DNA from: Lutimonas saemankumensis
GTDB lineage: Bacteria > Bacteroidota > Bacteroidia > Flavobacteriales > Flavobacteriaceae
DNA length: 64,000 nt
Assembly (NCBI RefSeq): GCF_020171465.1
Contig: NZ_JAIUZR010000005.1
Coordinates: 124,001-188,000, forward strand
Reading direction: 5' to 3'
Below, piece after piece: positions 1 to 64,000 of the stretch. The first letter of the stretch is position 1. Each line of letters begins with the position of its first letter. Below the pieces are notes generated by a model. It ran no database searches. It was not told where the DNA came from and saw only the letters and a program-made list of their open reading frames with translations. Position numbers and translations under genes: made by a program.

Positions 1-1
1 C

Positions 2-73
2 AAGTTTAAATATAGAGAAAATGGTATTACGTTGCGATTTGCCGTGTCAAAAGAAATGGTTGTACTGGTTTAA
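2..73 (+). CDS. 3' end of a truncated unknown gene
   Basis: An open frame enters from the left edge and ends with TAA at 71-73, giving 23 C-terminal residues that finish with the hydrophobic stretch EMVVLV. No frame-specific family can be recognised from so little sequence. It is called a gene end only because the frame is open to the edge and the next gene starts 89 bp downstream on the same strand. It could be a chance open frame. Confidence 0.35.
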   Translation, partial: KFKYRENGITLRFAVSKEMVVLV

Positions 74-162
74 GATCCTTAAATCCGAGCTTGATTTCAT
101 CGGAATTGCTGTATTTCAAAAGTTTATAAATATGTATTATCTTTAATAATTAAATAGTTCAT

Positions 163-2130
163 ATGAAATTTTTTGATGAACTTAAACGGAGAAATGTCAT
201 CAAGGCGACCATCGCTTATATTACGGTGGCATGGGTATTATTACAAATAATTTCAGTCGTTTTTCCAAGTTTCGGCGCACCCCAATGGGTCATTAAGATC
301 TTCATGTTTGTACTAATTGCCGGATTGCCAGTGTGGATTATTTTCTCATGGGTATATGAACTAACTCCAGAAGGCCTTAAGAAGACGAAAAAAGTAGCAA
401 TAGAGCATTCAATTACCGAACAAACAAATAAGCGCCTAAATATAATTATTATTCTTACCCTGATGTTGCTGGCCGCAATTACTTATTTCAAGAATCCTGA
501 AACAGATGCAGAAGCATATACAGAGAAGTCCTCAATTCGGTTGAGCGAAAAATCTATAGCGGTTTTACCTTTTAAAAATGACAGCCCTGACAAAGACAAT
601 GTTTATTTCTGCGATGGGATCATGGAAGGGGTTCGAGAGAATCTTTCTAAAGTTCCGGAGCTGAGTGTTGTTTCCCGAACTTCGGTTGAACAATACAGGG
701 AGAATTCACCTTCAGTAACTGAAATAGCTGATGAGTTAGGTGTAAATTATATTCTTGAAGGAAGTGTTTTGCGCATTGGTGATCGATCCATTATAAGGGC
801 GCGTCTGATCTATGCTCCTGAAGATCAAAATTTATGGTCGGAGAAATATGACCGTGAAATGGAAGATATTTTTTCGGTTTTGGCTGAAGTGACTACAAGT
901 ATCGCGCAGAAATTGAAAGCTACAATTTCACCAGAAGTTCTAAAGAGTATTGAATATGAACCAACCACGGATTTAACGGCTTATGATTATTATCTTCAAG
1001 GCAAAGAGTATTTTAATAATTATTTGCTCAGTGCTCGGCAGGAGGACTTCAATAATGCTGATCGATTGTTTCAGAACGCTCTGGATCTGGACTCAACCTT
1101 TGCCCTTGCCTATGTAGAAAGGGCCAGAATTTTAAAGGAAAAACACCAATATGAATTCTATAACAATGAATATCTGGTTGATAGCATACTTTTTTTGTGT
1201 AATAAAGCGATTGAATTAGACCCGTCCTCGGCGGATGCCTACAGCATGAGGGGAAAATTTTATGATGATTTTCTATTTGAAATTGCCAAAGCAGAAGAGG
1301 ATCTGAAAATGGCTCTGAAATTGAATCCAAATCATGTTGGCGCCTTGAGACAGATGTCCTGGTTGACAAGGCTACACCATCTGGACATAGTAACTGCATT
1401 GAAATTATTGAAAACCCTGGAGAAACTGGACAGATCGGTAAGAGAATTACAAAGAACCTTTGAGATGTACGCATTGTGTTACAGACAAATTGATTATCGA
1501 GAAAAAGAGCTTTACTATTTGAATAAGGCGATGGAGTTAGGTTCAGGAGTGAATTATGAAAAGGCATGGTATTTTGTAATTCATGACCAGATTCCTGAGG
1601 CTATTGAATTTATAATGGAATCTGAAAAAGATTCTCAGATTAAATTTGGAGCTCTTGGGTTTTATTATCTTCTATTAAAGGATTATAAGAATTCCTTGGT
1701 CTATTACAACAAATGGGCCGAACTTGTAAAAGAAGAAGGGGCTCATAATTCCTCAGGGGTTAAAGACTGGCACAGATACGGTCAAGTGTTGATGGAAACC
1801 GGCAGGAGGGATGATGGAATGAAAATTATGAAGGATCAACTTAAACGAAATGAAAAGCTTTTGGTCAATTTTCAGGTTGGTTATGAAATATTTTATGAAA
1901 ATGCAGGCATCCATGCCTTTCTTGGAAATAAAAAAGAAGCTTTGAAAAATTTAAGAAGATTTGATCAGTCGCATCGATGGGAGAAAAAAATAGATTTGAT
2001 CCAGTTTGACCCCCTGTTTGATGGTATTCGGGACAATGAAGAGTTTAAGGCTATGATCAATAAAGAACTGATTTGGAAAAGACAAGTGAGAGCTGAGGTT
2101 AAAAGCTTGGAAAACAAAGGAGAACTTTAA
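163..2130 (+). CDS. TolB/FlgO-like and TPR repeat membrane protein
   Basis: The 655-residue protein starts with a short basic segment (FDELKRRNVIKATIAY) followed by two membrane spans at about residues 15-35 and 42-65, and a third at about 92-108. This N-terminal layout is common in TPR proteins related to bacterial adenylate-cyclase-like sensors. Residues about 130-250 (SIAVLPFKNDSPD...FCDGI) match the TolB/FlgO-type N-terminal domain that often sits between the membrane anchor and TPR repeats. The remainder (about 270-640) is helical TPR repeats, with motifs such as ALAYVERARILKEKHQYEF and NPNHVGALRQMSWLT. There is no cyclase or DNA-binding domain in this chain. It is probably a scaffold or sensor; its partner is unknown. 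Confidence 0.8.
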   Translation: MKFFDELKRRNVIKATIAYITVAWVLLQIISVVFPSFGAPQWVIKIFMFVLIAGLPVWIIFSWVYELTPEGLKKTKKVAIEHSITEQTNKRLNIIIILTLMLLAAITYFKNPETDAEAYTEKSSIRLSEKSIAVLPFKNDSPDKDNVYFCDGIMEGVRENLSKVPELSVVSRTSVEQYRENSPSVTEIADELGVNYILEGSVLRIGDRSIIRARLIYAPEDQNLWSEKYDREMEDIFSVLAEVTTSIAQKLKATISPEVLKSIEYEPTTDLTAYDYYLQGKEYFNNYLLSARQEDFNNADRLFQNALDLDSTFALAYVERARILKEKHQYEFYNNEYLVDSILFLCNKAIELDPSSADAYSMRGKFYDDFLFEIAKAEEDLKMALKLNPNHVGALRQMSWLTRLHHLDIVTALKLLKTLEKLDRSVRELQRTFEMYALCYRQIDYREKELYYLNKAMELGSGVNYEKAWYFVIHDQIPEAIEFIMESEKDSQIKFGALGFYYLLLKDYKNSLVYYNKWAELVKEEGAHNSSGVKDWHRYGQVLMETGRRDDGMKIMKDQLKRNEKLLVNFQVGYEIFYENAGIHAFLGNKKEALKNLRRFDQSHRWEKKIDLIQFDPLFDGIRDNEEFKAMINKELIWKRQVRAEVKSLENKGEL

Positions 2131-2253
2131 AAATTCCTGGAAAATTACTTCTCCTTAAGATTGTTTTTTGAGGCTCCACTTCTTTAGTTATTTGGTTGAT
2201 AATCAATATTATTATGCTTAACTTTAAGAGGTAAAACAGCTAATTGACGCAGT

Positions 2254-3306
2254 ATGATTAGTTTCTTCAAAACCATAAGAAAAAGGCTCATTCAAGAACA
2301 AAGATTAAGTAAATATATCTTATATGCCATAGGTGAAATATTGCTGGTTGTTATTGGTATTCTGATCGCACTTCAAGTAAATAATCGTAATATATCTGAT
2401 GTGAATGATAAAAAGATCGAGATCATTTTTGATGAAATTGAAGAAAACCTGATTGCGGATATTAAATTAATGCATGATCTTATAGATTATTACAACCATG
2501 AGGACTCTTTAATTCAACTTATAAAAGAGGATCAGGTAACAAGACAAATGTATCTTAATGATCAGCATTTATTCTATTTACTTTATTATTACAAGTCTTT
2601 CACCCTAAATCAAAACGGCTACAATCTGCTAAGTCTTAATCTGGATGTCATTCCTGACCGATATACTCATTTGTTGCCTTACATCAACGAAACTTATTCT
2701 GCAATCAATGGCAGTTTTGAAAAATTTAATGAGTATATGATAGACTTTACCTTCAGGATACTGGAAAGGTGGGGAAAAGAAAAGTCATATTTTACAAAAA
2801 GTACTGAAGAAAAGATTAATTTTTATTTGACTGACTCTACCTATAAAAACGAAGCGATAATGTCAACGAGGTATTCACAGGATATGTTTGTTCGAAATGC
2901 ACATACATTTATTTACAATGCTACTGTGGTAATTAATTCTCTCGAAAGAATGAAATCAGGACCCGATTTTGACAACATCGCCGTTTACAACCGATTGGTT
3001 GAACCCCTGGACACTTTATTGCTTTCTCCTTGTTTGGATCTAAGGAAGGAGGATTTTGAAGAAAATGAAATTATTCAGGTAATTCAGGAAAAGAAATCAT
3101 ATGATAAAACAAGCATTTTTATCAAGAACAATTCAGATCGGGCGGTTTATGTTTCCGATCAAACAAAAAGTAAAATTGAACCGTTTACTACCTTTTTTTA
3201 CAGACCTGAAACTAACAGCCGGCTGAATCTTTTAAGAGAGGATGATCGTTGTATCGGATCTTTGATTGTGCCAAAAAGAAGTTTCGCCGTTCTGATTACT
3301 GATTAG
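2254..3306 (+). CDS. DUF6090 family membrane protein
   Basis: This 350-residue protein has the DUF6090 hallmark N-terminus: an amphipathic basic stretch (FFKTIRKRLIQEQRLSKYILYA) and one membrane helix (IGEILLVVIGILIALQVNN, about residues 26-45). A long helical, charged domain follows. The C-terminal part (about 280-350) looks beta-rich and contains IFIKNNSDRAVYVSDQ. The family is frequent in Flavobacteriia and has no known function. It follows the TPR protein by 123 bp on the same strand and may be co-transcribed with it. The predicted topology is a single-pass anchor with the large domain outside the cytoplasm; that is inference. Confidence 0.8.
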   Translation: MISFFKTIRKRLIQEQRLSKYILYAIGEILLVVIGILIALQVNNRNISDVNDKKIEIIFDEIEENLIADIKLMHDLIDYYNHEDSLIQLIKEDQVTRQMYLNDQHLFYLLYYYKSFTLNQNGYNLLSLNLDVIPDRYTHLLPYINETYSAINGSFEKFNEYMIDFTFRILERWGKEKSYFTKSTEEKINFYLTDSTYKNEAIMSTRYSQDMFVRNAHTFIYNATVVINSLERMKSGPDFDNIAVYNRLVEPLDTLLLSPCLDLRKEDFEENEIIQVIQEKKSYDKTSIFIKNNSDRAVYVSDQTKSKIEPFTTFFYRPETNSRLNLLREDDRCIGSLIVPKRSFAVLITD

Positions 3307-3447
3307 CTCCTAGCAGCTAAGATGAACCGTAAAACTTGATTTCCCACAAAACTGGTTAAATCCATTACAAAACTTGTATTTCATCGACTTATAATTTTTG
3401 ATTAAGGAATGGTTTGTATCCTTGCCATAAATTTAAAATCAAGAATC

Positions 3448-4368
3448 ATGAAAAAATTAATTACTTTTTGTTTGTCAATAGTGCTTTTTCATTCCACCTA
3501 TGGGCAAGGTACGTTAAAAGAGGCGGATAGTTTAAAGGACCAGGGACTTCTTATGCCGGCCTTGATGAAATATGGAGAAACCTTTATGCAAACAGGATCA
3601 GAAGAAGTTTCTTATAAGATAGCCATGACAAGTGCTCTTTTATGGACCTCAAAAATGAGAGACACCTCGTTTTATTTTTTAAACCATGCCATCAGAAATG
3701 ATTCATCATTAAAGCCTCTATATGAACCACATTTTTTAAGCTTGATTGATGATCCCCGGTGGGAAAAAATAGAGGACGATCAGATTAAAAAATATGAAGC
3801 CAAAAATGGACCTATTCAAAACAAGCCCTTTGCGAAGGAGCTCTTCAGGATGATCATAAAAGATCAGGGGTTTATGTATGCTGGGAATATTGAAAGAAGA
3901 AAATATCTTCAGAATGGCGGCTATTTTTCTACGCCTGCCATATTTCCTGTACTTGCCCTGGAGGAGAGGAATATGCAGGAAAATCAAAAAAGACTCTTTG
4001 AGTTGCTTGATAAGTATGGATGGCCAACCGCGTCGGAAGTTACAGAGTATGCAGCCGCGGGAGCCGCACTCATTATAAATCATAGTACCTATGAGGCCCG
4101 GGCAAAATATTTTCCTATGCTCGAAGAGGCTTTTAAAAATGGAGAGGCACAGCCTTTAAGGTATGCCAAAATGCGCGATCGGTTGCTTGTTGAAGAAGGG
4201 AAAAAACAATTGTACGGGACACAAATCAAGTTGGAAAACCTAAAACGTGAACCGCATCCCATAGAAGAACCTGAACTTGTAGATCAACGCAGGGCCGAAA
4301 TTGGGTTGGGCCCACTGGCTCCTTACCTAAAAGAAAGGTTTGATATAGACTGGCAGGTTGCTCCTTAA
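3448..4368 (+). CDS. Exported DUF6624 family protein
   Basis: I chose the ATG at 3448 because it yields a clean signal peptide (MKKLITFCLSIVLFHSTYGQ); the upstream in-frame ATG at 3409 would add 13 non-signal-like residues. The mature 306-residue protein carries the pattern typical of DUF6624 in its second half: DKYGWPTASEVTEYAAAGAA, then AKMRDRLLVEEGKKQLYGTQ and a C-terminal RAEIGLGPLAPYL. The function is unknown; family members are secreted or periplasmic proteins of Bacteroidota. The first third has TPR-like helices. The gene ends 4 bp before the stop of the convergent uspA, so the two transcripts must overlap. Confidence 0.8.
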   Translation: MKKLITFCLSIVLFHSTYGQGTLKEADSLKDQGLLMPALMKYGETFMQTGSEEVSYKIAMTSALLWTSKMRDTSFYFLNHAIRNDSSLKPLYEPHFLSLIDDPRWEKIEDDQIKKYEAKNGPIQNKPFAKELFRMIIKDQGFMYAGNIERRKYLQNGGYFSTPAIFPVLALEERNMQENQKRLFELLDKYGWPTASEVTEYAAAGAALIINHSTYEARAKYFPMLEEAFKNGEAQPLRYAKMRDRLLVEEGKKQLYGTQIKLENLKREPHPIEEPELVDQRRAEIGLGPLAPYLKERFDIDWQVAP

Positions 4369-4372
4369 CATT

Positions 4373-5176
4373 TTAATCCGGATCATGTAAAATGAGTAGG
4401 GGAACTGGGCTCTCAAAGGTTTGCTTTAATGTAACACTTTCCTGGAAGATCCTGTTTAAAAATCCTTTATGATGGCCTCGTATCAGACAGAAAAGTGCTG
4501 AGTCGTTCTTTACAATATAATCGTGGATATCCTTATTGGTATCGCCTGTTCCAAAGGTATATTCTATAGAAGGATTCAGGTCTTTAATGAGGGCAAGGCT
4601 GTTTTCGATGGAATCAGTTTTCTCTTCGGATACATGCAGTACCTTGATTTTGCTCTGTTGTAATTTGGCCAGGGTACGAACCGGGTCAACCAATTTCGAT
4701 TCAGATATAGGTGTATTGCTGAGTGCCAGAACAATCTCATCCAAATGATGGAAACTATAGCCATCAGGAACCACGAGAACCGGGGCAGAAGTTTTGGAAA
4801 TAACACCTCCTGCAACACTTCCTAAAAAGACCTCTTTAAGGCCGCTTGCTCCCTTGGTACCCATGACGATAAAATCATATTCTCCGCTATTGCCCAAAGA
4901 AGTAATTCCTGATACGGCATGATCGTGGAGGATATTGATTTTAAAAGAAACACCAGGATGATCTTTACTGATCTTATCAACGAGCCTGTCCATATTTTGT
5001 TTAGAATCTTTAGCGATCACGGCGTCAATATTTTTCATTGACATTGTCGTTGGATTTGAACTAAAGGCATGTACCAGTGTTATTTCCAAAGAAGTTTCAC
5101 CAAAAAGTTGGATGGCATATAACAATGCGTTTGACGAAGTAGAGGAAAAATCTACGGGAACCAGAATTTTAACCAT
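4373..5176 (-). CDS. Tandem universal stress protein (UspA family)
   Basis: This 267-residue cytoplasmic protein has two Usp domains. The first (about 1-140) begins ILVPVDFSSTSSNAL and contains the nucleotide-binding signature GTKGASGLKEVFLGSVAGGV (G-2X-G-9X-G), which suggests ATP binding. The second (about 145-267) keeps the fold pattern but has a degenerate loop (IRGHHKGFLNRIFQES), so it probably does not bind ATP. Double-domain Usps of this size are usual in Bacteroidota and respond to stress or energy limitation. A second Usp gene lies at the right edge of the window. Confidence 0.9.
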   Translation of the reverse strand: MVKILVPVDFSSTSSNALLYAIQLFGETSLEITLVHAFSSNPTTMSMKNIDAVIAKDSKQNMDRLVDKISKDHPGVSFKINILHDHAVSGITSLGNSGEYDFIVMGTKGASGLKEVFLGSVAGGVISKTSAPVLVVPDGYSFHHLDEIVLALSNTPISESKLVDPVRTLAKLQQSKIKVLHVSEEKTDSIENSLALIKDLNPSIEYTFGTGDTNKDIHDYIVKNDSALFCLIRGHHKGFLNRIFQESVTLKQTFESPVPLLILHDPD

Positions 5177-5352
5177 GACTTAAATATTTTAGATTTCCTT
5201 CCAATTCAATGCTGAAGTGGAATTACGAATCTCAATTTAATATTTAAAGAACTATGATTCAATGATTTTGGACAATACAAAGATTGATTGTGGTCAATAT
5301 TCTGGATTTGAAAGAAAGAATTGTAAAAATCAGAGTAAAGATTATGAAATTG

Positions 5353-7065
5353 TCAATTCTTGGAAACAGCTTCCAGATCTCGAAGAAAATTATTTGCAAG
5401 ATCTTGATACCTTTTATCAGGTTCCAGAACCAGGCACTTTTCAAAATATTCTGATGCACGTTCAAATTCAGAGACCCGGAAATACCCTACCCCCATATTA
5501 AAAGCCGCTTTATAATTATCGGGTCGAAGTTTCATATTGAGCTCAAAATATGGAATTCCTGCCTCCGGATTCTTCCCCATGCTTAGGATATGCCCCGCGT
5601 GATTTAATTCATCATAAGTAAAATTGCACTCATTGTTAAGCGAAAAAACCTTATGCATCATTTTGGTTAGTTCTTGAACAGAGATGAATTCAGTTACTCG
5701 ATGGTAGTTGGATTGCGGAAAATTATCAAGAAGCCATTTCATAATTTCAACGGATTCTTTGGAGAACCCGGATTCAGCATAAAGGTGGATCAAATGATGC
5801 ATTTCACCTTCAGGGTATTGTCCGGAACCACCGCTGTTAGTTTTGTTGAGGAAGACCAATATATCGTCTGAACGCTCGCTGGAATATGCTTCAAAAAGTT
5901 CGTCGGTTTTAGGAAGGCTCATTTTACTTTTTACACCTGCAAAATTCTTGTCGGAAGAAATGGATTGGAGTCTGGAGCTCAATAATTCAGGTTTCAGATC
6001 CTCTTTGAATACTCCATCGAGAAAAGTAAGTATATATTGACAGATCAATTCGTAGCCCAGATTCTGTGTTTTTAATCGAGAGTCGTCACTTCCATCTAAT
6101 CCCATTCCGAGTTTAATAAAGAACGAAGCCATGTCAGTATGTTTTAGTTTCGGGAGATTGACGAGGTATGCATCACTGTAGAAAAGTCGATCATAAAACG
6201 GAAGTTCATTCATATACCCTACCGAATTTACAAATAGCATGGGGATGGTAAATTTTTCATACTGAGTATACGGGGAAGCCTCAAAGAGTTCATATGCCTC
6301 ATGGATACTTGGGTCAAGACCGATCCATGCCTTGATGTTTTTGTTTCTGGCTGCAGAGATTACATTTGACAAACCGCCAAGACTGAATCCCATCGTTGCT
6401 ATTTGTGACGTGTTGGAAAGGCCGGTTTCGATGATCTTTCCTAAAGAGAATTCCATATCTCTGGCCTGACACTCTATTCCGTCCCTTGTCAATGGCATTT
6501 CTCTGCTTACCGGACCCATACTCGGGGTTGATACAACAATATATCCATGACTGGCTAAAAACTCAAACATAGTTGCATTTTCAAACGCATTAGACCACCA
6601 GCTGGGTCCGTAAACGATAACAGGGAACTCACCGGGAGCTGAAACTCCTTCCTTGAGGGCTTTCATTTCAGCATCGAACTCAGCCTCAAGGCGTGCCCGG
6701 TCTATTCCATCAGAATTCACAAAATCTGTAATCATTTGATCAACCACTTTCTTTGTTACAACGATTTCACCTGTTTCGGAAGTTTTTAAGAGAAAATAAT
6801 CTTTAAAGGTCATTTGGCCCTTAGACTTATCTTTAAGGGCCGGATACCATACACAAATCTGCATCGGCCTGAACTGTTTCTGTTTGTTGTTGTTTTCCAA
6901 GTTTTTTGATGCTGAAAAACTTCGAGAGTAGTCCGTGGTAAGAATCACTTTAAAACCAGGTTGGTGGTCCCCATAGGAGAGATTCGGATGCAAGACGGAT
7001 TTCTGAGACATTCCCAAAAAGAAGAACATGAAAATAGCTATCGTAACAGAATATTTAAAAGTCAT
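5353..7065 (-). CDS. Secreted alpha/beta hydrolase with C-terminal TPR
   Basis: I start at the ATG ending at 7065, giving MTFKYSVTIAIFMFFFLGMSQ as a signal peptide; the longer frame would need a TTG. The 570-residue product has an alpha/beta hydrolase domain resembling platelet-activating-factor acetylhydrolase and dienelactone hydrolase families. It includes an oxyanion region (VIVYGPSWWSNAF), SHGYIVVSTPSMGP, and the nucleophile elbow GFSLGG with Ser at about 228. A candidate Asp and His follow (IGLDPS, LKHTDMASFF). About 60 C-terminal residues form a TPR pair (AAFNMGVGYFRVSEFERASE). The substrate is unknown; esterase activity is likely. It lies 57 bp downstream of a regulator gene on the same strand. 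Confidence 0.8.
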   Translation of the reverse strand: MTFKYSVTIAIFMFFFLGMSQKSVLHPNLSYGDHQPGFKVILTTDYSRSFSASKNLENNNKQKQFRPMQICVWYPALKDKSKGQMTFKDYFLLKTSETGEIVVTKKVVDQMITDFVNSDGIDRARLEAEFDAEMKALKEGVSAPGEFPVIVYGPSWWSNAFENATMFEFLASHGYIVVSTPSMGPVSREMPLTRDGIECQARDMEFSLGKIIETGLSNTSQIATMGFSLGGLSNVISAARNKNIKAWIGLDPSIHEAYELFEASPYTQYEKFTIPMLFVNSVGYMNELPFYDRLFYSDAYLVNLPKLKHTDMASFFIKLGMGLDGSDDSRLKTQNLGYELICQYILTFLDGVFKEDLKPELLSSRLQSISSDKNFAGVKSKMSLPKTDELFEAYSSERSDDILVFLNKTNSGGSGQYPEGEMHHLIHLYAESGFSKESVEIMKWLLDNFPQSNYHRVTEFISVQELTKMMHKVFSLNNECNFTYDELNHAGHILSMGKNPEAGIPYFELNMKLRPDNYKAAFNMGVGYFRVSEFERASEYFEKCLVLEPDKRYQDLANNFLRDLEAVSKN

Positions 7066-7122
7066 GGATATGTATTTTTTTGGCAACTTAATAAAATAAT
7101 CTAATCCATTTGTCTGTCTGGT

Positions 7123-8232
7123 TCATTCAGACAACTTTTTGACATTCTGCTTTGATTTGATGTACTCTGATGGTGTCATACCCATGGTAGCCTTAAAGTA
7201 CTTGTAAAAAGTTGCACGATTGTTAAATCCTGAATGGTATGCCATCCCGCTGATACTTAGTTTACGGGAATCTTTTGAGGTCGCAATTTTTTTAAAGGCC
7301 TCCAGTCGATGCGAATTTATCAGCTCAAAGAAATTCGACCCTAGTCCTTTATTAATGGTGTTTGATACTTCAGATTTTTTCATCGATAGAGTGTTGGCCA
7401 GTTCTTCAAGCGTCAGTTCTGGGTTCAAATAAGGCTGTAATTCGTTCAGTTTCTGTAATAAAATAGCACCATCATATTTTTGGTCTGTGCCATCGATTGA
7501 TCTGGATTGTAGTGCTACTTTTGAAGTATGTTGACTTAAATCATTAAAAAGCTCTGGTTTGACCAGTACAAAAAAAGTGATTAGCATCATGGAGAAAAGT
7601 AATATAAATATCAGAACAGTATGTATTGATGGGAATGTTCCCAAATTGAATCCGGTTAAATGTTTCATTTCAACAAATACGTTCATAGCAAAAACGGAAA
7701 GGAAAATAGCAAGCACCAAGTTAGTCTCAAGATCGGTTCTAGGGTTTTTAGCCGATGGTTCAAGTCGAAGGGCCCTGAAGCATTTCAATAAGCTCATGGC
7801 CCCAAAAACTGAAATTAAAAGATTGCCCAAATAAAGCCTTTTTGCTTCTCCTTGATAAAGCAGTTCAACAAGTAAAGAATTTTCCAAGGTGAAATAAGGG
7901 ATCGTAAGTATAAGGTACAGAACAACAGGAACTGATAATAAAAAATTCAGGTTCAAGGTGCTGATTTCTAGTTTTCGAATTTTATGAATGAATAACAAAA
8001 ACAAATTTGGAATCAGTAATAGAAAGATAGAAGACAATAAATGAAGTTTAGGAATTGAAACCAGAAAAATGCTCTGAGTCTCTAAAGCAATGTAACAACT
8101 CAGAGAGAAAATCATTAGTGAAAATAAAAGGCTTGCTGTTTTTTTGCCTGATTTCATCTTATATATTAAGGATATACAGACAAAAATTCCGAGGATCACA
8201 GAGAATAGGATAAAATATTTGAGCCAAATCAT
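7123..8232 (-). CDS. Membrane-anchored AraC-family transcriptional regulator
   Basis: The 369-residue protein has about seven hydrophobic helices in residues 1-225, followed by an AraC-type double helix-turn-helix (about 268-362). HTH 1 is LTLEELANTLSMKKSEVSNT and HTH 2 is ISGMAYHSGFNNRATFYKYF, ending GMTPSEYIKS. Such 7TM-AraC proteins are common in Bacteroidota and are thought to sense a membrane-permeable or periplasmic signal directly. It precedes the alpha/beta hydrolase gene on the same strand, so it probably regulates that gene, itself, or both. The 235-bp region to the divergent oxidoreductase gene must hold its promoter. Confidence 0.88.
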   Translation of the reverse strand: MIWLKYFILFSVILGIFVCISLIYKMKSGKKTASLLFSLMIFSLSCYIALETQSIFLVSIPKLHLLSSIFLLLIPNLFLLFIHKIRKLEISTLNLNFLLSVPVVLYLILTIPYFTLENSLLVELLYQGEAKRLYLGNLLISVFGAMSLLKCFRALRLEPSAKNPRTDLETNLVLAIFLSVFAMNVFVEMKHLTGFNLGTFPSIHTVLIFILLFSMMLITFFVLVKPELFNDLSQHTSKVALQSRSIDGTDQKYDGAILLQKLNELQPYLNPELTLEELANTLSMKKSEVSNTINKGLGSNFFELINSHRLEAFKKIATSKDSRKLSISGMAYHSGFNNRATFYKYFKATMGMTPSEYIKSKQNVKKLSE

Positions 8233-8467
8233 GTTAGGAACTATTAAATTTTCTCTAAAATAAGTTCTTCCTTGTAAGGATTCATCAAAATGTCCTGTTT
8301 AAAAGAAATTTTAAGAAAAATTTATAAGTATTTGATGGAATTGCTGAAGATTGGAAAAGAAACTTGGCATTTTGAAGCGAGTTGATTGTAGAATATGGCT
8401 TTTATATTCGGACTTAAGCTAATTCGAATTTTCGTATTTTTAAGAAAATTAAAATTTCGGAATAATT

Positions 8468-10705
8468 TTGAGGTCAAACAGTTCATTTAAAAGAGAAGAA
8501 ATAGAGACCCATTATACATTTTGTCGTATATGTGAGTCCTTGTGTGGTTTGGCGATAAAGACCCGGGATAATAAGGTCATTGGCATCAAGCCTAATGAGA
8601 ATCATATTGCCACAGAGGGCTTCTCTTGTGTAAAAGGCCTTTATCAGCATGAAATGTACCAGTCACCGGATCGTTTAAAGTATCCGCTAAAAAGAGCGAG
8701 TGACGGTTCCTATGTTCGAATCACCTGGCCACAGGCTTTAAAGGAAATTGGTGAAAAGGTAAAACAATTACGTAAGGAAGACGGAGCAGATTCTATCGGT
8801 ATGTATGTGGGTACCGCTGCGGGATTTAGCGCTTTACACCCGGTTTTTGCCCAGGGTTTTATGACGGGAATTGGTTCGAAAAGTATGTACAGCTCATCAA
8901 CTCAGGACTGTTCCAACAAATTTGCCGTTTCAAAATTAATTTACGGGTTTCCCTTTACCTTGCCATTTCCGGACCTCGACAATACCAACTGTCTTATTAT
9001 CGTTGGAGCTAATCCAATTGTGTCAAAGTGGTCTTTTCTGCAGGTACCCAATCCAGGTAAAAAGCTAAAGAACCTGGAAAGAAGAGGAGCTAAACTCTAC
9101 ATTATTGACCCCAGAAAAACTGAAACAGCAAAGATAGCAGGAGAGCATTTTTTTATTCGTCCCTCTACGGATGTGTTTTTCTATCTTTCTTTTCTTCATG
9201 AATTGATAAAGCAGAATGGGACCGATGAGGAGTTCATTCATAAATATACCACCGGCGTAGGTGCTGTTACTGATTTGGCAGAGGATTGGCCTCCGGAAAG
9301 AACAGAGGAGGTTACCGGAATAGAGGCAGCGGATCTCAGGAATATGGTTCGGGAGTACATTGAGGCAGATGGAGCTGCGCTTTACTGTTCCACAGGGGTG
9401 AACATGGGAGGAAACGGATCTCTGTCTTACTGGCTTCAGGAAGTCATTAATGCTATTTCGGGAAACTTAGATAAAAAAGGAGGTACTCTTGTTGGCAAAG
9501 GCGTGATGGATTTCTTAAAGTTTGGTGTAAAAAATGGAATCCTTATGCGTGAGGATAAATCGAGGGTAGGTGGAATGACCTCTGTGAATGACGCTTTTCC
9601 TGGAGGCTTGATGGCGGATGAAATTCTCACACCAGGCAAAGGGCAATTGAAGGCCCTTTTTGTCACTGGGGGAAATCCGCTGATTACCATGCCGAATTCC
9701 AATAAGTTGAAATCAGCCTTTCAGCAATTAGAACTTCTGGTTACACTTGATATTTACCAAAATGAGACGAGCTCAGAGGCCCACTATGTTTTACCATGCA
9801 CGGACCCTTTACAACGACCCGACCTTCCCTTTATTTTTCCACTGATGTTAGGCCTTCAGCAAAAACCTTACCTGCAGGCAACCAAAGCGGTAACAGCGCC
9901 TGAAGCCGAACAAATGGATGAAAGTTCCATCTATTTGAATCTGGCAAGGGCATGCGGAATGCCGTTGTTTGGCTCGAAAATGGCACAGTCTTTTTTTACA
10001 GGGATACAAAAATATTACACGAGGAAAAACAAAAAGAGTTTACCAAGCTTACCTCAGGAGGCTATACTAAATGGACTATTAAGGCTTACAAGACAATCCT
10101 CCTTCAAGAAAATTCAGAAAAGTAAAAATGGGATTTTAAGAAAGAAGCACATACCGGGAAGTTTTGTTTCGGACAGAGTAATGACTGCTGACAAAAAATT
10201 AGTATTGGCACCTGACCCTTTGCTTGCACAGGCCAAGAAACTGGAGTCGGACTTTCAAAGAGAAAAATCAAACCTGAATCGCTTTAAATTGATTACCAAA
10301 AGAGCGGTTACAACCCATAACAGCTGGACCCATAATATTGAGCGAATGACTTCGAAAGGAAGGGATACAAATTATGCCTATTTGCATCCCTCAGACCTGC
10401 AAGAACTTAATTTAAAAGAATTGGATCTTGTTGATATTTGTTCTGAAACGGATTCAATCCGACTGGCCGTAAAAAGTTTACCGACCTTAATGCCCAAAAC
10501 GATTGCCGTACCTCACGGCTGGGGTCATCAGCATGCAATAGGCTTACAACATGCCAGTAAAACCAAAGGGGTCAATGTGAATATACTTGCTGCAGATGGT
10601 CCCAATGAACTGGATGAGATATCAGGTATGGCTCATCTGACTGGGATTATAGTAGATGTCCAAGCGGCAAAAGGAGAACTTCAGGCAACCTGGTCAGGGC
10701 TTTGA
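8468..10705 (+). CDS. Molybdopterin-dependent oxidoreductase
   Basis: This 745-residue protein belongs to the DMSO reductase superfamily. The N-terminal 4Fe-4S site is Cys19, Cys22, Cys26 and Cys54 (FCRICESLCGL ... GFSCVKG), and a likely molybdenum-ligand cysteine is Cys148 (SSTQDCSNKF), as in nitrate reductase/formate dehydrogenase-like enzymes. The bis-MGD binding C-terminal domain starts at about 605 (TTHNSWTHNIERM) and contains VPHGWGHQHA. There is no Tat signal, so it is probably cytoplasmic. The frame has an upstream stop at 8450 and no ATG before residue 60, so a TTG start at 8468 is used. No small subunit or cofactor gene is adjacent, and the substrate is unknown. Confidence 0.88.
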   Translation: MRSNSSFKREEIETHYTFCRICESLCGLAIKTRDNKVIGIKPNENHIATEGFSCVKGLYQHEMYQSPDRLKYPLKRASDGSYVRITWPQALKEIGEKVKQLRKEDGADSIGMYVGTAAGFSALHPVFAQGFMTGIGSKSMYSSSTQDCSNKFAVSKLIYGFPFTLPFPDLDNTNCLIIVGANPIVSKWSFLQVPNPGKKLKNLERRGAKLYIIDPRKTETAKIAGEHFFIRPSTDVFFYLSFLHELIKQNGTDEEFIHKYTTGVGAVTDLAEDWPPERTEEVTGIEAADLRNMVREYIEADGAALYCSTGVNMGGNGSLSYWLQEVINAISGNLDKKGGTLVGKGVMDFLKFGVKNGILMREDKSRVGGMTSVNDAFPGGLMADEILTPGKGQLKALFVTGGNPLITMPNSNKLKSAFQQLELLVTLDIYQNETSSEAHYVLPCTDPLQRPDLPFIFPLMLGLQQKPYLQATKAVTAPEAEQMDESSIYLNLARACGMPLFGSKMAQSFFTGIQKYYTRKNKKSLPSLPQEAILNGLLRLTRQSSFKKIQKSKNGILRKKHIPGSFVSDRVMTADKKLVLAPDPLLAQAKKLESDFQREKSNLNRFKLITKRAVTTHNSWTHNIERMTSKGRDTNYAYLHPSDLQELNLKELDLVDICSETDSIRLAVKSLPTLMPKTIAVPHGWGHQHAIGLQHASKTKGVNVNILAADGPNELDEISGMAHLTGIIVDVQAAKGELQATWSGL

Positions 10706-10945
10706 CTTGACAGGATTTTAGTCTCACCTCAGGCGGTCTGTTTGAGATCTTAGAAATGGAATTCGGAGAAAAAAGTGAAAATCGAGCTTATCATTTTGTC
10801 AAAATTTTAGGTTCAGATTTTCAAAATCCCAATTTGATATAGGCAAAATTTTTGAGCTGATAATTCGGTCATCAGATTAGCCGAAAATGCCTCAAACATG
10901 CCATAAAAATGTATCTTTATTGAATTCGAACCCTTAATTAACAGT

Positions 10946-12190
10946 ATGAGAATAGGAATTATAATTGGCAGAATTGGAGGTGTGGATGGTGTCGCCTTAG
11001 AAACGGAGAAATGGATCGACATCTTGAAAAAATTGGGTCATGAGGTATTTATTATTTCAGGTGAATTTGAATCCTGGGAAATGGATTATGAGCATCATAC
11101 CTTGTTTCCAGCCTTGTCATTTTTTTCTGCTGAAGCCGAATGGGAACAACGTAAGGCATTTTTTGAACCGGACAATGATCCCGATCCCTTACTGGATCAT
11201 GTAGAGAATTGGTCAGACATAATTGAAAAAACCCTGTTACAATGGGTCAGGAACAAAAAAATTGAAGTTATTCTCTCGGAAAACGCCTCAGCTCTTCCCT
11301 GCCAGTTATCCATGGGTGTAGCTATAAAGAAGCTCATAAAAACCACCGGCCTGCCCATAGTGACGCATGATCATGATTTTCATTGGGAACGCGGAGAGCG
11401 ATATTTGTCTGTTCATGGAGAAATTAATCAATATGTAGATGACAACTTTCCGCTTTTGCTGCCCGATGTGAAACATGCCGTGATCAACACATTTGGAGTG
11501 GAAACATTTAGAAAGAGGTTTGACATTGATGCCCTTCTGGTACCCAATGTAATGGATTTTAACCGTGTTTACGGTGTTCCGACTCCTGAGAATCAATTTT
11601 TCCTCCGGGATGTGGGGGTTAAAGAAGATGAGATTGCCTTGCTTCAGGTTACGCGTATTGTGCGACGCAAAGGAATTGAAACAGCCATTTCGTTAATTGA
11701 CCAGCTCAATGACAAGAAGCTTAAATTAGTCATCACCGGAAATAACAACGATGATGAAAATAAAGAATACTACAACGAGTTGATAGATCAGATTCATGAT
11801 CTTAACCTGTCCAGACAAATCATTTTTGCCGCTCACAAGGTGCTGGATCACAAGGATTTATCAGATGTTTATGCTCATGGCAGAGCCTGTACCTATTTTA
11901 GCACGTATGAAGGCTTTGGAAATGCCTTTGTAGAATCTGTCCTTGCTAAAAAACCCATTTTTGTCAATAACTATAAACCTGTTTATATGCAGGACATAGG
12001 CAATAAAGGGTTTGATACGGTTATGATAGAGGACAGCAATTTAACCCGTGAAAAAGTTCGTCAAATGGCGGAGATAATTTATGACCCGGTGCGCTGTAAG
12101 GAAATTGGTGAATACAATTTTGAAGTAGGTAAGAAGTATTTCTCCTATGAGGTACTGGAGCAAAAATTAGATAAGCTGTTTACGTTTTAA
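10946..12190 (+). CDS. GT4-family glycosyltransferase
   Basis: A 414-residue GT-B fold glycosyltransferase. The N-terminal domain begins RIGIIIGRIGGVDGVALETE, a glycine-rich acceptor loop, and contains THDHDFHWERGERY. The C-terminal domain has the donor-site pattern LLQVTRIVRRKGIETA (about 232-247) and the late motif STYEGFGNAFVES (about 318-330), where the E-X7-E glutamates sit. It has no signal or membrane span, so it is cytoplasmic. Only 9 bp separate it from the next gene, so the two are one operon. That next protein has a paralogous GT4 domain, suggesting two successive sugar additions. Donor and acceptor cannot be read from the sequence. Confidence 0.88.
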   Translation: MRIGIIIGRIGGVDGVALETEKWIDILKKLGHEVFIISGEFESWEMDYEHHTLFPALSFFSAEAEWEQRKAFFEPDNDPDPLLDHVENWSDIIEKTLLQWVRNKKIEVILSENASALPCQLSMGVAIKKLIKTTGLPIVTHDHDFHWERGERYLSVHGEINQYVDDNFPLLLPDVKHAVINTFGVETFRKRFDIDALLVPNVMDFNRVYGVPTPENQFFLRDVGVKEDEIALLQVTRIVRRKGIETAISLIDQLNDKKLKLVITGNNNDDENKEYYNELIDQIHDLNLSRQIIFAAHKVLDHKDLSDVYAHGRACTYFSTYEGFGNAFVESVLAKKPIFVNNYKPVYMQDIGNKGFDTVMIEDSNLTREKVRQMAEIIYDPVRCKEIGEYNFEVGKKYFSYEVLEQKLDKLFTF

Positions 12191-12199
12191 TATCCAAGC

Positions 12200-15100
12200 A
12201 TGATTGAAAAAGGAAATTTGAAAATTAGTGAAGTATTACAGGAATTACATCAGGAAAAAATAAATACATGGTTTGATCTCGGCCTTTTTCTGGACAGATT
12301 CAAGGAAAGAAAATTTAAGACAGCTTTTACTGGAGATGCGGGAGAATTCAATCAATATCTCGAGAATGGGGGGCTTGCTTTCCTGACATTCTATTTTACC
12401 ATAGACGGAATCACGGTTGAAACAGAAAAATATGCCAAATCCTTTAAAAGCATTTATCCCAATATACCTATTCATTATATCGCCGGAGAAATTAAGGAGG
12501 AAGCCGATGAACTCATACCCAAGGATGCTTTTCAAAAGGTGATACCACAAATGGAGGCCTTCGATGCCTGGCCACTTTACAGGGACTTTTTTAAAGTAAA
12601 AATGGAACGCGGAAGTGTGGCCTATAATGAGTTGATCGGAAAGTTTTGGAAGGAAGTGTTGGTCCTGGTTGAAGCATTGGGGAGTTATATTGAAGAAAAC
12701 AATATATCCTTGCTCTACCTGATCAATGTATGCTCCAATCCGGGCAATGTTTCTTTGGCACTGGCGACCGTGCTGATTTCGGAATATCTTGGCCTTCCGG
12801 TAATCAATAACAATCATGATTTTTACTGGGAAGGAGGCAACCGGGAAGTTGATATTAAAAGCAAGGGATTAAAAAAAGGGCCCAGAGATTTCTTTTTTCA
12901 CAATGCACATGTTGGCGAATTTTTCTCTCTTATCGAAATGATTTACCCCTGGGAAAGTCGTTCCTGGATGAACGTGAATATCAATAAAATTCAACAAAAT
13001 CACCTGATTGATATCAATGGCCATAATCCGGCAAACGTCGCATTAATAGGAACTGCAGTGGATACCAAAATGCACCGGATGAGCAAACGTGACATCATTA
13101 AGGCCTTTATGCAGGTGTCCAGTATTTTTGCTAATAAAAAAGATACGATTACAGTACATACTGCAGCAAGGCATACCAAAAGTGAACGCTCCTTAAAACC
13201 GATTTTGCTCGGTTATAAAACCATAAAGGAATTTGATTTTGTCAACAATAATATAGTCTTTCTTCAACCTACTCGTGTTATCAGCCGTAAGTCCATAGAA
13301 TTGAATTTCAAGCTTATTAAGCGCCTCTTTTCTTATGATTCATTCTGTGAGAAGTTTATCACAAACCCGCAATTAACGCTCTCATTGATTGTTTCGGGGC
13401 CCATTCCTCATGGCCAGCAGGATTATTATCAGGATCTAAAAAAGGATTTTAAAAACTTTCTTAAAGACCTTCCCAAAGAATTCAGATCTAAGGTGCTGCT
13501 TGGGTTTTTGTTCAGTGAGTTTGATAAAAACGAATTCAAAAAAAAGTATAAAAAGCCACTGGACATTGAGCAGCTATACGATGTAGCTTCCTTGATCCTG
13601 TTACCGAGTCAAACTGAGGGAAGGGGACTGCCTATCATAGAAGCCGCGGCTTGTGGTACACCTATTTTTTGCCGGCAATACGAGCCTCGAGAGGTATATG
13701 ACGAGGTCATAGGCCGTCATTTGGATGAGTCAATGCGTTTGAACGTACTCGAGTTTAAAGGTTCTAAAATTCCAAAGCGCCTGGTGGAAAGAATATCCGA
13801 CCATGTCTTTTATCCGCAGAACAGGATGATTGACGTAACGCATAACAGAAATGTCATCAACAAGCGATTTAGCCTTGAGTCCCTGGAAAATAATATCGTA
13901 TATATATTAAAAAGGCTTCATTTACAATTGGACTCCATTTCGGAGGAGGTAGATCCCCGGATCGTTCATTTGATCAAAGCTTACAGGGAGCTCGTGAATT
14001 TCTCAAACGACGATCTGGATGCGATCCTTAACAGATCAACCAGGCATTATTTACCGGGATACGGACGATTGTCATTTATGCTATATTTAAAATCCTTGAT
14101 TGATCCCAGTTTTTTCAGGGTTGAAGAACAGCTTACAAAAGGAATGGTGATGACATATGCCAGAATGATGGAGAATGACATTCCTGACCTTGTTCATACT
14201 GATTTAGACCTTATTCATAATTTCTACAATGCCATTGATGATATTTTTAAATACGTTGATGGCGAGTTATCCATTAGGCATGATCATGCACTTTCTTATC
14301 GACATAGAAATAAAAAATCATTTGCGTATCAGGCTTTTACCTTTCAGGAAATAACCGGTTTGGTCAATATGATTTACCATGATGTCTTTAAGCCAAAAAA
14401 TCTTAGCGACCTCACTTTGGCACCTCAGTTTTTTGCGGATTGGGAGTTGGCTTTGTTTCAACTGACCAATAGTGATTTCTTGGGAATTGACGACAGGAAA
14501 ATGCTCACCAGCAAACTGAAGAATAATGTGCCTAAAGGCTATTTTCCCGGTCGGTATATCAAACACGAGTTAGAGTATTTTGTCTTGCAACCCATTAGAG
14601 CGCAGCTTAAACTTAGTATACAGGAGGAACTGACTTCAGACCTTCTGGAGGAGAGAGGTAAGAACCTTGAAAAGGTCTATATTTTCATTCATGAGCCTAG
14701 AATTACCAAGTGGTTTTCAAGCGCAAATATAAAAGAGTACTTAGAGAGTGGCACAGAGCCTGAATTAGGCTTATTGTACAAAACTGGTGTGGTTCAGATT
14801 GTTGAGACCAAGCAATGGTCTGAAGGGGTACATTTTCCTCAGATGGGAGCAAATGCAATAAGGATTTTGCGTCAGATCAAAGAATCAGGTGGATTTATTA
14901 TTACCAATGGAGAGCACGCTGCCATGATGACCGACATCATAGAAATTGATCATTTTCATATCGGTAAGGTGATACATGAAATGACTGCTAAAATCATGGG
15001 CATTCCGAAAAACAGTGGCTTTATTCAGTTTGTGCCGGCGGGGGTCCGAACAACCCTAGCTTATCCCACTCCTGTTCAAACGGCCAAAGATTTTGAAACC

Positions 15101-16393
15101 CTGCTGAAGAGCGACCTCTTCAATGAACTAAAAGACAAGATAGGCGAAAAGGATCTCATGAAGAGGATTACTGTCGATGCGATTGAAAACGGAACTCCCT
15201 TGGCTCAGCTTTTGTTTCAGTTAAAGCAAGGGTTAAAAGAAGGCCACAAGACCGAAAGGGTAAAATCCTCATACGCAGGTGGCGTATATAAAGATGGATT
15301 GCCATGGAGTGGGGTTCTTGCCGAAGTTCACACAAAAGAGTACAACTGGAAGTTTGCGGCTCATATAGCCGAAAAAAAACCAAAAAATGTCCCGGCACTG
15401 ATCAGGGAATACAAAAAGAGGAGCAATAATTCCCATAAAATAGAATTGGCCTGGAACGGAGGTTATATTTTAAATCCGGAACTGGTGGGTAAACTGGGCT
15501 TGCCCGAAACTTATATCGGTTCTCCCTTGGGCCTTCTTATTATGGACAATAAGGTGTTCTGCCCTCCACTTTTTAATAAGCCGGCTTTTATCATTTATAA
15601 AAATGGCGAAGTAGATATTCGAAAGGTGAACAGTAAAGCTGGATTTAAGTTAATTGGTCAGGACGATGAACTTGTGTTTCCTTCAGCAAACTATAATAAA
15701 CACGCTACAGCAGAACCTTCTTACTATGATTTGTCATATCCTGAGGAAAAGATTCGAGGAAGAGGTAATGTAATAATCAGGGTAGCCGGCAATATTGTAA
15801 AGGAGGTTATAAAGACTAAAGAAAACGAAGATGTTCAAGTGATACCGGTTGGAATGACCCTTTCTGTTCCTTCCAAACTTTTTTCTGAGGATTTTTTTGA
15901 AGAAGGGAAAGCATTACACATGGATCTAATGGAGCCCGAAAACCATCCTTTTCGGTGGAGCGAAATTTTGTATGCCATAGAAGCAGGGCCTATGCTAATT
16001 AATGGCGGAAGGGAGGTTTTGGATATGGAAGACGAAGGCTGGAAAACTTCGAATTCAATCAGGACACAGGCTGCGAGATTGGATTTCACAGATATGCGAG
16101 GGCCCAAAATAGCAGTGGGTATCACCCGAGAAGGAAAACTCATGGTTCTTATGGTAAATGGCAGAATAAGAGAATCTGTAGGGGCGACTCACTTTGATAT
16201 GGCTGATATTCTTTTAAAATACGGAATGGATAAAGCCATGGGATTTGATCCTGGCGGCAGCAGTACCTTGGTCGTCGACGGAGAGGTTATGAATATTTCA
16301 CCTTATAACAAAAATTATGAAAAGGATATTTACGCTTTACCTCCTGAGCCGAGGTTTGTTGCCAATACGATTATGGGGTGGATTGAAGAGTAA
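12200..16393 (+). CDS. GT4 glycosyltransferase fused to NAGPA phosphodiester glycosidase domain
   Basis: The 1397-residue protein has three parts. Residues about 1-600 are a GT4 glycosyltransferase paralogous to the upstream gene product: NNNHDFYWEGGNREVD parallels THDHDFHWERGERY, FLQPTRVISRKSIELNF parallels the donor loop, and PSQTEGRGLPIIEAAACG is the late motif. Residues about 600-1060 are mostly helical and unrecognised. Residues about 1070-1395 match the phosphodiester glycosidase (NAGPA/DUF2233-type) fold, with AWNGGYILNP, AGPMLINGG, RTQAARLDF and the signature GFDPGGSSTLVVDG. No signal peptide is visible, so it is probably cytoplasmic, unlike most NAGPA proteins. Synthetic and hydrolytic activities in one chain are unusual; a product-trimming or transglycosylation role is inference. 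Confidence 0.82.
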   Translation: MIEKGNLKISEVLQELHQEKINTWFDLGLFLDRFKERKFKTAFTGDAGEFNQYLENGGLAFLTFYFTIDGITVETEKYAKSFKSIYPNIPIHYIAGEIKEEADELIPKDAFQKVIPQMEAFDAWPLYRDFFKVKMERGSVAYNELIGKFWKEVLVLVEALGSYIEENNISLLYLINVCSNPGNVSLALATVLISEYLGLPVINNNHDFYWEGGNREVDIKSKGLKKGPRDFFFHNAHVGEFFSLIEMIYPWESRSWMNVNINKIQQNHLIDINGHNPANVALIGTAVDTKMHRMSKRDIIKAFMQVSSIFANKKDTITVHTAARHTKSERSLKPILLGYKTIKEFDFVNNNIVFLQPTRVISRKSIELNFKLIKRLFSYDSFCEKFITNPQLTLSLIVSGPIPHGQQDYYQDLKKDFKNFLKDLPKEFRSKVLLGFLFSEFDKNEFKKKYKKPLDIEQLYDVASLILLPSQTEGRGLPIIEAAACGTPIFCRQYEPREVYDEVIGRHLDESMRLNVLEFKGSKIPKRLVERISDHVFYPQNRMIDVTHNRNVINKRFSLESLENNIVYILKRLHLQLDSISEEVDPRIVHLIKAYRELVNFSNDDLDAILNRSTRHYLPGYGRLSFMLYLKSLIDPSFFRVEEQLTKGMVMTYARMMENDIPDLVHTDLDLIHNFYNAIDDIFKYVDGELSIRHDHALSYRHRNKKSFAYQAFTFQEITGLVNMIYHDVFKPKNLSDLTLAPQFFADWELALFQLTNSDFLGIDDRKMLTSKLKNNVPKGYFPGRYIKHELEYFVLQPIRAQLKLSIQEELTSDLLEERGKNLEKVYIFIHEPRITKWFSSANIKEYLESGTEPELGLLYKTGVVQIVETKQWSEGVHFPQMGANAIRILRQIKESGGFIITNGEHAAMMTDIIEIDHFHIGKVIHEMTAKIMGIPKNSGFIQFVPAGVRTTLAYPTPVQTAKDFETLLKSDLFNELKDKIGEKDLMKRITVDAIENGTPLAQLLFQLKQGLKEGHKTERVKSSYAGGVYKDGLPWSGVLAEVHTKEYNWKFAAHIAEKKPKNVPALIREYKKRSNNSHKIELAWNGGYILNPELVGKLGLPETYIGSPLGLLIMDNKVFCPPLFNKPAFIIYKNGEVDIRKVNSKAGFKLIGQDDELVFPSANYNKHATAEPSYYDLSYPEEKIRGRGNVIIRVAGNIVKEVIKTKENEDVQVIPVGMTLSVPSKLFSEDFFEEGKALHMDLMEPENHPFRWSEILYAIEAGPMLINGGREVLDMEDEGWKTSNSIRTQAARLDFTDMRGPKIAVGITREGKLMVLMVNGRIRESVGATHFDMADILLKYGMDKAMGFDPGGSSTLVVDGEVMNISPYNKNYEKDIYALPPEPRFVANTIMGWIEE

Positions 16394-16402
16394 GGCCTAA
16401 TG

Positions 16403-16445
16403 AAAACAACCTCTCAATATTATAAACTATTCAGAGGTTGTTTTT
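16403..16445. terminator. Rho-independent terminator between convergent genes
   Basis: A 12-bp stem (AAAACAACCTCT with AGAGGTTGTTTT) around an 18-nt loop ends in a T-run. It lies just after the glycosyltransferase fusion stop and before the stop of the minus-strand PD40-SPOR gene. The A-rich left arm means it could serve both strands. Confidence 0.75.
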
Positions 16446-16508
16446 GTGAATTTTGTTAAAGAATATGCGTTAAAGAACCCGGTTAAAAAAGGTTCACTTA
16501 ACGATCCC

Positions 16509-17690
16509 TTATTTTGGTAAGAATCTCCTTGTCCCTTCCAGGCCGAGTACAAAGGCATCCTCATAGCGATCTTTTCTCATCTGCTTTAGATGGTCTAGAG
16601 CTTCTTCATAGGTATTAAAGACACCGGAATAAAACCGGTTGTAGCCGTCGTCATAACGATGATTGAAAAGGCCTGCCGATTTCTTGTAGGTTCCTGTTTT
16701 TACTTCTTGCAGAAAGGCACCAATCTGAACCGTATAGACTACTTGATCACTTCCAAAGTTATAGGCCTTACCGCTTAAGGTATTCTTGAAGTCTTCCTCA
16801 ACCTGAGCAATTTCAGCTAAGTTCTCTGCCTCAAGAAGAATTTCAAGATCTCTCAGGTTTGCTTCTTCCTCTGCGAGCCTGATTGCCTCTTCTTCAACCG
16901 CTTTAAACGCAGCCATATAATCTTCTTTTGAGCCTGTAGCTGAAACATTTAGTTTGATAGGGGTTGAGGGCTCATCTTCATTTACAACTGAGGCGAAGAC
17001 ATCTAATTCTTCTCCATCGGTATCAATATCTGATGTAAAATAAAGGACATTGCTTTCGTCAAGCAAGGGCTGCATCTCGCGTTCTTCTGAATTTATTTTT
17101 GAACCCATGTTTTCAGCATTTCCATAAGTCCCGTCCTCAAGCAGATCGACAACAAAAATGTCAGTTTTTCCGGTAGACTGTGGACCGTCAGCCACAAAAT
17201 ACAGTTTGGTGTCATCATTGTTCAGTGAAGGATATCCCGTTGAATTTCGTTTGCCATTCACAGGAAGCATTTCAAGATTTTCCCATTCCCCATTTTCTTT
17301 CACATTGGCTTTGAACAGCTTGAGCTGTACCGACTTTTTGATCTTCACATCAGACGTATTCCCTTTTTTGGCTTTCAGTTTTTTATGGGCACTAAAGTAA
17401 ACCGTTTTCAGGTCTTTTGTATAAGCAATCATGTCTTCCTGAATATCAAAGTTAGGGTCAGCAAGTAACAGATCATTTACTTCATAAGTTTCATACTCGG
17501 AAGAATTATCCTCGTACATGTTTAAATCGGGTGAGCCTTTTTCCTTGAACGGGTTGTCATTTGTAGCAATTTCTAATTCGGCATAAGAGCTGTTAAAAAT
17601 GTCATTCGCACTTTCATCAACTCCCTGTACTCCCTGGGCAATCATTCCGAATGGAACAGCTGCCAGCATCATAATCATTAATTTTTTCAT
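16509..17690 (-). CDS. Exported PD40 propeller and SPOR-like domain protein (copy 1)
   Basis: A 393-residue protein with signal peptide MKKLMIMMLAAVPFGMIAQ. The middle (about 90-250) has WD40-like/PD40 repeats of the TolB/OmpA-linked type, with motifs YPSLNNDDTKLYFVADGPQS and MQPLLDESNVLYFTSD. An acidic helical segment (about 270-310) follows. The C-terminus (about 318-388) is SPOR-like: VVYTVQIGAFLQEVKTG ... YNRFYSGVFNTYEEALDHL. SPOR domains bind denuded peptidoglycan, so an envelope or cell-wall role is likely. It is paralogous over its whole length to the gene at 23146-24330 on the opposite strand. Confidence 0.82.
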   Translation of the reverse strand: MKKLMIMMLAAVPFGMIAQGVQGVDESANDIFNSSYAELEIATNDNPFKEKGSPDLNMYEDNSSEYETYEVNDLLLADPNFDIQEDMIAYTKDLKTVYFSAHKKLKAKKGNTSDVKIKKSVQLKLFKANVKENGEWENLEMLPVNGKRNSTGYPSLNNDDTKLYFVADGPQSTGKTDIFVVDLLEDGTYGNAENMGSKINSEEREMQPLLDESNVLYFTSDIDTDGEELDVFASVVNEDEPSTPIKLNVSATGSKEDYMAAFKAVEEEAIRLAEEEANLRDLEILLEAENLAEIAQVEEDFKNTLSGKAYNFGSDQVVYTVQIGAFLQEVKTGTYKKSAGLFNHRYDDGYNRFYSGVFNTYEEALDHLKQMRKDRYEDAFVLGLEGTRRFLPK

Positions 17691-17812
17691 CGATCTATTT
17701 TTTAAGAAATCAAAGCAGAATTTGAATTCGGATTAATATCTCCCAACATAATAATTTTTTTAGTGAACTGATTATCCGACACTTATTAGTTATTAAGATA
17801 GTTATTAACGAT

Positions 17813-19495
17813 TTATCCGGACTTTGATCTAGGTTCATGAGAAGGAGAAGGAGGAGGTGGTGGAGGTGGTGGATCAGCCTGTTGATTCAATGGTTTGCCT
17901 TCTTTCAATTTCATCAAATTGGCTTCAATTAAAGAAAGGTTAGAATCTTTGGTTCTTTTGGCAAGTTCATATCCTTCAGATAATATTTTAACAGCTTCCT
18001 CTTTTTTGCCGGCTATAGACAATGCTTCTGCGTAACTGTCATAGGGATTTACAGAGTCAGGGTAAAGTAGTACGGCGAGTTCAAAGATTCCCAGCGCTTT
18101 GTTTACTTCACCATCTCTTAGTAAATTATACCCTTTACGGTTCAAATAGGATTCTTCTGGCAAATAATTCTCTTTATAAAGTTCATTGTACCTTTGATAA
18201 TGATTAATAGCAGCCCGTGCATAACCTAGTGTTTCAGTTTCTGCTTCAAATTGCTTAAACAGCTTTTCCAAGGCCGTTAAATCTAACCCTTTGTGGATTG
18301 TTTCTTTTGACAGGTTCCAGTGGGAGTATAAAGTAAAATTGGTTCCAACGGATTTAGACAGGCCCCGGAGTCCGTATTCTGTCTTGGTAAACTTTACCTG
18401 AGAGCTCAAATTTCTTGCGTTGTCAACCATAGTGAAATACAATTGATTTGACTTGATTTCCGTGTCCCTTACGATCATACTTTCTTTTTCATTCGGACTA
18501 AAGATGGAGAGCTTTGCAATAAGGTTATTATCTTTTTCCTCAATATCTAATATCATTCCCAGGTCATCGGATCCATAGGTCGATGTACCATACCATCTAC
18601 CGGTAATGTCTTTTTTGATGATGTTCTCACCTTCAGGAAGCACCGGGATCTTAAAACGTGATTCGGGTTCTTTTAGATCATAAAAGTCTTTGTTTTCCCT
18701 TGCTTGTTTCAACAGATTCCAGCTTTCTATTTGAATTTGATTCGCATCATCTTCTGGAATATCTACCAATAAATTTGTGTTTAAGGAGGGATTTCCTGAG
18801 CTTGATAATTGCTGTCCTGAAATTTTCCCTGATAGCCCTATTGGATTTTCGTTGAAAAGCGTTGAAAATATTGTGGTAGCTGCTAAATAAGATCCGTGAG
18901 GAGAAGGGTGTGAACCATCCCTTGCATAAAGATCGAATTCTTTCCGATTGCGAACCATATCCCACACTAAACCTACGGGAGCAATTTCGGCCTGTAGCTC
19001 TTTGGCAATGGAGGAGTAGGCATAGGTCAAAAGTTCTTGCTCCTCAGGTCGATTCTTAACTGACCAGGTCATAAAAAACACAGTTTGTGCTCCTGATTTT
19101 TTTATTTCCCGATCAAATTTTTTTGCATATTCAAAAAAGAGATCGGTTTGGCCAAAATAGATTTCATTATCTATGATAACGGGCATTCCCAGTTTGCTTT
19201 GCTCCTGCAGAACTACATAATTCCAGGAACCGGATCTGATCGCTTTTTGAGCTACTCCGGATTCCCAGTGACGCTTGAGCGTCATGCCTCCCTGGCTAAT
19301 CAGTTTAATTTGAATCGTTCGATCAGGAAATTTTTCCATAGCAAGTTGCTTAACCAGTTCGGGAGCACTATGGTAATACGTATAACTATTTCCTATAAAA
19401 AGGATTCTTGTTGTATCTGAAGGTTTGAGCTGCGAAAAGGTAAGAGACGTAACAAATAGGAAAAACAGGAAATAGAATTTCTTTGACCGGATCAT
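17813..19495 (-). CDS. Secreted SGNH/GDSL hydrolase with TPR and proline-rich tail
   Basis: A 560-residue protein with signal peptide ending TSLTFSQ. The SGNH hydrolase domain (about 28-220) has block I GNSYT (Ser37), SQGGMTL and the catalytic pair DGSHPS (Asp193, His196), similar to DUF4886-type SGNH proteins. A beta-rich segment (about 290-400) with GRWYGTSTYGSDDLG looks like a DUF-type lipocalin or FABP-like module. A TPR segment (about 430-530) contains VNPYDSYAEALSIAGKKEEA. The C-terminus ends in a run of eight prolines followed by a short basic tail. The activity is probably an esterase on an envelope or glycan substrate. Confidence 0.78.
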   Translation of the reverse strand: MIRSKKFYFLFFLFVTSLTFSQLKPSDTTRILFIGNSYTYYHSAPELVKQLAMEKFPDRTIQIKLISQGGMTLKRHWESGVAQKAIRSGSWNYVVLQEQSKLGMPVIIDNEIYFGQTDLFFEYAKKFDREIKKSGAQTVFFMTWSVKNRPEEQELLTYAYSSIAKELQAEIAPVGLVWDMVRNRKEFDLYARDGSHPSPHGSYLAATTIFSTLFNENPIGLSGKISGQQLSSSGNPSLNTNLLVDIPEDDANQIQIESWNLLKQARENKDFYDLKEPESRFKIPVLPEGENIIKKDITGRWYGTSTYGSDDLGMILDIEEKDNNLIAKLSIFSPNEKESMIVRDTEIKSNQLYFTMVDNARNLSSQVKFTKTEYGLRGLSKSVGTNFTLYSHWNLSKETIHKGLDLTALEKLFKQFEAETETLGYARAAINHYQRYNELYKENYLPEESYLNRKGYNLLRDGEVNKALGIFELAVLLYPDSVNPYDSYAEALSIAGKKEEAVKILSEGYELAKRTKDSNLSLIEANLMKLKEGKPLNQQADPPPPPPPPSPSHEPRSKSG

Positions 19496-19579
19496 AAATT
19501 AGATTTTAATTCGGTCAAAAATAGGTATAAATGATTGGATCTTCTGACTGAGGTTAGAATAAGATTTGTCTTTCTCTGT

Positions 19580-20281
19580 TTATTTCGGAAATGATCCTTC
19601 AGAATAATTATTTAAATGAATATCCCAGGAATATTGGTCGAACCTTAATTTATATCCATTAAAATCCTTGTGAAGGTATGCTTTCAAGATCTTCCTAATT
19701 CCTTTATTGCCTCCAAAATCTTTGTGAAACCATAAAAAGAGACGCGTTATTTTAACTTGTCTTTTTTCACTATTGATTTTTGTTTCGGATTCCAGAAAGG
19801 ACCTCGTCGCAAGATCGAGTTGCTGATCCAAATCTTTTTCGGAATAAAATCGAATAGGCGGGCAACTTTTAGCACCACAGTTCAGGGCAAAATGGATACG
19901 AAAATCAACCGAATCCACAGCTAGATTTTTTATTGTTGAGGAGGTGAAGATATTTGGGAAATAGCCTAAAGAGTATTTATATCTGAACTTTCTGACGATT
20001 CCGTGTTCAATGTTGTCAAGGCTAAATTTATATCCTGCAACAGGTATTATTTTAGATGTGTATATTTTTGGTGCAGATAGATGATATGACTTGCTTAGAA
20101 TTTGGTAGAAACTATTGTAAATATTGATCCAGAATACCAGTTTTAGATTGTCATTCGTTAGCTGCTCCTCCAAACGCTTCCATGAGATATTTTCCAGTTC
20201 ATCAAGAATCCCCGACACAGGTTTTTCATTTTTAACAGAAAGAAGAAGTTCTCCGGATTTTTGAGTGAGCATAAAAGCCAT
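19580..20281 (-). CDS. DUF547 family protein
   Basis: This 233-residue protein shows the DUF547 pattern: KLVFWINIYNSFYQIL near residue 45, then DNIEHGIVR, and the conserved HFALNCGAKSCPPIRFY with two cysteines, followed by DLDQQLDLATRSFLE. The fold resembles a papain-like/transglutaminase-like fold, but activity has not been established. There is no signal peptide, unlike many DUF547 proteins. It sits downstream of ftsH and the 128-residue gene on the same strand, separated by 162 bp that contains a 16-bp perfect palindrome, so it probably has its own promoter. Confidence 0.85.
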   Translation of the reverse strand: MAFMLTQKSGELLLSVKNEKPVSGILDELENISWKRLEEQLTNDNLKLVFWINIYNSFYQILSKSYHLSAPKIYTSKIIPVAGYKFSLDNIEHGIVRKFRYKYSLGYFPNIFTSSTIKNLAVDSVDFRIHFALNCGAKSCPPIRFYSEKDLDQQLDLATRSFLESETKINSEKRQVKITRLFLWFHKDFGGNKGIRKILKAYLHKDFNGYKLRFDQYSWDIHLNNYSEGSFPK

Positions 20282-20328
20282 GTATCATAGTTTAATTTTC
20301 CTGTTCATATAGGCGCATGATCATAATG

Positions 20329-20344
20329 GGTTTCAATTGAAACC
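20329..20344. promoter_or_regulatory. 16-bp perfect palindrome upstream of the DUF547 gene
   Basis: GGTTTCAATTGAAACC reads the same on both strands and lies 48-63 bp upstream of the DUF547 start codon, where a dimeric regulator would bind. An ATGATCAT palindrome (20317-20324) lies beside it. Its role as an operator is inferred from symmetry and position only. Confidence 0.4.
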
Positions 20345-20379
20345 TAAAGATAAGGAAAATGTAATCTAAGATGTATCAT

Positions 20380-20432
20380 AACGATCAGGAAAGGAAACAG
20401 AATCTAATTGAACTTGCCAGATCCTGATCGTT
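20380..20432. repeat. 11-bp inverted repeat downstream of the ftsH operon
   Basis: AACGATCAGGA (20380-20390) and TCCTGATCGTT (20422-20432) are perfect complements around a 31-nt loop, just after the stop of the 128-residue gene. The T-run precedes the hairpin in the sense of minus-strand transcription, so it is not a typical intrinsic terminator. It may be a 3' mRNA structure or a spaced operator pair. Confidence 0.35.
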
Positions 20433-20443
20433 AAAAAAATCAT

Positions 20444-20830
20444 TTAGAGGTACATTGTAAGAAACCTGAAAAAATTCCCTTTGAATTCATTAAAAAGATT
20501 TCTTTGAATCTCGATTTTATATCTCAATAATTCATGTTTGGACACGAGATCTTTGTTGAGGACATCTTCATTCTTTTTGTAATGATCAGCCATATTGGTC
20601 TCGTGTAATTCTATTTGATTCTTAATGGAAAAAATGGCTTCTCTATGAACTATAATATGGTTTTGAAATTTTTCAACCTCAGCCAAAACCCCCTTGTCAG
20701 TCCATCTTACTACAAGTTCATCAAGTCTGTTTTGAAAGGAAACCAATTCGTCTTCCCAAAAAAGTAATTCTCTGTTCCAGTTTTCATGCTCAAAATGCAG
20801 GTCGGTGTTAAAAATCAGTTCTTTTTTCAT
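20444..20830 (-). CDS. Small coiled-coil protein in the ftsH operon
   Basis: This 128-residue protein has no recognisable family. It is almost entirely helical and charged, with heptad-like stretches (LLFWEDELVSFQNRLDELV, AIFSIKNQIELHETNMADHY) and an aromatic C-terminus (FFRFLTMYL). No signal peptide or membrane span is seen. It starts 24 bp after the ftsH stop on the same strand, so the two are very probably co-transcribed. This suggests a cytoplasmic partner, adaptor or substrate of the protease, but that is inference from position. Confidence 0.7.
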   Translation of the reverse strand: MKKELIFNTDLHFEHENWNRELLFWEDELVSFQNRLDELVVRWTDKGVLAEVEKFQNHIIVHREAIFSIKNQIELHETNMADHYKKNEDVLNKDLVSKHELLRYKIEIQRNLFNEFKGNFFRFLTMYL

Positions 20831-20854
20831 AATTAATTCGTTTTATATTTATTT

Positions 20855-22813
20855 CTAATGAGGCTGTTCCTCTTTTTGATTAGAGGATCTCTGTCGTTTT
20901 CCCATGATTCTTTCTAATTCGTCTTTTTCAACCACTTCTTTAGTGATCAAAAGCTGAGTCAGTACTTCGAGTTCATCTTGATGATCCAGAAGGAGCTTTT
21001 TTGTTCTTTCGTAACAAGAAGTTATCAGATTTTGTACCTCTTTATCAATTTTTTGGGCCATGTCTTCGCTGTATGGCTTTACCAATTGTTGCTCGCTTTT
21101 TCCTGTGGAGTCATAAAAACTTATTGGCCCTATTTCTTCATCCAGTCCAAAATAGGCCACCATGCTATAGGCCTGTTTGGTAACTTTTTCCAGGTCGTCA
21201 AGTGCTCCGGAGGAAACATCGCCAAAAACGATTTCTTCAGCTACCCTACCTCCGAGTGAGGCACAAATTTGATCAATAAACTGGCTCCTGGTAACAATTT
21301 GTCTTTCTTCAGGAAGGTACCAGGCAGATCCCAGAGACTTTCCACGAGGAATTATGGAAACTTTCATCAAGGAATCAACATGACGTAAATGCCAGCTGGC
21401 AACTGCATGTCCTGCCTCATGATAGGCAATAATTTCTTTTTCCTTTGAAGATGTAATTTTATTTTTTCTTTCCAATCCTCCAACGATCCTGTCACGTGCC
21501 ATCAAAAAATCTTCCTGATGCACCTGATTACGTTTTTTTCTTGCCGCGATCAGGGCTGCCTCATTACAGATATTGGCAATATCAGCGCCCGAAAATCCGG
21601 GACAAAGTGCCGCCATTTCATCAATATTGATGTCCTTTGCCTTTTTCAAAGGCCTTATATGAACTTTAAAGATCTCAATTCTCTCCTCTTTTGAGGGGAG
21701 TTCCAAGTAGATATGCCTGTCAAATCTGCCAGGCCTTAACAGGGCCTTGTCGAGGATGTCTGCTCTGTTGGTGGCAGCCAGCACTATAACTCCGGTATTG
21801 ACACCAAAGCCGTCAAGTTCGGCCAGAAGCTGATTCAGGGTATTTTCTCTTTCATCATTCGACTGGAAAAAATTTCCCCTGTTGCGAGAACGTCCAACAG
21901 CATCAATTTCGTCTATAAAAATAATACTGGGTGTATTTTCTTTGGCCTTTTTAAAGAGATCCCTGACCCGAGATGCCCCGACACCAACAAACATTTCAAC
22001 AAATTCAGACCCTGAGAGGAAAAAGAATGGAACCTTTGCTTCACCCGCTACCGCCTTGGCCAGTAAAGTTTTCCCTGTTCCGGGAGGGCCCACCAACATA
22101 ACACCCCTGGGGATCTTTGCACCTAACTTGGTATAGTGTTCAGGGTTTTTAAGAAAGTCTACAATTTCCATGATCTCGGTCTTGGCCTCTTTTAATCCAG
22201 CTACATCGTCAAAAGTAATTTTGCTTTTTGTTTCCTTAGTTGTAATCTTGGCCGTTGTTTTTGTAAAATTGAACAAAGTACCGGTTCTTCCCTTGGATGC
22301 CATTCTGCCCAGAAGGATCATCCAGAAGAAAAAAATGAGCGCAAAGGGTATGATCCAGTAAAGAATATTGGTCCAGTCAATCTGATTCACATACCTGATA
22401 GGGACCTTGTCTTCTGAAACAGTATTGGCTTGCGCCTTTTCAAGTTTTTCCTCAAAACTTTCAATTGATCCAATCTGTATGATATAGTGTGGACCGGAAC
22501 TGGACTTAGTGAATTTATTCTTTAGTTCCTCATATTTTGAATTTGACAATCTATCTTGTTTGATATAAATGTTAGCCACAGACTGATTGATCACCTCAAT
22601 TTTTTCAACATCATTTTGAGTCAACATCTCTTGTTCAAATTCGAGCCAGCTTATTTCCCTTGGCCCATATCCGTACCTGGTAAGCAGTAAAGTGGCTAGT
22701 ATCATGAACAGTAAGGTATAGAACCAAAACATGGGCTTTCTTCGGTTCTGTCGATTAAAAGGCCCCTTCTCATTTAAGGGCTTTTGTGATTTCTTTTTGT
22801 TCTGTTGCAGCAT
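20855..22813 (-). CDS. ftsH: ATP-dependent zinc metalloprotease FtsH
   Basis: This 652-residue protein has the full FtsH architecture: membrane helices at about 29-46 and 151-169 with a periplasmic domain between them, an AAA+ module with Walker A GPPGTGKT (242-249), Walker B IIFIDEID (about 297-304) and a second region of homology ([16 protein letters not shown]). The M41 peptidase domain has the zinc motif HEAGH (465-469). It degrades membrane and short-lived cytoplasmic proteins as a hexamer. The N-terminal basic leader is longer than in many housekeeping copies. Its position with stress-type genes and Crp/Fnr-like boxes 71-106 bp upstream suggests a condition-specific copy; whether another ftsH exists cannot be seen here. 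Confidence 0.96.
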
Positions 22814-22883
22814 CCTTCAGGTATAAGATTTAAAACGCAGAAATTTCCTCCTTATAAAATTAGGATAAATAAAGACCCTGGGC

Positions 22884-22919
22884 ATTTACCGTGGTCAACA
22901 AAACTATTGACCACGGTCA
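22884..22919. promoter_or_regulatory. Tandem Crp/Fnr-like operator pair upstream of ftsH
   Basis: Two 14-bp boxes lie 22 bp apart, start to start: TTTACCGTGGTCAA (22884-22897) and TTGACCACGGTCAA (22906-22919). The second is a TTGAC-N4-GTCAA dyad and the first a near copy. Together they also form an 11-bp inverted repeat with an 8-nt spacer. They lie 71-106 bp upstream of ftsH and more than 220 bp upstream of the divergent PD40-SPOR gene, in a 332-bp intergenic region with no other feature that I could find. The half-site geometry is that of Crp/Fnr-family regulators; the regulator is not in this window. Confidence 0.55.
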
Positions 22920-23145
22920 ATGAAATGATTAAATTAATGATCATTTGCCTGGAGACATAATTTTCCATAATCTACATAGACTTAATCATTTGGTATTCGA
23001 TAAAAGGTGGCTAAATAAATATGATCAGTTAATAAAAATATTGACAACTAATGAATTACATTTTGGATGAGAAAAATCAAATTCGTATTTTCGGAGCCAC
23101 TTTTTACCCTTTAGCAGGGCAATTTTAACACTAACAAAAGGATCA

Positions 23146-24330
23146 ATGAAAAATGCACTAATGATTATAATGCTATGCATTCCGTTTGGAATGTATGCTC
23201 AGGAAAAGCAGGTTGTAAACAACCTGGAAAATGATATCCTTAACTTTGCCTATGCAGATAACGATGATTTCTTTAGCAGGGAAAGCGATTTGAAAATCAG
23301 AAATCTTAATAAAGAAGGCAGGAATGTTAACATCAACTGGAGGGTGGCAAATGCAAAACTGTTCGATGAAAATGAGTTTGATTTAAATGAAGGAATGGTA
23401 ACCTTTACGAGGGACAGAAAAACCGTATTCTTTAGTGTAAATCGTAAAATCAAGAAAGTAAAGAGTGAAAATGATCAGAGTGTAAAAACAAAGAAATCTG
23501 TTCATCTTCAGTTATTTAAAGCTAGTGTCAACGAGGATGGTACATGGCAAAATCTTGAAATGCTACCTATCAACGGTAATAGATTTTCAACCGGACAGCC
23601 GGCCTTGAATAATGACGATACGGTTTTATACTTTGTGTCTGACAGACCCGAATCTTTGGGAAGGACCGATATTTTTAGGGTGGACCTTAATGATGATGGA
23701 ACTTACGGAGAGCCAGTAAATTTGGGTCCCGCGGTCAATAGTGTTGAACGTGAAATTTTTCCTGAAATTGATTCTCAAAATGTGCTGTATTTTTCATCGG
23801 ATATTGATTCCGAAAATGGAGAGCTGAATGTTTACGCAAGTAAGATTTTAGACAATGAGATGTCTAGACCAGTACGATTGGATGTGGCAAAAGACGCTGG
23901 AGTTGATGCCTATGCCAGTGCATTTATGGCCATTACCCCAGAAGAGGCTGATCAGATAGAAAATGTTATGAACATGGGTGTGAACCCTGTACCCCAGAAT
24001 CAAACCATCCTTGCAGAAGATAATACCACTGATAATACTATATATGAATCAGAGGCGGTGACCGACAATAAAGAATTTGTACCCTATGATTTTGGAGGTA
24101 ATAGAAAAATTTTTACCGTTCAGATCGGAGCCTTTCAGGGAAAAGCCAGAAAAGAAAAGTTTCATCAGGTATATAATTTATTTGATCATATTTATCCAGA
24201 TGGGTATCAACGATATTATTCGGGTATTTTTAATTCGCATGAAGAAGCTCTTGAGCACTTAAAATCCTTAATAAATGAAGGGTATGAAGATGCCTACATT
24301 GTCAGATTAAAGGGAGAGGAAAGATTCTGA
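23146..24330 (+). CDS. Exported PD40 propeller and SPOR-like domain protein (copy 2)
   Basis: A 394-residue protein with signal peptide MKNALMIIMLCIPFGMYAQ. It aligns end to end with the protein at 16509-17690: TVFFSVNRKIKKVKSENDQS versus TVYFSAHKKLKAKKGNTSD, LEMLPINGNRFSTGQPALNN versus LEMLPVNGKRNSTGYPSLNN, and the C-terminal SPOR-like VQIGAFQGKARKEKF ... YQRYYSGIFNSHEEALEHL. PD40 repeats occupy about 135-250. The C-terminal domain would bind peptidoglycan and the propeller would bind a protein or glycan. The gene is divergent from ftsH and inverted relative to its paralogue. Confidence 0.82.
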   Translation: MKNALMIIMLCIPFGMYAQEKQVVNNLENDILNFAYADNDDFFSRESDLKIRNLNKEGRNVNINWRVANAKLFDENEFDLNEGMVTFTRDRKTVFFSVNRKIKKVKSENDQSVKTKKSVHLQLFKASVNEDGTWQNLEMLPINGNRFSTGQPALNNDDTVLYFVSDRPESLGRTDIFRVDLNDDGTYGEPVNLGPAVNSVEREIFPEIDSQNVLYFSSDIDSENGELNVYASKILDNEMSRPVRLDVAKDAGVDAYASAFMAITPEEADQIENVMNMGVNPVPQNQTILAEDNTTDNTIYESEAVTDNKEFVPYDFGGNRKIFTVQIGAFQGKARKEKFHQVYNLFDHIYPDGYQRYYSGIFNSHEEALEHLKSLINEGYEDAYIVRLKGEERF

Positions 24331-24381
24331 TTTCATTTTGATCAGATTGACTTCGCTATTTCAGCGCCGAAATACTTTTTC

Positions 24382-24417
24382 TTGATTCAGATCATATATC
24401 ATAATGATCAGGATCAT
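24382..24417. promoter_or_regulatory. Two FNR-like boxes in a gene-free interval
   Basis: TTGAT-TCAG-ATCAT (24382-24395) and ATGAT-CAGG-ATCAT (24404-24417) both follow the FNR/CRP geometry of 5-bp half-sites with a 4-bp spacer, and are 22 bp apart, the same offset as the pair upstream of ftsH. They lie in the 295-bp space between the ends of two convergent genes, so no annotated start codon is downstream. A small RNA or a chance A+T-rich match are both possible. Confidence 0.35.
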
Positions 24418-24625
24418 TGCATGAAACGCAATGATTTATGATTTTTCCGATTTCTCATAAGAAAATTGAAAATGAGGTGCTTTAAAATAGTTCTGGATTA
24501 TTCATCCGCTTGATGACAATGAATTTAAATCTGAATTGAGATATACAAAAGCAAATGCACAATTTCCGATGACAGAATTTCGATTTATTCGGGTTGATCA
24601 ATAGACACTTCTAACACTTCGTATT

Positions 24626-25510
24626 TCAGGAATCCGTTGCTGATAGCATAGGCCCATCCATTTCCGCCAGTCCCATAGATTCCAGTGAAGCCTTTCGAAG
24701 CGGATCCACGGTATCATTTAATTTCTGAAATCCAAAGTCAAGGCCTGCAATGGTTCTCAACGGCCTTTGTCCTGCCGGGGTTTCGATCAGTTTATCAAAG
24801 ATATCTACAACGATCATTGGATCAGTTGGGGCCTCAGGATTTTCAACAGCTGCTTCAACCTGCTGTCCAAATCCTTCAAGAAAATCGTTCACGTGCTGAT
24901 AAGAGGCTGCGATCTCTTCATTGGATGGAGGTATCACGTTTCCGAAAAAGTTAGTCGCAAATGGTCCGGGTTCTACAAGTACCACATCAATGCCCAATGG
25001 TGCCAGTTCATAGCGCATGGATTCACTTAGGCCTTCTAATCCCCATTTGCTCGCGTGATAGACACCAAAGCCCGGGAAGGCACCTCTTCCGGCGATTGAA
25101 CTTACCTGAATGATCAGGCCCGAATTCTGACTACGCATTCCAGGGAGTACCGCCTTTGCCACTCTTAGGGTTCCTACGATATTGACATCCAACTGGTCGA
25201 GACATTGCTTTGAAGTGAAAGCTTCAAGAGGTCCACCATAGCCAAGGCCTGCATTATTGATAAGAACGTCAATAACAGGAAGGTCAGAAGTGGCTGATCT
25301 CACACTTTCATCAGAAGAAACATCCAGATCAATGACATGGATAGGGTTGTTTTGAGAGGATTGGTAATTTTTTAATTTCGCTGCTGCTTCAGCATTTTTT
25401 CCGTTGACATTTCTCATGCTGGCATAAACATTAAATCCTTTATCTGCGAAATGTTGAGCCGCTAAAAATCCAAATCCTGTACTGCAACCTGTTATCAAAA
25501 TATTTTTCAT
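24626..25510 (-). CDS. Short-chain dehydrogenase/reductase (SDR)
   Basis: A 294-residue classical SDR. The Rossmann glycine motif is TGCSTGFG (about 7-14), the structural motif is NNAG, and the catalytic residues are Ser in IQVSSIAGRGAF and Tyr-X3-Lys in YHASKWG. After the strand containing LVEPGPFATNFF the C-terminus is extended, as in the YusZ/retinol-dehydrogenase-like group. An Arg (SMRN) near the second strand suggests NADP(H) preference. It is a cytoplasmic single gene flanked by terminators. The substrate cannot be predicted. Confidence 0.9.
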   Translation of the reverse strand: MKNILITGCSTGFGFLAAQHFADKGFNVYASMRNVNGKNAEAAAKLKNYQSSQNNPIHVIDLDVSSDESVRSATSDLPVIDVLINNAGLGYGGPLEAFTSKQCLDQLDVNIVGTLRVAKAVLPGMRSQNSGLIIQVSSIAGRGAFPGFGVYHASKWGLEGLSESMRYELAPLGIDVVLVEPGPFATNFFGNVIPPSNEEIAASYQHVNDFLEGFGQQVEAAVENPEAPTDPMIVVDIFDKLIETPAGQRPLRTIAGLDFGFQKLNDTVDPLRKASLESMGLAEMDGPMLSATDS

Positions 25511-25639
25511 GGTAGTATTTTTTATTAGAATGAATCAAATTAAATTTTATCAAAGATAATTTCGTTATGAATTAGAACAAAAAGGCTTAGGACGAAGCTA
25601 CTTAAATTATGTCCGAACCTGTTGATTGATTTACCAAAT

Positions 25640-25669
25640 AAAAAGCCTTCCAATTTGAAAGGCTTTTTA
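25640..25669 (-). terminator. Terminator after the 234-residue gene
   Basis: AAAAAGCCTT (25640-25649) pairs with AAGGCTTTTT (25659-25668) around a 9-nt loop. It lies 25 bp downstream of the minus-strand stop at 25694 and so ends that transcript. The T-run exists on both strands. Confidence 0.75.
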
Positions 25670-25693
25670 TCTATTTCTAATAGTTAACGGGAA

Positions 25694-26398
25694 TTACCAC
25701 TGTCCTATTCGAACCCGAAGGCCTGAGCGGACTAAACTGGAACCACCATTGGTTTCCTGAAATGTTTTCCATCCGGCCTGGCGCGCAGCCTTCTGGTCAT
25801 CGGTTAGACCTGCATTGGCACCTGCCATGGCGCTTTTAAAGTCTTTATAACCCACAACGGCCCAGTGATTTTCGCCGTGTGGAGAAACACCGGAGGCAAA
25901 TCCACCCATCATAATGACTCTTCCCGTGGCTTTATGGTCATCATGAAATTTATTAAGGGCTGTTTCAAAGGCCTGGCTATCTTCCACATCGATTAAATAA
26001 TACCTTTGAACCGTATAATCTCCTTCAGTATCTCCATAGGCAGTTTTTACGGTCCCCATTCTGGCTCCTGCGCCATCCTCGATATGATGATCAAGCCGGG
26101 CACCGAGTAAATCCCAGGCATCACCTCCGTCAGTGGCGTACATCCCGCCAAGGGCATCCAATGATCCGTGAAAAACGATCATATGAGTTGCATTATTTTC
26201 AGAGTCATGGAAATGGTTGGCATACAAAGAAACGGTTACGCCTTCTGTTTTATGCTCTTTGAAATAATCATCAATAAGTTTAAAAACGGTTGCTTCGTTC
26301 TCTGGCTCTACAATAAAACTGTAGCTTGTCCAGTAAGATTGCTGTGCGTTGATTGCAAAAGCTGTAAAGAGCAATAAACATGTTACTAATTTTTTCAT
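25694..26398 (-). CDS. Exported two-domain protein of unknown function
   Basis: A 234-residue protein with a clear signal peptide (MKKLVTCLLLFTAFAINAQ). I do not recognise a named family. Two halves each look like a ferredoxin-like alpha-beta unit: YSFIVEPENEATVFKLIDDYFKEH in the first, and YYLIDVEDSQAFETALNKFHDDH in the second. The halves also share HMIVFHGSLDALGG and HWAVVGYKDFKSAM. This resembles dimeric alpha-beta barrel proteins fused in tandem. The protein at 27902-28672 has similar size, signal peptide and layout. It is probably periplasmic or secreted, and a function in binding a small molecule is only a guess. Confidence 0.72.
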   Translation of the reverse strand: MKKLVTCLLLFTAFAINAQQSYWTSYSFIVEPENEATVFKLIDDYFKEHKTEGVTVSLYANHFHDSENNATHMIVFHGSLDALGGMYATDGGDAWDLLGARLDHHIEDGAGARMGTVKTAYGDTEGDYTVQRYYLIDVEDSQAFETALNKFHDDHKATGRVIMMGGFASGVSPHGENHWAVVGYKDFKSAMAGANAGLTDDQKAARQAGWKTFQETNGGSSLVRSGLRVRIGQW

Positions 26399-26694
26399 TG
26401 TTGTTTGGTTTTAAGTTAATGGTAAAAAAATGAACTAAAAGGAGCCTAAACATTAAGGTTCACTAATGATTCTTGTCAAATTTAACTGAACCTGATCAAA
26501 TCCAATGTTGAATATTGACGAATGGGTATTAAAACTGTCCGAGTACTATGAATTATTTTTCAAAACCTAATTTTGCACTACCAAAAATTAAATTCGAGGG
26601 AAAGGTTTCCGGATTTTACTGTATATTTAGCTTGCGATGTGTAAAGAATTTTATTTTTTTAATTTGAAGTTCTTTAAGATAAAAAAGCCAAACC

Positions 26695-27648
26695 ATGCAC
26701 AAAACAAACACCTTTTTTTCAGTAGTAATATCTAAGAAATATAAAAGGTTGATATTTCCCCTGTTTTTCTTCATTGTATCCGTCTCTTCTGTTGCGCAGG
26801 AAAACATAGCGACAAAACTGGGTTATGAAGCTGATGCCAGATTGCTTATCATTCATGCGGATGATCTTGGAGTAGCTCATTCTGAAAACAGGGCTTCGAT
26901 TAAAGCCATTGAGGAGGGATCAGTGAATTCTGCCAGTGTTATGATGCCAACCCCCTGGGTCCTGGAAGCTGCCAATTATGCAAAAGAAAATGCTGAAACA
27001 CATGATTTTGGGCTGCACCTGGTATTGTCATCAGAATGGAAGAATTATAAATGGGGGCCTGTGACTTCCAGAGATAAGGTTCCTAGTTTAATAGATGATC
27101 ACGGATATTTTCATAATGAGTGCAAGTCGGATATGAATATTGAAGAAGTTGAAACTGAATTGCGATCGCAGATTCACAGGGCTTATGCCATGGGATTGAT
27201 TCCGACTCACCTTGATACACATATGGGATGTTTGGTTCAGACCCAGGAATTGATGGAGGTTTATTTAAAGATGGGAAAGGAATATAAATTGCCGGTCCTT
27301 GCAAGCAAAATGTTTCCGGCCGATCTTTTGGAAAAATATGATGTCAGGATTGTTTTGGAAGAAATTTTGACCATAATGCCAGAACAATATGAAAAAGGAA
27401 CAGTTGAGTACTATACGGAGGCCATTAAAAATTTGAAACCGGGACTGTCCACATTTTTGATCCATACGGCTTATGATGATGCTGAGCTAAAGGGGATGAC
27501 CATTGAGCATCCCGACTGGGGAAATGCCTGGCGACAAAAGGACTATGATTTTTTCACCAGTGAAAGCTGTAAGGATCTTCTAAAAAAGGAAGATATAAAA
27601 CTTGTTACTTGGAGGCAGCTTAAAGATGCCTATTTTACCAACCGCTGA
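26695..27648 (+). CDS. Exported YdjC/ChbG-type carbohydrate deacetylase
   Basis: A 317-residue protein with a membrane-type signal (about 19-34, ending SSVAQ). It matches the YdjC/ChbG/HpnK deacetylase family: HADDLG (54-59) supplies the metal-binding Asp and the fold start, followed by SASVMMPTPWV, DFGLHLVL, then THLDTHMG with metal-binding His residues, and FLIHTAYDD near the C-terminus. ChbG-type enzymes remove N-acetyl groups from chitooligosaccharides in E. coli. An exported form suggests action on extracellular or envelope glycans. It stands alone between divergent and downstream genes of unknown role. Confidence 0.88.
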   Translation: MHKTNTFFSVVISKKYKRLIFPLFFFIVSVSSVAQENIATKLGYEADARLLIIHADDLGVAHSENRASIKAIEEGSVNSASVMMPTPWVLEAANYAKENAETHDFGLHLVLSSEWKNYKWGPVTSRDKVPSLIDDHGYFHNECKSDMNIEEVETELRSQIHRAYAMGLIPTHLDTHMGCLVQTQELMEVYLKMGKEYKLPVLASKMFPADLLEKYDVRIVLEEILTIMPEQYEKGTVEYYTEAIKNLKPGLSTFLIHTAYDDAELKGMTIEHPDWGNAWRQKDYDFFTSESCKDLLKKEDIKLVTWRQLKDAYFTNR

Positions 27649-27901
27649 ATCCCTTTAAGAGAGGAACCTGCTTTCACCAGGATCTGTAATGGACATTGAT
27701 AAAGGTGAATGGATGAAGGGGCTGGACGTCTTTTCTTTAATCGATTAATTCTCAATTGCATTCTAAGTATCAATAATCATTCGAAAATAATTTTTTCAGA
27801 TACAATTAGAACGGATTTTGGCTGCCTGTGATGAGGATATCGAACAAATTTAAATTTTTCGTAACTTTAAGAGAATTTATTAACCTAATCAATCCAAAAT
27901 C

Positions 27902-28672
27902 ATGAAAAAACTTAGCATATTTTTAATGGCCATATGTTTTGCCACCTCCCTGAGTGCTCAGATTAGTTATTTGCAATACCGTCATGTACCTGCTGAGCAT
28001 GAGGATAAATTTGTAGAGCGGGAAACCAAGCATTGGTCCAAAGTCGCTCAGGCAGCGATAAAAAAAGGACAAATGTCCTCCTGGTCTCTCTGGCGAAAAG
28101 TAGGAATCACGAATGCATCTGACAGAACTCCGAATTATGTTATTGTAAACACTTTTGAGAGTCTGGATAATATGGATTTGAATAAAGTCTGGTCAGATAA
28201 TATGGACGCCCTGGGTGAGGTAAAACCTGAAGATGTTGAAACCATGTCCTTTACAACTACAACCTTTGACTATTTTGTTCAAAGAGAAGATTATATTGAC
28301 GGAAACTATAAGTTCGCCTTGGTCAATTACGGTAAACCCACAGATTTGACGGCATTTATTCAGGAAAACAGATCGCTTTGGAAACCTCTTCATCAGGCGA
28401 GCATTGAAAATATTATGAACGCAATGACCTATTGGGGGATGTCATCAGTAATTTATCCCGTTGGAAATCTTGATCGATTCTCGGTTTTCACAGTGGACGG
28501 ATTTAATAAACTCAATGATGCGCTGGATTATCTGCGATTTACAGAAACATCGGATAATTCTCCAAATGCAGCGGCTTGGAACGACGTAATAGATAAAACA
28601 AAAATGGATGAGCTGATGCCAAATGGTTTTGAGAGAAGGATTATTTATGAACGTGTCCTTACCGTAAACTAA
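27902..28672 (+). CDS. Exported two-domain protein of unknown function
   Basis: A 256-residue protein with signal peptide MKKLSIFLMAICFATSLSAQ. It begins ISYLQYRHVPAEHEDKFVERETKHWSKV and has an internal second half starting at about 140 (FALVNYGKPTDLTAFIQENRSLWKPL). The two halves look like tandem ferredoxin-like units of the dimeric alpha-beta barrel kind. The size and organisation parallel the protein at 25694-26398, although direct identity is low. It lies 25 bp before the next gene on the same strand, so co-transcription is possible. No catalytic motif is evident. Confidence 0.72.
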   Translation: MKKLSIFLMAICFATSLSAQISYLQYRHVPAEHEDKFVERETKHWSKVAQAAIKKGQMSSWSLWRKVGITNASDRTPNYVIVNTFESLDNMDLNKVWSDNMDALGEVKPEDVETMSFTTTTFDYFVQREDYIDGNYKFALVNYGKPTDLTAFIQENRSLWKPLHQASIENIMNAMTYWGMSSVIYPVGNLDRFSVFTVDGFNKLNDALDYLRFTETSDNSPNAAAWNDVIDKTKMDELMPNGFERRIIYERVLTVN

Positions 28673-28697
28673 ACAGACTCAATCAAGGTTTTATTAA

Positions 28698-30383
28698 TTG
28701 AAAAATCTCTCGGAATTTCTGAGGGGTTTTGATTCTTATGTTTTGAAAAAGTATAACCGAATTTTTTTAATTGTCATTTTAGTCCTTGTAGTTCTTTATA
28801 AAGGAGTTGAATGGTGGGTAGAATACAGGCTGGAAGTTCTTATCAACAGGAATCCGGATAGGGCTTATAATATTGAATATGCAAATATGGATCTTCATGT
28901 TTTATTCAAGGGGGTTACTCTTGAAGAAATGAAAATTGTTCCTGTTCGCATTGACAGTGGGACCGTAATCAGAGGCTCTGTTGAATATGCAAAGCTCGAT
29001 GGATTGGTTTGGATCGATTTGTTTGCCGGTCGTAAACTAAATATTGGCCAGATCATTTTTCAGAAGCCTGTATTCAATATAAAATTAAGTAATGACACCG
29101 TTAAGAAATCAAGTGGAAAGGGGCTGCAGGAATTGTTCGGGGACATTTTGTCAAGGGGAAAATTAAGGAGATTTGAAATAAAAAACGGAGGCATCGTTCT
29201 ATTGGAACCCCATGATAAAAGCATTGTAGGGGAATTAAGTAATTTGAACCTTGTTGCCAATGAATTGAAAACAGATTCGCTGCAATGGAAGAACCTCATC
29301 CCCTTTGAACTGGGAAGTTTTCAGGCATCTATAGACAGTCTTTACTGGGATATCAATGCGTATACTAAGGTTAGTACCGGGAGAATGGAATACCGCATGA
29401 GAGATAAGAGGTTTCGAATAGAAAACCTTAACATGGCGTATACTGAGGATTGGAAGATGGTCAGTAAGAAAATTGGAAAGCAAAAAGATCTCATGGAAGT
29501 TATGTTGAGGGAAATAGCTTTTGAACAACTTGAGGCATCGAGCAGTTTCTACAGTGAGCTTGATATCCTTGCAAAGAAAATAGTCCTTGAGGATCTTGTT
29601 TTTAAAGACTATCGGGATAAAAACATGGTGCGGCCTTCTGATGTGATTAAACCAATGTTCAAGGGAATGGTAGATGCGATTCCTTTTGAATTGAAAGTTG
29701 ATAGTATTGTACTGAAGAATGCCGAGGTCTGGTATTCAGAACTTGGAAAGAACAAAACAGAAGCAGGTACTGTAAGATTTGAAAGCATCAACGGATTTGT
29801 TACCAACCTGACAACAATTGATGAGTTGCAAGACTCTTACAAGAACTTTAAAGCTACTTTTGATGCGAGCCTCAATGGAATTGCCCCAGTTAGCTTCAAT
29901 CTTAAGGTCCCCTACAACAAAGAGGCTTTTTACGCGGAGGTTCGGATAGGAAAAATGGATTTGGTCAATATGAATCAAACTACAAGAACCCTTGCAGGCG
30001 TTGAAATAGTTTCAGGAAATTCTGATCGGATTTACTTTGAAATGAACGCCTCGGACAAAACATCAGAGAATAAAATGTTTTTTGATTATCGTGACCTTAA
30101 ATTAAATTTACTCAAAGAGAACAAAGAACATCAGTTAAAGAATAAACCATTGGTTTCCGCCATTGCAAATTCAGCAATTCGACATCACAACATTCCTGAT
30201 GAAGGGAAATACCTTCAGGCCTCATACTATACTGAAAGAAATCCTTACAGAGGCCCATTTAATTATATGTGGTTAGGTGTAATGGATGGAATGATGCACA
30301 TTGTTCCGGGAAAATCGGTTCAAAAGGTACTAGGGCTGGAGAAAAAGGGGAAAAAAGAAAAAAATGCTAAAAAAAAGAAATAA
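28698..30383 (+). CDS. Single-pass membrane protein, AsmA/DUF748-like
   Basis: A 561-residue protein with one membrane helix near the N-terminus (IFLIVILVLVVLYKGVEWWV, about 22-41) and a long extracytoplasmic beta-rich domain. The repeating pattern of short strands (SVEYAKLDGLVWIDLFAGRK, LNIGQIIFQKPVFNIKL, LRRFEIKNGGIVLLEP) resembles the AsmA/DUF748/TamB-like beta-groove superfamily, which handles envelope lipid transport. The C-terminus is strongly basic (KKGKKEKNAKKKK), probably cytoplasm-averse or lipid-contacting. The frame has a stop directly before, and the first available start is TTG at 28698. The family call is by pattern only. Confidence 0.7.
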   Translation: MKNLSEFLRGFDSYVLKKYNRIFLIVILVLVVLYKGVEWWVEYRLEVLINRNPDRAYNIEYANMDLHVLFKGVTLEEMKIVPVRIDSGTVIRGSVEYAKLDGLVWIDLFAGRKLNIGQIIFQKPVFNIKLSNDTVKKSSGKGLQELFGDILSRGKLRRFEIKNGGIVLLEPHDKSIVGELSNLNLVANELKTDSLQWKNLIPFELGSFQASIDSLYWDINAYTKVSTGRMEYRMRDKRFRIENLNMAYTEDWKMVSKKIGKQKDLMEVMLREIAFEQLEASSSFYSELDILAKKIVLEDLVFKDYRDKNMVRPSDVIKPMFKGMVDAIPFELKVDSIVLKNAEVWYSELGKNKTEAGTVRFESINGFVTNLTTIDELQDSYKNFKATFDASLNGIAPVSFNLKVPYNKEAFYAEVRIGKMDLVNMNQTTRTLAGVEIVSGNSDRIYFEMNASDKTSENKMFFDYRDLKLNLLKENKEHQLKNKPLVSAIANSAIRHHNIPDEGKYLQASYYTERNPYRGPFNYMWLGVMDGMMHIVPGKSVQKVLGLEKKGKKEKNAKKKK

Positions 30384-30497
30384 AAGGTCGTTGAACAGCT
30401 GTTTTATCTATTCCCTTAATATTGCTTAAATTAGTGTCACTATGAACTGCAAGGGGAATAGCCTAAAGGCTTATTCTAAAAATCAAAACTTTAGAGG

Positions 30498-31391
30498 ATG
30501 AAATGGAAGGGTAGAAGGAGAAGTTCCAACGTTGAGGACAGGCGAGGCAGGTCAGGACATGGAGGAAGAGGATTTAATCCCATGATGCTTGGGCCTTTGA
30601 TCAGGCTTTTGTTTTCAAAAACCGGACTGGTAATAGTAGGGTTATTTCTTCTAATATCTTTTGCAACAGGCAACAACCCCCTAAGTTTACTTGGGAACTT
30701 CTTGTCCGGAGGGCCACAGCAAACCCAATCAGCTGCACCTTATATCGGAAGCGCCAAAGAAAATGAATTGGCTGAGTTTTCAGCCGTTATTTTAGCCAAT
30801 ACTGAGGATGTTTGGAACGGCCTTTTTCAGAATTACAGAGAACCTACTTTGGTTCTTTTTTCAGGTTCGGTTTCCTCGGCCTGTGGAATGGCTTCCAGCG
30901 CAACGGGGCCGTTTTATTGTCCCGGTGATGAGAAATTGTACCTGGATCTTAGCTTTTTTGATGATATGGAGCAGAAGCTAAATGCTCCCGGTGATTTTGC
31001 CCAGGCCTATGTCATTGCCCATGAGGTTGGACATCATATTCAAAAACTTATGGGAACAACTGATAAAGTACATGCTTTAAGGGGACGATTGAGCGAAAAG
31101 GAATACAATCAATATTCGGTGCGCTTGGAACTGCAGGCTGATTTTTTAGCTGGCGTATGGGCGCATCATTCCGAACAGATGACCCGAATGATGGAGGAGG
31201 GAGATCTGGAAGATGCTTTGAATGCTGCTTTCGCCATAGGAGATGACAGATTGCAAAAACAGTCTTCCGGTAGAGTAGTGCCCGATTCATTTACTCATGG
31301 TACTTCTGCCCAAAGGGTGAGATGGTTTAGAAAAGGTTATGAAACGGGGGACCTGGCACAAGGAGATACCTTTAATGCCAATCCTTTATAA
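30498..31391 (+). CDS. YpfJ-type neutral zinc metallopeptidase
   Basis: A 297-residue protein with a basic N-terminus, a proline-glycine-rich stretch (RRGRSGHGGRGFNPMM), one membrane helix (about 43-57), and a peptidase domain. The zinc site is HEVGH at 175-179 (AYVIAHEVGHHIQ), followed by LQADFLAGVWAHH, which supplies the third ligand Glu/Asp region. FYCPGDEKLYLDLSFF is a family signature, and GTSAQRVRWFRKGYETGD ends the domain. The family (PF04228) is widespread; its substrates are unknown. It is expected to be inner-membrane anchored with the catalytic domain in the periplasm. Confidence 0.9.
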   Translation: MKWKGRRRSSNVEDRRGRSGHGGRGFNPMMLGPLIRLLFSKTGLVIVGLFLLISFATGNNPLSLLGNFLSGGPQQTQSAAPYIGSAKENELAEFSAVILANTEDVWNGLFQNYREPTLVLFSGSVSSACGMASSATGPFYCPGDEKLYLDLSFFDDMEQKLNAPGDFAQAYVIAHEVGHHIQKLMGTTDKVHALRGRLSEKEYNQYSVRLELQADFLAGVWAHHSEQMTRMMEEGDLEDALNAAFAIGDDRLQKQSSGRVVPDSFTHGTSAQRVRWFRKGYETGDLAQGDTFNANPL

Positions 31392-31442
31392 AAAAAGGAT
31401 CAATATTAGTCTATTTTGATCAATTTTACTTGTTACTAAGAT

Positions 31443-31784
31443 TTAAGCGCGATCTCCTTGAAGGGAGCCCAGTCCAAACCATTGTCTCCAGCTTTTTGGT
31501 TCCGGAGTTTCTTCTTTCTTTGTTACTTGAATCTTTTCGAGCTCCCAGCTAATGAAGTTTTTTCCTTTCTCGGTGAGTCTGAAATAACCGGGCCTTCTTA
31601 CCCGTTCAATACATCCTTGTTCCTGAAGAAAGTCCATGCTTTCAGTAATTAAAGGCCTGTTCGATTCATTAAAATGGAATTTTTTTCTTGAATAGTTCCA
31701 AATGCTGTATTCGTTAAAATCCATTCTGAATTGTTGAAGAAATCTCAGTATTTTAGTACTGTTACTAAGAGTAATTTCATCCAT
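31443..31784 (-). CDS. Small winged-helix-like protein
   Basis: A 113-residue cytoplasmic protein. Residues about 5-80 look like a winged helix: ILRFLQQFRMDFNEYSIWNY, PLITESMDFLQEQGCIERV as recognition segment, and RRPGYFRLTEKGKNFISWEL as wing and terminal helix. The C-terminal tail contains KSWRQWFGLG. I do not recognise a named family. A 14-bp symmetric FNR-like box lies 61-74 bp upstream of its start. It could be a DNA-binding regulator or a protein-binding winged helix. Confidence 0.65.
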   Translation of the reverse strand: MDEITLSNSTKILRFLQQFRMDFNEYSIWNYSRKKFHFNESNRPLITESMDFLQEQGCIERVRRPGYFRLTEKGKNFISWELEKIQVTKKEETPEPKSWRQWFGLGSLQGDRA

Positions 31785-31844
31785 ATTGTTATTGTGTTTA
31801 GAATTGTTATTCTCAAATATAAGGCTTTATTCTTTGTAAATCAA

Positions 31845-31858
31845 TGATGTATATCATA
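31845..31858. promoter_or_regulatory. FNR-like box ATGAT-N4-ATCAT
   Basis: ATGAT-GTAT-ATCAT has symmetric half-sites with a 4-bp spacer in the region between the winged-helix gene (61-74 bp upstream) and the ChaN-like gene (102-115 bp upstream). The geometry is that of Crp/Fnr-type sites. Assignment rests on the symmetry and on similar boxes elsewhere in the window. Confidence 0.45.
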
Positions 31859-31959
31859 AAAAGCTGACTCTTTCCGAGTGGAACATCTCAATAATTAGGA
31901 TTTGGTTTCAGAATAAAATTTCAATGAATAATATGTAAATTGCTCCAAAAAACATTTCA

Positions 31960-32844
31960 ATGAAACAAATAAAGGCAAGTTTTATCCTATTTCTTTTTTT
32001 AATAACTTCTATATCGGCTCAAGATAAGTCAGCCTATAAATTGTATAGTAACAAAGGCAAAGAGGTCAGGTATAAAAAAATGATTAAAGACCTCCAAGGA
32101 AGGGATATGGTATTTTTTGGAGAGTATCATACCAATCCGATTTCCCACTGGCTTCAACTTGAAGTTGCACAGAGTTTATTTGAACTTCGAGGGAAGGATC
32201 TGTTTTTGGGTGCGGAAATGTTTGAAAACGGAAATCAGCTGGTTTTGAATGAGTATTTACAGGGCTTTTATGGTGAGGAGAAAATGATTCCTGAAGTAAC
32301 GCAGATGTGGGGAAATTACAAAACGGACTATAAACCCTTGGTTAATTTTGCCAAGGACAATGGACTTCGGTTTATTGCTACTAATATTCCTAGGCGCTAT
32401 GCTTCAATGATCAATAAAAAAGGTATAGACGTCTTGCGCGAACTGAGCCCTGAAGCACGTAAGATGATCGGTCCGGATCTGGAGAAATATTTTGACCCTA
32501 ATGTGAAGGCCTATGCTGAAATGGCAGAGATGATGGGGAGCCATGTTCCTCCGAATATGCTGAACATTCAAACAGCACAGGCATCAAAAGATGCAACCAT
32601 GGCGCATTTTTCGTTAAAGAACTATAATTCTGGTAACCTGCTGCTGCATTTTCAGGGTTCTTATCATTCGAATTATGATCAGGGTATAATCTGGTGGATT
32701 AATAAGATTCAGCCAGGTTTGAATATTGCATCGATATCGACGGTAACCCATGCTGAATGGGAGAAGTTTTCTGAGGAAGAAAAAAATACGATTGCTGATT
32801 ATATCATTGTTGTTGCTGATAACATGACCCAGACAAGCAGATAA
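31960..32844 (+). CDS. ChaN family haem-binding-like protein
   Basis: A 294-residue protein with a signal peptide (about 1-21, ending SISAQ). It matches the ChaN/DUF399 family: DMVFFGEYHTNPISHWLQLE near residue 50, LFLGAEMFENGNQ, LRFIATNIPRRYASMINKKG, and LLLHFQGSYHSNYDQGIIWW, which supplies the conserved His. ChaN proteins bind haem or iron porphyrin and are usually outer-membrane lipoproteins linked to iron uptake; this one has a plain signal peptide. It is expressed alone, with a shared bidirectional terminator following it. Confidence 0.87.
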   Translation: MKQIKASFILFLFLITSISAQDKSAYKLYSNKGKEVRYKKMIKDLQGRDMVFFGEYHTNPISHWLQLEVAQSLFELRGKDLFLGAEMFENGNQLVLNEYLQGFYGEEKMIPEVTQMWGNYKTDYKPLVNFAKDNGLRFIATNIPRRYASMINKKGIDVLRELSPEARKMIGPDLEKYFDPNVKAYAEMAEMMGSHVPPNMLNIQTAQASKDATMAHFSLKNYNSGNLLLHFQGSYHSNYDQGIIWWINKIQPGLNIASISTVTHAEWEKFSEEEKNTIADYIIVVADNMTQTSR

Positions 32845-32854
32845 TAGAAATTTC

Positions 32855-32884
32855 AAAAAAAGCCCGGTTAATCCGGGCTTTTTT
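32855..32884. terminator. Bidirectional terminator
   Basis: AGCCCGG pairs with CCGGGCT (32861-32879) around a 5-nt loop, with an A-run on the left and a T-run on the right. It sits between the convergent ChaN-like gene and the frameshifted DUF2911 gene and can end both transcripts. Confidence 0.85.
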
Positions 32885-32899
32885 AATAGCTCATTAAAT

Positions 32900-33999
32900 T
32901 TACATGGCTTCCAGTTCGGCCAAAAGCTTTTCAGAATTAGCCCTGACATTGGCAGGAGGATCCAGTGCTAGAGATTTCTTCAAGTATTTGACGGCATTTT
33001 TCTTGTCGCCCATTATTTTATAACATTCACCTAAACTATCGTGAACATTGGCATTTTCCGGATTGTTCTTTACATTTAATTTAAAGAATTTAAGGGCACT
33101 TTCATAATCTTGGGCATTAAGCATCTGATATCCCAATGTGTTCAGCTGATTCATATTGGCCATCTGAGCTGCTTCCTCCATCAAGGCGGCATATTCATCG
33201 GTATTTCCCATTTTTCTCAGGATCTGGGCCTTAAGGGCCAGGTTGTTGAATGTTTTCTGACTGTAAAAGTTTCCAGAGATGGCTCCATCTACCCATCCTA
33301 AAGCTTCCTCAAGATCTCCGTAATTATTCGCTGAAAAACGAGCCGCCTGTTCCCAGTTCTGGCGACTGAAACCTAATTGTCCTTTGCTTTTCTCCCTGAA
33401 ATCAGACAAGACAATATCAGTTACATCAAATGAGATGGTAAAAGGAAACTCTTTCTTTTCCCAAACCAGTGCTGCAGTAGTACTTGTTGGTGTAAGCTGG
33501 ACAAATTCAAATGTTAGCAACTCTTTATGGGGTACTTCCTTTGTTGTTACATCAACCCGAAGGGCGTCATTATTCTCGTCATAGAAAAAACTTCCCCATG
33601 AACTAATATCTTTAGAAAAAATAATTGTGGCGTTGTCTCCATCTTTTACAATAATGTGGAGTCCATAAGTTCCTGCTGGAATCTCTTTGCCTTCAATTTT
33701 GGCATCATGAGAGAATGAAATGGTAGTATTCTCATCAGCTCCTGCTCTCCAGGGAGCCTCGCTGGCGGTTCCAAAACCCGGGTTCGTCATTCCATAAGGT
33801 ACCAGTTTACCCCAAACTTCTCGCCCTTTAACACTTGGCCTTGAGTAATTAATTGTTACATCAGAAGTCCCAACTGTTTGAGAAACAGTGGCTTTTGACT
33901 TCCACGAGGTAAATTGATCTGGCCCTTACTTATGAAGGCACCCAAGAAAAAAGTGAATGCAAATGCAATCACACGTAAATTTTTGTAATGATAGTTCAT
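32900..33999 (-). pseudogene. DUF2911 and TPR exported protein, frameshifted
   Basis: The gene has a signal peptide beginning MNYHYKNLRVIAFAFTFFLG (start codon ends at 33999) and would run through QINLPRGSQK, but the frame then hits a stop. The next frame carries ATVSQTVGTSDVTINYSRPS, the classic start of DUF2911, and continues without interruption to 32900. The break is at the T4 tract 33893-33896 (A4 on the coding strand); adding one base restores S-Q-K-A-T. The reconstructed protein is 366 residues: DUF2911 (about 35-200) and C-terminal TPRs (NAVKYLKKSLALD). The cause is either a real mutation or a homopolymer sequencing error. All downstream motifs are intact, so recent loss or error is likely. 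Confidence 0.8.
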
Positions 34000-34174
34000 G
34001 TTATTTATGATTAAAATTGAATGACACTAAAATATGGGCTTTGTAAGCCTCTCATTGTTAGCGTTTTGTTAAAGTATCAGAACAGGTGCTCTTTTAACGA
34101 TTATTTAAGAAAATTAAGGAAGGCTGATTCTCGTAAAACCATAATTTTTGGACTGATTGAGTTATATTTGAGAA

Positions 34175-34579
34175 ATGGAACAACTTACACTTACAACCCC
34201 GGCCTTATTATTTTCAGCTATTTCTTTGATCATGCTGGCATATACGAATCGCTTTTTGGCTTACGCAGCAGTCGTAAGAAATTTGCATGACAAGTATAAA
34301 AAGGATAAAAAGAAGGTGTTTATGCAGCAAATTGAGAATTTGCGTAAACGACTCTATCTGACCCGTTCAATGCAGATTTTTGGCATAAGCAGTTTGCTTC
34401 TCTGTGTACTGACGATGTTTTTGATTTATGTTGAGCAACATGTTATTGCCATCTGGATCTTTGGTTTGGCACTCATTCTTTTAATTGTTTCACTTGGTCT
34501 TCTTATCAGGGAAATACAGATATCGGTAACTGCACTGGAACATCATTTAAGTGATATCGAGCAAAAGGATCAGGACTAA
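34175..34579 (+). CDS. DUF2721 family membrane protein
   Basis: A 134-residue protein matching DUF2721: an N-terminal helix (LLFSAISLIMLAYTNRFLAY, about 8-27), a charged middle (KDKKKVFMQQIENLRKRLYL), two further membrane helices (about 66-87 and 92-112), and a C-terminal amphipathic end (LEHHLSDIEQKDQD). The family is short, predicted to span the membrane three times, and of unknown function. It is a single gene between a divergent frameshifted gene and a serine hydrolase. Confidence 0.85.
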   Translation: MEQLTLTTPALLFSAISLIMLAYTNRFLAYAAVVRNLHDKYKKDKKKVFMQQIENLRKRLYLTRSMQIFGISSLLLCVLTMFLIYVEQHVIAIWIFGLALILLIVSLGLLIREIQISVTALEHHLSDIEQKDQD

Positions 34580-34683
34580 TTATGGTATTATCGTTATAAA
34601 CCTGACATATAGCTAATTGTTGAATTTTTATGTATTTTTAGTAACAATTTTAGTTTATCAGTAATCAGAATCAACAAGCCACC

Positions 34684-35976
34684 ATGAAACAATTTCTTAT
34701 TGTACTCTCCCTCTTTGCCACTTTCACCGCACTAAGTCAAACCAAATCAATTAAAAATTCTCCACCGCTATCAGAGGCGAACCCTGAAACTGTTGGGATG
34801 TCTGAGGAGCGATTATCCTTTATTGACGACGCGGTGATGGAATCGATAGAGAAAAAAGAGATTCCCGGAGCAGTAGCCCTGGTAGCCAGAAAAGGTAAAA
34901 TAGTGTATTACAAAGCTTTTGGCATGGCCGATAGAGAGGCCAAAAGGACATTAAAAAAAGACGATATCTTTAGAATTGCTTCTCAAACAAAAGCCATAAC
35001 CTCAACAGCTGTGATGATGCTTTGGGAAGAGGGAAAGTTTAGATTGGATGATCCTATTTCAAAGTATATTCCCGAGTTTAAAGACCCTATGGTTCTGGAT
35101 TCCTTGATCGAAAAGGATTCTTCGTTCGTTGCAACAAAAGCCAATAAGGAAATTTCCATCAGACATCTGATTACGCACACTTCGGGTATTGGATATGGTT
35201 TTATTGACGGAGATGAACGTTTTAAAAAGATCTACACCAAGGCAGGGATCATCGATGGGTTTACAACTGATAACGTTACCATTGGAGAGAACATTCGTAA
35301 ATTGGCTAAATTACCCTTACATCACAATCCGGGAGAAAAATTTACATACAGTGAAGGAATTGATGTATTGGGTTATTTTATAGAAATTATTTCGGGAATG
35401 CCATTGGATGAGTTTTTCAAAACCAGGATTTTTGAACCACTTGACATGGAAGACACCTGGTTCTATTTACCGAAATCAAAGCACAAAAGACTGGTTACCT
35501 TGCAGACCTTAAAAGATGGCCAGTGGGAAACCTATCCTGCATCAGATGTCTATGATCCTAATTACCCCATCACTGGAGCCAAGGCTTTCTTTTCCGGGGG
35601 CGCGGGATTGTCCAGTACGGCAAAAGACTATGCAACGTTTTTACAAATGTATCTGAACCAGGGAGAGCTTAATGGAATACGATTGTTGAGCAGGACAACG
35701 GTTCAGTTTATGATGGCCAATCAAATTGGAGATCTTTGGGGAGATTCAGGTAATTTCCACGGTCTCGCTTTTGGTGTAAATGGTCAAAAAGGACAAGATA
35801 AAGGAGGCGAGGGCAGCATGGGTTCCTTTTGGTGGGGAGGATATTTCAATACCATGTACTGGGCTGATCCTGAAGAAGAAGTTATAGGAATCCTTATGAA
35901 GCAGACCATGGATGTCAAAGAAGATAATTCAGGATGGAAATTCAGACAAGTTGTGGGACAGGCCATTGATGATTAA
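34684..35976 (+). CDS. Exported serine hydrolase, beta-lactamase/esterase family
   Basis: A 430-residue protein with signal peptide ending TALSQ. It belongs to the class C beta-lactamase/PBP4/family VIII esterase superfamily: the nucleophile motif is SQTK (100-103), and the second is Tyr222 in YSEGIDVLG, where Glu replaces the usual Asn of YxN. A third region contains GGEGSMGSFWWGGYF near 385. The pattern ISIRHLITHTSGIGYG is also typical. It is probably a periplasmic or extracellular esterase, D-aminopeptidase or carboxypeptidase, not necessarily a beta-lactamase. The gene ends in a strong terminator. Confidence 0.9.
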   Translation: MKQFLIVLSLFATFTALSQTKSIKNSPPLSEANPETVGMSEERLSFIDDAVMESIEKKEIPGAVALVARKGKIVYYKAFGMADREAKRTLKKDDIFRIASQTKAITSTAVMMLWEEGKFRLDDPISKYIPEFKDPMVLDSLIEKDSSFVATKANKEISIRHLITHTSGIGYGFIDGDERFKKIYTKAGIIDGFTTDNVTIGENIRKLAKLPLHHNPGEKFTYSEGIDVLGYFIEIISGMPLDEFFKTRIFEPLDMEDTWFYLPKSKHKRLVTLQTLKDGQWETYPASDVYDPNYPITGAKAFFSGGAGLSSTAKDYATFLQMYLNQGELNGIRLLSRTTVQFMMANQIGDLWGDSGNFHGLAFGVNGQKGQDKGGEGSMGSFWWGGYFNTMYWADPEEEVIGILMKQTMDVKEDNSGWKFRQVVGQAIDD

Positions 35977-36008
35977 AAAAAGCCGCATGATTCATGCGGC
36001 TTTTTTTA
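35975..36008. terminator. Bidirectional terminator
   Basis: AGCCGCATGA (35981-35990) and TCATGCGGCT (35992-36001) form a perfect 10-bp stem, flanked by an A7 run and a T8 run. It separates the convergent serine hydrolase and GH5-operon lipoprotein genes and can serve both. Confidence 0.88.
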
Positions 36009-36039
36009 ATTCAAATATAAATTTGGACATTGAGCAGGT

Positions 36040-37311
36040 TTATTGAACCTCTTTAAGCTCTAAATTGTCGATATACACTCCGGTACCAAAATTACCTTCC
36101 CAGTTTCCTGCCTTGATTCCAAGATAAATGGTTCCATTTGCTGTAAGATCGCTTTCCAGGAAAGTTATGTTTCCATTCGAATCAAATTGAGACCCATCGG
36201 GTAAGACGCAACCATCTTTGATAATCTCAAATACATCTCCATCAAATGCATCATTACCGCAACCCTCTACGTCACCACCGAAACTTTTGATGTAAAGATC
36301 CATCCCGTCAGGGCCATAATCGGCCATGCCATCGGTGATCGGAGTTTTATCAAAATAAACTTCGATCCAGGAACCTGAGGTTCCCTCACTTCTGGCATTC
36401 ATCTTAAATTGATAGGTTTTCCCGGCCTCTACTTCAATCTCCTGCCAAATGATGGCGTTTGAAAATGCGGTTCCTTCCGCACCAATGAATTTATATTCAC
36501 CATCAACAAAATCATGTTCCACATTATTGTCATTATTGGTCCAGATTTGATAATAAGACCAGTCTCCGGTATCGTTCATTTCGCCGTCAGCCACAAGATT
36601 CGCTGATGGTTCAACAGGATCTCCTTCCACTACTGAAAAGTTAAATACTTCAGAAGTGGATTTATTTCCTATGGCGTCAATGGTAACGACCTGCCAGTAG
36701 TAAGTCAGGTCTTTAGTAACACTGACGTCAAGTGAACTTGAAGTAGGGCTTCCTACCAATGTTGTAGGAGGGTTTGAATTGTCCATATAAACTTCATAAG
36801 AAGCAATATCATTGTCATCGTCGCTTCCTGCCCATTCCAGTTTAACGGTTCCCTCATTCACCTCCTTGCCAGATTCAGGCCCTACAAGTGTGGCGGGGTT
36901 AGGTACGTGATTGGCTTCCGGAGGACCCGCATTGTAAAAAGTCCAGGTATCGCTTTTTGTTGTAAGTGAAGAACTACTGCTTTTTGAAATCACGAACCAG
37001 GAATATGAAGTAGCCCTTAAAAGAGTCACTTTGGCTTCTGTGTTGTTACTGTTGACCGATTTTTTAGATCCCGAATCAATATTTGTAACTTCAAGAGTAT
37101 AGGAATCAGAGTTTGCAGAGGCAGCCCATTTAAAGGTTACCTCGGTTTCAGTGTCTGATACAATGGTTCCCTCATTACAATCTTTATTGTTTTCCGGGGC
37201 ATTTAAACTGGCCTTACCAGGGCTTACAGGTTCAATATCGTCATCGTCCCCACAACTAAACCCAGCGTAAAGAATTGTCAATCCGATAAATAGATATAAG
37301 AATCGTCTCAT
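36040..37311 (-). CDS. Surface lipoprotein with FnIII-like and carbohydrate-binding domains
   Basis: A 423-residue lipoprotein: the lipobox is FSC with Cys at about 20, followed by the acidic GDDDD typical of Bacteroidota surface export. Two beta-sandwich fibronectin-like repeats (about 45-130 and 140-230) contain TYYWQVVTIDAIGNKS-type motifs. The C-terminal domain (about 235-423; WSYYQIWTNNDNNVEHD ... GTIYLGIKAGNWEGNF) looks like a CBM4/9- or CBM11-type carbohydrate-binding module. Its start codon overlaps the GH5 stop codon by one base (TAATG), so the two are translated from one message. It probably holds glucan at the cell surface for the enzyme. Confidence 0.8.
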   Translation of the reverse strand: MRRFLYLFIGLTILYAGFSCGDDDDIEPVSPGKASLNAPENNKDCNEGTIVSDTETEVTFKWAASANSDSYTLEVTNIDSGSKKSVNSNNTEAKVTLLRATSYSWFVISKSSSSSLTTKSDTWTFYNAGPPEANHVPNPATLVGPESGKEVNEGTVKLEWAGSDDDNDIASYEVYMDNSNPPTTLVGSPTSSSLDVSVTKDLTYYWQVVTIDAIGNKSTSEVFNFSVVEGDPVEPSANLVADGEMNDTGDWSYYQIWTNNDNNVEHDFVDGEYKFIGAEGTAFSNAIIWQEIEVEAGKTYQFKMNARSEGTSGSWIEVYFDKTPITDGMADYGPDGMDLYIKSFGGDVEGCGNDAFDGDVFEIIKDGCVLPDGSQFDSNGNITFLESDLTANGTIYLGIKAGNWEGNFGTGVYIDNLELKEVQ

Positions 37312-40300
37312 TATTTTAAAATTTTATAGTTAAATGTTTGATTTTCATGAATAATTTTAACAAAGAACACTCCATTTGAAAGTCTTGATGCATCCACCTG
37401 AATTGATCCTTTTTTATTTCGTCTTGTCATCTTTTCAACAAGTTTTCCGGTAACATCAAAAATTTGAATTTCCATATTTGAAGAAGACAAATTCCCTGCA
37501 GAAACATAAAAGTAATCCCGCACAGGATTGGGGTATAAGTATGGAGCAGTATTGAAACTGATCAGTTCCTTGTATTCTCCCTGGCAGTCCAGATCAGTTT
37601 TCACAACAAGGTGATTTTCTGAATCTTCAAGAACAAGATTGAAAGAATCATCAGAAGTGGTATACTCGGTTCCGTTCAATGTGATGAGGTAGTTTTTTGA
37701 CCCGGATAACTTTAAAGTCAACACCGAGTTTTCCTCGTTTAAGCTGGAGGTTACGCTGAGGTCCTCTGGCTGGGTTACCTCCACATTGAAGCACTGGATA
37801 AAGTTCTCATCTTCAGATGAAGTAAAGCAGATTTCATAGGAGCCTGCCTCTAAATCGTTAAATTCAGTTTCACTGGTAAAATTATTTGAGGATTCAGAGG
37901 CCCCTGATAGGGTAGCGGTGTATTGAAATGACTTTTCTGCTGTAACACTGATACGACCATTGTTGTTTCCACGACAAGTCTCGCTTTCTACCCTTATGGC
38001 AAAGTTGTCATATCCAATTTTAAAAACTTCACACCCCTTTTCATTAACTTCAACACCGGGATCACTGTCAGGGCATTCATCTTCAGTATCATCAATCCCG
38101 TCCTGATCCGTATCAAGTGCTTTTATTTCCATGTAATTCAGATTGAACCCACCAGTTAAAACTTTCATTCTTAAGGTATAATGACCCTCTGAAAGATCGA
38201 TGGTACTAAATACATTTTGCCAGTTTTGCCACCCTCCGGTAACGGGCAGATCCAGTGTAAATAATTCGGTTTCGCTGTCATCTTCATTCACAAAATAGAT
38301 GCCTATTTTTCCTCCTGCAGATTGACTGGCTGCCCTGGCAATAAAAGTAAATTTGGCTGATTCTGTAACATTGATCAGGTAATCAGCATAATCGCCTGGA
38401 TCGGTGTATCCAAGATTCTTTCCTCCTCCCTCGTCACTTGTGTCTTCCGTTTGAAGTCCGCTCATTGATGAATAATCTTCAGCTTCAATTTTTCCTGGAA
38501 TTACAAATCGTTCCTGAAGGTTATTCTTTAGAATAAGGTCTTCAAAAGTATTTAAGCTTTTCCCAGAAGTAGTTTTGACGGAGGTTCCTTTATAGCTTAG
38601 TTTTACCTCATCCGAAGAAAGTAGTTTTCCGTTGATTTCCAATACCAGAGTACGTTTTTTTCCCTCGGCAAGAGCAACAGATGTCAATTGGACTTCCTGG
38701 TCGTTCACGAAAAGCGTAAAGTCATCTAATGAACCATTTATTGTTGCTTCGTCCAAGCCTTGATTTGCCGTTAATTCAACAGTGGATTCGTTTAAGCCAA
38801 GTTCTCCGTTTAGCACCACAGCATCGAGGTCATCAAGGTTTCCTGTTTTTGAAAAAGTCATACTACTTATGTTAAAAGAGGTTGCTCCGTCTATATGAAA
38901 AGTGATCGTATGTACTCCTTTTTCTAAGGCAATATCAGTTACGGTTTGAGTTTCAAACGTTGTCCATCCTCCGGATGAAGATGTTGTTTGTGTTGAGGTA
39001 ATCGCTTCATTGTTTAATGCAAGGTGGAACTCTCCACCGTCATTTTGACCTGCAATTCGTGCCTCCATTTTATAAAGGCCTGTTTCCTCTATTTCAACCG
39101 TATAATTGATCCATTCACCCTTATTTGTAAATCCTACATGATAGCCATTACTGTTTAGGTCATCTTCATTTTGTTCAATATCGACCCCATCGTTTCGATA
39201 GGTCCACCCCGAATTCCAGGCCTGAAAACTATTGGTTGACAACTGGTAATTCGCAGCGTCAATATCATAGTAAGCAAAATTGTTTTTACCCATATCATAC
39301 TCAGACATATGGATTGTACCAGGAATCGTTTGTTTGCTAAAAGGTTTGGTTTCATCCGTCAAGATCTGTCTGAACTGGGCATCAAGCACATCTTTGTGGT
39401 ATTCGCAAGAACTACTGTTCGTTTTAAGAGCAAGCTCCATCATGATCGAAAATGCTTCGGCTTCAGTAGGCTTGGCTTCATTTCCTCTCCAGTATTCCAG
39501 AATATCTTTATAACCCTGGGTAAAAGGAATGCTGTAAGGGCTTACAATAGTTTCAATTCTCTTCATCGGCCACCAGGACCAGCCAATATCATTTTTCTCA
39601 AAAAGGGAAATGGCTTCCTGGAACCAGGTGTTAGAGTTTTCACCTGCTTCACCCATCCATAAAGGAACATTTTCTGACTCTCTAAGATCAAGAACCCATT
39701 GGATGGAAGCCTGATCATTTATGGACCAGTACTTGTGAAAACTGTAGACCATATTGTCATCCCATGCCGGAGTCAAACCGGTAAAATCATTGGCAAACCA
39801 GTTCCCTTCAATAAAAATGATATGATTTGTATCAACTTTTCTGATTTCTGTGGTAATTTCCTCGTAAAGCGCACGAAGCTGAGTGCCTCCCGGAAGATTC
39901 CAGTTGACTTCATTTAAAAGATCATATCCTCCCATCCATGGTTCGTCCTTATACCTTTCAGCGAGCTTTCCCCAGAGTGCGACAGTTTTATTTTGGTTCT
40001 CTTCACTTTCCCATAAAGAAGGCTTGTCAGGATCATAATCTGAAATAGCAGCATTCGCACCCTGTCCTCCAGGTGCTGCATGTAGATCCAGGATGAGATA
40101 CATTTGATTGGCCTCGCACCAGTCCAATAGTTCGTCAACCAAGGTAAATCCCTTATCGAGCCATGTATTTTCACCAGATACAGGCTCCTTTTCGATAGGA
40201 AGTGTAAATAGATTGTAGTGCATAGGGAGTCTAACGCTGTTAAAACCCCATTTGGCCAGGGAATCAATGTCTTTTTTTGTTACATGGTTTTCCAGCCAGG

Positions 40301-40556
40301 CATCGAAGAATTCATCGGTCTTTTGCTGTCCCATTAACGCTTCAAGCCTTTCTCTGAATTCGTGCTGTGTGTCTGCCACATCTGAAGACTGCATCATGTA
40401 GCCCTCCATGAGCATCCACCCTCCAAGGCCGGCCCCTTTGAGGATCACCTCATTGCCGTTGGAATCGACTATTTTTTTGTCTTGGGTTTTTAGATTTTGA
40501 CCCCAGGAAAGAGCCCCGGAAAACAAAATTATAAGTAGAAGTAGTTTTATTTTCAT
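37311..40556 (-). CDS. Multidomain secreted GH5 glucanase, T9SS cargo
   Basis: A 1081-residue protein with a signal peptide ending LSWGQ. The GH5 TIM barrel (about 22-365) has LKGAGLGGWMLMEGYM, the acid/base Glu216 in YDLLNEVNW and the nucleophile Glu303 in WMGEAGENS. Two CBM6-like modules follow (about 420-585 and 690-820, the latter with IEAEDYSSMSG and LGYTDPGDYADYLIN), with a thrombospondin-type-3-like Asp-rich segment (DTDQDGIDDTEDECPD) and beta-sandwiches. The C-terminus (about 1010-1081, YPNPVRDYFYVS to NYKILK) is a T9SS type A sorting domain. It probably cleaves beta-1,3- or beta-1,4-glucan outside the cell. No SusC/SusD pair is adjacent. Confidence 0.9.
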   Translation of the reverse strand: MKIKLLLLIILFSGALSWGQNLKTQDKKIVDSNGNEVILKGAGLGGWMLMEGYMMQSSDVADTQHEFRERLEALMGQQKTDEFFDAWLENHVTKKDIDSLAKWGFNSVRLPMHYNLFTLPIEKEPVSGENTWLDKGFTLVDELLDWCEANQMYLILDLHAAPGGQGANAAISDYDPDKPSLWESEENQNKTVALWGKLAERYKDEPWMGGYDLLNEVNWNLPGGTQLRALYEEITTEIRKVDTNHIIFIEGNWFANDFTGLTPAWDDNMVYSFHKYWSINDQASIQWVLDLRESENVPLWMGEAGENSNTWFQEAISLFEKNDIGWSWWPMKRIETIVSPYSIPFTQGYKDILEYWRGNEAKPTEAEAFSIMMELALKTNSSSCEYHKDVLDAQFRQILTDETKPFSKQTIPGTIHMSEYDMGKNNFAYYDIDAANYQLSTNSFQAWNSGWTYRNDGVDIEQNEDDLNSNGYHVGFTNKGEWINYTVEIEETGLYKMEARIAGQNDGGEFHLALNNEAITSTQTTSSSGGWTTFETQTVTDIALEKGVHTITFHIDGATSFNISSMTFSKTGNLDDLDAVVLNGELGLNESTVELTANQGLDEATINGSLDDFTLFVNDQEVQLTSVALAEGKKRTLVLEINGKLLSSDEVKLSYKGTSVKTTSGKSLNTFEDLILKNNLQERFVIPGKIEAEDYSSMSGLQTEDTSDEGGGKNLGYTDPGDYADYLINVTESAKFTFIARAASQSAGGKIGIYFVNEDDSETELFTLDLPVTGGWQNWQNVFSTIDLSEGHYTLRMKVLTGGFNLNYMEIKALDTDQDGIDDTEDECPDSDPGVEVNEKGCEVFKIGYDNFAIRVESETCRGNNNGRISVTAEKSFQYTATLSGASESSNNFTSETEFNDLEAGSYEICFTSSEDENFIQCFNVEVTQPEDLSVTSSLNEENSVLTLKLSGSKNYLITLNGTEYTTSDDSFNLVLEDSENHLVVKTDLDCQGEYKELISFNTAPYLYPNPVRDYFYVSAGNLSSSNMEIQIFDVTGKLVEKMTRRNKKGSIQVDASRLSNGVFFVKIIHENQTFNYKILK

Positions 40557-40762
40557 AGGTATAGTATATTTGTTTACTTCTCAAATTTATCCTCCTACTT
40601 TAAGGCGACCTAAAAATTACCTACACTAAAGTTACACCATAGGTTGAAGTATTTACGTCAGCAATACATCATTTGCCGTAAAATACTGATAAACAGATTA
40701 ATAAAATTCATATTTTTTAACTTAAATTGATTACATTTAATTTCTCGAAGAAATGATTTACT

Positions 40763-43717
40763 ATGCGCTTTTTAGGATTCTTTAGATCGGAAAATGTTCA
40801 TATAGTTACCAGATTTATCCTGTGTTTCCTGCTTTTTATTTTTGTAATCCAGTTATATTCTCAGGATCATGAAAACGAGGTTTCTGAGTTGCATTTTAAC
40901 CCAGGTTTAACGGAATTTAAAATATCCGATTTTAAGTCCAGTGAACAATTTTATGCGATGGAGGAAGATGATGAGGGGATTCTTTATTTCGGTAACAATG
41001 ACGGGGTTCTGGTCTTCGATGGAGAACGATGGCATAAGGTATCTCTTCCTAATAACTCACAGGCAACATGTCTTGTAAAAGCAATGGATGGTGAAATCTA
41101 TGCAGGAGGGTTTAATGAGTTAGGTATTGTAAGGAGGGATAATTACGGAATCTATCGATTCTATTCTTTGAAGGAAAAGTTTAGCCTTTCAGAATACAGT
41201 TTTGATTACATATGGCAAGCCCATTCGTTCAAAGACTATATTGTTTTTAGATCTTTTGGAGAGTTGATACTTTTATCGTCAAATGGTATAACTCATATTA
41301 AGCCTAAAAATTTCTTTGTCTATTCAGGAGTGATTAATGGTCAATTTTATGCCATGGACTATGACCACGGACTCATGAAGTTTGACGGCGAAAAACAGGG
41401 GTTGGTGGAGTTTCTGGATACCGAAAACAAGGATTTCAACGGAATAACATCATTTCTTCCATCTTCAGAGTCGAATCATTTTTATATCGCTACTAAGGCG
41501 GGTAGAATTTATTCTGTTGATGCCGCAAATGGTTCGATTTCCACGTGGGCCTCCATTTTTCAAAATGATTATGAAGAGCTCACCACAGCAATAAAATTTG
41601 GCAAAAATTATATTCTTGGTACGGATCAGTCTGAAATTCTGGTCTTGACTCAGGAGGGTGATCTGATAAGAAACCACAAGGCGTTTTCTGAAGTTTCGAG
41701 TGCAACCTATGTGGATTTTTTTGTTGCCGACAACACCTTTTGGATCTTAAAAAATAACGGACTTTCAGCCCTTGAGTTTGATCTTCCCGATATTCAACTG
41801 TTCGACAGATCTTCAGTATATGATATCTTGATAGACCATGGAAATATCTATCTCGGAACCAGCTCTGGAGTATTTTTTTCGGAGTTTAGATCTCCTTTAA
41901 ATACATTTGGTAAATTGAAATTCTCAAAAATATCCGGACTGGACGGACAAGTTTGGTCTATCGATAAAATTGATCAGAAAATAATTGTCAGTGGTCATAA
42001 CGGCTTGTACAGGTTACTGGGAAATAAGTTAGATCTCATTTTTGGTCAAGATTCTTTTTGGAAGGTAATCAAGGTGGATCACAGGCCGAATATTCTTCTT
42101 GCTTCCAGCTACAATGGATTATATCTGCTGAACTTTGTTGATGGCCAATGGACGGTTACCTCGAAGGTTCAAGGATTTGATGAGTCGAGCAGGGATATCT
42201 TACAAGGAGATGATGCGACCACGTTTTGGGTGTGCCACGGATTTAAGGGCGTCTTTAAACTAAAACTAGAAGATAATCTTGATCGTGTATATGCTTTGGA
42301 ACATTTTACGGATAAAAATGGGCTGGATTCTCCTTATAACATCAATGTGACTCGTTATGATAACCAGATAATTTTTACAACGAATACAGGGATTTTTCAA
42401 TTTAATGAGAAAGGACAGAATTTCGAGCCTTACGAGCCTTTGAATAATATTTTAAGTAGTAAATATAATACAACAAGTATCGAAAAAGATGAGGCCAGAA
42501 CCTGGTTTGTTCAGGATGATCAATTTGGATTTTTTACTCATGATACATCCGAACCGGTTCTTCAGACAAGTCTGTTCCTGAATCTGAAAGGAAAACTAAA
42601 CAGAAGTATGGAATCTTATTTACCGATGGAAAACGACAAGATCCTTATAGGAGCAAATGATGGCCTATATCTCTATAAAATTGATTCTAAGGTTGATGAT
42701 AAAGTTTATGAAACTGTATTGACTAAGGTGAGTTATTATTCAGGAGACGATAAGAAATGGATCGGTGAAAAGATTGACACGACAAGTCTGATTCCAGGGA
42801 AAATAGATGTTTTAAGATTCGAATTTGCCTCGCCGGGTATGCCTTTATCTGTTAAGCGGGAGTATCAATATAAATTAAATGGCATAGATTCCGAATGGTC
42901 GGATTGGACTGAAAATAATTTTAAGGAATACACCTATCTCGGTCCGGGATCCTATAAATTTAAGGTAAGGTCACGGAATATGAATGGAGAATTTGGAAAT
43001 GAAGCGTCCTCAGTTTTTGAAGTTCCTAAATCCTGGTACCAAACCAACCTGTTTCGATTATCAGTGTTTGTGATTCTGGCATTAACATTAATCACCACCT
43101 TCCATATAGGGCAAAAAAAAATGCGGAAACAGGTTCAGAAAGAGAAAGAATTATCAGAAAGATCCAAAAGACTGCTTGAACTGGAAATAGAACAATTAAA
43201 ACTAAAGCAGGTAAGTCAGGAAATTGAATTAGCAAAGAACAAGCTGGAAGAAGATCTTATTGCACAACAGAAAGAACTTGCCAATTATACGATGCTTCTG
43301 GTAAAGAAAAAGGAGATTATAGTTGATATTTATGAAGATTTAAAGGAATTTGGTCAAAGATTGAAGAATACGGTGCACCGAAAAACTATCCTTGGAATTT
43401 TATCAAAGATCCGTCAGCATAGGATTGGAGAGGAGTATATGGAAGTTTTTGATGTTAATTTTGAAAGAGTTCATGTAGATTTCTTTAATAAACTACTTGA
43501 AATTAATCCAAAACTGACCAAGAGAGAATTAAGACTTTGCGCCTTTGTGAAAATGGATTTAACAAACAAAGAAATAGCTCCACTTTTAAATATTTCTGTG
43601 AGAGGTGTTGAAACCGGAAGGTATCGAATAAGAAAGAAACTGAATGTTCAGGAGAAGAATTTTAAACTTTATCTTGACGCATTAACGATTGAAGCCAAAG
43701 AAAAAACCCCTGTATGA
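40763..43717 (+). CDS. One-component membrane regulator with beta-propeller, Y_Y_Y and LuxR-type HTH domains
   Basis: A 984-residue protein with signal/anchor at 19-34, then a long beta-propeller-like periplasmic region (about 60-690) with repeating motifs such as MEEDDEGILYFGNNDGVLVFD. A Y_Y_Y domain follows (about 695-757, YQYKLNGIDSEWSDWTENNF), then a membrane helix (about 764-784), a coiled-coil (about 790-870), and a C-terminal HTH (about 915-975, LTKRELRLCAFVKMDLTNKE). There is no kinase, so signal passes directly from periplasm to DNA. It is divergent from the GH5-lipoprotein operon, which it is expected to control. A hairpin overlapping the stop codon ends the message. Confidence 0.88.
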   Translation: MRFLGFFRSENVHIVTRFILCFLLFIFVIQLYSQDHENEVSELHFNPGLTEFKISDFKSSEQFYAMEEDDEGILYFGNNDGVLVFDGERWHKVSLPNNSQATCLVKAMDGEIYAGGFNELGIVRRDNYGIYRFYSLKEKFSLSEYSFDYIWQAHSFKDYIVFRSFGELILLSSNGITHIKPKNFFVYSGVINGQFYAMDYDHGLMKFDGEKQGLVEFLDTENKDFNGITSFLPSSESNHFYIATKAGRIYSVDAANGSISTWASIFQNDYEELTTAIKFGKNYILGTDQSEILVLTQEGDLIRNHKAFSEVSSATYVDFFVADNTFWILKNNGLSALEFDLPDIQLFDRSSVYDILIDHGNIYLGTSSGVFFSEFRSPLNTFGKLKFSKISGLDGQVWSIDKIDQKIIVSGHNGLYRLLGNKLDLIFGQDSFWKVIKVDHRPNILLASSYNGLYLLNFVDGQWTVTSKVQGFDESSRDILQGDDATTFWVCHGFKGVFKLKLEDNLDRVYALEHFTDKNGLDSPYNINVTRYDNQIIFTTNTGIFQFNEKGQNFEPYEPLNNILSSKYNTTSIEKDEARTWFVQDDQFGFFTHDTSEPVLQTSLFLNLKGKLNRSMESYLPMENDKILIGANDGLYLYKIDSKVDDKVYETVLTKVSYYSGDDKKWIGEKIDTTSLIPGKIDVLRFEFASPGMPLSVKREYQYKLNGIDSEWSDWTENNFKEYTYLGPGSYKFKVRSRNMNGEFGNEASSVFEVPKSWYQTNLFRLSVFVILALTLITTFHIGQKKMRKQVQKEKELSERSKRLLELEIEQLKLKQVSQEIELAKNKLEEDLIAQQKELANYTMLLVKKKEIIVDIYEDLKEFGQRLKNTVHRKTILGILSKIRQHRIGEEYMEVFDVNFERVHVDFFNKLLEINPKLTKRELRLCAFVKMDLTNKEIAPLLNISVRGVETGRYRIRKKLNVQEKNFKLYLDALTIEAKEKTPV

Positions 43718-43731
43718 AACAAGGGTTTTTT
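43701..43731 (+). terminator. Terminator overlapping the regulator stop codon
   Basis: AAAAAACCC pairs with GGGTTTTTT around a short loop. The left arm is inside the last codons of the regulator gene, whose TGA is at 43715-43717. Convergent HD-gene transcripts end nearby. Confidence 0.65.
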
Positions 43732-43804
43732 AAACAAGCGTTAAGTCAAAATATGAGGGGGTATAACTTTTATGCTTTAAAGTGATAAAGGTTAACATAA
43801 AAAG

Positions 43805-44398
43805 TCAAATATTTTTTTCAACAATCATATTTTTTAATTCTGCTATTCTTTTTTCTTTCTCTGGTTGCCTGTTTTTAATGGCAAACTCCGTATGATATTG
43901 ATGCTTTTCTAAAAATCGAATCTGAATTTTGTTCCATTCATTCTTGTCCTTAAGGCCTACCAATACCTTGAGCTCTTCAAAAAGAGAGTCACTGATCTTA
44001 TAAAAATCAGGCCTTCCCAAATAATCAAGATCTACATCGCAAATAATTTGCTCCAATAAAGTTTGAGGATGTTGAGGGATTTCTGTAGCCAAAATCAAAT
44101 TGGTAATCGTATTGATCGATTTTTGATCAAAATTGTATTCTTTTAGAATCTTTTGAGCTATTTCAGCACCTTTTTTTTCATGATCGACAGTTGTTTCCGT
44201 AAAACCAATGTCATGGAATAAAATACCTAATCGCAATAATTTGGCATCCTCAGGGTCAATCTTGATATGCCTTAAGTATTTATCGCTGGTTTCCAAAGCA
44301 TCCAAAGTATGATGGACGCCATGGTAATGAAGATCCTTGGACAGTTTATTTTCCAGGATTTTCAGAATCTGTTTTCGAAGCTTGTAATATCCTTTCAT
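43805..44398 (-). CDS. HD-domain phosphohydrolase of the cyclase-PycTM cluster
   Basis: A 197-residue cytoplasmic HD-family protein. The metal ligands are His30 (YHGVHHTLD), the doublet His62-Asp63 in LFHDIGFTE, His73-Glu74 (VDHEKKG), and an Asp at 121 or 123 (IICDVDLDYLGR). HD domains of this kind hydrolyse nucleotides or phosphodiesters. In related flavobacteria, an HD domain is often fused to a DUF5706/PycTM segment in one chain; here the two are separate adjacent genes, 15 bp apart, which supports a common role. In this circuit it may hydrolyse a cyclic nucleotide, but the substrate is unproven. Confidence 0.85.
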   Translation of the reverse strand: MKGYYKLRKQILKILENKLSKDLHYHGVHHTLDALETSDKYLRHIKIDPEDAKLLRLGILFHDIGFTETTVDHEKKGAEIAQKILKEYNFDQKSINTITNLILATEIPQHPQTLLEQIICDVDLDYLGRPDFYKISDSLFEELKVLVGLKDKNEWNKIQIRFLEKHQYHTEFAIKNRQPEKEKRIAELKNMIVEKNI

Positions 44399-44413
44399 TG
44401 CAATTAAATTCTC

Positions 44414-44920
44414 TTATACGGTAACTAGCCAAAAAGCAAGGGCCATGATAACGAATATAAAGCTCAATCCGAAAAACTTGATCGATTTTTGAACGCAGAT
44501 GAACTTTTGGTCAATTATTTTACTCTCAATATGAATCTGTTGACTTAACTGTTCAAACATTTCATGTTCGCTATTACACACCTCCATCAGTTTCTTGGTA
44601 TATTCTTTAGCATCCCCAAAACCATATACAGCATCGCGAAAGAAAAATACATTCTTGTCATACTTCAATTCAAGCTGAGGTTTGAAACATTTAAAACAAT
44701 AATAAATGGATACCAGTACGCAGCCAATCCATAAAAAAGAAAGTACCACAAACACCTTGCTTGTTTCAATCACAGGCTGAAACTGTTCAATTCGGTCAAT
44801 AAAAAGTCCAATGATAAGACTGTGGAAAGAAAAGATAATCCCCGCTTTTAATTCGGAGGCGCGAATCAGTTTTTCCAGGCGTTCGAGTTGCTCCCAATAA
44901 TTGTTAGGATCCTGTCTCAT
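44414..44920 (-). CDS. PycTM/DUF5706-like membrane effector
   Basis: A 168-residue protein with three membrane helices at about 24-42, 54-76 and 147-166. The N-terminus (ERLEKLIRASELKAGIIFSF), the NVFFFRDAVYGF segment and the helix EYTKKLMEVCNSEHEMFEQL match the Pycsar effector family PF18967 (DUF5706), where the usual pattern is an amphipathic helix with a Lys-Ala-Gly turn, followed by FF-D-I/A and a long helix before the last membrane span. In Pycsar systems the PycTM effector is activated by cCMP or cUMP and damages the membrane. Here the gene follows a transmembrane cyclase by 33 bp and precedes the HD gene by 15 bp. Its role may be defence or signalling. Confidence 0.85.
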   Translation of the reverse strand: MRQDPNNYWEQLERLEKLIRASELKAGIIFSFHSLIIGLFIDRIEQFQPVIETSKVFVVLSFLWIGCVLVSIYYCFKCFKPQLELKYDKNVFFFRDAVYGFGDAKEYTKKLMEVCNSEHEMFEQLSQQIHIESKIIDQKFICVQKSIKFFGLSFIFVIMALAFWLVTV

Positions 44921-44953
44921 CTCATAAAGTTTAATCAGTAATTGCTCCTAAAG

Positions 44954-46831
44954 TTAACACAAAACTTCGAAACTTTTATCTTTAACAGGATTATGGGGGA
45001 TTTTTTTTGCTCCTTTGACAAAATACATTTTCATCATCCCCTTGTTCTTAACATCTATTTCACCTCGATATTCGCAATCATAATGATCTTTAATCAGCAG
45101 ATAGGTATTTTCAGAAATATTAATTTTTCCGGCTTTAGAATTTGATTCCATTCGGGATGCTATGTTAACAGTATCACCCCATATATCATAAGCAAATTTC
45201 TTTGTCCCTACCACACCAGCCACAACCGGACCGGTATTAATTCCAATTCGAATGTTGAAGTGAGCAATACTGTCATCTGAGGAATGTCTCATCTTTTCAA
45301 CAAACTTTTTGATCTCAAATGCGGCTTGAATGACCTTGATCACTTCTTCATCTGAAGTATGGGTCAGTCCGCCCGCACACATATAGGCATCTCCAATGGT
45401 TTTAATTTTTTCCAATTCATATTTATCGATAATTTTATCAAATTTAGAAAAGAAAAAATCAACGGATTTCACCAAAATCTCAGGTGATAGGTTTTCAGAA
45501 TATTTGGTAAAGGCCTGAAAATCTGTAAACATAACCGTTACTTCATCGAATTTTTTGGCTTTCACCTTACCGTTTTCTTTAAGTTCCCGTGCTGTTGAAC
45601 TTGGAAGGATATTCAGTAGCAGATCGTCGGATCTTCTCTTCGCCTTTCGAATGTTTCTAAAATAGAAGCCGGTTAATCCTAAGAGCGCAATCATACTAAA
45701 GGCCAGAATTCTCAGATTTGATTTTTGTTGATTTAAAAGTTCAACTTCGGATTGTTTTAAATCAATTTCGGTCTGCTTTTGAGCAACCTCAAAATCAGTT
45801 CGCATATTGGCAATTTCCTGAAAAGAGGCTAGATTGGTAACACTGTCTCGGTAGATTATATAATTCTTATAGAAAAGCATGGCCTGTTTGTCTCTTCCAG
45901 TCTGTTCATAGATTTTGGAAAGTTGAAGATTTGCTCGGCTTATTTCAGATTTCAGATTGTGATCCATGGCCAGTTCAAGGCTCTTATAAGCAGATTCGGA
46001 GGCTCTTTCCATTTCTTTTTTAACGAGATAAATTTCTGAGATTTCGATTAATGTTTGGCACATAACATCAAAATGTCCTTTTTTTTCAATAATCGGAAAG
46101 GCATTATTGATGTTTTTTTCGGCATTTTCGTAATCTTTATTCTGCGCATATACCAGACCTTTGTTCAATTGGTTATATGCCAGACTGATCGAATCATGAA
46201 CACTTTTGAACAGCTCACCAGACTCCTTGAAGTAGATCATTGCCGAATCGGGTCTATTTAGATAAAAATAGTCAAGACCTAAATTCTCAATGGAGGTTGC
46301 TAACTTTATTGTATCTTTTTTTTCGTCTAAATTATTTCTTAAGATGGTTATGGCTTTTTGTTGATAGGGAACACTTGTTCTAAATTCGCTCATTCGTAAA
46401 TATATGTTTCCAACTGACCCATAAATCATGGCCAACTGAATAGAATCATTATCTCGAATTGCAATGTCACTTCCTTTTAAATAATTATCAATGGCCTCCG
46501 GATATTCTCCTAAGGCACTATAAGCATTTCCTTTTTCTAAATAGACAGTAAATAAATATTGGCTCGAGTCCATCTCTTTGGCTAGATTCAAAAGTTCGTC
46601 TGAATACTTTAGTTTAGCCTTGAGGTCATGGTGCTTAATGGCAAGATTCTCGAGTATTTCAAGCCTCTTTTCTTCTTCAAAATCTCCGTTGACATAAATT
46701 GTTTCTAGACTATCAGCTAGTGATTGATCTTGACCGAATAGACATGTACTTAGAGAAATAAAAAAACCATATATCATCTTTTTACTAAAAGATGATATAT
46801 GGGCCCTGATTATGTCTCTTTTTTGTGACAT
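44954..46831 (-). CDS. Transmembrane TPR class III nucleotidyl cyclase (cassette B)
   Basis: The 625-residue protein begins with a basic stretch and signal/membrane segment (19-33, MIYGFFISLSTCLFG), has TPR repeats (about 40-330), a coiled-coil, one membrane helix (about 373-391) and a cytoplasmic class III cyclase domain (about 430-610). The metal-binding Asps are 437 (FTDFQAFT) and 481 (IGDAYM). The base-selecting pair is Lys477 and Asp549 (IKTIG, AYDIWGD), and the transition-state residues Asn556 and Arg560 are present (TVNIASR). All essential residues are intact, so it should be active, and the pair predicts ATP. It lies 17 bp from the upstream lipoprotein gene and 33 bp from the PycTM gene. 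Confidence 0.9.
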   Translation of the reverse strand: MSQKRDIIRAHISSFSKKMIYGFFISLSTCLFGQDQSLADSLETIYVNGDFEEEKRLEILENLAIKHHDLKAKLKYSDELLNLAKEMDSSQYLFTVYLEKGNAYSALGEYPEAIDNYLKGSDIAIRDNDSIQLAMIYGSVGNIYLRMSEFRTSVPYQQKAITILRNNLDEKKDTIKLATSIENLGLDYFYLNRPDSAMIYFKESGELFKSVHDSISLAYNQLNKGLVYAQNKDYENAEKNINNAFPIIEKKGHFDVMCQTLIEISEIYLVKKEMERASESAYKSLELAMDHNLKSEISRANLQLSKIYEQTGRDKQAMLFYKNYIIYRDSVTNLASFQEIANMRTDFEVAQKQTEIDLKQSEVELLNQQKSNLRILAFSMIALLGLTGFYFRNIRKAKRRSDDLLLNILPSSTARELKENGKVKAKKFDEVTVMFTDFQAFTKYSENLSPEILVKSVDFFFSKFDKIIDKYELEKIKTIGDAYMCAGGLTHTSDEEVIKVIQAAFEIKKFVEKMRHSSDDSIAHFNIRIGINTGPVVAGVVGTKKFAYDIWGDTVNIASRMESNSKAGKINISENTYLLIKDHYDCEYRGEIDVKNKGMMKMYFVKGAKKIPHNPVKDKSFEVLC

Positions 46832-46848
46832 TTATGATCTCTTGGCTT

Positions 46849-47424
46849 TTATGGATGGTAATTAAGAACAGGGTCGATGGTAGTGGTTTGTTTTTTGTTA
46901 CCTTGACCGAATGAAATTATGATTTTGTAACGTTCTTTGTCACCCAAATTCATGTTCTGTTTAACATCAAACTCCATATCATTATCTCCATCAATTCTTG
47001 TCCCGTTCGCAATAAGATCAACATTATCTGGTACATCATCTTTCATTGTGATAGCTTCGATTCTAGGTTTTTGTCCACTTACACCAGGAAGTTTTTTTCC
47101 TTTCCATTTTACTTTTTTACCGGCGAATACGGTCACCGTAAAATTTTGTGGCTGGCCAATGATAGAACCTGAATTTCCCTCAACCAATTGTATATAATCG
47201 TTAATGTTTATGGTATCTAATAAATATTCTTTTGGAAGTTGCTTTATTAATTTAACCTCAATGGTAACATCTCTAGGAGTTAAGTCTGGGCTAAAAATTT
47301 CCATAACATTCAAGACTGAATCCAGTTCCTGCGTTTTTTGTAAAAGAAGATTTTGTTGTTTTTTCCCCTGATCACATCCAGCTAACAATAAAAATGCGAA
47401 TAAAACGAGTAAATAATTTTTCAT
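46849..47424 (-). CDS. Lipoprotein of the cyclase cassette B
   Basis: A 191-residue lipoprotein with lipobox LLAGC (Cys16) and signal MKNYLLVLFAFLLLAG. The body is beta-rich (EVKLIKQLPKEYLLDTININ, NFTVTVFAGKKVKWKGKKL) and ends YKIIISFGQGNKKQTTTIDP. The 150-residue protein upstream of the other cyclase ends YKYTISFKIDGKGKMYSIDP, so the two are probably homologous. Each gene directly precedes a TPR cyclase gene, here by 17 bp. That repeated pairing suggests a periplasmic partner or ligand carrier for the TPR sensor. I do not know a named family. Confidence 0.78.
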   Translation of the reverse strand: MKNYLLVLFAFLLLAGCDQGKKQQNLLLQKTQELDSVLNVMEIFSPDLTPRDVTIEVKLIKQLPKEYLLDTININDYIQLVEGNSGSIIGQPQNFTVTVFAGKKVKWKGKKLPGVSGQKPRIEAITMKDDVPDNVDLIANGTRIDGDNDMEFDVKQNMNLGDKERYKIIISFGQGNKKQTTTIDPVLNYHP

Positions 47425-47587
47425 GGGTTTGATTTTTAATTTATTTTGGTTTAAACTAAGCTAATACGAAAAACAGGCATAAACAATTGATTTTGGACCA
47501 AATACGATTATGCACATGCGAGACGTATTATTTTTTTATCAAAGGTTGATTTTGTAGAAAGTAGCATGAAGTTATATTGGATTCTGT

Positions 47588-47926
47588 CTATGGTGCAATT
47601 AAATGAGATTCAATCTCTCCTTCGCCAACGGGCTCTTTTCCGGTACATAACCTGCCATATTTACCATATTGATTTTTCCAGTACCCAATGAAAATAGGTT
47701 TTTCATTTCTCAAAATATCAACAATGATTTGGAATTTTGACATGGGATATTGCAAATGAACATGCTCCAAGTCTTTTGATTCATAGGGTTTGATCTCATT
47801 TTCATGAAATTGCAGAACTCCAATTACATTATCCTCTGTATCGTATAAATTAATGGTGGTAAAGCTTCTCATTTTATGGGAGCCTGAATCTATAAAAATT
47901 CTATAGGATTGTATTTCAGTGTACAT
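47588..47926 (-). CDS. Small conserved-looking protein of unknown function
   Basis: A 112-residue cytoplasmic protein without signal or membrane span. It appears beta-rich at the N-terminus (RSFTTINLYDTEDNVIGVLQ) and ends with FIGYWKNQYGKYGRLCTGKE. I do not recognise a family. It lies between the two cyclase cassettes and has its own upstream region of 111 bp containing a perfect TTGAT-N4-ATCAA box 77-90 bp before the start codon, so it may belong to a Crp/Fnr-type regulon rather than to the cyclase operon. Confidence 0.65.
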   Translation of the reverse strand: MYTEIQSYRIFIDSGSHKMRSFTTINLYDTEDNVIGVLQFHENEIKPYESKDLEHVHLQYPMSKFQIIVDILRNEKPIFIGYWKNQYGKYGRLCTGKEPVGEGEIESHLIAP

Positions 47927-48002
47927 AATATTTTATTTGTTTCAAGAAATGCAAACTAATTTATTATCATCAGTTTTCAAATGACCTGAATCAATAAAGA
48001 AA

Positions 48003-48016
48003 TTGATTAGGATCAA
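48003..48016. promoter_or_regulatory. Perfect FNR-like box TTGAT-N4-ATCAA
   Basis: TTGAT-TAGG-ATCAA is a full match to the symmetric FNR/CRP half-site geometry. It lies 77-90 bp upstream of the 112-residue gene and 22 bp after the end of the cassette A cyclase gene. The regulator is not identifiable here. Confidence 0.5.
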
Positions 48017-48037
48017 TAAATTGAATTAATTGAAATA

Positions 48038-49912
48038 TCATGTTTTTAGCCCTCTGACGAAATACATTTTCAGTTTACCTTTGTTTTTGGCTTGAATTTC
48101 CCCCCTGTATTCGCAGTCAAAATCATCCTTAACGAGCTTATAAGTGCTTTCTGAAATATTGATTTTACCGGGTATTGAAGAGGATTCCATTCTCGAAGCA
48201 ATGTTGACCGTATCTCCCCAGATATCATAGGCAAATTTGTCACTCCCTACTACCCCCGCTACCACCGGTCCGCTATTGATCCCTATGCGGATGTCAAACT
48301 TTTTAATGTCATCCGGGCCATTCAATTTGGTTTCTCTTACAAAAGCATCTATTTGTATTGCCGCGGAAAGAAGCTTATGGGCATGATCTTTTTGTGGAAA
48401 GGGTAACCCGGCAGCTGCCATATAAGAATCACCAATGGTTTTGATTTTTTCAAGGCCGTTTTCTTTGATGATTTCATCAAATTTCTGATAATAATAATCG
48501 ACACTTTTTACCAGATCCTCGGGGCTCAGGTCTTCAGACAATTCGGTGAACCCTTTAAAATCAGTAAATAAGACAGAGACTGATTCAAATTTTTTGGCTT
48601 TTACTTTGCCATACTCCTTAAGTTCCCTGGCGGTCTGTTCCGGAAGAATATTCAGCAGTAACTTATCTGATCTGTTTCTTTCTATCTCAATTAGGGATTT
48701 GGTTTTTTCAATAAATTTATACCTTCTGAAAAGCCCGAAGGCCAGTCCGACAATCAATACAAGGGCGCCAATAATCAAATACAAAACGATTTTTTGAATT
48801 CTTTGTTTTTGTTGAAGCAAGTCAACTTCCAGCTGTTTTTGGGAGACCTCATAATCTGTTCTGATATCTGCCATTTGCTGAACAGTGGCAATGTTATTCA
48901 CACTGTCTTTATAAGCGATATGATTTTTGTAATAAAAGAGGGAGGTTTCCGGATCACCTGATTTTTCGTATAAACTGGAGAGTTGTAAATTAGCCTTGCT
49001 TATTTCCCCTTTTAAACCATATTTTTCAGAAATTGCCAGGCTTCTTTTTGAATATTTGACGGCAAGGTCCAGGTCGCCCTGACTAGAGTAAAGATCGGAT
49101 AAATAGGACAGGAAATTGGAGATGGCATAATAATTCTCCATTTTTTCAAACATATTCATTGCATGGTTAATCTCGGCTTCAGCTAGTTCATTTTGGCCGA
49201 GGTAAATATAGGCGACTCCTTTGTTTCCTATATTCATCGCTATACCAGGCAGGTATCCAAGTTTTTTAAAAAGTGGTCCGGACTGTTCAAACATGATTAG
49301 TGCCGAATCAGGTTTAGAAACCGTTAAGTATTCATCACCGAGATTTTCGAGAGCTTTTGCTAAACTTCTAAGGCTGTCGTTTTTCATGTGAATTGAAATG
49401 GCTTTTTTATAGAAACGTACAGAATTTGAATGATTTCCCATGGCGGAATAAACTCCTGCGATCGCCGTGTTCACATCTCCCTGGTAAAAATCATTATAAG
49501 GATTGATTTTCTCGGCTAATTTTGCCGATTCATAATAACTCTCCAGGGCTTCACTCTGATTTCCTTTTGAATTTAAGGCATTTCCTTTAAGTAGATGACC
49601 AAGATATAAGTAATAGGTTGAATCTGATTTCTGTGCGATTTGAATTAACTCTGTACTATAGAAGAGTGCTTCGTCCGGGTCAGGATGATTAAAGGATATT
49701 ATTCGAAGAAATTCGAATAACTCATTGTTAGGAACCTGCTCGTTTTTAAAAGCCTGTTCCAAACTGTCAATATTCATTGTTTTTTGACCGTAACTTTCGA
49801 AGGGGAAAACCAATATAAAGAAGATGAACACGTATATTTTTCGTTTTGTCCAGTTTCTTTTATGCGTAGTTAATGTCAATATTGATAAGATTCGCTCGAA
49901 TAGGATGATCAT
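48038..49912 (-). CDS. Transmembrane TPR class III nucleotidyl cyclase (cassette A)
   Basis: A 624-residue paralogue of the cassette B cyclase. A signal segment (about 25-43, IYVFIFFILVFPFESYGQ) is followed by TPR repeats (about 45-335), a coiled-coil, a membrane helix (about 375-395) and the cyclase domain (about 443-622). The metal Asps are 451 (FTDFKGFT) and 495 (IGDSYM); the base-selecting pair is Lys491 and Asp563 (IKTIG, AYDIWGD); Asn570 and Arg574 (TVNIASR) complete the site. It lies 5 bp after the stop of the small exported protein gene, so they are one operon. No effector gene follows it directly, unlike cassette B. Confidence 0.9.
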   Translation of the reverse strand: MIILFERILSILTLTTHKRNWTKRKIYVFIFFILVFPFESYGQKTMNIDSLEQAFKNEQVPNNELFEFLRIISFNHPDPDEALFYSTELIQIAQKSDSTYYLYLGHLLKGNALNSKGNQSEALESYYESAKLAEKINPYNDFYQGDVNTAIAGVYSAMGNHSNSVRFYKKAISIHMKNDSLRSLAKALENLGDEYLTVSKPDSALIMFEQSGPLFKKLGYLPGIAMNIGNKGVAYIYLGQNELAEAEINHAMNMFEKMENYYAISNFLSYLSDLYSSQGDLDLAVKYSKRSLAISEKYGLKGEISKANLQLSSLYEKSGDPETSLFYYKNHIAYKDSVNNIATVQQMADIRTDYEVSQKQLEVDLLQQKQRIQKIVLYLIIGALVLIVGLAFGLFRRYKFIEKTKSLIEIERNRSDKLLLNILPEQTARELKEYGKVKAKKFESVSVLFTDFKGFTELSEDLSPEDLVKSVDYYYQKFDEIIKENGLEKIKTIGDSYMAAAGLPFPQKDHAHKLLSAAIQIDAFVRETKLNGPDDIKKFDIRIGINSGPVVAGVVGSDKFAYDIWGDTVNIASRMESSSIPGKINISESTYKLVKDDFDCEYRGEIQAKNKGKLKMYFVRGLKT

Positions 49913-49917
49913 TAAGT

Positions 49918-50370
49918 TTAATCTCCGACTTTAAGTTTCGGATCTATAGAATACATTTTTCCCTTACCATCTATTTTGAAGGAAATGGTGTATTTGTAAT
50001 CGGGTTTGTTTCTTGTATTTTTTTTGATGATTCCCGTGACAGTAGTGGTTCCGTCCAGTTCATCTTTGTCAAACACATTGGTCCCTCCTGAATATTTGAT
50101 CTTTTGAATATCGACAGCACCAGATCCATCACTGGATTCACCGTTCCAAAAAATGGTATCGCCAACATTGGCATAAACCGTATACTCTCTGGTGTCAACA
50201 TCGGGATCCTGACCAACGAACCGGCAGGCTTGGTGCTCCTCTGTTCCACTCTGAAGCGCCTGAATATCGCATCTAAGGGTCAAATTGATTTCATCCTGTG
50301 CAAATCCCATATGGCACATAACCAGAATTAATACGGCGCACGATAATAAGGTTTTTGTAATTTTCATCAT
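49918..50370 (-). CDS. Small exported protein of the cyclase cassette A
   Basis: A 150-residue protein with a signal peptide (about 1-24, ending MGFAQ). It is beta-rich, with two cysteines (LRCDIQ, QACRFV) that could form a disulfide and the stretch VYANVGDTIFWNG. The C-terminus YKYTISFKIDGKGKMYSIDP resembles that of the lipoprotein at 46849-47424. It is a plain secreted protein while its counterpart is lipid-anchored. It precedes the cyclase gene by 5 bp. A role as the periplasmic partner of the TPR sensor is inferred from this recurrent arrangement. Confidence 0.75.
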   Translation of the reverse strand: MMKITKTLLSCAVLILVMCHMGFAQDEINLTLRCDIQALQSGTEEHQACRFVGQDPDVDTREYTVYANVGDTIFWNGESSDGSGAVDIQKIKYSGGTNVFDKDELDGTTTVTGIIKKNTRNKPDYKYTISFKIDGKGKMYSIDPKLKVGD

Positions 50371-50557
50371 AAAGGGTTTAAAGGTTGGTCATGAAAATAG
50401 AGCTTACTTCTTTAATTAATAAATCATTTAGGACGAAAATGTAAAAACAATGTCCAAAACCATTGTTTTACTTATCAAAGCATTTATGAAAAAACAGGAA
50501 TTGAACCTTGAGTTATCAAAAGGGATGACTAAATTTATGGTTCAAAATTCTTTTATT

Positions 50558-50845
50558 ATGAAAAAATTGAATTCTAGATTTAAGCTTATTCCAATACTGG
50601 CAGTTTTAGTGTTTTTTCTTACAAGTTGTGCCGAGTCTTTGCCGGTAAAGGAATGTATAGAGGCTGATTCCTATGGTTTTTTCGGCGGGCTCTGGCACGG
50701 TATCATTGCTCCGTTTTCTTTTGTGGCTTCCCTGTTCATGGATAGTGTAGCCTTGTATGCGGTAAATAATAATGGAGGCTGGTATGATTTTGGATTTGTG
50801 CTGGGAGCAGGGATCTTATTTGGAGGTAGTGGTAAGGCCTCGTAG
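50558..50845 (+). CDS. Small lipoprotein
   Basis: I start at the ATG at 50558 because it gives a lipoprotein signal (MKKLNSRFKLIPILAVLVFF, lipobox LTSC with Cys about 24). The longer frame from 50450 would put 36 charged residues in front of the signal. The mature part (about 70 residues) contains CIEADSYGFFGGLWHGIIAP and two hydrophobic segments, ending GAGILFGGSGKAS. The pattern of glycine-rich short membrane segments is seen in small Bacteroidota membrane lipoproteins. The function is unknown. Confidence 0.65.
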   Translation: MKKLNSRFKLIPILAVLVFFLTSCAESLPVKECIEADSYGFFGGLWHGIIAPFSFVASLFMDSVALYAVNNNGGWYDFGFVLGAGILFGGSGKAS

Positions 50846-50909
50846 AAATTGGAAAAAATTAAGTAATTCTGATATGATGATTTGAATCGTATACCATAAA
50901 AACTTTTTT

Positions 50910-51287
50910 ATGTCTAAAAATAATTCAAAACCCCTAAAGTGGATCAACTGGTTTTTTCTTCTTATATTTTCATTCTTTACTTATGTCCAGTTCAATGATC
51001 CGGATCCTTATATCTGGGTTCTAATTTACGGGTCGGTTGCAATACTGTTTGGGCTATCCAGTTTAATTAAGGTTCCCGTATGGGTTTTGAAGATCCTGAT
51101 AGCAGTCATCTCGATTATTGCAGTGTTTCATTTGGAATTCTTCTACGATTGGCTCATTAGCGAGGAAAAATCAGAATTATTTGGAGAAATGGTTTACACA
51201 AAGCCTTACATTGAGGGGACCCGGGAGTTCTTTGGATTGTTAATTGCTATTTTGGCTCTTCTGTACTTGCACAAAAATTCTGAATAA
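50910..51287 (+). CDS. Transmembrane family 220-like protein
   Basis: A 125-residue membrane protein with four predicted helices (about 11-27, 34-52, 56-72, 104-120). The motif FTYVQFNDPDPYIWVLIYG in the first loop is the signature of the TMEM220 family (PF15071). The function is unknown in bacteria and animals. The next gene starts 131 bp downstream. Confidence 0.82.
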   Translation: MSKNNSKPLKWINWFFLLIFSFFTYVQFNDPDPYIWVLIYGSVAILFGLSSLIKVPVWVLKILIAVISIIAVFHLEFFYDWLISEEKSELFGEMVYTKPYIEGTREFFGLLIAILALLYLHKNSE

Positions 51288-51418
51288 AAAACCTGTCTTT
51301 TTCTCTATTAGTTGCTTTTTATAACTTGTTTACAACTTTTTATCTCCAACTAAGTTTGAAATCCCTAAAATTGGGAAATTTAAAAGGTAGATCCAAGAGA
51401 TCATTTTTTGAATTTTAG

Positions 51419-52066
51419 ATGATTAACAAAATGAAAACAATTCGGATTTTGACTTTTTTTTCTCTCCTGTTCTCAATACCCTGTTTGAGCCAGCAAAGTG
51501 TTATAGGAGAGAAGTCAATCGAAAAAACATACGATAAAAACAATCTTGAAACCTCATTGATATTGTCAAAGGCAGAGCAGTGGTTTGGTATTGAAGAAAA
51601 CGCTGAAACATTTCAAATTGAGGCTATAGATAAAAACAAAGGTACTTTATCTGCAAATGGAATATCAGCGGTACTTTATAAAAATATCGGGAGAGAACTT
51701 TACCCTAAAAGATCCGGAATGGCTGAGGTGCTGGAAGCCGATTTTGGCAAAAGGGTGTCCGTTATGGTGAATGAGGAAGGGTATACAATAAGATACGAGG
51801 TAATTGACATGAAAAAGGAAATGTACCATCGGGAAGATCTTTTTTATGATTGTGTTAGTTTTAAAGAGATTGATGAAGATGCTCTTGAGGCCTATAATGA
51901 GTCTATGAACAAGTTTCTTAAGGCCAACCTTGTGTTCAAAAAAAGGCGAGAAAAATTTCAGGCCAGCTCACGCGGCCAGTTTGAAGAGGTGAGCAGTTAT
52001 TTGATGAATGAAGGTGAATTGACAATTTTTTCCCTACAAGAAGCTATACTGGGAGATGACAACTAA
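51419..52066 (+). CDS. Exported protein of unknown function
   Basis: A 215-residue protein with a signal peptide (MKTIRILTFFSLLFSIPCLSQ when counted from the alternative ATG at 51431). The mature protein has mixed alpha/beta content (AEQWFGIEENAETFQIEAID, SVMVNEEGYTIRYEVIDMKK) that could fit a DUF4468-like fold, but the match is weak. The C-terminal part is helical (LKANLVFKKRREKFQASSRG). It lies 40 bp before the mechanosensitive channel gene on the same strand, so they may be co-transcribed. Confidence 0.62.
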   Translation: MINKMKTIRILTFFSLLFSIPCLSQQSVIGEKSIEKTYDKNNLETSLILSKAEQWFGIEENAETFQIEAIDKNKGTLSANGISAVLYKNIGRELYPKRSGMAEVLEADFGKRVSVMVNEEGYTIRYEVIDMKKEMYHREDLFYDCVSFKEIDEDALEAYNESMNKFLKANLVFKKRREKFQASSRGQFEEVSSYLMNEGELTIFSLQEAILGDDN

Positions 52067-52106
52067 CATAGTTTTCAAACTTGTTTAATAAAAAATTTTG
52101 AAAAGA

Positions 52107-54560
52107 ATGAAATTGTTTTTGAAATCCATCGTAATTTTTGTTCTTGTTTTGCATCCGTTTTTGGGAACGGGACAGATTGTTTCTGACGTTGCTGTGGACT
52201 CCACTGGCAAGGCCATTCCGAAACCTATTAAAGTTACTGAAATCATTCAGAAAGTTGAGTCGGCCTCAGCAAATATAAAAGCGACTTCCCGAAAAACGAC
52301 AATGGCTCGATCTGTCAAAAGAATTGACTCCTTGTTTCCGGAATACGCGGCTTTCTTAAAGGCTCAGAAAAAAAGGAAAGATCATTTCGTTTCAGCAAAT
52401 CCGAATCGGCAGAAAATAAATAACCTTATTAAGAAGTGGAGAGGTTATCACGATCATTTAAGTGGATGGGAATCGATTATCAATGAGCGTGAGGATAGAA
52501 ATGTAATCGTGCAGGAACTCACTACATTTAACGAAGAGACCTGGAAACTTACCTATGAAAATGCAGTTAAAGAAAAAGTTCCGCCTGAGGTTTTGAACAG
52601 CGTAAAGGGTATCTGGAACGAGTATAAAAAGATAAATCGCGCAATCACCAAGGAGAACAATCAGTATTTGGTGCTTGAGTCAAAAATAAATGATCAAAAA
52701 TTAATTGTGAATGAGGTCATTGATGATCTCAATACCCTGAAGAATTCCGAGATCTATAATTTGTTCTATCTCAGACATGAACCTTTATGGAAGTCGTCAT
52801 TCAAGAGTCCTGAAAAAAATCAGGGCGAAAAAGATGAAGTGGAGTCTATCACAGAAAATTTGATCGGAATAACGAAGTTTGTTAAATCCAATGAGAACAG
52901 CATTTACCTGTTTATTATCAGTATCGCAGTTTTGATTGGACTGATACTTTATTTGAAAAAGGCATTTCAAGATTATGAATTTAATGAAGAGGACGGGGAT
53001 CTTCAAAACGCCAAGGATGTTATATTTAACCGAACCGTGGTAAGCATTGTTTTCTCTACACTTGTTATTGCTAAATTATACTTTGTAAACACTCCGATGC
53101 TTCTGGGAAATATTTTGATATTACTGATTCTCGTTGTTTCTATTCCACTGGTTCAGCCATATATGTACAAGAGGTTTAAGAACATTATTTATTTTGTGAT
53201 CATCTTTTATGTTTTGGACACGGCGAAAACCTATATGTGGTTTTCTTCCGCCCAATACAGGATCTACCTTTTGTTTGAGGCCTTGTTGGTAGTGGGTGTT
53301 CTTATTGCGTTTACGCGTCCTTATATGAAAACCCGAAAAATGAAAATCGGGAATTTTGGATTGTTGCTGATCAGGCTGACACCGCTGGTTTATTTCCTTC
53401 TTTTTGTTTCCGTGGTTTCCAATATACTGGGGTATACTAATTTAACGGATCTTACGCTTAAGGTGAGTACCCAAAGTGGGGTGTTTACATTGATCTTTTA
53501 TGGTATCCTAATGATATTAGGAGGTCTGGTGGTTGGAATAATCCATTGGAATTTCAGTACGAGGCAAGAGATCGATTTTGATAAGAAGTTCAGGCTGGAA
53601 ATAAAAGCTTTACAGGTGATTCGTGTGATTGCATTCATTATGTGGTTCCTGTTTTTCCTGACAATGATCGATTTACTCGATCCCCTTCAAGCCTTTTTTA
53701 CGGACATTTTTTCTGACCCCTATCAAATTGGAAATATTACATTCACGCTGGGAGACATTGTTCAATTCATATTTATATTATCAATCTCTTTTTTGACTAC
53801 AAGTGTTGTATCATTCTTGTTTGACAGTGGTAATGTATCCTTGAAACTGATAAAACTCCCGAAAGGTGTTCCTGCGGCAATTTCTTTAGTGGTCAGGTAT
53901 CTGATCATTGCTTTTGGAATTGTTTTTGCCCTCTCTTCTCTTGGTATTGATTTGAGTAAGTTTAATCTAATGGCCGGAGCTTTGGGACTAGGTATTGGCT
54001 TTGGGCTGCAAACCGTTATTTCGAATTTCGTATCCGGACTGATTCTGGTATTTGAAAGGCCTATTCATGTAGGAGACACAGTTGAGGTGAATAATCTTCT
54101 TGGCACGGTTGACAGGATCGGAGTGCGGTCATCCAGTGTTATTACCTTTGATGGCGCAGAAGTAGTGGTTCCGAATAACAACCTTATCGCCAATGATCTG
54201 ATCAACTGGACCTTATCCGATAGCATCAAAAGAGTTGAAATATTGATTGGAACAAAATATGGGTCTGATCCCAATAAGATCCTTGAGATATTAAAGGAAG
54301 CAGTCAAGAGCAGTGAAGATGCATTGAAGGATCCCGCTCCTCAGGCTTTATTTAGTGATTTTGGCGACAGTTCATTAAATTTCAGATTGAGGTTCTGGGT
54401 ACATTATGAAGTAGGATTGAAGGCGAAAAGTGATGTGTCCATAGCCATTTACAATCTTTTCGAAGAACACGGCATCGAGATTCCGTTCCCGCAACAGGAC
54501 GTTTATTTAAAGGAGTTACCGGAAACTAAAACCAATATCTCATCTAAAAAGGATCTATAG
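52107..54560 (+). CDS. Large MscS-family mechanosensitive ion channel
   Basis: The ATG at 52107 is preferred over the TTG at 52098 because it gives a clean signal (MKLFLKSIVIFVLVLHPFLG). The 817-residue protein has a large periplasmic helical domain (about 25-255) and roughly ten membrane helices (about 260-630). The pore helix and beta domain of MscS follow: LMAGALGLGIGFGLQTVISN and VSGLILVFERPIHVGDTVEV. The middle beta domain contains VVVPNNNLIANDLINWTL. The overall size is similar to MscK/YnaI-type channels. It relieves hypoosmotic stress in the inner membrane. Confidence 0.9.
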   Translation: MKLFLKSIVIFVLVLHPFLGTGQIVSDVAVDSTGKAIPKPIKVTEIIQKVESASANIKATSRKTTMARSVKRIDSLFPEYAAFLKAQKKRKDHFVSANPNRQKINNLIKKWRGYHDHLSGWESIINEREDRNVIVQELTTFNEETWKLTYENAVKEKVPPEVLNSVKGIWNEYKKINRAITKENNQYLVLESKINDQKLIVNEVIDDLNTLKNSEIYNLFYLRHEPLWKSSFKSPEKNQGEKDEVESITENLIGITKFVKSNENSIYLFIISIAVLIGLILYLKKAFQDYEFNEEDGDLQNAKDVIFNRTVVSIVFSTLVIAKLYFVNTPMLLGNILILLILVVSIPLVQPYMYKRFKNIIYFVIIFYVLDTAKTYMWFSSAQYRIYLLFEALLVVGVLIAFTRPYMKTRKMKIGNFGLLLIRLTPLVYFLLFVSVVSNILGYTNLTDLTLKVSTQSGVFTLIFYGILMILGGLVVGIIHWNFSTRQEIDFDKKFRLEIKALQVIRVIAFIMWFLFFLTMIDLLDPLQAFFTDIFSDPYQIGNITFTLGDIVQFIFILSISFLTTSVVSFLFDSGNVSLKLIKLPKGVPAAISLVVRYLIIAFGIVFALSSLGIDLSKFNLMAGALGLGIGFGLQTVISNFVSGLILVFERPIHVGDTVEVNNLLGTVDRIGVRSSSVITFDGAEVVVPNNNLIANDLINWTLSDSIKRVEILIGTKYGSDPNKILEILKEAVKSSEDALKDPAPQALFSDFGDSSLNFRLRFWVHYEVGLKAKSDVSIAIYNLFEEHGIEIPFPQQDVYLKELPETKTNISSKKDL

Positions 54561-54742
54561 ATTTTCATTCGCGATTTGGACTTTTTTTAAGGGTTATTTT
54601 GTTATGCAGATATGCTTCTAATTTCTCATAATTGGTAAATTTGTAAAGGTCATCTAGTCAGATTCCTGATCATAGTATTTTACCTGGGATCCCTATCTGA
54701 TCATTATCGAACTATTTTTATTAGAATTTAAAAATTTACATT

Positions 54743-55609
54743 ATGGAGTTTAAAAAGAAAGCCTTCAAAGGATTGTTTTTTATTGGAATTTTGGCTCTGA
54801 TTATTCAGGGATTTACAACGATAGACCCTCTTCCAAAAGATGATTTTATAGGTCTTCAGTTGTATTCAGTTAGACAGGATATGAATAAAGATGCCAAAGG
54901 GACCGTGGAGAAAGTTGGACAGATGGGATTTAAATTTGTTGAAGCCGCGGGTTACAGGGACGGAAAATTTTATGGTATGGAACCTTTGGAGTTCAAGAAA
55001 TTATGCGAAGATAACGGATTGCAATTCTTGGGCTCACACACGGGTCAGAATCTTCCAACAAAAGAAAAATGGGAAGAAACCATGACATGGTGGGACCAGG
55101 CTATTGAGGCACATGCTACTGCTGGTGTAAAATGGATCGTTCAACCCTGGATGAGCAGAGAAGGTTATGAGAGCCTGGACGGATTAAAAAAATATGTTGA
55201 ATATTTCAATGCGGTTGGAGAGAAGTGCCGGGCCAAAGGAATCTATTTTGGGTACCATAATCACAATAAGGAGTTTACTACAGAATTTGATGGGAAGCCT
55301 CTCTATGATCACATGCTCGAATTAAGTGATCCTGACAAAGTGATGTTTCAGTTAGATCTTTATTGGATCAATAAAGGGGGAAAAGATGCACTGGATTATT
55401 TTAAAAGATATCCCGGAAGATTTATGTTGTGGCATATAAAAGATGAAAAGGAATTAGGTGAAAGTGGTAAAATGGATTTTACCGAAATATTCAAACATAA
55501 AAAGGAGTCTGGTCTAAAGTATGGTATCGTGGAAGTGGAAAAATATAATTTCACCCCTCTGGTTAGTGTACAGAAAAGTCTGGATTACCTAAAATCGACT
55601 AATTATTAA
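54743..55609 (+). CDS. Exported sugar phosphate isomerase/epimerase-like TIM barrel
   Basis: A 288-residue protein with an N-terminal membrane-type signal (about 8-25). It matches the xylose-isomerase-like TIM barrel superfamily: IGLQLYSVRQDMNKDAKGTV, FVEAAGYRDG, the metal/acid region YFGYHNHNKEF and a second pair MFQLDLYWINKGG, followed by LWHIKDEKE and YGIVEVEKYN. Glu and Asp/His residues of the metal site appear intact. Exported members of this superfamily are common in Bacteroidota near carbohydrate degradation genes, but no such partner is adjacent. The substrate is unknown. Confidence 0.88.
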   Translation: MEFKKKAFKGLFFIGILALIIQGFTTIDPLPKDDFIGLQLYSVRQDMNKDAKGTVEKVGQMGFKFVEAAGYRDGKFYGMEPLEFKKLCEDNGLQFLGSHTGQNLPTKEKWEETMTWWDQAIEAHATAGVKWIVQPWMSREGYESLDGLKKYVEYFNAVGEKCRAKGIYFGYHNHNKEFTTEFDGKPLYDHMLELSDPDKVMFQLDLYWINKGGKDALDYFKRYPGRFMLWHIKDEKELGESGKMDFTEIFKHKKESGLKYGIVEVEKYNFTPLVSVQKSLDYLKSTNY

Positions 55610-55632
55610 AGAGGAATATCCTTAAATAGAAC

Positions 55633-55658
55633 AAGCCCTGGTTTTTCCAGGGTTTTTC
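55633..55658 (+). terminator. Terminator after the isomerase gene
   Basis: GCCCTGG (55635-55641) pairs with CCAGGGT (55647-55653) around a 5-nt T-rich loop, followed by a T-run. It lies about 25 bp after the isomerase stop codon. Confidence 0.8.
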
Positions 55659-55778
55659 TTTTGAATGATAAGATTGCATAAGTCAAAATTTTCGGATAAT
55701 TGTTTTAACGAGGGGTTAAAAATGGGATCCTCATCAATTTTGGCCCGATAATTGTCTTTAAAATTGAAAACATAAATT

Positions 55779-56306
55779 ATGAGAAAATTATACATTTTAT
55801 TTTTTACACTTATTTTTTTAGCCTCTTGTGAAGGTCCGGTGGGACCTCCAGGCCCACCGGGACCACCAGGTCCGATTGGCCCTCCGGGTGAAGGTGGTGG
55901 AGGCTTACTTGGGCAGGTATTTGAAGTGGAAGCCGACCTGAACGTGGTTACCAATTTTGAGTATTTTGTTGAAATTCCGTCTGAAATTGAAGTCTTTGAA
56001 AGTGATGTCGTTATGGTTTACAGATTGATGGGGGTTTTTGAAGGAACAGATATTTGGGAACCATTACCCCAAACAATCTTCAGGGATAGCGGAATCCTCT
56101 TGTATACCTTTGATCATACCTTATTTGACGTTCGTTTATTTTTGGACGGTACTGCGGATTTTGGCAGATTGGATCCGATTGATACGGATAATTTGATTTT
56201 TCGTATTGCAGTAATTCCGGCTGATTACGCTAAAGAGCTGGATCTGAAAAAAATGGAAAATGTTTTAAAAGGATTGGACATAGAAGAGGTGAAACGCGTC
56301 AATTAA
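55779..56306 (+). CDS. Collagen-like lipoprotein
   Basis: A 175-residue lipoprotein with signal MRKLYILFFTLIFLAS and lipobox Cys17. Directly after the cysteine comes a run of Gly-X-Y triplets (about eight, GPVGPPGPPGPPGPIGPP and GEG), then four glycines, then a beta-rich domain (about 45-160; QVFEVEADLNVVTNFEYFVE). Bacterial collagen-like lipoproteins form trimeric stalks that display a C-terminal domain. The triplet run is short, so a stable triple helix would depend on trimerisation by the C-terminal domain. No transfer signature in base composition stands out. Confidence 0.78.
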   Translation: MRKLYILFFTLIFLASCEGPVGPPGPPGPPGPIGPPGEGGGGLLGQVFEVEADLNVVTNFEYFVEIPSEIEVFESDVVMVYRLMGVFEGTDIWEPLPQTIFRDSGILLYTFDHTLFDVRLFLDGTADFGRLDPIDTDNLIFRIAVIPADYAKELDLKKMENVLKGLDIEEVKRVN

Positions 56307-56363
56307 AAAATCTCAAATCGTCTTGTGTTTAGTTTAAGTTTTGAACATAAAGTATAGACCTGA

Positions 56364-56394
56364 ATCCCCGACCTGAAAAAGATCGGGGATTTTT
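56364..56394 (+). terminator. Terminator after the collagen-like gene
   Basis: ATCCCCGA (56364-56371) pairs with TCGGGGAT (56383-56390) around an 11-nt loop, followed by TTTT. It lies 58 bp after the stop codon. Confidence 0.82.
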
Positions 56395-56466
56395 AATTCT
56401 TTCAGATTTTGGTTGATGAAGAACTTTAAAATAGTTCGTCGAAACAACAGAAATTGTCCTATTTTT

Positions 56467-56490
56467 ATTGATCAATTATAATAGATCAAT
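56467..56490. promoter_or_regulatory. Dyad ATTGATC-N10-GATCAAT upstream of the M81-like gene
   Basis: Two 7-bp half-sites are perfect inverted copies around a 10-bp spacer, centred about 83 bp upstream of the M81-like start at 56562. A regulator dimer could bind here. It is not FNR geometry (the spacer is 10 rather than 4 or 6), so the factor is unknown. Confidence 0.35.
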
Positions 56491-56561
56491 ATTCTGTAGC
56501 AATCATTTCGTGAATCCTCCATGGATCGTTGTTAAATTAACCTGGAAAACTTTAAAACATT

Positions 56562-58139
56562 ATGAACTATATCGCACGCATGAGTATAATTTTTTTACTA
56601 ATTGCTTTCTGTTCCTGTGAGCCAGCCGGAAAAAAGGATGTCTTGGATGCCGGATCAGAGCTTCCTCGAATTGCCATTGCCGGGCTTGCCATTGAATCGA
56701 GTACTTTTTCTCCTGCTTTAACGCACGAAGATGCATTTCATGCAAAATCGGGGGAAGATGTTTTTGATTATTATCCGTTTATGTCTGAAGATTCCATAAA
56801 CAGGAAAAGAGCCATTTGGTTTCCAACCCTTAAGGGCCATGCCTTACCTGGAGGAACGGTGACTCGCGAAGCCTATGAGTCCCTCATGGGAAAGACGGTT
56901 GAAATGCTGAGAGAGAACCTTCCTTATGATGGTCTTTTTTTTGATATTCACGGGGCGATGAGTGTGGAAGGGATGGATGATCCTGAAGGAGATATGATTT
57001 CAAGAGTCAGGGAGGTAGTTGGAGATAAAACCATTATTTCTACCTCAATGGACCTTCATGGAAATGTATCCAAAAAACTTGCGGAAGAAAGTGACTTAAT
57101 AACATGCTATAGAATGGCTCCTCACGAAGATGCTCTCGAATCAAAGAAAAGAGCACTGGATAATTTACTCGAACGTCTGGAGAAGGGATTGGGGAAACCA
57201 AAATTTAAAGCATGGATACCGGTTCCGATTTTATTGCCAGGAGAAAAGACTAGTACCAGGATTGAGCCTGGCAAAAGTTTATATGCTAAAGTTGACCCTG
57301 TAACAAAAAAAGAAGGTGTGATTGACGCAGCGATCTGGATTGGTTATGCGTGGGCAGATGAACCACGGAACCACGCTGTGGTCATGGTAACCGGAGATGA
57401 TAAAGAGGCTGTTTCTGAGAGTGCGGAAGAATTAGCACAAAGTTTTTGGGATGTCAGAAATGAATTTGTATTTGTGGCTCCTGTGGCTACCCTTGAGGAA
57501 AGCCTTAATAGGGCGCTGGCGAGTTCCGAGACTCCTTTTATTATAAGTGATATGGGTGATAACCCTACTGCGGGAGGTGCAGGCGACGTTACCTGGACAC
57601 TTCATGAGATATTTAAACGAAAGGAATTTCAGGGGGAACAAGGTAAGACACTTATTTATGCTTCAATACCCGGACCGGAACTGGTTGAATTAGCAATGGA
57701 AGCAGGATTGGGTGAGGTAATTGAAGGTTATGCAGGTGCATCAGTGGATGATCGTTTTGCTCCTCCGGTAAAACTGAAAGGAACGGTTACGGCGATCAAG
57801 AAAGGTGACAAAGATGCCGAAGTAGAAGTAGTTGTTAAGGTGGGGAATGTCAATGTCATTGTTACAAAAAAAAGAAAACCTTATCATCATGAAAGTGATT
57901 TTACGGAATTGAACCTTGATCCTCGAAAAGCGGATATCCTTGTGGTTAAAATAGGGTACCTGGTTCCCGAATTGTATAATATGAGGGCAGACTGGGTGAT
58001 GGCATTAACGCCCGGAGGTGTAGATCAGGATCTTAGTAGACTGGGATATAAGAGAATCATCAGGCCCATGTTTCCACTTGATCCTGAAATGGAACAGCCT
58101 GACCTTTCAGCAAGACTGATACCCGTCTCGGGCACCTAA
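56562..58139 (+). CDS. Lipoprotein M81-family metallopeptidase (MlrC-like)
   Basis: A 525-residue lipoprotein with signal and lipobox FCSC (Cys about 20; an alternative ATG at 56580 also fits). The body matches the MlrC/M81 family: RIAIAGLAIESSTFSP, FFDIHGAMSVEGMDDPEGD, ISTSMDLHGNVS, MAPHEDALESKKRALDNLLE, and the C-terminal FIISDMGDNPTAGGAGDVTW and PGGVDQDL. The Asp/His of DIHG and DLHG probably bind zinc. MlrC in Sphingomonas degrades microcystin fragments; most relatives have unknown substrates, so this should not be called a microcystinase. Surface or periplasmic location is expected. Confidence 0.9.
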   Translation: MNYIARMSIIFLLIAFCSCEPAGKKDVLDAGSELPRIAIAGLAIESSTFSPALTHEDAFHAKSGEDVFDYYPFMSEDSINRKRAIWFPTLKGHALPGGTVTREAYESLMGKTVEMLRENLPYDGLFFDIHGAMSVEGMDDPEGDMISRVREVVGDKTIISTSMDLHGNVSKKLAEESDLITCYRMAPHEDALESKKRALDNLLERLEKGLGKPKFKAWIPVPILLPGEKTSTRIEPGKSLYAKVDPVTKKEGVIDAAIWIGYAWADEPRNHAVVMVTGDDKEAVSESAEELAQSFWDVRNEFVFVAPVATLEESLNRALASSETPFIISDMGDNPTAGGAGDVTWTLHEIFKRKEFQGEQGKTLIYASIPGPELVELAMEAGLGEVIEGYAGASVDDRFAPPVKLKGTVTAIKKGDKDAEVEVVVKVGNVNVIVTKKRKPYHHESDFTELNLDPRKADILVVKIGYLVPELYNMRADWVMALTPGGVDQDLSRLGYKRIIRPMFPLDPEMEQPDLSARLIPVSGT

Positions 58140-58163
58140 TGTTTGAAGTAAGATAAAAGTTAG

Positions 58164-58187
58164 ACCAGTTGCCTGCAGGCAACTGGT
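58164..58187. repeat. 24-bp perfect palindrome
   Basis: ACCAGTTGCCTG and CAGGCAACTGGT are exact inverted copies with no spacer, 24 bp after the M81-like stop codon. There is no T-run after it. It could be a transcript-end structure, a repeat-family element or a protein-binding site. Confidence 0.6.
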
Positions 58188-58290
58188 ACTCAGGGGAAAA
58201 ATAAGCGATATGTTTCTAACACTGCTTTTTTTTCAAATTTTCATCAAGATCAGGATTAAACAATTGCCTTTCAGATTTTGAACAATATAT

Positions 58291-58413
58291 CTATAGTCTT
58301 GACTCAAATTTATGGATCGTTTTTTCTTTTAATTCGTTTCGACGAATACGGGTTTCGATTTTTTTCAAGAAACTCTTGATTTCTTCTCTGCTGGGGGAAT
58401 GAATTTGAAACAT
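58291..58413 (-). CDS. Possible 40-residue basic micro-protein
   Basis: A minus-strand ATG at 58411-58413 opens a 40-codon frame ending in TAG at 58291. The peptide starts MFQIHSPSREEIKSFL and is rich in Lys, Glu and Arg, with an amphipathic helical look (KKIETRIRRNELKEKTIHKF). There is no family match that I can recall. It lies 103 bp downstream of a second small frame on the same strand. Composition looks protein-like, but length makes this uncertain. Confidence 0.35.
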   Translation of the reverse strand: MFQIHSPSREEIKSFLKKIETRIRRNELKEKTIHKFESRL

Positions 58414-58515
58414 AGCAAGTTGTTTATGTCTTAGTGTATTCTAAGAGTTAAAGTAAACATGTTATAAAAATACGCTCAAAAAGATGCCGCACAAGCAGAT
58501 GATCGGTCTTATTCG

Positions 58516-58644
58516 TCAGTTCAGTTCCTCTTTGTTTTTGTGGAAGTCAATTTTTAATTTTGAAAGTTGAGTTTCCAGTTCAAGAAGAAAAACTTTTAGC
58601 TCTAAAGAATGGATGAGCAAATCCTTGTACTTTACCTTTTTCAT
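58516..58644 (-). CDS. Possible 42-residue coiled-coil micro-protein
   Basis: A minus-strand ATG at 58642-58644 opens a 42-codon frame ending in TGA at 58516. The peptide (MKKVKYKDLLIHSLELKVFL and on) has leucine/isoleucine at heptad-like spacing and a charged C-terminus, as in small coiled-coil proteins. It shares strand and spacing with the 40-residue frame. Both are unconfirmed. Confidence 0.35.
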   Translation of the reverse strand: MKKVKYKDLLIHSLELKVFLLELETQLSKLKIDFHKNKEELN

Positions 58645-58812
58645 AAATAGCAAAATTCTTTTTTTGATTCAGTATCCAAAGGATAATAAATATATAGCAA
58701 TAGAATAATATAACGTCTGATTTACCGACTTAGTATAGAAGCCTCTATTTAGATTTGTTATTTAAATTTGATTAACTTTAGGCAAGAATAAATTGAAATA
58801 TATCCCCTCTTT

Positions 58813-59907
58813 ATGATAAAAGCTTTACCCTACTTATTTTTTATTTTTACCTTTTCAGGATTTTCGCAGGACTTTTCCCGTTTAACCTATTTAAGCGATG
58901 ATGTTTCCGAAACCTCGGGGCTCATCTTCTTTGACGACAGGATAATTACCCATAATGATTCAGGAGGAATGAATGCCTTATATGAAATTAGTTCAGAAAA
59001 CGGAAATGTGCTTCGGACAGTTGAGATTGGAAATGCAACCAATGTCGACTGGGAGGATATTAGTCATGATGACGAATTCATTTATATTGGAGATTTTGGT
59101 AACAACAATGGAAACCGAAAGAATCTTAAGGTTTATAAGATTTCAAAGTCGGATTATTTAAATTCAGAATTGGTCAATGCGGATGTCATTGAATTTTCAT
59201 ATGCAGATCAGATTGATTTTGAAAGTGCTCCGAACAATACAAATTTTGATGCTGAGGCTTTGATATCTTTTGGGTCGGACTTGTTTATTTTTACAAAAAA
59301 CTGGGCTGACCAGAGAACAAATATCTACCAGCTTCCAAAAGTTCCGGGAACTTACGAAATTCAGAGAATCGATGAATTTGATGCTTCAGGACTTATAACA
59401 GGAGGTACATACAATTCTGAGTCAAATAAAGTCCTTTTGACGGGTTATACCGGCATTAGGGCCTTTTTAATTGAATTATCCGGCTTTTCAAACGGGATCT
59501 TTTCCAATGGGTCCATTGAAAAAAATGATCTTAATATTCCTTTAATTGAGTCCTTCCAAGTTGAGGCAATTACCTATTCTAACGCGTCACAACATTTTAT
59601 TAGCGCAGAAAAGAATCAACTGGGTGACGCAGCGCTTTATTCCTTGATAGCTGAGACTCTCAATGTTGAGGATTACAATACGGTTTCAAATAGAGTATTT
59701 CCAAATCCGGCTCAGGATTTCCTGAATGTCGATAAGCAATTTATTCCTGGAAGAATTGAAATTTTCAACGTACTTGGTGAAAAAATTTTTGATCATGTCC
59801 TGGTCGATAATAAGAGCTTAGATATTTCCCAACTCTCTCATGGAATCTATATTTTAAAACTTTCCAATGAGAACAGGTCAGAAAGTTTAAAGTTCATTAA
59901 AGATTGA
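58813..59907 (+). CDS. Secreted beta-propeller-like protein with T9SS sorting domain
   Basis: A 364-residue protein with signal peptide MIKALPYLFFIFTFSGFSQ. Residues about 25-285 look like a beta-propeller with LTYLSDDVSETSGLIFFDDR, DISHDDEFIYIGDFGNNNGN and NFDAEALISFGSDLFIFT; similar sequences are found in esterase-like and SdiA-regulated-type propellers. The last 70 residues (VFPNPAQDFLNVDKQF ... SHGIYILKLSNENRSE) are a T9SS type A sorting domain, so it is exported to the outside or cell surface. The next gene begins 126 bp later on the same strand and is also T9SS cargo. Confidence 0.82.
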   Translation: MIKALPYLFFIFTFSGFSQDFSRLTYLSDDVSETSGLIFFDDRIITHNDSGGMNALYEISSENGNVLRTVEIGNATNVDWEDISHDDEFIYIGDFGNNNGNRKNLKVYKISKSDYLNSELVNADVIEFSYADQIDFESAPNNTNFDAEALISFGSDLFIFTKNWADQRTNIYQLPKVPGTYEIQRIDEFDASGLITGGTYNSESNKVLLTGYTGIRAFLIELSGFSNGIFSNGSIEKNDLNIPLIESFQVEAITYSNASQHFISAEKNQLGDAALYSLIAETLNVEDYNTVSNRVFPNPAQDFLNVDKQFIPGRIEIFNVLGEKIFDHVLVDNKSLDISQLSHGIYILKLSNENRSESLKFIKD

Positions 59908-60033
59908 GATTTTATCAGGACGAAAAGGAAGATAGAAGGGCATCATTTAAGGATTTGGAATAATTGTTGTAATTTTATAAAATACTGAAAATCAAAAGTA
60001 AACCATACTTCAGTTGGAAAACCCGTTTTGGCT

Positions 60034-63000
60034 ATGAAAAATCTGGTTCCCCTCATCCTGTATTTTTCCCTTACCCTTTTTGGGTATGGTCAGCATATCA
60101 GTAACTTCGATTCACTTGATGGAGCCTTGCAGAATAGCCAGTTCCATTTACCTTCAACGCATACGTTTCAAATTCTTTTTGACACTCAGGATTTCTTAGA
60201 TGCTGGAGGTGTTATTCCTGATAATTGGTCAGGCCCTAATCTGGATTTTGCCGGATTTGTTCCAAGGGAGGGCAGCAGCAGGTTCGGATATCTTTCTATA
60301 AATTCTGAAATTGCTCCCGGAGCTGTAACCATTCTTGACATAGAGTTTGATGACAATTTGGGGCAATGGAATGTTGACAGTTCTGAGCTGGTTGATTTTT
60401 CTTATGATTCTTTTGAATTTGCCACTGCGGCGAATTGTTCGGGAACCGTTACTCCCTGGAATACGATTATATCTTGTGAAGAATACACAAGTATTGAACT
60501 GCAGGCAAGTTCCAGGTACCCCTTGATTACCTCAAGAGATCTGAACAATGATGGTTATGATGATTTTGGCTGGGCTGTGGAGATCGATCCCGCAACTAAA
60601 AAAATCATCAATCAAAAAGGAGGAAGAGAGGATAAGGATAAGCTATGGGCCATGGGGAACTTTAAACATGAGAATGCAGTGATAAGAGCTGATCTGAGAA
60701 CCGTTTATCAAGGTGCGGATGCGGCATATATTGGAAACGATCCTGCAAATGGAGGAGATGGTTATCTGTTCAAATTTATTGCATCCAATCCTAAAGACCT
60801 GAGTGACGGGGATTTGTATGTATACAAAGGCGACAAAATGACGAATCATGCATGGGTGAAATTGGCCAATGATACCCAGGAGGATCAAAACTCAACACTT
60901 GCTCAATGCAAGGCTTTGGATGCCACCCCTTTTGGTGGAATTGAGGATGTGGAAATAAGCCCAAAGGACAGCCTGATCTATTTTGCGGTAAAAAGAGAGT
61001 CAATAGGGGACATTAATCTAAAAGGAGTGGTATACAGATTCAAGGACTCAGATGCCGGGATTAAGGATTTTGAAATTTACGTGGGAGGAAACAGCATTTA
61101 TGATGGTGTTGAATGGGGAAAAGGAAATGATAACCTGGTTTTTGATGATCTTGGTAATTTATGGGTTGCACAGGATGGCGGAGATAACCATATATGGGTA
61201 GTTGAATATGGTCATTCGCAAAACAATCCCAAAGTAAAAATTTTTGCAAGGACTCCCCTGGGAAGTGAACCGACTGGCCTGACTTTCACGCCCGATCATA
61301 AGTATATATTCATGTCCATTCAACATCCTAAATCTTCGAATGAAGCGAATCAGACCGATGCCTTGGGTAATTCGGTGAATTTTAACCAGGATGTCACCCT
61401 GGTAATTGCGAGAAAGGAAAATTTGAATTATCAGGAAAAAGATCCTGTTGATGAAATTATGATTTCTCAATATTATCACGACGCTAACAGTGAAAGCAAA
61501 TGGATCGAATTAAAGAATATTTCAGGGACCTATATATACGATTCAAGTTATTATTTACACTTATATGACGGTGCCACATTTGATCCGGAAGCTCCGGGAA
61601 AACCGATGGCCATACAGGCCATTCCCGCCATGGAAACCAATGAAGTTCTGCTTTTTAAAAATGAAGGAGCTCTGGTTCCTGAAATAACTCACTTAGGGGT
61701 TGATGATCCGATTGTCAGTGCTGTTTGTGATTTTGACGGAGATGATCTTATTTTTATTAGCTCCACCCCGGGAAATCTAAATTACAATAACAGAAGGGAC
61801 CTTTTGGGAACTATGGCCCCAAACTCGAAATGGGGTCAAAACAAAGTTTTTATTCGGGGAGGGAATTCCAATGAATTTCCAGAGGAAGATTTTGACATAA
61901 ATAACTGGATAGAATTGGATTCGCTCACTGAGGTTAGTCTGGCAGATAAGAATAAAAATATTGCATTGGGAACCCATGTTAAAGGGTCTACGGCATGGAA
62001 TGGTGAATCCTGGGACAATCTTGAACCGGACAGGTCGAGAAATGTTGAAATTAATGGAAGCCTTAGCCTGGGTGGAACAGGTGATTTTCACGCCTATGAT
62101 TTAAATATAAGTGAAGATGCAATATTTCATTTTGAAGATAATACGGATGAGAGCAACAGTAATGTCATCGTTTACGGAGATTTGAAAATAGCCACAAAAG
62201 GGTCATTAATTATTGGTGATACGGAGTCTTTGATCCTTAAAAAAAATTTAGCGAATGTCACTGGTGAAATTGAGAAGGTTGAAAAGTCGGCTTTAAGAAA
62301 CAGTTCTGAGGCGATAACATATTGGTCTTCTCCTGTTAATGGAGCGAGGATTGAAGATGTTTTTAAGGGGGTTGATAAAAACAGGATATTCTATTTTGAT
62401 CAGACAAAGCATTTGGAAAATGATCCCGATTCGAAAACATATTGGGACGTTTGGGTAAACTTGAGTAGTGGACCTATGGAGATCGGAAAGGGATATGCCG
62501 CTGAAGGTAAAGAGGGTAGTGATCAAATTCACGAGGTAGTTTTTAAAGGGAAACCCAATTATGGAGAGATTGAAACCAGAGTACTTGACTTTCATTCGGA
62601 TACAATTGGCCAGAATGATTTTAATCTGATAGGGAATCCATATCCTTCAGCTATTGATATCGAATTGTTCTTAGACAAAAATAGAGATGTAATTGATGGG
62701 GCTGCTTATTTTTGGAATCATTCCACAGATTTAGTTAATGGAGCTTACAATCAGAATGATTATTTAACCTATAATCTAAGTGGCAGCATTCCTGATGGAG
62801 TGGGGAAGAATATTGGATCGGGTCAGGGGTTTTTTGTGAGATCACTTAAGTCCGATAAAGCAGTTTTTGACCCATCCATGATAATTCACAGTGCAAATAG
62901 TCAGTTTTTCAAAAGAACCGGAAAAAATGGTACTCAGGAAAAAAACAGGTTTTGGCTCAATTTGAAAAGTTCTGATAATTCTTTCAAACAGATTTTGATT

Positions 63001-63609
63001 TCCTTTTCTGAAAAGGCAACTGATGAATTGGATGCTGGTTATGACGCATTCTATTTAAGCGGAAATCAGACTATTGATTTTTATTCCGTTCTTGATAATA
63101 ATAAACTGGCAATTCAAGGTCTAGCACCTTTTAACGAAGAAAAAGTGATCAAAATTGGCTTTGATTCGGAGATTGAAGACCAGGAAATGAAAATTGAGAT
63201 CGATCATAGGCAGGGCCTGTTCAGAGACCGGCAAATTTTTCTTTTTGATAATGAAAATAGTACGATACATGATTTAACTGTTTCTCCTTATTATTTCAAT
63301 TACGAAGGAACAGGAACGTATATGCACAGATTCAGTATCGTATTTAACCGAGCTATTTTAAGTTTAGATGATGAGATCGAAGAAGAGATTAAGATTTACA
63401 TTCAGAACGAACATCTCATTGTTGAAGCCAATGATCCGATAGATCAAATAAAAATATACGATACCTTGGGAAGGCTGTTGATCAAGCGCTTCCCTAAATC
63501 ATCGTATAGTAAATTTAGGCTCGACCCTGTTAAATTTGGAGGAGTTTTTATTGTAGAACTGTCAGGTTATGGGGGAAAATCTACTGCCAGAAAAATGATA
63601 AAATACTAA
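60034..63609 (+). CDS. Large secreted PhoX/DUF839-like protein with T9SS-type end
   Basis: The ATG at 60034 is used; TTG at 60028 would add two residues. The 1191-residue protein starts with signal MKNLVPLILYFSLTLFGYGQ. Residues about 30-485 match the PhoX/DUF839 propeller: TPWNTIISCEEYTSI, GWAVEIDPATKK, NPANGGDGYLFKFIA, and FGGIEDVEISPKD. PhoX enzymes are Ca/Fe-dependent alkaline phosphatases, but ligand residues cannot be checked fully here. A lamin-tail-like segment (about 488-620) follows, then a long region with WSSPVNGARIEDVF. The C-terminus (about 1115-1191, QIKIYDTLGRLLIKRFPKSS) resembles a T9SS sorting domain. It may release phosphate from extracellular organic phosphorus. Confidence 0.8.
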   Translation: MKNLVPLILYFSLTLFGYGQHISNFDSLDGALQNSQFHLPSTHTFQILFDTQDFLDAGGVIPDNWSGPNLDFAGFVPREGSSRFGYLSINSEIAPGAVTILDIEFDDNLGQWNVDSSELVDFSYDSFEFATAANCSGTVTPWNTIISCEEYTSIELQASSRYPLITSRDLNNDGYDDFGWAVEIDPATKKIINQKGGREDKDKLWAMGNFKHENAVIRADLRTVYQGADAAYIGNDPANGGDGYLFKFIASNPKDLSDGDLYVYKGDKMTNHAWVKLANDTQEDQNSTLAQCKALDATPFGGIEDVEISPKDSLIYFAVKRESIGDINLKGVVYRFKDSDAGIKDFEIYVGGNSIYDGVEWGKGNDNLVFDDLGNLWVAQDGGDNHIWVVEYGHSQNNPKVKIFARTPLGSEPTGLTFTPDHKYIFMSIQHPKSSNEANQTDALGNSVNFNQDVTLVIARKENLNYQEKDPVDEIMISQYYHDANSESKWIELKNISGTYIYDSSYYLHLYDGATFDPEAPGKPMAIQAIPAMETNEVLLFKNEGALVPEITHLGVDDPIVSAVCDFDGDDLIFISSTPGNLNYNNRRDLLGTMAPNSKWGQNKVFIRGGNSNEFPEEDFDINNWIELDSLTEVSLADKNKNIALGTHVKGSTAWNGESWDNLEPDRSRNVEINGSLSLGGTGDFHAYDLNISEDAIFHFEDNTDESNSNVIVYGDLKIATKGSLIIGDTESLILKKNLANVTGEIEKVEKSALRNSSEAITYWSSPVNGARIEDVFKGVDKNRIFYFDQTKHLENDPDSKTYWDVWVNLSSGPMEIGKGYAAEGKEGSDQIHEVVFKGKPNYGEIETRVLDFHSDTIGQNDFNLIGNPYPSAIDIELFLDKNRDVIDGAAYFWNHSTDLVNGAYNQNDYLTYNLSGSIPDGVGKNIGSGQGFFVRSLKSDKAVFDPSMIIHSANSQFFKRTGKNGTQEKNRFWLNLKSSDNSFKQILISFSEKATDELDAGYDAFYLSGNQTIDFYSVLDNNKLAIQGLAPFNEEKVIKIGFDSEIEDQEMKIEIDHRQGLFRDRQIFLFDNENSTIHDLTVSPYYFNYEGTGTYMHRFSIVFNRAILSLDDEIEEEIKIYIQNEHLIVEANDPIDQIKIYDTLGRLLIKRFPKSSYSKFRLDPVKFGGVFIVELSGYGGKSTARKMIKY

Positions 63610-63639
63610 ATTCATTAGGGATCCTTCTAAAAAATCTTA

Positions 63640-64000
63640 TTATTCAACGGGAACAATCATTACAGGTATTTTGGATTTTTTGATCACTCCGGAGGCTACA
63701 GAACCAAAAAACGCTTTATACATAAGGTTGTGTTCATGGCGGCCAATAATGATCAGATCAGTTTTCAATTTTTCAGCTTCTTTTAAGATCATTTCAATGG
63801 TGGCACCCTGAATTAAGATTCCTTCACAACTCACATTTTCCAATTTGATAACATCTGTGTAATCCGATAATAACCTTCGTTCTCGTTTTAACTCTTCTGC
63901 CCTTGTGTCTCTGATATATTGTGGCCCTACTTCAAGCCCGACAAAATCAGGTTCCGGAGAAACCACGTGCAACAACCAGATTTTAGCATCAAATGCGGCT
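63640..64000 (-). CDS. Universal stress protein (UspA family), 5' end beyond window
   Basis: The C-terminal 119 residues of a Usp protein. The frame is open to the window edge and starts AFDAKIWLLHVVSPEPDFVG, a typical second strand. It has KTDLIIIGRHEHNLMYKAFF and FGSVASGVIKKSKIPVMIVP at its end. The ATP-binding loop lacks the G-2X-G spacing (GRHEHN), so nucleotide binding is uncertain. It is a single-domain or second-domain fragment, depending on the missing part. It belongs with the tandem Usp at 4373-5176 as another stress gene. Confidence 0.9.
   Translation of the reverse strand, partial: AAFDAKIWLLHVVSPEPDFVGLEVGPQYIRDTRAEELKRERRLLSDYTDVIKLENVSCEGILIQGATIEMILKEAEKLKTDLIIIGRHEHNLMYKAFFGSVASGVIKKSKIPVMIVPVE

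Follow-up and report, generated by a model that had tools for sequence, protein, structure and literature searches.

Glucosylglycerol-phosphate and sucrose-phosphate synthase-phosphatases are known fusion proteins for the production of glycosidic solutes, in which a glycosyltransferase (GT) and a phosphatase fold are carried on one chain. The DUF89/ARMT1 fold is that of metal-dependent metabolite phosphatases, and NAGPA (DUF2233) enzymes act on glycosyl-1-phosphodiesters, usually outside the cytoplasm. In the window (the whole 64,000-nucleotide stretch of Lutimonas saemankumensis DNA that was analyzed), a reading frame that is open over 1397 codons (positions 12200–16393 of the + strand, on which all of the features described below are located) encodes a protein of 1397 aa that consists of a GT4 domain, a DUF89-fold module, and a NAGPA domain. 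GT and phosphatase fold are joined as in the synthase-phosphatases, but the phosphatase-type fold here resembles DUF89, the chain additionally carries a glycosidase, and it is accompanied by another GT4. Among the papers listed by full-text searches of the open-licence literature, no description of a GT4-DUF89-NAGPA protein was seen.

Three conserved modules are carried on this one chain. The preliminary description had proposed a GT4-NAGPA fusion, and its existence is confirmed by matches above the cut-off to Pfam families PF00534 and PF09992 within the single reading frame and by the survey of the same fusion in other genomes. Among 80 related loci, the protein is uninterrupted, full-length, and in one frame at 68 (1378–1432 aa), whereas 10 copies hit a contig end and two are broken (loci L086 and L091). 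Identity across the 80 loci is 44–83% (best segment), conservation extends over the full length, and module loss is confined to the contig-end copies and the two broken ones. For the analysis of conservation, the 68 full-length proteins were reduced to 44 (<88% identity) and the window copy was added; trees were based on 42 and 30 hand-chosen rows. The fusion could be a sequencing or assembly artefact, as the two broken copies might suggest, together with two Planctomycetota genomes (G656 and G728) in which the fusion-type GT4 stands alone as a protein of ~600 aa that lacks the other two modules. However, all 10 shortened copies end with their contig, the companion GT4 of L086 (see below) is broken as well, and the artefact reading, to which we attach practically no credence, is refuted by the 68 intact copies. 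In a hydropathy scan, which is not a signal-peptide predictor, neither a signal-like N-terminus nor a clear transmembrane segment was seen in the fusion, and the top 19-residue window (1.85) lies within the GT domain. The apparent absence of a signal peptide noted earlier is thus upheld, and the fusion would be a cytoplasmic protein.

The GT4 domain (residues about 1–580; 12200–13939) matches Glycos_transf_1 (PF00534) with an E-value of 6.6e-07 and 29.5 bits (cut-off 26.4) over residues 450–495. Its AlphaFold2 model (pLDDT 82) adopts a GT-B fold, for which Foldseek and VIA searches returned HepE, PimB′, BshA, and MshA, with a Z of 22.2 for 7mi0 (rmsd 3.5 over 367 residues) and 21.8 for 4xso_A (rmsd 3.8 over 351). 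The EX7E motif of GT4 glycosyltransferases is formed by E473 and E481 (13616–13642) and is invariant in the 44-row GT alignment, from which L047 was excluded. The companion, a stand-alone GT4 of 414 aa (10946–12190), ends 9 nt before the start of the fusion. It matches PF00534 with an E-value of 1.1e-16 and 61.3 bits (cut-off 26.4) and contains an EX7E motif at residue 322 and a TRIVRRK stretch at residue 236. Its best curated match is mannosylglucosylglycerate synthase (NF041101), which is aligned over the full length (E 1.5e-60) yet with 205.1 bits against a cut-off of 640; the match of the fusion GT to the same model is weak (E 1.1e-11, 44 bits). The two GTs are 22–25% identical over about 150 residues in the eight genomes with both, so the neighboring GT4 that had been called a paralog is indeed related to the GT of the fusion, at a distance.

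The companion is a near-obligate partner of the fusion. It is present at 63 of the 80 fusion loci (adjacent, upstream, and on the same strand at 48, and elsewhere within the locus at 15). A search of 16 further genomes located it elsewhere in the genome in 14 of them, which gives 77 of 80 cases overall; it was not found in two fusion-bearing genomes, G064 and G070. Among 60 relatives, fusion and companion both occur in the same eight genomes, and all 52 genomes without the fusion also lack the companion. The hosts of the fusion belong mainly to Bacteroidota, with a few metagenome-assembled genomes (MAGs) titled as other phyla, and the named host genera are marine. Even within the family of the host, the middle domain is rare (8/397 genomes). 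No third gene is generally common to the 80 loci, and the widest other neighbor cluster, found at 23/80, reflects local synteny. HemN-like, VanZ-like, RpiB-like, and Rrf2-like neighbors in Bacteroidales (names given from reading the sequences, not from a family search) and another recurrent neighbor set in Winogradskyella were considered as partners and rejected, as they recur as local synteny only. A sodium:solute symporter gene is located 3′ of the fusion in L068, and a gene of the same cluster is found in L069; this arrangement is not general. The pair might belong to a system for the glycosylation of the envelope, a polysaccharide, or another macromolecule, as GT4 enzymes are generally known to be common in such systems and NAGPA proteins to be mostly extracytoplasmic. 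Both Planctomycetota genomes with the lone GT4 also carry a further GT4-like gene directly 3′ of it. We nevertheless consider this quite improbable: since no third gene is generally conserved, neither is an export or polymerase gene nearby, the fusion has no signal- or membrane-like segment, and the pair is kept together even in genomes in which the two genes are unlinked.

The region between the GT4 and NAGPA domains had been described as matching nothing recognizable, which holds for sequence but not for structure. Pfam returned no family for the middle of the window copy at an E-value of 1, PF01937 was absent among the 45 members, and the 23 families listed for these members were each found in only one of them. 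The sole PDB-sequence profile match, to auxilin (E 1.1), was judged to be due to chance. A link to PF01937 by hhalign, attempted with 16, 9, or 7 proteins, was rejected, with E-values of 0.06–0.14 in local and 0.6–0.9 in global mode and incoherent alignments, so the DUF89 assignment is purely structural. The AlphaFold2 model of the middle matched 2g8l_B (PH1575) in VIA with a Z of 20.5 and rmsd of 2.6 Å over 244 aligned residues (Foldseek E 8.1e-08) and 1xfi (At2g17340) with a Z of 20.2 and rmsd of 3.8 over 294. Thirteen of the first 14 structure-match rows are DUF89-type entries, some of them by title; the remaining row is the NAGPA protein 5h3k. Rows from rank 22 down (Z ≤7.0, many of them methyltransferases) were discounted as common Rossmann-like similarity. 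Within residues 600–1060, for which a domain search had been proposed, the fold is therefore DUF89/ARMT1-like at about 601–960 (14000–15079) and NAGPA from about 1017. A search with residues 601–1067 gave no matches in plasmids and, in phages, only three short ones, to the NAGPA motif region.

The middle shares its fold with the DUF89/ARMT1-like phosphatases PH1575 and At2g17340, but it differs from this family in the missing PF01937 match, in uncertain metal ligands, and in invariant charged residues of its own. The invariant residues of the middle include S632, D635, S637, R640, and E642 (14093–14125; invariant in 45 rows) and D695, Y700, R701, and R703 of an IRHDHxxxYRHRNK stretch (14273–14314). 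When the DUF89 metal ligands are placed by strand order, two registers result, one of which retains D764 (41/45) and D/N765 (39/45), whereas the other puts Tyr-Phe (Y781-F782) where DUF89 proteins have their Asp-Asn pair. In the DUF89 family, two Asp residues (D623 and D659 in PANK4) are essential for phosphatase activity (PMC9352595).

The C-terminal part of the protein is a NAGPA domain by both sequence and fold, as the preliminary description had maintained. PF09992 matches residues 1226–1372 (E 7.8e-19, 68.9 bits, cut-off 25), and by fold the domain exceeds this match and comprises residues about 1017–1397 (15248–16390). Structural matches include 6pky_C, the vertebrate uncovering enzyme UCE (Z 15.8, rmsd 3.4, 243 aligned residues), and 3ohg, BACOVA_00430 (Z 15.5, rmsd 3.0, 244 aligned), while sequence matches were obtained to 5h3k (Slr0280) and vertebrate NAGPA. 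All three structures share the NAGPA/DUF2233 fold and the D-x-G-G-S stretch with the fusion. In the NAGPA alignment, which includes 36 of the 45 rows, W-N-G-G (residues 1085–1088; 15452–15463) and D-P-G-G-S-S (residues 1350–1355; 16247–16264) are invariant. Vertebrate NAGPA has D-G-G-G-S in place of D-P-G-G-S, and an Arg is aligned with K1303. Unlike the known NAGPA/DUF2233 proteins, the domain shares its chain here with a DUF89-fold module and a GT4, and there is no signal-like N-terminus.

These features bear on the possibility that only the two GT4s make the product, with the DUF89-like part repurposed for acceptor binding or as a scaffold and the NAGPA part in a regulatory or transglycosylating role. 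The replacement of the Asp-Asn pair by Y781-F782 in one register, the separate set of invariant charged residues, and the GT4 that stands alone in G656 and G728 (in G656 near a companion-like GT with 43% identity) would fit this arrangement. We regard it as somewhat unlikely, given that D764 and D/N765 could form a metal pair in the other register, that all 36 rows keep the NAGPA motif residues unchanged, and that no module is lost from intact copies away from contig ends.

Alternatively, the pathway could act on a sugar in phosphodiester or pyrophosphate linkage. In the cytoplasm, the NAGPA module would then use a glycosyl-1-phosphodiester or nucleotide sugar for hydrolysis or transfer and thereby control the donor pool of the GTs. 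Glycosyl-1-phosphodiesters are the substrates of NAGPA enzymes, a GT and a NAGPA domain on one chain would share the donor, and the PF09992 match in the fusion is the only one in the genome of the window. UCE hydrolyzes UDP-GlcNAc too (PMC12024695). It would be counter-intuitive, however, for a donor-wasting module to be joined to a GT, and, as no third gene is generally conserved next to the pair, neither is one for making the donor. Donor-pool control appears unlikely.

The relatives of the companion were considered with respect to the glucosylglycerate route. A mannosylglucosylglycerate synthase system would be expected to include GpgS, but NF010496, the sole GpgS model used, gave no match above the cut-off in any of 25 hand-chosen fusion-bearing genomes, several of which were MAGs. 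Weak sub-threshold matches were seen in 25/25 of these genomes and also in 14/14 control genomes. A glucosylglycerate-based pathway is thus not supported, and the acceptor probably does not come from the canonical glucosylglycerate route. The middle domain is absent from all eight searched genomes with companion-like GTs, so these GTs work without the fusion too. Of the eight companion-like GT regions, only two (L152 and L154) look solute-like. At L152, a relative of the companion (32.6% identical) is located in an operon-like run with a true GpgS (388.8 bits, cut-off 262), a further GT-like gene that scores too low for Pfam, and genes for a HAD phosphatase and a GH13 sucrose-phosphorylase-like protein. 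By analogy, the roles in this run may be similar to the GT, phosphatase, GT, and releasing enzyme of the fusion and companion. Another sodium:solute symporter gene is found beside the companion-like GT in L157, which is not a general feature.

A glycoside pathway inside the cell, perhaps one for a compatible solute, had been suggested for the fusion and remains the likeliest reading, with the relatives of the companion GT and the host lineages pointing in this direction. We tentatively propose that the two genes together encode a complete cytoplasmic route to a small, soluble glycoside, in which synthesis, dephosphorylation, and turnover are coupled. The acceptor is probably charged, and the compound is probably compatible-solute-like. 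The GT4 domain of the fusion would use a nucleotide sugar as donor to glycosylate a small acceptor that is probably phosphorylated, and the DUF89-fold module would bind and probably dephosphorylate the product. The companion would then attach a second sugar, similarly to mannosylglucosylglycerate synthase. The NAGPA module may cut an alpha-glycosyl bond beside a phosphate, and this cleavage could serve in turnover or proofreading of the compound. The bond would belong to an intermediate, to the product, or to a nucleotide sugar. The location, the substrates, the order of the steps, the phosphatase activity, and the solute role are all parts of this proposal.

In a more specific and doubtful form of this proposal, a three-activity enzyme of ~1,400 residues and its partner GT would make an as yet unnamed intracellular glycoside, likely a new marine compatible solute, and the middle module would represent a new DUF89-fold subfamily. 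Marine bacteria of several lineages would then share a compact two-gene route to an unnamed small glycoside, with the making and unmaking of the compound built into one protein. To our knowledge, the model would also make this the first NAGPA domain with a role inside the cell. In addition to the new DUF89-fold subfamily, it would define a candidate solute pathway in culturable Winogradskyella, Marinifilum, and Polaribacter.

The fusion protein is encoded in a single open frame of 1397 residues (12200–16393, forward strand) within contig 5 of a 3.58-Mb genome, and the companion GT4 gene (10946–12190, forward strand, 414 aa) ends nine bases upstream of it. Both of its Pfam matches exceed their cut-offs, with 29.5 bits against 26.4 for the group-1 glycosyltransferase (GT) motif and 68.9 bits against 25 for NAGPA. 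A scan of the genome collection returned 117 stretches encoding a relative, and among the best 80 of these the best-segment identity was 44–83% and the whole protein was present in a single frame in 68 loci (1378–1432 aa). The GT4–NAGPA fusion of the preliminary description is therefore real and conserved, and these 68 intact relatives rule out an artefact. The observation is also richer than first described, as the conserved enzyme has three modules and a partner that is near-obligate. A contig end cuts the fusion in 10 of the 80 loci, and two copies are broken (L086 and L091). In L091, a metagenome-assembled genome (MAG), the gene (11212–15380) is split near the GT/DUF89-like boundary into 598 aa and then 773 aa in another frame, which reflects either a natural split or an assembly error. 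In agreement with the proposed lack of a signal peptide, a hydropathy scan indicated no signal-like and no clear membrane-spanning stretch in the fusion or the companion.

According to record titles, the hosts of the 80 loci are mostly Bacteroidota. The named genera include Winogradskyella, Marinifilum, Lutibacter, Flavivirga, and Polaribacter, which, like the other named genera, are marine. Some MAG hosts are titled Calditrichota/Caldithrix, Planctomycetota, Chlorobiota, Desulfobacterales, or Gammaproteobacteria. These labels can be wrong, because the 'Gammaproteobacteria' copy groups with a Calditrichota copy in two trees (100/100 in both) and the 'Chlorobiota' copy L064 groups with a Bacteroidota copy (97/98). 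The middle region was found in 8 of 397 sampled Flavobacteriaceae genomes, in one of 395 sampled Bacteroidota (the window's own genome), and in 7 of 40 genomes sampled from the same phylum as a Calditrichota genome, including two identified earlier; the matches lay in frames of fusion length, or in shorter ones cut or apparently cut at a contig end.

The GT part adopts a GT-B fold, and structure comparison aligned it with 7mi0 (Z 22.2, rmsd 3.5, 367 residues) and HepE (4xso_A; Z 21.8, rmsd 3.8, 351 residues). R359, K364, E473, and E481 are invariant in an alignment of 44 rows. The NAGPA part, the sole PF09992 match in the window's genome, has a fold like those of vertebrate NAGPA and 3ohg, and a sequence-profile comparison matched it to Slr0280 (E 4.9e-10) as well as to vertebrate NAGPA (E 4.8e-08 at best). 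The W-N-G-G and D-P-G-G-S-S motifs are invariant in 36 rows. An AlphaFold2 model of residues 590–1397 (45 sequences; pLDDT 83) predicts that the middle is a DUF89/ARMT1-like fold. Foldseek and VIA placed model residues about 12–371 (protein residues 601–960) on this fold, with structural matches to PH1575 (2g8l_B; Z 20.5, rmsd 2.6, 244 residues), At2g17340 (1xfi; Z 20.2, rmsd 3.8, 294 residues), and AF1104 (2ffj_B; Z 19.3, rmsd 2.7, 231 residues); rows that were neither DUF89 nor NAGPA reached Z ≤ 7.0. The earlier statement that the middle matches nothing holds for sequence methods, as profile searches against PDB, Pfam, and hhalign did not detect DUF89 in it, but not for the fold. PF01937 had no match in the window's genome. 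DUF89 phosphatases require two Asp residues (D623 and D659 in PANK4; PMC9352595). Matching strands to the DUF89 metal site by order, without coordinates, gave two registers: one would place the family motif I-D-[D/N]-R there (of 45 rows, 41 have D764 and 39 have D or N in the next position, 765), and the other Y781-F782. Invariant charged residues of the middle's own are D635, R640, E642, D695, R701, R703, D912, and R950.

The companion is a near-obligate partner of the fusion. In 48 of the 80 loci it immediately precedes the fusion in the same orientation (gap −4 to 323 nt), and in 15 it is located 1.1–8.2 kb downstream on the opposite strand; it is absent from 17 loci, and some of the copies near contig edges are incomplete. 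Sixteen genomes of these 17 loci were searched (all but that of L078), and 14 carry a companion elsewhere (E ≤ 1e-30; the weakest match covers 132 residues at a contig edge). Searches of the other two genomes, G064 and G070 (2.3 and 2.2 Mb), found none. Of 60 relatives, eight have both the fusion and a companion (E ≤ 1e-20), and neither was found in the remaining 52, which include some incomplete MAGs. Both the presence of the modules and the pairing with the companion are direct observations. Beyond these two genes, none is shared by the loci in general; the most frequent of the remaining gene clusters is found at 23 of the 80 loci, as part of Bacteroidales local synteny.

Several individual arrangements were also recorded. 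A Caldithrix-titled MAG (L083:332–2990) encodes two tandem companion GT4s (425 and 434 aa) followed by a fusion cut by the contig end. In L068, a sodium:solute symporter (15789–17288) directly follows the fusion, and a gene of that cluster occupies this position in L069. In the window, 16509–17690 and 23146–24330 encode, on opposite strands, two similar-looking proteins with signal-like starts; the former has weak PD40 and SPOR matches, and the latter was judged by eye from its translation. The 17813–19495 product is DUF4886-like, falling just short of the Pfam cut-off (26.1 against 26.7 bits); it also shows weak TPR matches, and its C-terminus is rich in proline.

The fusion-type GT4 stands alone in two Planctomycetota genomes, G656 (a frame of 603 aa that scores 442 bits against the profile and shares 30.5–35.0% identity with every one of the 23 fusion GTs compared) and G728 (601-aa frame, 451 bits), out of 17 genomes of that class. 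Sequence reading places a further GT4-like gene directly after it in both, followed in G656 by a 43%-identical companion. The middle domain was not found in a search of the G656 genome, and neither it nor NAGPA was found on the 5.2-kb contig of the G728 copy. The two Planctomycetota clusters are at L155:785–5100, with the unfused fusion-type GT4, the GT4-like gene, and a companion-like GT, and at L160:617–3572, with the first two. In a tree of 42 rows, one branch (100/100) separates fusion GTs from companion GTs and Planctomycetota relatives. In a second tree, the lone GT4 copy sits on a long branch; the lone state could be either ancestral or the result of loss.

The closest curated family of the companion is mannosylglucosylglycerate synthase (205 bits, below the cut-off of 640). 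Companion-like GTs (E ≤ 1e-40) occur in 9 of 199 genomes of the planctomycete's phylum, all below the synthase cut-off, and the middle domain was not found in eight of these nine (all except the fusion-bearing G467). Part of the genes was scanned in eight regions around such GTs from seven of the nine genomes (without G467 and G711). In L152, a one-strand run combines the companion-like GT with a true GpgS (388.8 bits; cut-off 262), a further GT-like gene, a HAD phosphatase, and a gene resembling GH13 sucrose phosphorylase; L154 also has the GH13 gene, and L157 has a sodium:solute symporter near the companion-like GT. These contents place enzymes of the sugar-glycerate type among the wider relatives of the companion. 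L155 is the Planctomycetota GT cluster described above, and scanned neighbors in L150, L151, L153, and L156 gave no functional pointer. Both Petrotoga and the marine planctomycete Rhodopirellula baltica have mannosylglucosylglycerate as a compatible solute (PMC3694870). GpgS (NF010496) was above cut-off in none of 25 fusion-bearing genomes. This result and the companion's kinship to sugar-glycerate enzymes led us to propose a pathway, whose substrates, step order, location, and physiological role we infer, in which the fusion would supply the synthase, phosphatase, and releasing-enzyme roles on one chain and the companion would add a second sugar.
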